DNA of 20,145 bases from a virus. Where the stretch lies: the IMG/VR virus record IMGVR_UViG_3300031862_000786, positions 1 to 20,145 of that record; one strand, given 5' to 3'. Shown here piece after piece: positions 1-20,145 of the stretch (position 1 is the first letter of the stretch; each line of letters begins with the position of its first letter). The position numbers and the translations under genes were made by a program. Below the pieces are notes generated by a model. It was not told the origin of the DNA. It made no database searches and saw only the letters and a program-made list of their open reading frames with translations.

Positions 1-480
1 TTTCCAGGCGCGTTTATCAAGACGGATCGTTTGAAACCTGACACTGGTAAACTGAGTGATTTGTTGCCGCAGTTTCTGTTTGGACAGAGACCTGCTAGGC
101 AGAGAAGGGTTGCACTCAATGTGGGGCTACAAAATCTTATCGACATAATTTGTGGTATTGGCACGACAACATTGTATAATAATGCGAATGCAAGATTGGG
201 TGTTGGAAGTGACGCAACAGCAGCAGACCCAACTCAAACAGATTTACTCGATGCAACACCAACATGGAAAGCGATGGACGCAACCTATCCGCAGAGAAGT
301 GGCCAAATAGCTGAATGGCGGAGCACTTTCGGTTCTGCTGATGCAAATGAGGCTTGGAACGAATATGCAGTTGACAATGGTGCTGCAGCTCATAAACTTC
401 TGAATCGCAAAGTTGAAAGTAAAGGCACCAAAGTTTCTGGGGAAACGTGGACGCTTTCGTTGAAGATAACATTTAGCTAA
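1..480 (+). CDS. Phage-type virion structural protein (fibre/decoration-like), 5' end cut by window
   Basis: The reading frame is open from base 1 to TAA at 478-480, and there is no stop before the TTG at 31, so the true start probably lies left of the window. Recognisable features are a VALNVGLQNLIDII segment, YNNANARLGVGSDATAA, KAMDATYPQRSGQ, WRSTFGSADANEAWNEYAVDNG and LLNRKVESKGTK. I know this pattern (NANARxGVG, AMDxxYPxRSG, F..G.AN.AWNEW) from a widespread small beta-rich family in tailed phages, usually annotated as hypothetical, structural or tail-fibre-like. A virion surface role is therefore likely but not proven. It is the first gene of an adhesin-like cassette running to 2501, with five bases before the next GTG candidate. 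Family membership is from memory; the precise place in the particle is unknown. Confidence 0.7.
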   Translation, partial: FPGAFIKTDRLKPDTGKLSDLLPQFLFGQRPARQRRVALNVGLQNLIDIICGIGTTTLYNNANARLGVGSDATAADPTQTDLLDATPTWKAMDATYPQRSGQIAEWRSTFGSADANEAWNEYAVDNGAAAHKLLNRKVESKGTKVSGETWTLSLKITFS

Positions 481-485
481 ATCAA

Positions 486-710
486 GTGATGCTCATGGGA
501 AAGACTATAATGTTGAAGAAGTTGGAGTCGGGTGCTTCCATTTGCGTGGATTTAGACGACTTGCTGGATATGATGGAAAAAGCTGCAGCGGAGAAAGGTG
601 TAGACGTCAACACGGCAACGGTTGAACAGAAAAGAGAAGTTCTGAAAAGCATGGGTTATGAACCGTACTTTGAAATATTGAAAAAGGAGGCTGAGTTTCA
701 ATGGCTGTAG
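486..710 (+). CDS. Small viral protein of unknown function
   Basis: This encodes up to 74 residues, from GTG at 486; ATG codons at 489 and 495 are alternatives, and no clear Shine-Dalgarno sequence precedes any of them. The protein is acidic and helical. A conserved-looking core, ASICVDLDDLLDMMEKAAAEKG, is followed by TVEQKREVLKSMGYEPY, and there is no membrane segment. The 3' end overlaps the next gene by ten bases, and the next gene's AAAGGAGG site lies inside this one, which suggests translational coupling. I do not recognise a family. Its place in the fibre cassette makes a small structural or assembly protein plausible, but this is context only. Confidence 0.6.
   Translation: MMLMGKTIMLKKLESGASICVDLDDLLDMMEKAAAEKGVDVNTATVEQKREVLKSMGYEPYFEILKKEAEFQWL
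683..690 (+). promoter_or_regulatory. Strong ribosome binding site for the 701 gene
   Basis: AAAGGAGG, ten bases before ATG at 701, is a near-perfect match to the archaeal anti-Shine-Dalgarno. It fixes the start of the 95-residue gene and lies within the coding sequence of the preceding gene. Confidence 0.75.
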
Positions 711-988
711 GTGACGTAGTAGCGGACATTCAAAGCATTGCTGCTGGCGCTTATTTGGACATTCAACCGGGCGCTGGCGTGGAATGGGTCATCCATAACA
801 TTTACCACGAGTTTGATGTTGAATTGCATCGCTATGATGGGGCGAACGACCTAACCTTTGACACCGATACGGGAGCAGGTGTGTATGCGAAATATGCTTT
901 TCACTGCAACAATACTGATCGAATCCGAGTTAAAAACACGAATGCGACAGCGAAACTTATCGGGTATTGCGGTGTGCAAACCAGATGA
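701..988 (+). CDS. Small beta-rich virion protein
   Basis: This 95-residue protein starts at ATG behind a strong AAAGGAGG site. It reads as an all-beta domain: AAGAYLDIQPGAGVEWVIHNIYHE, then VELHRYDG, then DTGAGVYAKYAFHCNNTDRIRVKNTN. The pattern (DIQPxxGxEWxIHNI, a YDG turn, NTxRIRVKNT) resembles small jelly-roll or beta-sandwich proteins found beside tail fibres in tailed viruses, so I infer a virion surface or fibre-tip role. There is no signal peptide or membrane segment. It ends in an ATGA overlap with the following gene (next ATG at 985), the usual sign of coupled translation in this cluster. Its function has not been shown directly. Confidence 0.65.
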   Translation: MAVGDVVADIQSIAAGAYLDIQPGAGVEWVIHNIYHEFDVELHRYDGANDLTFDTDTGAGVYAKYAFHCNNTDRIRVKNTNATAKLIGYCGVQTR

Positions 989-1746
989 CAAGGATAACTC
1001 CACTTCTGACAAGCCTTAAAACGCTTAATATTACGTATCAGACACCTCAAGAAACTCTTTTAGGCACGCCTGAAACTTTGCCGACAAGCGAACCCGGAAC
1101 TCCACAAATAAGCTATACGGTTGCAGACGGTGACTTATCAACTTTTAACTTGAGCGTTTACTCAAAAAAATGGGTTGCCTTAATTTATGGCGCTGGAAAA
1201 GCTGTCACCGCCGGAACGATTAGCTGGCGAATAAAGAAGAATGGTGCAAGCGTTGCTACAGGAAGTTCCGCTGTAACTGCGAACTATTATTACACAGTTT
1301 CTGCCTTTTTTTATGATGTTGCGGTTGGCGATGTTTTAGAGCTTGCATTATGGTCAACTGTAGCGGACAGTAACTGGGATTATAAGGCTTACCAAATTCA
1401 TGTGACACGATTATTTTTGTTGAACAAACCTCTGCTTCTTGTTCCATGCAACTTCACATCTTTGGCTGTTCACCCTGTTTTAACATTAGGCACTCCAAGC
1501 GCTTATATGACGTACAATCCGTATCTTTATCATCTTAATTTATTTACTATTATAATTTCAGTTGCTACAAATATTGCCAGTCTTCAGTTAGGAACGTATG
1601 GAATGTTTCGCATTAATTTGGGAGATTATACTGCCTCTAACTCAGCCTATTTAGCAATACATGCAACTTATCGTCCTCGTTATTATCAAAACCGTGTTCC
1701 TATACAGATAGTCCTGCGAGGCTTAAAAGGCGTTGTTGAGCCATGA
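985..1746 (+). CDS. Beta-rich virion protein, putative adhesin
   Basis: The likely start is ATG 985, overlapping the previous stop (ATGA). An in-frame TTG at 967 would add six residues but has less support. The 253-residue product opens with a Thr/Pro-rich linker (to about residue 35), followed by a predicted beta-sandwich. That domain includes ISYTVADGDLSTFNLSV, WVALIYGAGKAVTAGTISWRIKKNG, YYYTVSAFFYDVAVGD and VLELALWSTVADSNWDYKAYQIHVTR. The second half is aromatic- and Leu-rich and less regular. Alternating hydrophobic and polar strands with a GDVLELALW-type edge are common in virion carbohydrate-binding modules. No family was recognised. A host-surface-binding role is inferred from its place between the fibre-like genes. 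It ends in an ATGA overlap with the repeat protein. Confidence 0.65.
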   Translation: MTRITPLLTSLKTLNITYQTPQETLLGTPETLPTSEPGTPQISYTVADGDLSTFNLSVYSKKWVALIYGAGKAVTAGTISWRIKKNGASVATGSSAVTANYYYTVSAFFYDVAVGDVLELALWSTVADSNWDYKAYQIHVTRLFLLNKPLLLVPCNFTSLAVHPVLTLGTPSAYMTYNPYLYHLNLFTIIISVATNIASLQLGTYGMFRINLGDYTASNSAYLAIHATYRPRYYQNRVPIQIVLRGLKGVVEP

Positions 1747-2501
1747 CAGATTTAACCGAATACGGCGACGTGATGCTTGACGGCGTAGACGAGTGGGGCT
1801 TCCGCAAGATAGACGGCTTGCTGGAAGATGGAACGACAGTAATTGTGGTTTCAGGCTTCATTTTAAAAGAGGTTACGGATAGTTTGAGTTTAAGCGATGC
1901 TGTTTTGCGGGATAAAATCTTAACAATTTCCGATTCTTTAGGGCTTGCTGATTCACTGTTGAGTAATAAAACTTTGATAATAACAGATGCGGTTGCTTTA
2001 GCGGAAATAGTTGACGTTATAACAGGCGCCATAATCAAATACGTGACAGACACGTTAGGCTTGTCTGACCAAGTAAAAATTGACAAAGCGCTCATTGTTT
2101 CAGATACGTTAAGCTTGCTTGACCAAGTATTTCGGCATAAGCCACAAGTTAGCATTACCGATGCCATTGCCCTTGTAGAGGTTATAGCTGTTTCAAAACT
2201 TCTCATAATAACAGATGTGGTTAGTCTTGGAGACGTTGCCCTTGCCCTAAAACAGCTTCGAATAAGCGACGCCATAAGTCTTTCAGATCAAGTGTCGACT
2301 CCTTCGCGCATAATTCAAGTTTTGGATAGCCTTGGTTTGCTGGATAATGCCTATGTAAATAAGACATTGGTAATAAGCGACAATATAGCCCTTGCAGAAG
2401 TTGTTGAAGTAGGTAAAGGCGCTGCCGTAACCAAACTGTTTCTCATCCTTGGCAACATTCTAATTGATTTGAAAACAGGCAAAGTCGAACTTGCAATTTA
2501 A
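1743..2501 (+). CDS. Ten-repeat (about 18 residues each) virion adhesin/fibre protein
   Basis: This 252-residue protein begins at ATG 1743 (ATGA overlap). Residues 1-40 form a short N-terminal domain containing EYGDVMLDGVDEWGF. Residues 45-225 consist of ten tandem repeats with consensus [ST]D-x-[LVI]-[SGA]-L-x-[DE] followed later by K-x-L-x-[IV]. The repeat aspartates fall at residues 46, 64, 82, 103, 121, 140, 158, 176, 195 and 213, so the period is 18-21. A short tail follows (LGNILIDLKTGKVELAI). The regular period and alternating hydrophobic positions suggest a beta-solenoid shaft or a stacked amphipathic fibre. Similar SDSLSLSD repeats occur in viral and surface adhesins. A tail fibre or adhesin role is inferred from its neighbours. 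It is the last gene before the only large intergenic gap in the viral block. Confidence 0.75.
   Translation: MTDLTEYGDVMLDGVDEWGFRKIDGLLEDGTTVIVVSGFILKEVTDSLSLSDAVLRDKILTISDSLGLADSLLSNKTLIITDAVALAEIVDVITGAIIKYVTDTLGLSDQVKIDKALIVSDTLSLLDQVFRHKPQVSITDAIALVEVIAVSKLLIITDVVSLGDVALALKQLRISDAISLSDQVSTPSRIIQVLDSLGLLDNAYVNKTLVISDNIALAEVVEVGKGAAVTKLFLILGNILIDLKTGKVELAI
1875..2420 (+). repeat. Tandem protein-level repeat array, ten units of about 54 bp
   Basis: Ten units encode the motif [ST]D-x-L-x-L-x-[DE] at about 54 bp spacing (two units at 57 and one at 63). The DNA of the units has diverged widely while the protein pattern is kept, so the array is old and under selection rather than a recent expansion. 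Confidence 0.75.
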
Positions 2502-2592
2502 TGTGAAAATGCTTAGCTTTTCGGCATTATTCTGATTGCCTTAATTTTTAATCATTATTGTTTAATGTGTTTTCAGAAATGCTTTCTATTCA
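2502..2592 (+). terminator. AT-rich gap with possible terminator/promoter between fibre and connector genes
   Basis: This is the only clear non-coding gap inside the viral block. A weak inverted repeat (AATGC at 2508-2512 and GCATT at 2524-2528) is followed by T-rich tracts around 2541-2555. Archaeal termination needs only T-runs, and the same AT-rich stretch could hold a promoter for the downstream cluster. Neither is decisive by eye. Confidence 0.3.
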
Positions 2593-2658
2593 ATGAGAAT
2601 GTTTACGTTTTTGCATTCGTATCTTACTATTAACTATACGTTGTTGGAGCCTTGGCTG

Positions 2659-3033
2659 TTGGTTGCTGTAACGCCTCAAGAGATTCGTGAAAGAGTGAAT
2701 CTTACGGAAGCTGATGTTTCAGACGTAACTGTTAATAGGTTTGCCAAAGCTGCCGCGGTGACTCTTGGACTGGAGCTTGAAAAGACCATCAACTATATGG
2801 ACTGCTCCGATGAAGAAGCTGAAGCCATAAGAAACATCGCTGCGGTTTATTGTGCATGTAAAGTTACCGGCGGTTCGGCTTCTGGTCTGAGCTTTCGTGT
2901 TGGAGATTTGGCTGTTAACGAATCAAGCGGTGCCACTCCAAGCGGTCTCAGCAGAGAAAATCTGCAGTTTTTGATGAGTGAGGCTCAGCGTATCATCGAA
3001 AAGTTGAAAGTGCCTTATGTGGGGAGGGCATAG
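2659..3033 (+). CDS. Head-tail connector (gp6-like adaptor)
   Basis: I prefer TTG 2659 as the start. GGAG at 2646-2649 is well spaced, and the product then begins MVAVTPQEIRERVNLTEADV, typical of connectors. The longer frame from ATG 2593 has no Shine-Dalgarno and adds an atypical hydrophobic stretch. The 124-residue protein is mostly helical: a PQEIRERVNL helix, DVTVNRFAKAAAVTLGLEL, DEEAEAIRNIAAVYCACKVTGG, a loop with VGDLAVNESS, and a C-terminal helix ENLQFLMSEAQRIIEKLK. This matches the architecture of gp6/gp15-type adaptor proteins that dock under the portal. The next gene is the head-closure fusion, starting immediately after the stop (TAG/GTG), and then the tail terminator. That is the expected neck gene order, so the role is well supported by context. 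Confidence 0.65.
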   Translation: MVAVTPQEIRERVNLTEADVSDVTVNRFAKAAAVTLGLELEKTINYMDCSDEEAEAIRNIAAVYCACKVTGGSASGLSFRVGDLAVNESSGATPSGLSRENLQFLMSEAQRIIEKLKVPYVGRA

Positions 3034-4656
3034 GTGGCTAACGTCCCTGATGCGTACTACCAATTCGTGATGCATTATGCACCTTGGTTCTATGTGATCA
3101 CAACTGCTATGGCTGCGGACCCGCCAGGTGGCCAGAAGAATGTCACGGTTGCGGATGGCACTAAGTTTAGCGCTGGCATGCCCTGTGAAATCAAAGACTC
3201 AGCTCATAGCGAATGGAATGAGGTCGATTCTATCGCTGGCAATGTTGTAACCATGAAAAACAATCTAGCCTATACTTATTATGTGGCCAAGGGCGGAACC
3301 GTAGATCATGGCGACAACAGTTTTGGAAAGGGCGCTTTTCCAGCTGCTTTCGGCATCGAATTTCTTTATGAGGCTTATTCTGCTACTCAATTCGTTTCTA
3401 AGCAAACTGAGATTCGCTCAAAAATAATTGACCTAGCCAATTGGCTTCTTACCCAGCAATGCACAGATCCAGCGAAGAAGGCTTATGGCGGGTTCAAATC
3501 CAGCGAATCTTCAACCCAATATTACAGCATCGATGCGGGTCGTGTTATTCCTGCATTGCTTAAGGCGTATGCTCTGATCGGCACTTCGGGCTATCTTGAT
3601 GCGGCTAAACTTGCGGGTTACACTTTTCTCTATACGATGCAACAGCAGCCGAGCATTCTGGGACTTCATGACAAGTACTATGGGGGCTTCGCAAACTACG
3701 TCTCGATTTCTGATACTTGGGACACCATCATGAGCATTGAGAATCTTTACTGCTTGATTGGGCTCAAGGCATTGGCTGACACGTACGATGTGGCTAATGC
3801 CTCTCAGTACAGTGTCATGATGGCAGATGCTGCAGGCTTCCTCAAGGTTGGGTTTGAGCAGCTCTATTTGTATTATCAGCCTCCGCCTTCGGGTTCTGGC
3901 GTCTGGTACCGGGTGGGAATCAATGATACCGAAGTTTACGATGATCCTATGAGCTTCGCTCTGCTGGGGCTATATGTGTATGAGGGCTGGAGTTTCACCT
4001 GTCAGCGCGTCTACAACTTCATTCAGTCGATTAGGGCTTCTGGGCAGTATCCTGCTTATTGGCCAGAGATCTGTTGGCCAGGCTATCTTGATGTGGTTAC
4101 GATGTTTCCAGCATGTGCGTACTATGATGCGATCACTACGGGAATCTTGTGGAAGATTAGGAAAGAGCGAGATCCTCCAAGCTTCAAGCTTGCCTACAAT
4201 GTCGTGAGCAAGTATAGTGACGAGTTTCTCTATTGGGGGCCAGTCTTCACGGATTATAGTCCGATCACGGCGCAAAAGGCGATGGCTAACGTCACGTGGT
4301 TGGCTCGCATGTTTCTTAATTATGAAGAGCCTTTGACTAGGTTCACGAAGATTTTGAATAGCAAAGGCGAGGCTGTCCTGCTTTATTCAGTCCGTCAAGC
4401 TATTGAGATTGTTTCCTATGGCGAGCCCTTGGACATTTTGGCCGTTGTTTCGCCGGTTAGGGTTGAAGAGGTTTTGCTTGAGGCTGGCTATCTCCTCAAC
4501 GACTATCTGGCGTTCTACACTTTTGTGCCGGTGCGTCACCACGATAAGCTGAGACGAAAGGGTGAGGAGTACGAGATTCAGAGCGTTCAGCCTTTCACTT
4601 ACGAGAACCAGCCGATTTATTTCAAATCAATCGCTCGGAGGTTGCTTGCCACATAA
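3034..4656 (+). CDS. Head-closure-like protein fused to an alpha/alpha-toroid glycosidase-like domain
   Basis: This 540-residue protein has GTG 3034 abutting the upstream TAG. Residues 1-95 include a small beta module (VTVADGTKFSAGMPCEIKD, then NVVTMKNNLAYTY), of a kind seen in virion proteins. Residues about 97-430 form a long helical array with the spacing and motifs of an (alpha/alpha)6 six-hairpin glycosidase-like toroid: YGGFKS, IDAGRVIPALLKAY, YYGGF, SIENLYCLIGLKAL, EVYDDPMSFALLGLYVYEGW and ITTGILWKI. Acidic D303/D304 and E300 are possible catalytic or ligand residues. Residues about 433-540, with RHHDKLRRKGEEYEIQSVQP followed by YFKSIARRLL, resemble the barrel of head-closure/stopper proteins (SPP1 gp16-like). 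The position between connector and tail terminator supports a head-closure role. Whether the toroid is active or only binds glycan is unknown. Confidence 0.65.
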   Translation: MANVPDAYYQFVMHYAPWFYVITTAMAADPPGGQKNVTVADGTKFSAGMPCEIKDSAHSEWNEVDSIAGNVVTMKNNLAYTYYVAKGGTVDHGDNSFGKGAFPAAFGIEFLYEAYSATQFVSKQTEIRSKIIDLANWLLTQQCTDPAKKAYGGFKSSESSTQYYSIDAGRVIPALLKAYALIGTSGYLDAAKLAGYTFLYTMQQQPSILGLHDKYYGGFANYVSISDTWDTIMSIENLYCLIGLKALADTYDVANASQYSVMMADAAGFLKVGFEQLYLYYQPPPSGSGVWYRVGINDTEVYDDPMSFALLGLYVYEGWSFTCQRVYNFIQSIRASGQYPAYWPEICWPGYLDVVTMFPACAYYDAITTGILWKIRKERDPPSFKLAYNVVSKYSDEFLYWGPVFTDYSPITAQKAMANVTWLARMFLNYEEPLTRFTKILNSKGEAVLLYSVRQAIEIVSYGEPLDILAVVSPVRVEEVLLEAGYLLNDYLAFYTFVPVRHHDKLRRKGEEYEIQSVQPFTYENQPIYFKSIARRLLAT

Positions 4657-5645
4657 TGTCGGAATTGGAAGACCCGGTCTTAACTCTTCTGCGGTTGATT
4701 ACTACGAGGATTCAGGTAACCAAGGATAATGGTTCGCTTGCCAGCCTTTTGGCCACAAAAGAAGCTTATGACCGAGAGCTCCTCAAAGAGTATGATGCTC
4801 AAATCACGATGGGGCTTGACAGCAGTCAGGATCAGAAGCTTGAGCTTGCTGGACGTCTGAGACGCCGGTACATGGTTTTCAGATGCAATATTTACACGGT
4901 TGATAAGGCGGTTCCTGGAGCTGATGCGGGCAAGGTCATGCGGGACAAGGTAACTGCTCAAATCAATGCTATCATCCGTGAGAACAGAAATTTGCCATAT
5001 CAGACGGTTTACAATTTCTATTCGCTCGGGTATCCGAGTGGAGATCCTCACAAAGCTTTCGATGCCGATGCTACAACTGAACTTGTGCCCTCGAGTACGT
5101 CATGGGTTGAGCTTTCAGTAGCTAACTATCAAAAAATCTGGTCCAGCGATGATGTCAGACATTCCAAAAGTGTCAGTGTAAACAATAAGTATGCCCTTAT
5201 GCTTTTCAGGTTCAAGTTAGGTGCTCGAGAGCAGTGTGTTAAAAAGATTGTTTTAACGTTTGAGGGCTATGGTACAGCTCCTGCTGGTAATGGTGCAACA
5301 ATTAAAGTTTGGAATCACGTTGCTTCGGCATGGCAACAGGCCCAGAGCGGAACCGGCGGGGGAGATGAAACCTTAACGATCACAATTTCTTCTAACTGGA
5401 CGGACTTCATTGACTCGGATGGCTATGTCTGGCTTCTCGCCAAAACCACGAATCCGAGCGATGGCTCAACGCCTGCGGTCCTCTACTGTGATTTTGTTCA
5501 GTGCACAATTCAGGTTTATGGAATCTCACATTGTGACGTCGTGAGTTATAGGAATATTGACGTTACAGACGTTAAGCCATACCTGTTTAAAGCTGAGTTT
5601 CTGCTCAAGGGGTGGCTTTTCGAGTCATTGTCAGGAGTGTTCTAA
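4656..5645 (+). CDS. Tail terminator with inserted beta-sandwich domain
   Basis: The 329-residue protein overlaps the previous stop by one base (TAATG). Residues 1-110 (EDPVLTLLRLITTRI, RRRYMVFRCNIYTVDK and DAGKVMRDKVTAQINAIIREN) and residues about 293-329 (CDVVSYRNIDVTDVKPYLFK, then AEFLLKGWLFE) together read like one tail-terminator/tail-completion fold, split in two. Between them, about 115-292, lies a beta-sandwich resembling carbohydrate-binding jelly rolls: YALMLFRFKLG, CVKKIVLTFEGYG, ATIKVWNHVASAW and GYVWLLAKTTNPSDG, then AVLYCDFVQCTIQVYG. The location directly upstream of the major tail protein is the normal place for a terminator, which caps the tail and joins it to the head. The insert is a domain assignment by eye. 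Confidence 0.65.
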   Translation: MSELEDPVLTLLRLITTRIQVTKDNGSLASLLATKEAYDRELLKEYDAQITMGLDSSQDQKLELAGRLRRRYMVFRCNIYTVDKAVPGADAGKVMRDKVTAQINAIIRENRNLPYQTVYNFYSLGYPSGDPHKAFDADATTELVPSSTSWVELSVANYQKIWSSDDVRHSKSVSVNNKYALMLFRFKLGAREQCVKKIVLTFEGYGTAPAGNGATIKVWNHVASAWQQAQSGTGGGDETLTITISSNWTDFIDSDGYVWLLAKTTNPSDGSTPAVLYCDFVQCTIQVYGISHCDVVSYRNIDVTDVKPYLFKAEFLLKGWLFESLSGVF

Positions 5646-5673
5646 GTTTATGGTCATGAAAAATAACATGATA

Positions 5674-5681
5674 AAAGGAGG
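5674..5681 (+). promoter_or_regulatory. Strong ribosome binding site of the major tail gene
   Basis: AAAGGAGG, eight bases before ATG 5690, is the best site in the viral block. This fits the need for hundreds of copies of the tail tube protein per virion. The 44-base spacer after the terminator gene is one of the few non-overlapping junctions here. Confidence 0.8.
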
Positions 5682-5689
5682 AAAAGAAA

Positions 5690-6547
5690 ATGGTTGAGAC
5701 ATATGGAAGTGGAGAACAGCGATTCTATTACATCACTGAAACAGTATTTGGCCAGACGCCCGCAACCCCCGCAATGCTTGGGGCTCCAGCAGATTTGATT
5801 GACCCGGGGATAGACCCTGGTAACATTAAACTGCGGGGAGCTGGAAACTACGATCTTCAGGCAATCAAAAAGGGCTTGAGACAAGTCAGCTGTAAAGTGG
5901 GATATCCATTACCTAGCGATGCAGCTATTGACCTTCTCCAATGGGCAAAGGTAGAGACAAACAAGAGTCTAAGCATTGAATGTGTTTACTATAAGGGCAT
6001 TTTTGCGTCGGCTACGGACATTATCTCGCTACTTTTCAAGGGCATGAAAATTAACAAGGCAACCGTAGAATGTAGTATCGAAGACGTTATCAGGGCGAAT
6101 TTGGAGCTCGAAGGCCAAAACGTCACTGTTGGCACAGCGAAAATAGGGACTACCTATGCGGACTATGCCGGAGCCGTTGCATTCCATGAGAGTTATGTGA
6201 AGAAGGGCACTGTGACCTTGGATCGTGTGAGCGCTTGGAAATTTGTTGTGGAAAACAATGTCAAACGAGTTCCCGTGATTCGCACCACTGACGGATACCT
6301 AGCTAAGTACATACCCTTTAGACAGCGAAATCTCAGCGGAGAAGTGACCTTCGAGTTTGAAAGCAAGGAAGAGGCTGATGATATTCTCGCTGACACAGAG
6401 TTTGCTTTAGAGTTTGGGCTTGGAAGCACTAAAAAGGCTACTTTCACGGCTTGCAAGTGGGATAACGTAAGCATTCCGAGTCGCATGGAGGATCTGCTAT
6501 CTCTAAAGGCTGCTTTCACGGCGAAGGGACCGCTGGCCATAGTTTAA
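5690..6547 (+). CDS. Major tail tube protein
   Basis: This 285-residue protein starts at ATG 5690 behind AAAGGAGG. The N-terminus (ETYGSGEQRFYYITETVFGQTPATPAM) is typical of tail tube proteins that begin with a fluoride-free, strand-rich opening. The interior shows LKKGLRQVSCKVGYPLPS-like strand-loop patterns, VTLDRVSAWKFVVENNVKRV, YIPFRQRNLSGEVTFEFESKEEAD and a final SLKAAFTAKGPLAIV strand. RNLSGEVTFEFESKEEADDI is characteristic of phage tube proteins, where this beta-hairpin and helix pack around the tube. Placement between the tail terminator and the frameshifted assembly chaperone is the canonical order. There are no membrane segments. The assignment is confident from order and motif style, although no search was run. 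Confidence 0.85.
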   Translation: MVETYGSGEQRFYYITETVFGQTPATPAMLGAPADLIDPGIDPGNIKLRGAGNYDLQAIKKGLRQVSCKVGYPLPSDAAIDLLQWAKVETNKSLSIECVYYKGIFASATDIISLLFKGMKINKATVECSIEDVIRANLELEGQNVTVGTAKIGTTYADYAGAVAFHESYVKKGTVTLDRVSAWKFVVENNVKRVPVIRTTDGYLAKYIPFRQRNLSGEVTFEFESKEEADDILADTEFALEFGLGSTKKATFTACKWDNVSIPSRMEDLLSLKAAFTAKGPLAIV

Positions 6548-6558
6548 GGTGACGTAAA

Positions 6559-7023
6559 TTGAAAAGTGAAACGTTAGATCTTGATGAGCGGTTCGGGAAA
6601 GAGTACGCAGGGCACTATGTTTTCAGCGAAATCACTTGGGCGAAGCGTAACCGCATAATCCAACTGTACACGAAGTACAGCAGGTTTACCGGTCAAGTTG
6701 AGAGCAGCGACTTTGTCGCGATTCAAGCTGAAACGATAATGGCAAGCTTAAGGGAGCAGCCTCAGAATAAGCCCATAACACTTGAGAAACTATTAAGCGA
6801 GGATTCTGAAAATGGCATTCCGATTGACCTTGGCGAACTCTTGAGCAAAGTCGTAAATAAACTGTGCAACGTCTCAAAGGAAGACTCTGCTTTTTTATTA
6901 GAGCAATCCGAAGACAAAAGCCAAACGAAGCCCTCACAGAGTTCCGCTTATGTAAAGAGTTCGGGTGGACCCCCAACCAGCTCGCAAGACAACCAGCAAA
7001 AACCGTCCAGCAATTCCTTGTGA
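6559..7023 (+). CDS. Tail assembly chaperone, zero-frame product (gpG-like)
   Basis: The start is TTG 6559, twelve bases after the major tail gene. The 154-residue product begins SETLDLDERFGKEYAGHYVFSEITW, has a helical middle (KRNRIIQLYTKYSR and ETIMASLREQPQ, then PITLEKLLS and LGELLSKVVNKL), and after residue 113 turns into low-complexity Ser/Gln/Pro-rich sequence. That tail is probably just the zero-frame overlap of the gpT extension. Proteins in this slot bind the tape measure during tail assembly, as lambda gpG does. The gene lies between major tail protein and tape measure, the diagnostic position, and a slippery T TTT TTA at 6891-6897 allows a longer gpGT-type form. Both products are probably made, but they are absent from the mature virion by analogy. 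Confidence 0.8.
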   Translation: MKSETLDLDERFGKEYAGHYVFSEITWAKRNRIIQLYTKYSRFTGQVESSDFVAIQAETIMASLREQPQNKPITLEKLLSEDSENGIPIDLGELLSKVVNKLCNVSKEDSAFLLEQSEDKSQTKPSQSSAYVKSSGGPPTSSQDNQQKPSSNSL

Positions 7024-7100
7024 TTATAAATCAGATGGACAAGATGACAGAAGAGGAAGTTGAAAAGGCTAAGCGTGAGGCGAAAAGGCATGTCCGTTGA
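6559..7100 (+). CDS. Tail assembly chaperone gpGT-like fusion made by -1 frameshifting
   Basis: If ribosomes slip back one base at 6891-6897, translation passes from the zero frame (113 codons from 6559) into the frame ending at TGA 7098-7100, giving about 180 residues. The downstream part contains NEALTEFRLCKEFGWTPNQL and TVQQFLVIINQMDK followed by a charged EEEVEKAKREAKRH tail. That is the familiar gpT style: LCKEFGWTPxQL followed by a helical QxFL segment. This frame has no good start codon of its own in a useful place, and its ATG at 6864 lies within the upstream gene. In phages the fusion recruits tail tube subunits and the ratio of the two forms matters. The join is inferred from the sequence and not observed. 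Confidence 0.75.
6876..6897 (+). other. -1 ribosomal frameshift signal: T TTT TTA with upstream SD-like element
   Basis: The heptamer T TTT TTA (6891-6897) fits X XXY YYZ in the gpG frame (codons GCT TTT TTA). AAAGGAAG at 6876-6883 lies about 8-10 bases upstream, the spacing at which an internal Shine-Dalgarno stimulates -1 slippage in bacterial dnaX. I see no convincing downstream hairpin. Confidence 0.75.
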
Positions 7101-7461
7101 AATAACTTGTAATGTTGACGGAATCAAAGAGTTTCAGGCAGCCATGCAAAGGTTCGATGCTGCAATGCAGAACCAGGTACGCCGCTTTCTCATAACTTGG
7201 GCTGCTGACGTGAAAGCTGCTGCAATGCGAAATGCTCCTGTTAGGACCGGTCATCTTCGTAGTAGTATCTACGCCACCATTAAGGATTGGGTTGCTCAGA
7301 TAGGCGCCGAGGCTACGTACGCACTATTTGTTGAATTGGGTACTCGCCACATGCAAGCTCAGCCTTACCTTTGGCCTGCAATTCAGGAATATCTTCCAAG
7401 CCTTGAAATGAACATTTTCGGGGCCCTCGAACAAGCTAAAGCGGAGGCTGGTTTCCATTGA
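7090..7461 (+). CDS. HK97 gp10-like tail completion / minor structural protein
   Basis: The start is taken as ATG 7090. The in-frame TTG at 7060 would add ten basic residues and overlap the chaperone further. The 123-residue protein shows the HK97 gp10 pattern: an opening ITCNVDGIKEFQAAMQRFD, a helix containing LITWAADVKAAAMRNAPVRTGHLR (the APVRTGxLR core), SIYATIKDW, a strand ATYALFVELGTRHMQAQPYLWPA (FVExGTRxMxAQPYL), and a C-terminal helix. The family usually acts near the head-tail joint or tail end. Here it lies between the assembly chaperone and the tape measure rather than next to the connectors, an unusual but not unique placement. It ends in a TTGA overlap with the tape measure gene. 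Confidence 0.8.
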   Translation: MSVEITCNVDGIKEFQAAMQRFDAAMQNQVRRFLITWAADVKAAAMRNAPVRTGHLRSSIYATIKDWVAQIGAEATYALFVELGTRHMQAQPYLWPAIQEYLPSLEMNIFGALEQAKAEAGFH

Positions 7462-8387
7462 GCTTCAGGGAATTGGGCATAACCATTATCGCCCAGAACT
7501 TGGCAAGCGCAGAATTTTCCAAGGTTGCTTCTGACGCTGGAGCAATGGCAACTGAAGTTTCAAGTCAAAGAATGGCCATTAATGTGGAAAATTTTGCAAG
7601 TCCCGAAATCAGCCGAGTCGCCGAAGATGTCGCTCGAGTAAAGGGTGAAGTTGAAAGTCAACCGATAACGATTGCCTTTGCGCCGGTTGAAGTTCCAAGC
7701 ATTCCGCCAGTCGATGTTTCAAGCTTTGAAGGCGCCCAGGTTACTTTCGGCGAGGTAGGGGCTTCAGCAATTGAGATGGGCGAGAATGTTAAGGCTGCAG
7801 GCTCCAGTTTCACCGAGATGCAAATGCACGCTGAAGCAAGTACTGTGAGCTTGCGCACGGTTGCCGGCGGCATAAGGACTACTGCCATGATGGGCACAGA
7901 ACTTACAATGCTCGCCTCAGACTTCGGAATCGTGGATAAGGAGACAAGCAAATACATGCGCACCGTGATGGCCATCATAATGGTTGTTTCCACCGCAGCT
8001 CGAATGTACAGCTTTCTCACGTTGATGACGACTGGACACACGGCTGCTGTTGCCATTGAAGGAACAACTGAAACAGCTACAACAGGAGCCGTAACCGCTT
8101 CAGGCATAGCCCACACCATCAAAACGGCCATTACATGGGTTGCTGTTGCTGCCCAAAACGCCTTAAACATTAGCCACGCAACATTTCTCGCTTTAACCGG
8201 TGTTGGAATTGGTGTGATTATTGCTGCAGCAGCAGCCATGGCTTATTTCGCAAGTCAAATGAACGCCGCGACATCGAGTGTTCAGAGTTTCAATGAGGCA
8301 AGTGCTGAAACTCCTTCTAATGCTCGCGGTATTCAGCGTGCGGGCGAATCAGACCTTTATCGCCGAGGGGTTGAGGGCTCGCCTTGA
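7458..8387 (+). CDS. Short tape measure protein
   Basis: This 309-residue protein starts at TTG 7458 in a TTGA overlap with the gp10-like gene. Residues about 12-73 contain a tandem duplication of roughly 31 residues: AQNLASAEFSKVASDAGAMA, and again VENFASPEISRVAEDVARVK. Next come a Pro/Val-rich link and an amphipathic helical region. Two hydrophobic stretches follow, about residues 168-192 (TVMAIIMVVSTAARMYSFLT) and 245-266 (LTGVGIGVIIAAAAAMAYFA). Such stretches are typical of tape measures and may help genome passage across the membrane. The location between tail chaperone and tail hub confirms the role. At about 0.15 nm per residue the tail would be roughly 45 nm, short for a siphovirus. 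This length estimate follows the usual rule and is not measured. Confidence 0.8.
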   Translation: MSFRELGITIIAQNLASAEFSKVASDAGAMATEVSSQRMAINVENFASPEISRVAEDVARVKGEVESQPITIAFAPVEVPSIPPVDVSSFEGAQVTFGEVGASAIEMGENVKAAGSSFTEMQMHAEASTVSLRTVAGGIRTTAMMGTELTMLASDFGIVDKETSKYMRTVMAIIMVVSTAARMYSFLTLMTTGHTAAVAIEGTTETATTGAVTASGIAHTIKTAITWVAVAAQNALNISHATFLALTGVGIGVIIAAAAAMAYFASQMNAATSSVQSFNEASAETPSNARGIQRAGESDLYRRGVEGSP

Positions 8388-10003
8388 GCGTTGATATTCC
8401 GAACCTCGCCGTGGTTCTGGGCTCTGTTACGCCTCCTCAAGGCGATGTTATCGAGGCAAGGATCCACCTAGGTGCGACGAAGGAAGTTAGCAGCTGGGAA
8501 CTCCTCTTGCAAAATTGGGATAAGAAGTATAGTCCCGGCGGGACCTATCCAATCATTGTTAGTCAAGATGGCCATATCAACATTGGTAGAGGCGTGAACT
8601 GTCCACAGATCATTACTACGAGGACGGAGAGCATCAGGTACGAGTCAGGCCCCAGCGAGAATTATCTACGTGTCAGTGGTCGGTGTTGGGGCGAGAAACT
8701 TTTCCGCCGGGTTGTTACAAAGACGTATTCTAGTCAAAAAGGAGAAGCCATTATTAAGGATTTACTTGATTATTTTGCTGGTTTAAGCCACGTTAGAAAT
8801 TCCATTGAACTTGTCGAAAATACAGACACAACCTACACTAAACTTGAGTATGAGAATACGCCTGTTTGGGATATTTTGAAGTTTATTGCTGGAAGTGCTG
8901 ATCTAGCAGGCGTGATTGGCTATGATTTTCGTGTGGCGCCTGATGCTAAATTTGAGTTTTTCCCTAGAAACAGCAAAACTAGTTCCGTAAGTTTGAGTGA
9001 GAAGATTGAGCAGAGTGAGTATCGCAAGGATATATTTGGGGTTCGGAATAAAATTACGATTTATGGGGTTCAAAATCGTATGGACCCAACTGATGGAGAT
9101 GCATGGACAGAACCTGCTTCGGAACCGCCTGAAAACTGGGTTTTGGATTTTGGCGAGGGTGTGCATCGGTCTGGAACATACGTGAAGGTTGGGTCTTATT
9201 CCATTTTTGGTAGAGCCGATCCGACCACGTACCGTGTGACGTTTCATCGTAACCTTTCTGGGCTTTCGCCTTTCTATTATTCAATGCTAAAGTTTTGGTG
9301 TGTTAGCCAATATGTTCCTCAGGATCATCGTTGGATTCGCCTTTTAGCACCTGATGATAGTAATTATTTTCAAAAATCAGACTTCACCGTCGGATACACG
9401 AGCATGAGTGATTGGAGACTTAACGAGTTGCCCTTGGGTAAATCGCAAGAGTATGATGCTTTAACAAATCCTAATGGAATATGGGTGAAAGTGGGTAATC
9501 CCTCATGGTTTAACATAAGCGCAATAAAATTTGAAGCGCAATGGAATTTACCATGGGACCTTTTCATTGACGGATTATTTTTTGATAAGGGTCGATTCAA
9601 GAATACACAAGAGGACTCAACGAGTCAAAGTAATTATGGTATTAGAGAATTAGTTGATACTGATGAGGAGCTGTACAGTGATAATGAATGCATGTTAAGG
9701 GCTAAGGCTATTCTCGCTCAGCTAAAGGATCCAGCGGAATACCTCACGATTAAAAGTGCAGTCATTGACTATGGAACGACACCTTTGTTTGCTGGAGATA
9801 AAATCCATGTGGTTTTGCCAAACGAGAATGTGGATGCTGACTTTCGCATTCTGACTGTCGAGTATGTTGTCGATGCGAAGACTCAGACTCTTGAGATAAC
9901 CATGGAACTTGGCCGTGAGGTTCCGCTTTTGGCTGATTATTTGTATGCCCTCCGCAGCAAGTCTGATCACATGAGTAGACATAAAATTGCGAGGATGATT
10001 TAA
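8384..10003 (+). CDS. Tail hub/baseplate protein with inserted beta-sandwich
   Basis: This 539-residue protein starts at TTG 8384 in a TTGA overlap. Residues 1-235 and about 408-510 form the two parts of a gp27-like tail hub fold: a N-terminal barrel (EARIHLGATKEVSSWELLLQ, then GRCWGEKLFRR and AIIKDLLDYF, with VWDILKFIAG and FGVRNKITIYG) and a C-terminal return (ELYSDNECMLRAKAILAQLKD, GTTPLFAGDKIHVVLPN, and DFRILTVEYVVD followed by TLEITMELGR). Between them lies an insert (about 236-408) containing YRVTFHRNLS, GIWVKVGNPSWFNISAIKF and LFIDGLFFDKGRF. It looks like a concanavalin/CBM-type jelly roll with an FIDGLFFD strand. The gene follows the tape measure as expected. The hub closes the tail and carries receptor-binding parts; the insert could bind glycan. 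Confidence 0.75.
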   Translation: MSVDIPNLAVVLGSVTPPQGDVIEARIHLGATKEVSSWELLLQNWDKKYSPGGTYPIIVSQDGHINIGRGVNCPQIITTRTESIRYESGPSENYLRVSGRCWGEKLFRRVVTKTYSSQKGEAIIKDLLDYFAGLSHVRNSIELVENTDTTYTKLEYENTPVWDILKFIAGSADLAGVIGYDFRVAPDAKFEFFPRNSKTSSVSLSEKIEQSEYRKDIFGVRNKITIYGVQNRMDPTDGDAWTEPASEPPENWVLDFGEGVHRSGTYVKVGSYSIFGRADPTTYRVTFHRNLSGLSPFYYSMLKFWCVSQYVPQDHRWIRLLAPDDSNYFQKSDFTVGYTSMSDWRLNELPLGKSQEYDALTNPNGIWVKVGNPSWFNISAIKFEAQWNLPWDLFIDGLFFDKGRFKNTQEDSTSQSNYGIRELVDTDEELYSDNECMLRAKAILAQLKDPAEYLTIKSAVIDYGTTPLFAGDKIHVVLPNENVDADFRILTVEYVVDAKTQTLEITMELGREVPLLADYLYALRSKSDHMSRHKIARMI

Positions 10004-10050
10004 TGAACAAGCAAGTTTGCGTCAAAGACCTTTCGGACGGAGGCGGTTGA
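10003..10050 (+). CDS. Possible 15-codon leader or remnant ORF
   Basis: ATG at 10003 overlaps the tail hub stop (TAATG) and encodes MNKQVCVKDLSDGGG before TGA at 10048. It spans the GGAGG site of the next gene and stops two bases before that gene's GTG, so it may couple translation. It may instead be a chance ORF or a remnant, since the gene at 10282 also begins MNKQ. Confidence 0.25.
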   Translation: MNKQVCVKDLSDGGG

Positions 10051-10051
10051 A

Positions 10052-10285
10052 GTGGCTGCGAAAGTTGATGTTTTGGAGTATTTCGGTCGAGAGACTGAAC
10101 TGAAAAAGAAGTGGATGCGGATGTGGGAGAGTCTTGGAAAGCGAATACTTAGGATGCCTAAGTGGATGCAAGACATCGTGCTTGAAGACATAAACACAGC
10201 CATCAGAAACCGAATAGCCACCATGGAGATGATTCAAAAAACAAAAATGATGAAGAAAAACGCTAGGAGAGGTGTTGCAGCATGA
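10052..10285 (+). CDS. Small basic helical viral protein
   Basis: This 77-residue protein starts at GTG 10052, with GGAGG at 10039-10043 at eight-base spacing. It is basic and helical: VDVLEYFGRETELKKKWMRM, then WESLGKRILRMPKWMQDIVL and EDINTAIRNRIATMEMIQKT, ending in a KMMKKNARRG tail. Many Trp and Met residues and clustered Arg/Lys suggest nucleic-acid or protein binding. No family is recognised. Its stop overlaps the next ATG by four bases (ATGA). It sits between tail genes and terminase genes, a common place for small regulators or packaging helpers, but that is only context. The frame is open upstream to 10007, so a longer form cannot be excluded. Confidence 0.6.
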   Translation: MAAKVDVLEYFGRETELKKKWMRMWESLGKRILRMPKWMQDIVLEDINTAIRNRIATMEMIQKTKMMKKNARRGVAA

Positions 10286-10686
10286 ATAAGCAGCTTTTGA
10301 AGCAGATTAAGAGTCTTAGGCCTGGGAGTCTTATTCAAGTGAATTGGCATGATGCCAGTATAGGCAAAAGTTTGAGTGGAGGGCGCACTGGAATAGATGT
10401 TCCAGTGTTTAGCATAGGCATTTTTATAGGATTGTTGGGTGAGAATGATAAGCACATTATTTTGGGCCAGAATCATTTCCGATATGCGGATGGCATTTTC
10501 GACATTGACTATACCGCTATACCGCTTGTTTGGGGCGTCAACATCAAAGTCATTCAAGTGGAATACATAAGCAGAGAGGAGGCTCAGCAACTGTTAAACA
10601 GTTTCTTGTTGGGCGGTAGGCGGACTCTTCCGAAACGTCTGAAACGTCAAGAACGGTTGAGGAACCATCATGACAGACTGGATTAA
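10282..10686 (+). CDS. Small viral protein with predicted SH3/Sm-like beta barrel
   Basis: This 134-residue protein has ATG 10282 overlapping the previous stop. Residues about 8-95 alternate short strands and turns: LRPGSLIQVNWHDASIG, VFSIGIFIGLLGEN and KHIILGQNHFRYADGIFDID, then VWGVNIKVIQVEYI. Strand lengths and the GxLIQVxW opening fit a small SH3- or Sm-like barrel. A C-terminal helix (REEAQQLLNSFLLG) is followed by a highly basic tail (RRTLPKRLKRQERLRNHHD) that could contact nucleic acid. There is no signal or membrane segment. I do not recognise a named family. It overlaps the downstream membrane-protein gene by seventeen bases. The barrel call is from reading the strand pattern. Confidence 0.6.
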   Translation: MNKQLLKQIKSLRPGSLIQVNWHDASIGKSLSGGRTGIDVPVFSIGIFIGLLGENDKHIILGQNHFRYADGIFDIDYTAIPLVWGVNIKVIQVEYISREEAQQLLNSFLLGGRRTLPKRLKRQERLRNHHDRLD

Positions 10687-10927
10687 GAAGGCTCTAACAA
10701 AGACTGTTCAGCGTAAGGGTTCTCGCGGGAAAACGGAAGTTATTGTTGTGCAGCCTAATGAGAAGCTTGTTTATGGCGTTAAATTTGCCATTGGCATGAC
10801 GGTTTGTCTATCAGCTCTCGAAATAGCGCACATGGCTTTCTTAGGTTCTTGGAGCTCTGAAGTCTTTGCAGCAATCACAGGCCTGAGCGGAACGGTTATG
10901 GGTATTTTTGTGGGACAGAAGGCGTAG
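10670..10927 (+). CDS. Small holin-like membrane protein
   Basis: This 85-residue protein starts at ATG 10670, inside the end of the preceding gene. A basic N-terminus (DWIKKALTKTVQRKGSRGKT) is followed by two predicted transmembrane segments, about residues 35-59 (YGVKFAIGMTVCLSALEIAH) and 64-83 (EVFAAITGLSGTVMGIFVG). Size, topology and position just before the terminases resemble small holin-like proteins of tailed viruses. Archaea lack a bacterial-type wall, so an analogous egress or membrane role is inference, and it could instead be an anchor protein. There is no endolysin candidate next to it. It is followed three bases later by the candidate small terminase. Confidence 0.6.
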   Translation: MTDWIKKALTKTVQRKGSRGKTEVIVVQPNEKLVYGVKFAIGMTVCLSALEIAHMAFLGSWSSEVFAAITGLSGTVMGIFVGQKA

Positions 10928-10930
10928 CGC

Positions 10931-11251
10931 ATGACAAAAAAAAATATTTTTTTTCAACATGTGATCTACCGTTCTTTTTGTCGGATCGCCAAGAAACTTA
11001 AGGGTAAGGATTTTGTTGATGCGGAGTCTTTCAAGGCGCGGGATAAGATTATGCGAGTGTTTGCTGCTGAATGTTACGAGATTGCTGAAACATACGCTAA
11101 AGCAAAGCAACCGAAACCGAAGCTTAGTCTTCAATACATGAAGTTAGCTGCTAAGCTTCTGGGCTTGTCTCTGCGTCCGAAAAAACTCTCCGATCTCGAT
11201 GAGATTAAGAAGGCTTTAGCTAAGTTGAAAGCTGAGGCGCCGCCCGAATGA
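10931..11251 (+). CDS. terS: Candidate small terminase subunit
   Basis: This 106-residue protein starts at ATG 10931; GTG at 10961 is an alternative. It is helical and strongly basic: RSFCRIAKKLKGKDF, AESFKARDKIMRVFAAECYE, YAKAKQPKPKLSLQYMKLAAKLL and DEIKKALAKLKAEAPP. The ATGA overlap with the large terminase gene and its size are the best evidence for TerS, which recognises the packaging site and regulates the large subunit. The sequence itself is not recognisably of a known TerS family, so the call rests on order. An unusual A9-TA-T8 tract at 10936-10954 lies in codons 2-8, giving KKNIFF at the N-terminus, which may bear on start choice. Confidence 0.55.
   Translation: MTKKNIFFQHVIYRSFCRIAKKLKGKDFVDAESFKARDKIMRVFAAECYEIAETYAKAKQPKPKLSLQYMKLAAKLLGLSLRPKKLSDLDEIKKALAKLKAEAPPE
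10937..10954. other. Perfect A8-TA-T8 palindrome at the start of the small terminase gene
   Basis: The tract is A9 (10936-10944), TA, then T8 (10947-10954). An 18-base stretch is perfectly self-complementary. It falls in codons 3-8 of the candidate small terminase gene. It may act as a bent-DNA packaging or regulatory site, or as a T-run that weakens transcription. Confidence 0.6.
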
Positions 11252-12732
11252 CTGTTTCTTGGAAAGGATTGCCTGATAGCCCACAATCTCTTTGGCGTGA
11301 AATTGAAAAGTTAAAGGGGCAACGTGAGAAGCCAAAACCTCTACCTATTCCAGAGGATTTTTCTGAGTTTTGTGAGAAATTGCTTAGGTTAAAACTTACG
11401 GATTATCAGTGTGAGGGTGCCAAACTAGTAGCAGAGAATGATTCTGTAGCCCTCCGATGGTCCAGACAAAGCGGCAAAACGCACATGGTCAGCGCTTGGC
11501 TGTTGCACTGTGCCCTTTTGCATCCTGGAGCTCAGATTGCCATTGTGGGACCTAGTTGGCGTCAAACGAAAATTCCGATTCGCAAGATTAATGGTTTCTT
11601 ATATAACCTGCCCCGGGGGGTTTACCGCAAACCTCAAGCTACTATGGTTTCTCTGAGGAATGGTAGCCTTATTCAGGCTTTTCCCTGTAACCCGGACACT
11701 ATTAGGGGATTTACGCTTGACGTTGTCTATGCTGACGAGTACAATTACATTCCAATGGATCAGGAACTCTATGATGCTATCGTGTTTACTCTCGCTACCA
11801 AAGCCCACGGAAAATTCATTTGCAGCAGCACGCCCGGCTCGACGGATAGCATGTTTTGGAAATTTTTCAATCGCCCACAATACAAGCATTTTGCCAAGAG
11901 TCATGTGACGTGGCAGCAGGCCCTCGAGCCTAATGGTCCTTTGACGAAGAGAAAAGTGGAGCAGTTGAAGGAGGAGTATTCGGATGATCCTTGGCGTTGG
12001 AAACGGGAGATGGAAGCTGAGTGGGCTGAGGACGAAGCCGTTTGGCTGCCCTTAAGCTTGATCACAAATTGTCAGAAAGCGGATTTGGAACTCTGGGATT
12101 CTGAGAGCATTCATAATGGTAGATTCTTTGGCGGCTTAGACTTTGGCAAGGAAAAAGACTATTCGGCTTTCGCGGTCGCGGAAGAGGTTGATAGCAAGTT
12201 TGTACTTCGCCATGTGAAAGTGTGGCCCTTGGAAACGAAATATGCTAGTGTCATCGGCTACGTTAAGACGGTAGCAGATCGTTGGCAGCAGTTTGAGAAG
12301 ATCCGATGTGATATAACTGGCGTTGGCAACTATATTGTTGAGGATATGATTAACGGTGGCATTGAAAATGTGGAAGGCGTCTCATTCACGCATCCTCGAA
12401 AGCAGGAAATGGCTAGCCTTCTCAAACAGCGCATGCTTAATGGCTCCTACGCCTATCCCTACACAGATATCCAAATTTCACCATCCAAGAAACTCAATTA
12501 TTCAGTCGAGTTGAACGTTGAACGATTCGAGTTGCGTAAGGATGGGACTTATCGCTTTTTCCATCCAGAAAACCAACATGATGATGTCTTTTGGGCTACT
12601 GCCCTAGCGCTTTATGCTACGGTTGAAATGGCGCCGGAACCATTTCTTGCAGTTATACCTCGTAGGGCTAACAAGTTGCAACGGTTGAGGGACAAGCTTT
12701 TGAAACGTAAATTTGAAGGTGCAGGAAGGTGA
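11248..12732 (+). CDS. terL: Terminase large subunit (packaging ATPase and nuclease)
   Basis: This 494-residue protein starts at ATG 11248 (ATGA overlap). The ATPase domain has a Walker A at residues 70-78 (RWSRQSGKT), a Walker B at 157-165 (LDVVYADEY, D163/E164) and a coupling motif SSTPGS at 193-198. The RNase H-like nuclease domain has GLDFGKEKDYSAF (D298), CDITGVGNYIVED (D355) and HDDVFWATALA (D445/D446). All the catalytic parts are therefore present. The enzyme drives viral DNA into preformed heads and cuts concatemers. The length is normal for the family. This is the firmest evidence that the block is a head-tailed virus. The gene overlaps the next by four bases (GTGA). Confidence 0.96.
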   Translation: MTVSWKGLPDSPQSLWREIEKLKGQREKPKPLPIPEDFSEFCEKLLRLKLTDYQCEGAKLVAENDSVALRWSRQSGKTHMVSAWLLHCALLHPGAQIAIVGPSWRQTKIPIRKINGFLYNLPRGVYRKPQATMVSLRNGSLIQAFPCNPDTIRGFTLDVVYADEYNYIPMDQELYDAIVFTLATKAHGKFICSSTPGSTDSMFWKFFNRPQYKHFAKSHVTWQQALEPNGPLTKRKVEQLKEEYSDDPWRWKREMEAEWAEDEAVWLPLSLITNCQKADLELWDSESIHNGRFFGGLDFGKEKDYSAFAVAEEVDSKFVLRHVKVWPLETKYASVIGYVKTVADRWQQFEKIRCDITGVGNYIVEDMINGGIENVEGVSFTHPRKQEMASLLKQRMLNGSYAYPYTDIQISPSKKLNYSVELNVERFELRKDGTYRFFHPENQHDDVFWATALALYATVEMAPEPFLAVIPRRANKLQRLRDKLLKRKFEGAGR

Positions 12733-14183
12733 GAAGGCGAGAGTTTTTCCGCATACGTCAATACGCCCGCCGGTATGACCGTGAAACAGCGAAATTCATA
12801 ATTAACCTAGCTTACGAAACTGCAGCTCCAGAGCCAACGGAGCGAGTGGTTTCAGTTGCTGAAGGCTTCGGTCTTGGGCTTGACCAATGGGAGAAGTTCG
12901 TGGTTTACGATAATGTTGAGTTGAAAATAGGGCCAACGGACATCACACTCATAACTGGCGATTCAGGCTCGGGCAAAAGTGTTCTACTCAAAGCCTTAGA
13001 GAAGGACATTAAACAAGACTTGGGCTTGAGCTACATTAACATTAATGATATTTTACCAATGATTGGTAAACCGCTAATCGAAACTGTTGGCGAAACTCTT
13101 GAGGAAGGTTTAGAGCTTCTCAGCAGAGTAGGCTTAAACGATGCTTTCCTTTTCCTTCGCAGTTATGAGCAGCTTAGTGATGGACAGAAATACCGCTATA
13201 AAATAGCGAAAATGATGGAGAGTAAGGCTCAATTTTGGATAATGGATGAAGCTATGGCTACGCTTGACAGGGACACAGCTAAAATCGTGGCTTACAACCT
13301 TCAGAAACTCGCAAGACAGCAAGGCAAAGCAGTTTTGGCAGCCACAACACACACGGATCTCCTGGGGGATCTGAACCCTTCGGTACATATTCATAAGCGA
13401 TTTGGAAAAGAAATCTGTGTAGTGTACTATACAAATCAGCTAGCCAAAGAATGCAGCCTCGTTAAGGAAATGCATGTAGAGAAAGGCTCAACTGAGGATT
13501 GGCGTAAGCTTGCGGGCTTCCATTACAGAAGCCACAAAATAGTGGCGCCTCGCAAAATCTTCTGCCTCAAACGGAAAGAAGAGTTGTGTGGTGTCATTGT
13601 TTATTGTTATCCGCCACCAACAGCTTTTGGGCGTAGGCTTGTCTTGCCAAAGCTGTCTATGAAGGAGCTGAACAAAGAGCTGAGCATTATAAGCCGTGTG
13701 GTTGTGCATCCCAAATACCGCACCATAGGTTTAGGCGTGAAGCTTCTGCGTGAAACTTTGGCTAAGGCTGGCACGCCTTACGTGGAAATGCCCGCTGTCA
13801 TGGCGAAATATAATCCGTTCGGAGAGAAGGCTGGAATGAGGAAAATAGCTGAGCAGCCACCGCCTAAAGAAGCCTTAGCCATTGCAGAGATACTGCAGCA
13901 GCTTGGCTTTAACATTCAACTATTGGGGAGCGAGAAATACGTTTTAAACAAGCTTCAAACCCTGAGCGATGAAGACATAGACGAGGTTAGAGAGGCGTTC
14001 ATCAAACATTGTCATACACGGTTCATGAAATACTTCTTTCCGCATCTGGTTTTTGGACATAAGAAAGCTTACGTTGAGGAGATAAAGAAACTAAGCCTTG
14101 AAAGGCTTGCACGTTTAATTAAAGTGTGTGGCTTTCTTCTGCAGACGAAGGTTTATCTTTTCTGGAAAAACTTGAATGTATAA
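12729..14183 (+). CDS. Soluble ABC ATPase fused to GNAT acetyltransferase (COG2401-like)
   Basis: This 484-residue protein starts at GTG 12729 in a GTGA overlap with the large terminase. The ABC domain (about 35-225) has Walker A GDSGSGKS (77-84), signature LSDGQKYR (149-156), Walker B FWIMDEAMATLD (169-180) and an H-loop histidine (ATTHTD, H208). No transmembrane part exists, so it is not a transporter. The C-terminal part (about 225-400) has a GNAT acetyl-CoA motif, SRVVVHPKYRTIGLGVKLLR (322-341), followed by PYVEMPAVMAKYNPFGEKAGM. A helical extension fills 400-484. The domain pair matches the COG2401 family of uncertain function. Given its neighbour, roles in packaging, DNA modification (as with the GNAT-fold Mom of phage Mu) or countering host defence are possible, and none is shown. 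It is the last viral gene before the convergent host gene. Confidence 0.85.
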   Translation: MRRREFFRIRQYARRYDRETAKFIINLAYETAAPEPTERVVSVAEGFGLGLDQWEKFVVYDNVELKIGPTDITLITGDSGSGKSVLLKALEKDIKQDLGLSYININDILPMIGKPLIETVGETLEEGLELLSRVGLNDAFLFLRSYEQLSDGQKYRYKIAKMMESKAQFWIMDEAMATLDRDTAKIVAYNLQKLARQQGKAVLAATTHTDLLGDLNPSVHIHKRFGKEICVVYYTNQLAKECSLVKEMHVEKGSTEDWRKLAGFHYRSHKIVAPRKIFCLKRKEELCGVIVYCYPPPTAFGRRLVLPKLSMKELNKELSIISRVVVHPKYRTIGLGVKLLRETLAKAGTPYVEMPAVMAKYNPFGEKAGMRKIAEQPPPKEALAIAEILQQLGFNIQLLGSEKYVLNKLQTLSDEDIDEVREAFIKHCHTRFMKYFFPHLVFGHKKAYVEEIKKLSLERLARLIKVCGFLLQTKVYLFWKNLNV

Positions 14184-14187
14184 GTGG

Positions 14188-14694
14188 TTACAGCTTCTGA
14201 AGATTGTCGGGTTTGCTGCGGCTTCTGACTATGGCTTTGAGTCCTGTGCCTTTGTCCCGTTTCTTCATTTGTCTTGTTTCAAGCTTGAGTATTTCTATGT
14301 CTTTTCTCTTGTTCAGATAGGCTAACACTTCGTATTTGACGTCGCCCAGGGCAAGAAGCACAATTTCAGCGTCTTTTTGTAGGCGTTGTTCAAGCTCAAC
14401 CTTCCATTCGCCGTCGCTTCCGCAGAAAATCGGTTTGCCCTTACTCTTGGTTACAATTAGATTTTCTCCTTTGCCTTTTTTCACCTTGCCTTTTACACCT
14501 ACTTTTTGTAGGAAATCCTTAAGAAGCGCCCGCAGGCTTTTTCTGGAAACTGCTTCTTCGCCTTTCACTATTATTTCATTCGCGACTGTTTCAACTTTCA
14601 CGTTCGCTTTTTCTTCCAGGAATATGACCAATTCTTTTACTAAGTTGCCTCTTTCGCTCTTCAAATCGGATACGTCAACCCTCAGCTCCGACAC
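14188..14694 (-). CDS. L22e-like ribosomal protein domain with C-terminal extension
   Basis: This is a minus-strand gene of 168 residues from GTG 14694. Residues 4-82 follow the L22e pattern: VDVSDLKSERGNLVKELVIF, then LEEKANVKVETVANEIIV, SRKSLRALLKDFLQKVG and a basic KGKVKKGKG turn before ENLIV. L22e is mostly eukaryotic but has been reported in some TACK/Asgard archaea. Residues 85-168 add a different segment (KPIFCGSDGEWKVELEQRL, then IVLLALGDVKYEVLAYLNK and KKRDKGTGLKAIVRSRS) that I do not recognise. It overlaps the membrane hydrolase gene by 13 bases. Its TAA is four bases from the TAA of the viral ABC-GNAT gene. The L22e assignment is by pattern and moderately sure; the alternative is an unrelated RNA-binding protein. 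Confidence 0.55.
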   Translation of the reverse strand: MSELRVDVSDLKSERGNLVKELVIFLEEKANVKVETVANEIIVKGEEAVSRKSLRALLKDFLQKVGVKGKVKKGKGENLIVTKSKGKPIFCGSDGEWKVELEQRLQKDAEIVLLALGDVKYEVLAYLNKRKDIEILKLETRQMKKRDKGTGLKAIVRSRSKPDNLQKL

Positions 14695-15416
14695 TGTTTA
14701 ACCACCGTCAGTTCTATCATCTGTTTGTAGGCATTTTTCAAGCTTGTTCTTTCATTGTCCATCCTTGCCACACAAGCTTCTTTGCATTTTGAAGTCTCAT
14801 TATTTTCCGTTGGGCGCTTGAGGTTTTTGTGAAGGTCTATGGTTATGGATGCTACGAAAATGGCCATGTAAACTAGATGTGGGGGTATTAGCGATGCTGG
14901 CACGTCTAGTGGGAAGCTTAGGAATGTTGGGAGTAGCACCGTGAATGTTGGTATTGTTAGGGTTAGGTTTGAGTTGTGTGGTTGCAAGAGTTTGGCTGTG
15001 TCGTTTGTTTTTAGCATGATAATCATTGACGTGAGGAATATTGCCCATTCTATGGTTATGTTTGTTTGGCTTTTTATGCTTAAGCTTGTTCCGAAGTTTT
15101 GGGTTGTTATGGGCCATAGCAGTTGGATTCCGCCTCCAGCTACGTAGTCGCCTATTAGGGAGTGTTGAATCAGGGCTATGAGGTACGGTGTTGCTTTTTT
15201 GTGGTAAACAGCGAGGATTGGAACGAAAATTATGAGTGACGTTATGATTGAGTGGGTTGGTCCTCTATGTTCGATGAATGGAATTAGGAGGTCGATGTCT
15301 GGAACAACCGATAGCATGAGGACTAATGGGATGTTAAGTTCCGTTTTTAGCAGCCTCGATGAGGCTTTGCTTGAGAGATATCCGAATGCCAGATGTCCTA
15401 CTGCGAAACGATGCCT
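14682..15416 (-). CDS. Membrane metal-dependent hydrolase homologue (YdjM/DUF457-like), start uncertain
   Basis: The core contains VVPDIDLLIPFIEHRGPTHS and HSLIGDYVAGGGIQLLWPI, the Asp-His metal-binding motifs of YdjM-type membrane hydrolases, plus several hydrophobic helices. The first canonical start is ATG 15317, but upstream codons in the same frame encode RHRFAVGHLAFGYLSSKAS followed by LNIPLVLM. I recognise this as the usual N-terminus of the archaeal members, so the gene really reaches about 15416. No ATG, GTG or TTG exists between the in-frame stop at 15450-15452 and 15317. The codon at 15414-15416 (AGG) would need one base change to be ATG. The gene may use a non-standard start, be decaying, or reflect a read error. 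The C-terminal 50 residues are basic and less typical. Its biological substrate is unknown. Confidence 0.65.
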   Translation of the reverse strand, partial: RHRFAVGHLAFGYLSSKASSRLLKTELNIPLVLMLSVVPDIDLLIPFIEHRGPTHSIITSLIIFVPILAVYHKKATPYLIALIQHSLIGDYVAGGGIQLLWPITTQNFGTSLSIKSQTNITIEWAIFLTSMIIMLKTNDTAKLLQPHNSNLTLTIPTFTVLLPTFLSFPLDVPASLIPPHLVYMAIFVASITIDLHKNLKRPTENNETSKCKEACVARMDNERTSLKNAYKQMIELTVVKQCRS

Positions 15417-15422
15417 GTTCCT

Positions 15423-15470
15423 CCTTTTATAGCCAAAAGTGTTGATGTCTTATTATTAAGGTTTATACCC
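15423..15470 (-). promoter_or_regulatory. Candidate promoter region for the hydrolase/L22e-like pair
   Basis: On the minus strand GGGTATAAACC (15460-15470) and CTATAAAAGG (15423-15432) both resemble archaeal TATA boxes. The second overlaps an AAAGGAGG-like Shine-Dalgarno, so it could be either. If the first is used, the transcript starts near 15440, before the unconventional N-terminus. The remaining sequence up to 15551 shows no gene. Confidence 0.4.
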
Positions 15471-15551
15471 ATGTTTATGATGTCGAACAGCCGCAGCATA
15501 AAAATTAGCTGCAGAATAGCTGTCAACACTAAAATTATTTCAAGGTGAGGC

Positions 15552-15818
15552 TTAATCTTCTTTTTGTTCAGCTGATTCTTTCCCTTTTATTTCGCTTGTA
15601 AGCTCTTCTATTGGTTTTGGTGGTGGTGTCGTTGCCATCGTCCAGCCTATCCATGCGCCGATGGCGAGGATGGCAACGAAGCCTATGAATACTGGTACGG
15701 CGACTATCCAGAAGCGGAAGCCTTCGAAGACTGGTAGGAAAAGTCCAACAGTGTATGCAATGGCTATTATTACGCAGGCTATGAAAATTAGCAGGCCTAA
15801 GGCTTGATCTTTGCTCAT
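15552..15818 (-). CDS. Small two-TM membrane protein
   Basis: This 88-residue protein starts at ATG 15818 with a GGAGGTGA site nine bases upstream (minus strand). It has two hydrophobic helices, about residues 7-31 (LGLLIFIACVIIAIAYTVGL) and 35-60 (FRFWIVAVPVFIGFVAILAI), followed by a cytoplasmic tail containing WIGWTMATTPPPKPIEELTS and a charged end. WTMATTPPPKPIEE is familiar from a small conserved archaeal membrane family sometimes annotated as a regulator, but no function is established as far as I know. It lies downstream of the nucleotidyltransferase gene on the same strand with a 42-base gap. A role in the envelope is inference. Confidence 0.65.
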   Translation of the reverse strand: MSKDQALGLLIFIACVIIAIAYTVGLFLPVFEGFRFWIVAVPVFIGFVAILAIGAWIGWTMATTPPPKPIEELTSEIKGKESAEQKED

Positions 15819-15860
15819 GACTGTTTTTCACCTCCAGCAGTTATGTCTGGTTTAGAGAGG

Positions 15861-16514
15861 TTATTCTTCTATTTTATGGAGTTTAAAATGTTCTCTTACT
15901 TTCATGACGTCTTTCATCGTGTTTATTGTCAGCCACATGCCGTCGTATGGGTATCCTCTGAGTATGCGTTTGTCCGCCAGAATTTGGAGGGTTTGAAGTT
16001 CCATGTCGCCTTCGTCTGGGAAATAGCGCTTTATCACTGATGCTTTAAACACGTAGTGGCCCGTGGACACGTAGAAGTCTAGTTGGGGCTTCTGCTCGAA
16101 CCTTATGATGTGGGTGTTTTGCATTTGAACTCTTCCGAAGGGTAGGGTTGGCTTAGCCAGGAGTATGGCTGCGCCCTTATCCGCGTACTCATAAAGCTTT
16201 TTCGGGTCATAGAATACTATGTCGTCCACATTGAAAACGTATACTTTGTCTTCTTTCACGTGTTCTATGGCCTTTTTAACGGCTCCTCCTGTCCCGAGCT
16301 TCTTTTCCTCCACGGAGTAAATGACGTCAGGGTCGTCCGTCAGGTTTCTGTTGTTGGTGGCGAGTGTTATTCTGCCTATTCCATGCTTTCTAAGCCAGCT
16401 TATCTGATGCCCAATTAGGGTTTCATCGTTTATCTTGAGTTTCGGCTTGGGGGTCCATATGTCGGGCTTCAGCCTCCAACCGCTTCCGCCACATAAAATT
16501 ATCGCTTCCAACAA
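15861..16514 (-). CDS. Sugar-phosphate nucleotidyltransferase
   Basis: This 217-residue protein starts at TTG 16514 (or 16511), preceded by GAGGAAGGG. It belongs to the NTP-transferase superfamily that makes NDP-sugars from sugar-1-phosphate. Visible motifs are the nucleotide-binding GGSGWRL (9-15; the usual GTRL threonine is replaced by Trp), PKPK (22-25), LGTGGA (73-78), the metal-binding NVDD (95-98), PFGRV (125-129), FEQKP (139-143) and STGHYVF (150-156), with a WLTINTMKD end. Only the catalytic domain is present, with no left-handed helix. Substrate specificity cannot be read off. Neighbouring envelope-type membrane and secreted genes suggest a surface glycan or S-layer glycosylation role, which is inferred. 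Function at the superfamily level is well supported. Confidence 0.85.
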   Translation of the reverse strand: MLEAIILCGGSGWRLKPDIWTPKPKLKINDETLIGHQISWLRKHGIGRITLATNNRNLTDDPDVIYSVEEKKLGTGGAVKKAIEHVKEDKVYVFNVDDIVFYDPKKLYEYADKGAAILLAKPTLPFGRVQMQNTHIIRFEQKPQLDFYVSTGHYVFKASVIKRYFPDEGDMELQTLQILADKRILRGYPYDGMWLTINTMKDVMKVREHFKLHKIEE

Positions 16515-16542
16515 TTGTTCCCTTCCTCAATTTTGAATGAGC

Positions 16543-17184
16543 TTAACGCTTATTTCTGTTCATTTGTGTCTGACTTTGGTTTTCGCTTCTTTTTGTTTGG
16601 TGCTCGCGTATAAGAGCTGTTGTGGCGAAGGTTATTGTTAGGGCGAGGAGGCTTAGGGTTATCGGCGTCAGCCTTATTCCCCATGACGTGTAGTTTAGGA
16701 GTAGGCCAACTATTGGGACTATGGCTAGGCTTAGGCCTATGCTTAGGGCTGCTCGTTCAATTGTGTCCATTTCCTTTTTTGATGGGAAAAGTGCCTTTAT
16801 CAAAGTGAATCCTGGAAGCCAGAGGACGAATATGGAGCCTAAAACGTAGCGGATGTACACTATTGGGTATGCGTCTTCTGGAACTGTGAATACTGTTATT
16901 GCTGTTGCTATGGCTAGTGAGGTTGTTGTCCAGAACCAGTATGCTTCGGTGGAGCGTATGTAGGTTTTTAGGGATTGCGGGGTCTGCTGGGAGTGTTCTT
17001 TCAGCTTGATTTTTTCGTTATTTATCAATTGCATTATGTGTTTTAGGGCTTCTTCGTCTGTGAGTGATAGTCTCTCCTTTGTTAGCTTCAAGAGCTGCTC
17101 AACGCTTTCAGGATTTTCCCTTTTAACAAGTTCCAGTATGCGCTGTTCAATCATAGAATCACTAGTTTGCCCTTTAGTCAACAA
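16543..17184 (-). CDS. DUF1616-like membrane protein
   Basis: This encodes up to 213 residues, starting at TTG 17184 (a second TTG follows). The internal ATG at codon 11 (17154) starts MIEQRILELVKREN and is a good alternative. The N-terminal part (11-65) is a soluble helical region resembling a winged-helix-like segment (NPESVEQLLKLTKERLSLTD). Four membrane helices follow, about 82-100, 109-132, 144-164 and 171-192. VLGSIFVLWLPGFTLIKALFP and ERAALSIGLSLAIVPIVGL match DUF1616, a family of archaeal membrane proteins of unknown function often next to surface-polysaccharide genes. A basic tail ends the protein. It is 28 bases upstream of the nucleotidyltransferase on the same strand, so an operon is likely. 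Confidence 0.75.
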   Translation of the reverse strand: MLTKGQTSDSMIEQRILELVKRENPESVEQLLKLTKERLSLTDEEALKHIMQLINNEKIKLKEHSQQTPQSLKTYIRSTEAYWFWTTTSLAIATAITVFTVPEDAYPIVYIRYVLGSIFVLWLPGFTLIKALFPSKKEMDTIERAALSIGLSLAIVPIVGLLLNYTSWGIRLTPITLSLLALTITFATTALIREHQTKRSENQSQTQMNRNKR

Positions 17185-17224
17185 GCCAACCTCATAAACC
17201 GAAAATGCTTTAGAATTGATAAAC

Positions 17225-17845
17225 TTATTTGGAGAGAAGCCGCTTTTTGCTGGTTAAGGCTTTTATGCCATATGCAGCTATAACCGCTGAGGTTGCTCCT
17301 AAAACTCCAAGCGGAACCTGAGGAATCACTAGGGTTATTCCCACGCCATGGGTTGTTCTATGCGCAAAATGCCAGCTCGGGTTTGGACCTGTTAAGTTTA
17401 GACCATATTTGTACTTTATCTCTGTTCCGTAGGGGAGTGTCGGTATGGTCCATTTGAAATCAATGGTTCCGCCGGGTCCTATGGTGTAATTCCCGATGAG
17501 ATAGTCGCTTTCCAAATAATTAGCCCATACATGTATGGTTTGGTCCGCACCATATTCTGTGATTCCAGCTATTCTGAAATAGTAAAGCCCATCATATATT
17601 ACAAGGTACTTTTCTGAGTGGTCTGTTGTTGGCGCCTCAGTTGTCCTACCCTCGTCTATATAGACGTATAGTGTTCCGTCACCGACGCCACCGTTGCCCG
17701 GAGAGTTTGGTGTAGCATTTATGGAAGCTTTAGGGTTTATGCCGCTCTCCGTGTTTGATGTGGCTAACGCGAAAGTTATTCCAATGCTTAATGCAACGAT
17801 TAAAATTGATAGGAATATCCATTTTCTTTTGTTTTTTAAAGCCAT
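17225..17845 (-). CDS. Secreted surface protein with C-terminal CTERM-like anchor
   Basis: This 206-residue protein starts at ATG 17845. A signal peptide (KNKRKWIFLSILIVALSIGI, likely cut near residue 28) leads to a Ser/Asn/Pro-rich linker, then a beta-rich ectodomain containing DGTLYVYIDEG, YYFRIAGITEYGADQTIHVW, YLIGNYTIGPGGTIDF and GTEIKYKYGLNLTG. At the C-terminus VIPQVPLG (174-180) precedes a transmembrane segment (about 178-196) and a basic end (SKKRLLSK). N-linked glycosylation sequons NAT, NYT and NLT can be seen. The layout is a single-anchored outer-surface protein, like S-layer-associated proteins. The tail matches that of the 19130-19570 protein. Its function is unknown. A TATA box lies just upstream. 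Confidence 0.75.
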   Translation of the reverse strand: MALKNKRKWIFLSILIVALSIGITFALATSNTESGINPKASINATPNSPGNGGVGDGTLYVYIDEGRTTEAPTTDHSEKYLVIYDGLYYFRIAGITEYGADQTIHVWANYLESDYLIGNYTIGPGGTIDFKWTIPTLPYGTEIKYKYGLNLTGPNPSWHFAHRTTHGVGITLVIPQVPLGVLGATSAVIAAYGIKALTSKKRLLSK

Positions 17846-17876
17846 CTTCCTTTCTCCCAGATATTTAGAAGTGTTG

Positions 17877-17886
17877 TTTTATATTA
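17877..17886 (-). promoter_or_regulatory. TATA box for the 17845 surface-protein gene
   Basis: On the minus strand TAATATAAAA lies about 32-41 bases upstream of ATG 17845. This implies a start site near 17855 and a short 5' leader holding GGGAGAAAGGAAG as the ribosome binding site. Confidence 0.55.
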
Positions 17887-17937
17887 CTGTGTATGGAAAA
17901 TTTTTGGTTTTTTCTATAAGATTGTTTATTGGGGTCG

Positions 17938-18150
17938 TCACGGTGCGGTTATGATTCCGTAGATGCGTATAGCGACTGTTATTAGGAATAGTATTCCCAT
18001 GATTAGGGCTGCGTTTTTTAGTTTTTTCTTGTTTATGTGGAGGTTTGTTTGTCCGTAGTATGGTGAGATAAGTTCTGCTGTTATTAGTAGGGTTATGGCT
18101 GTTACTGCCAGCCAGAGGCTTATGTCCCAGAAGGTTAGTGGAATTTGCAT
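17938..18150 (-). CDS. Small two-TM membrane protein
   Basis: This 70-residue protein starts at ATG 18150, directly after the stop of the 269-residue gene. It has two hydrophobic helices: about 8-30 (WDISLWLAVTAITLLITAEL) and 47-66 (ALIMGILFLITVAIRIYGI). A short loop between them contains YYGQTNLHINKKKLKN. It is very likely in one transcript with the upstream membrane protein. No family is recognised. Size and topology suit a membrane partner subunit for the neighbouring protein, which is inference from context only. Confidence 0.6.
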   Translation of the reverse strand: MQIPLTFWDISLWLAVTAITLLITAELISPYYGQTNLHINKKKLKNAALIMGILFLITVAIRIYGIITAP

Positions 18151-18151
18151 T

Positions 18152-18961
18152 TTAATCCTCTATTATGCGGTATTGGATTTTTGTTGTTTTTCCATCTTGA
18201 GTTTGTTCTTCCTTTAGTATTGTTATTGGTTTTCCTGTTGCTTTTGCTAGGGCGCATGCTATGGCGCTGGATAAGGTGCATCCTATTGTTTCGTGTGTTT
18301 TTTGGAGTTTTCTTGTTTCTTCGCAGACTTCACTGAAAATGTGGTTTGCTATTTCTACTGTTATCAAATTGTCTTTGATTTCAACTTCCACGTTTTCGGC
18401 TATTTCCATTTCTTCGATTAGTAGTTTTGGAAGGTTGTTTTGTATGTAGTTGAGGTCTGTTTTTGTGAAGGATGTTCCAAGCTCTTTTTCGAACAGTTTT
18501 GATAAGGCTAGTCCTGGCGGGGTTAAGAACAAACCGTCTGGATTCTTAGAATATAGTTTTTCCTCGTCTATTTCCCCTGGTCGTGGTAATGTTTTGTTGT
18601 TTTTGGAGGGGATGAACACGAGGCTTGATTCGAAATCTCTTAAGTATTTTGGTGGTAGGTAGATTCCTTTTTCATTTAGCTTTGAGCTTGTAAGCATTTT
18701 TTCGATGTTGGCTAATGTTGAAGGAGCAATCGCGTTTAGCAAGTCCAGTTTTACATATCTGGTTGGGGTTATGTATAGGAGGAGGGCTCCCCAGAAGGTT
18801 AGGCCTAAGCCTATGAAGGCTAGGATGGATGAAGCGTAAAATGCTGAGGCTGCTAAGGAGATGAGCCCGAGTATAAGAATCGTGTAGGCGACCATTCGGG
18901 TGGAAAATCGAATATTGACTTTAAACTCTTTTGGTTTTTTGGCGTTGGTTTTAGTTGCCAT
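18152..18961 (-). CDS. Two-TM membrane protein with large cytoplasmic domain (V4R-like end?)
   Basis: This 269-residue protein starts at ATG 18961. A basic N-terminus precedes two membrane helices, about 22-42 (MVAYTILILGLISLAASAF) and 44-65 (SILAFIGLGLTFWGALLL). The rest is soluble. Segments include TLANIEKMLTSSKLNEKGIY, then LPPKYLRDFESSLVFIPS, DGLFLTPPGLALSKLFEKEL and VEVEIKDNLITVEIANHIF. The last part (CTLSSAIACALAKATGKPI, then ILKEEQTQDG and KIQYRII) resembles the end of V4R/TRAPP-like ligand-binding domains, but this is a weak likeness. The PPKYL and LTPPG patterns suggest an archaeal family seen in Bathyarchaeia-type genomes. Its function is unknown. It precedes the small two-TM gene by one base. 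Confidence 0.65.
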   Translation of the reverse strand: MATKTNAKKPKEFKVNIRFSTRMVAYTILILGLISLAASAFYASSILAFIGLGLTFWGALLLYITPTRYVKLDLLNAIAPSTLANIEKMLTSSKLNEKGIYLPPKYLRDFESSLVFIPSKNNKTLPRPGEIDEEKLYSKNPDGLFLTPPGLALSKLFEKELGTSFTKTDLNYIQNNLPKLLIEEMEIAENVEVEIKDNLITVEIANHIFSEVCEETRKLQKTHETIGCTLSSAIACALAKATGKPITILKEEQTQDGKTTKIQYRIIED

Positions 18962-19129
18962 GTTCTCTTTACGACCCGGTTACTTGCGTAAATGTAGATG
19001 TAAACTTTAGAATAAGCCTTTCCACAAAAGTCTTCGACAGAAATGGTGGATTTTCTTTGGTGTGAGTAGAAAAGATAAGAATTAAAATAACAAACCGAAT
19101 GAGGTATTGTTAATCTCTTTTGAAGGTTT

Positions 19130-19570
19130 TTAGTCTTTTTTAGCTTTTAGAGACTTCAGTCCCAAGCCCGCAAAGCATGCGGTAATTGCCATCACAGCGC
19201 CTATTGGGATTTCTGGGATTACCATGAAAGTTCCGTATGCAACTAGCCGTACTTGAGCGCCTGTACAATACACAGAATAGTAGCCTGCACCTTTTGTTGG
19301 GGTGTATTCTATTACTCCCGTGTTTGGTTGATTGAACCATTGACGATCTGTTGTGCCGTCTTCGTATTTCACTTCGATGTTTACAGTTCCATCTGCAGTC
19401 CATCTTATGTAGATCGTTTCACCTAGGTCAAAAACTACTTTGTCATTTCCATCCGCATCTGTGGTATGCAAGGTGGCAACAGTTGCTGTAGCGGCATAGG
19501 CAACACTGATTAACATTAGCGCTACCAAAACGCATACAGAGGATAAAAATATGGCTTTTGTTTTTTCCAT
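19130..19570 (-). CDS. Secreted Ig-like surface protein with CTERM-like anchor
   Basis: This 146-residue protein starts at ATG 19570 (AAAGG just upstream on the minus strand). Residues 1-27 form a signal peptide (KTKAIFLSSVCVLVALMLIS, ending AYA). The middle, about 28-116, is a small beta domain: VVFDLGETIYIRWTADGTV, then NIEVKYEDGTTDRQWF, GVIEYTPTKGAGYYSVYC and VRLVAYGTFMV. These strands suit an Ig/fibronectin-like fold, a typical archaeal surface module. At the end VIPEIPIG (117-124) is followed by a hydrophobic segment to about 139 and the basic SLKAKKD. This matches the 17225-17845 protein, so both may use the same anchoring or sorting route. Its job outside the cell is unknown. Confidence 0.75.
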   Translation of the reverse strand: MEKTKAIFLSSVCVLVALMLISVAYAATATVATLHTTDADGNDKVVFDLGETIYIRWTADGTVNIEVKYEDGTTDRQWFNQPNTGVIEYTPTKGAGYYSVYCTGAQVRLVAYGTFMVIPEIPIGAVMAITACFAGLGLKSLKAKKD

Positions 19571-19601
19571 TCCTTTTCCTCAAAAGAGGTTGACATTTTT
19601 A

Positions 19602-19614
19602 GCTTATAAATATG
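19602..19614 (-). promoter_or_regulatory. TATA box for the 19570 surface-protein gene
   Basis: CATATTTATAAGC on the minus strand lies about 32-44 bases upstream of ATG 19570, the expected archaeal distance for a short-leader transcript with AAAGG as its ribosome binding site. The rest of 19571-19745 shows no gene. Confidence 0.55.
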
Positions 19615-19745
19615 CATGGAACTTTAGGTATTTTTTCTAGAGGAAAGTTAACTTTTATGGATAATTTCAGCTCTGAAGCCAATTTCGCTTTCCTGTCTTC
19701 CTCGTGAAAAATGTGTGCCAAGTATCAGTACTCGCCTTACACTCT

Positions 19746-20145
19746 TCACGGTCGTCTGAGATTTGTTTTCCATATTTGCATTGGTTCATCTTGTTTGTTA
19801 GCTATTTGGCTGTCGGTTAAGCCTATTTTTTCAACTTCAAGTAGTCCATGTAGAACGTCTTCTTTTTTGATGTTTTTCGAAATCATGCTTTGATGGGTGT
19901 TGGCTATATTTTCCAGCGTAGGCGTTTTGCATTTTTCTGTTAGAGAAACTGCATCGACTATTTGTTTGGTTGCTTTCGAAAGTTTTTGGTAGACTTTATA
20001 GTTTCTGTCTTTTTCTCTTTTATTATTAAGAGTGTACAGGATAATTATGGCTGCTAGTAGTGTTGCTGTTGTTGCTGTGAGGGCTGGGCCGTTTTGGCTG
20101 ATTGTTAGGGCTATTTGTGTCCATGCTTTTATTGGTTGCCAGTAG
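19746..20145 (-). CDS. C-terminal part of a membrane protein (cut by window end)
   Basis: An open minus-strand frame enters from the right edge and stops at TGA (19746-19748), giving about 132 residues. It opens with WQPIKAWTQIALTISQNGPA, then a transmembrane helix (TATTATLLAAIIILYTL), a charged linker (NNKREKDRNYKVYQKLSKAT) and a soluble helical end (KQIVDAVSLTEKCKTPTLEN, then DVLHGLLEVEKIGLTDSQIA and QDEPMQIWKTNLRRP). Stop-free reading with balanced composition over 132 codons and this periodic structure support a real gene. I recall similar C-terminal regions in membrane proteins of Bathyarchaeia, some near archaeosortase genes. That link is tentative. The N-terminal part lies outside the window. 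Confidence 0.7.
   Translation of the reverse strand, partial: YWQPIKAWTQIALTISQNGPALTATTATLLAAIIILYTLNNKREKDRNYKVYQKLSKATKQIVDAVSLTEKCKTPTLENIANTHQSMISKNIKKEDVLHGLLEVEKIGLTDSQIANKQDEPMQIWKTNLRRP

Follow-up and report, generated by a model that had tools for sequence, protein, structure and literature searches.

Few parts of tailed viruses are as small and as uniform as their head-closure proteins. In the stretch of DNA analysed here, a 20,145-base virus record from IMG/VR (the window), the head-closure domain of a 540-aa protein follows a fold known from sugar enzymes, which raises the question of what such a domain does at the neck of a virion. The reading we favour, with moderate confidence, is that this protein forms a six-copy, neck-mounted, carbohydrate-active collar. 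All matches in an 84,980-species genome collection were Bathyarchaeota assemblies, and the window virus therefore very probably belongs to the Bathyarchaeota host group. Bathyarchaeota are deep-sediment archaea.

The open reading frame (Table 1) starts with GTG right after the upstream stop codon, with GGGGAGGG shortly upstream of the GTG, and overlaps the start of the next gene. More than 100 full-length relatives were found, at 53-91% identity, and an AlphaFold2 (AF2) model of the 540-aa protein, built with 50 relatives, reached pLDDT 93.2 and pTM 0.92. These relatives and this model, together with a dN/dS of ~0.1, rule out a chance reading frame. An assembly or annotation artefact was ruled out, since over 100 contigs and several Bathyarchaeota genome assemblies share the fusion. 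An internal start yielding a separate stopper was also rejected: ATG417 is kept in 92% of sequences, but 43 of 44 lack a ribosome-binding site there (1/44 with a site, compared to 26/36 at the gene start). The fused form is therefore the product. Frameshifted or truncated copies (L084, L095, L225) were excluded, as were stoppers that look bare but lie at contig ends (L127, L241).

Table 1. Features of the neck region, in window positions.
Feature	Positions	Strand	Basis or remark
Adaptor candidate, 146 aa	2593..3033	+	Position
Toroid-stopper fusion gene, 540 aa	3034..4656	+	Single open frame; AF2 model; >100 relatives
N-terminal helix (6-15), residues 1-23	3034..3102	+	Pairs with last helix and closes toroid (model); kept in relatives without 24-92
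Inserted beta module, residues 24-92, after first toroid helix	3103..3309	+	Resembles K1-lyase 'Rider' domain, weak matches
(α/α)6 toroid hairpins, residues 93-432	3310..4329	+	AF2 helices; VIA Z 23-29
D167..R170 at N-terminus of helix from 165	3532..3543	+	79/79 non-redundant toroids
Y302-D303-D304, N-terminus of helix from 303	3937..3945	+	76/79, 79/79, 79/79
W348-P-G-Y351-x-D353 loop	4075..4092	+	W348, G350, Y351 invariant; D353 74/79
Y363-Y364-D365, N-terminus of helix from 366	4120..4128	+	79/79 each
Stopper / head-closure domain, residues 433-540	4330..4653	+	Profile and fold matches; bare homologues at same locus
Tail-terminator candidate, 329 aa	4656..5645	+	Position between stopper and tube; without confident family match
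Terminator-candidate insert, residues ~113-286, ~174 aa	4992..5513	+	Weak likeness to phrog_5793 and a phosphodiesterase PHROG
Tail tube protein	5690..6547	+	PF18906 Phage_tube_2, E=4.9e-16; census marker

The first-pass annotation had likened the C-terminal 108 residues to a stopper barrel, and both profile and fold matches bear this out. The model has a helix at 436-444 and a beta-barrel at 446-536; among BFVD viral models, the barrel matched 'head-tail joining', 'closure knob' and 'SPP1 head-tail adaptor' proteins (Foldseek E ~1e-5 to 5e-4). PHROG 939 matched the domain in 11 of 26 relatives (best 3.6e-9), PHROG 161 (head closure Hc1) gave its best value, 1.7e-5, in a bare homologue, and PF05521 (Phage_HCP) matched the bare relative L346 at E=0.0054; the window domain alone reached 0.0066 against head-closure PHROG profiles. 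Folded alone, it gave a low-confidence model (pLDDT 65.8) whose top PDB matches were mostly phage neck proteins, at E 0.013 and weaker (Foldseek); Z scores reached 5.7, a level that unrelated folds matched. Barrel-and-helix fold, family profile and gene order all point to head closure, the flanking identities being given by position. Like the siphovirus stoppers SPP1 gp16 and lambda gpFII (PHROG 939 / 161, PF05521), the C-terminal ~108 aa combine a helix with a beta-barrel, match the same profiles and lie between adaptor and terminator/tube, both candidates here. Unlike those stoppers, which have ~100-125 aa and at most a short N-terminal helix or tail, the protein carries ~430 extra N-terminal residues.

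Candidate adaptor, toroid-stopper, terminator candidate and tube follow one another in conserved order in the loci listed. The location proposed earlier, between connector and tail terminator, thus stands as gene order; adaptor and terminator themselves are placed by position, without a confident family match. Adaptor relatives gave sub-threshold PHROG matches only (phrog_541 head-tail adaptor, E=0.18; phrog_302, E=0.073). The insert in the terminator candidate matched phrog_5793 at E=1.1e-4. It is absent in L093, L187, L201 and all six bare-stopper loci (see below), and short terminator candidates of 152-157 aa occur in L093, L187, L201 and L223. The terminator candidate is also a hotspot of stacked domain insertions: in L022:7527-9065, L065:7359-8801 and L080:3779-5221 a further ~140-160-aa domain is nested inside the insert.

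Upstream of the stopper, the suggested (α/α)6 toroid was recovered by the AF2 model and by VIA-align comparison of residues 1-438 with solved structures. Helices span residues 101-141, 165-208, 235-275, 303-331, 366-393 and 417-428; as read from helix order in the model, helix 417-428 and the N-terminal helix 6-15 complete the ring. The toroid was taken as starting at residue 1 because this N-terminal helix closes it. The domain proposed at 97-430 accordingly comprises residues 1-23 plus 93-432, and the beta module inserted at 24-92 had been overlooked. Structure prediction with fold comparison, the kind of check suggested at the outset, found both the toroid and the head-closure fold; neither of the contrary outcomes named beforehand, a non-toroid fold or a C-terminal part without head-closure matches, occurred.

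Fifty toroid proteins, nearly all carbohydrate enzymes, matched the toroid at Z 23-29, in a list outside which other (α/α) toroid families may fall. One match, 3ren, gave Z 28.6 with rmsd 3.2 over 304 aligned residues; cellobiose/AGE epimerases and YihS scored 24-28, unsaturated glucuronyl hydrolases (GH88) ~25 and GH76 ~24. The predicted structure thus holds the complete (α/α)6 toroid of the six-hairpin glycosidase-like superfamily, as judged by VIA. This predicted fold is secure; no single enzyme family can be assigned, the Z scores being tied across different chemistries. C5-epim_C (PF06662) matched the window protein at 14.1 bits (E 0.034; Pfam cut-off 23.3) and weakly matched 40 of 50 relatives (best E 3.4e-5). 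The window protein fell below the cut-off of every glycosidase family, sequence searches against solved structures gave sub-significant matches only, and no C5-epim_C or GH88 proteins were found in the host phylum at E 1e-10. Like the six-hairpin enzymes (AGE epimerases, GH88, GH76, alpha-amylase CPF_2247 and the C5-epimerase C-terminal domain), the neck toroid has the full (α/α)6 fold over ~300-340 aligned residues, with a weak sequence signal to C5-epim_C. Unlike them, it shows 6-12% identity, lies below family cut-offs and sits in a virion neck protein.

The beta module gave E=0.0016 and 19.2 bits against PF24149 (K1-lyase Rider) when searched alone, below the Pfam cut-off of 27; 29 of 50 relatives matched this family, all weakly (best 8e-4). 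Approximately half of the relatives are without the module: it is missing from L089-L094 and was seen in 78 of 155 fused blocks among those listed, with 5'-truncated reading frames counted as lacking it. It recurs in the tail-tip proteins of L045, L062, L039, L079 and L223. Because of this patchy presence and its reappearance in tail-tip proteins, residues 24-92 behave as a mobile module.

Sixteen residues never varied in 79 non-redundant toroids: D167, R170, W291, R293, D303, D304, E317, Y342, W348, Y351, Y363, Y364, D365, R376, D380 and W401. The acidic EVYDD motif lies at residues 300-304 as first annotated; its conserved part is limited to Y302, D303 and D304, and E300 is present in 55/79. 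In the model, D167, D303/D304 and D365 stand at the N-termini of three helices, each after a long strand-bearing loop. Active sites of (α/α)6 toroids lie on the side of those loops and helix N-termini. The placement of the conserved acids on the presumed active-site side is suggestive only: the presumed funnel face held no significant excess of invariant acids as a class (Fisher p ~0.35), and invariant aromatics were weakly enriched there (p = 0.05).

Mean pairwise identity across 25 loci was 0.62 for the toroid, 0.57 for the tail tip, 0.56 for the tube, 0.52 for the stopper, 0.48 for the terminator core and 0.43 for the gp10-like protein, a comparison that may favour conserved toroids somewhat, as many loci were fetched via the toroid itself. 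The beta module was the sole tail-block domain compared that equalled the toroid in these loci. Median dN/dS was ~0.10 in the toroid against 0.14 in the stopper, and codons varied silently at the invariant Asp, Tyr and Arg of the toroid. Judged by these sequence comparisons, the toroid is under strong selection, and its conservation above stopper, tube and tail tip is easier to reconcile with a target or chemistry that stays fixed than with a whisker that varies and sets host range.

These data bear on whether the toroid has kept its pocket and lost catalysis, merely holding the virion to surface glycans as a lectin would. Such a reading is compatible with the scores below every enzyme-family cut-off, with a weak excess of invariant Trp and Tyr on the side presumed to form the funnel, and with the precedent of neck-mounted binding modules that bind host cells (PMC6669499). 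It is nevertheless unlikely: the invariant acids at three helix N-termini exceed the needs of binding, and binding modules are usually strain-variable, whereas the toroid varies less than tail tip or tube do. Catalysis by the toroid is a fair possibility.

To place the toroid among related viruses, we took a census by pattern-based retrieval, drawn mainly on the tail-tube gene and thus independent of the toroid. At least 161 distinct neck blocks were found, comprising at least 155 toroid-stopper fusions and at least six bare stoppers of 110-125 aa at the same locus position as the fusion. In the alignment, bare stoppers begin opposite residue ~435 of the window protein. This shared position makes the toroid an add-on that decorates a stopper able to work by itself. 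The bare viruses formed one clade on the tube tree (97/89), which is unrooted; the lack of a toroid may be ancestral or may have arisen once, by loss or by replacement. Whichever its origin, the stopper works without the toroid, and the six bare-stopper viruses among the blocks listed indicate that the toroid is dispensable in that background.

One bare-stopper genome (G067, locus L223) was recovered by a stopper-profile search of 300 genomes, with a 125-aa stopper reading frame lacking the toroid (E 9e-17). The locus is syntenic and runs from an HK97-type capsid protein through candidate adaptor, bare stopper, terminator candidate (157 aa) and tube to gp10-like protein, tail tip and terminase; its tube shares 60% identity with that of the window. 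A beta-propeller-like gene follows the tail tip (L223:14652-15680). A tail-tip beta-propeller as toroid substitute in bare-neck viruses was ruled out, since propeller homologues also occur in toroid-bearing loci. Between the capsid and adaptor genes lie an NAD-dependent sugar epimerase and a family 2 glycosyltransferase (L223:5084-6070 (-) and L223:6219-7235).

That a sister virus encodes these two sugar enzymes would suit a toroid that acts in the producing cell, for example on virion-protein glycans, and rides on the stopper as a passenger. We regard this as highly improbable: it does not readily explain why such an enzyme should be fused to a structural protein present in six copies, and the loci examined yielded no free toroid gene that was intact.

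Among the blocks listed, the terminator-candidate insert accompanied 148 of 155 fused stoppers and none of the six bare ones, as if insert and toroid touched. Toroid viruses without the insert were scattered over several places of the tube tree. The co-occurrence invites the view that a recruited enzyme fold, needing no ligand, braces the neck or joins head to tail, and the collar of phage Milano has been proposed to add mechanical robustness (PMC10491603). We consider this quite unlikely, as the toroid forms without the insert at several tube-tree places, so that the two parts are separable, and as charged and aromatic invariants lie in long loops and at helix N-termini, on the side that bears the active sites in toroids of this kind, whereas conservation in a mere brace would be expected chiefly in the core and at interfaces.

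The collar we favour would be assembled as follows. Once the DNA is packaged, the portal channel would be closed by a ring of six stopper copies. In R4C (PMC10276861) and SPP1 (PMC9701221), the N-terminal helix or tail of the stopper docks on the adaptor. With the stopper N-terminus so docked outside the channel, the toroids, being fused ahead of the docking helix, would lie on the exterior of the hexameric ring, six of them making up the collar, because six domains of ~340 residues are too large for the channel. The terminator-candidate inserts would add a second layer below. The neck of the particle is probably encircled by six units that bind or cut sugars.

Handling of a conserved host surface glycan is the most likely role of this collar. 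It would bind, and possibly cleave, isomerise or eliminate, a conserved archaeal cell-surface glycan, and during tail-tip engagement this could help the particle to keep hold of the coat or get through it. A more specific version, in which six active carbohydrate enzymes process a conserved Bathyarchaeota surface glycan at entry, within a two-layer collar that includes the terminator inserts and is absent in the sister viruses, is put forward tentatively, at somewhat less than even chances.

A sugar domain at the neck had been called unusual in the first-pass annotation, which holds in part. Sugar-related modules have been described at this site in lactococcal phages, whose neck-passage protein, a separate gene product, bears carbohydrate-binding modules together with beta-helix domains (PMC6669499). 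Neither the open literature searched, where absence is not proven, nor a set of 50,697 phage records yielded a head-closure protein with a glycosidase-fold toroid fused to it. The predicted collar is functionally like the neck passage structure of lactococcal 936 and TP901-1 in placing carbohydrate modules at the neck. Unlike the lactococcal protein, which is separate, has ~500-900 aa, a BppU-like N-terminus and coiled-coil fibres (PMC6669499), the toroid is fused to the stopper and has no fibre; neither a BppU-like N-terminal beta-sandwich nor a coiled-coil stalk is present in the AF2 model. The proposed collar also resembles phi29 gp12, T4 whiskers, XM1 spikes and the Milano collar as an appendage or shell at the neck. 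The pre-neck appendage gp12 has been reported to degrade teichoic acid (in a title cited in PMC6116005), and a domain resembling glycan-binding ones is present in the Milano collar (PMC10491603). Those four are separate appendage proteins, whereas the toroid is part of the head-closure protein. The main text of two Bathyarchaeia (pro)virus papers (PMC10848311, PMC11705971) mentions neither 'neck' nor 'head closure', and the sole epimerase named in the text of one of them is a UDP-glucose 4-epimerase gene.

Here a head-closure protein has acquired an enzyme-fold domain of 340 residues, which most members of a large group of uncultured archaeal viruses retain, and sugar-handling machinery appears to be placed on a structural ring instead of on fibres. 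The fusion offers an expressible protein for asking how Bathyarchaeota viruses meet the cell surface, with the bare-stopper sister clade as a natural control without the toroid.

Several further observations were made in these loci. In the window, an HK97 gp10-like (Neck1 / tail-completion) gene lies after the tube, not before it (7060-7461), an unusual siphovirus order. The next gene (7458-8387), named for its tape-measure position, has just 309 aa and no family match; its counterparts have ~186-191 aa in L003 (L003:10368-10940) and L007. The tail would be very short if this gene encodes the tape measure. Just upstream of the neck genes, the gene at 1743-2501 contains repeated 'ITDAVSLADxV'-like units (phrog_12240, unknown function), and right after the terminase gene, at 12729-14183, an ABC-type ATPase is fused to a GNAT acetyltransferase-like half (phrog_293, phrog_886). 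In L090:1686-3578 the toroid-stopper is joined to the acetyltransferase half of this ABC gene, and in L191:1426-2466 the first part of the toroid is in frame with a tail-tip C-terminus; each is probably a deletion in a decaying provirus. Single Bathyarchaeota-type assemblies (G002, G192, G239, G257) hold ~4-6 toroid-bearing loci apiece, and proviruses seem to accumulate in them.
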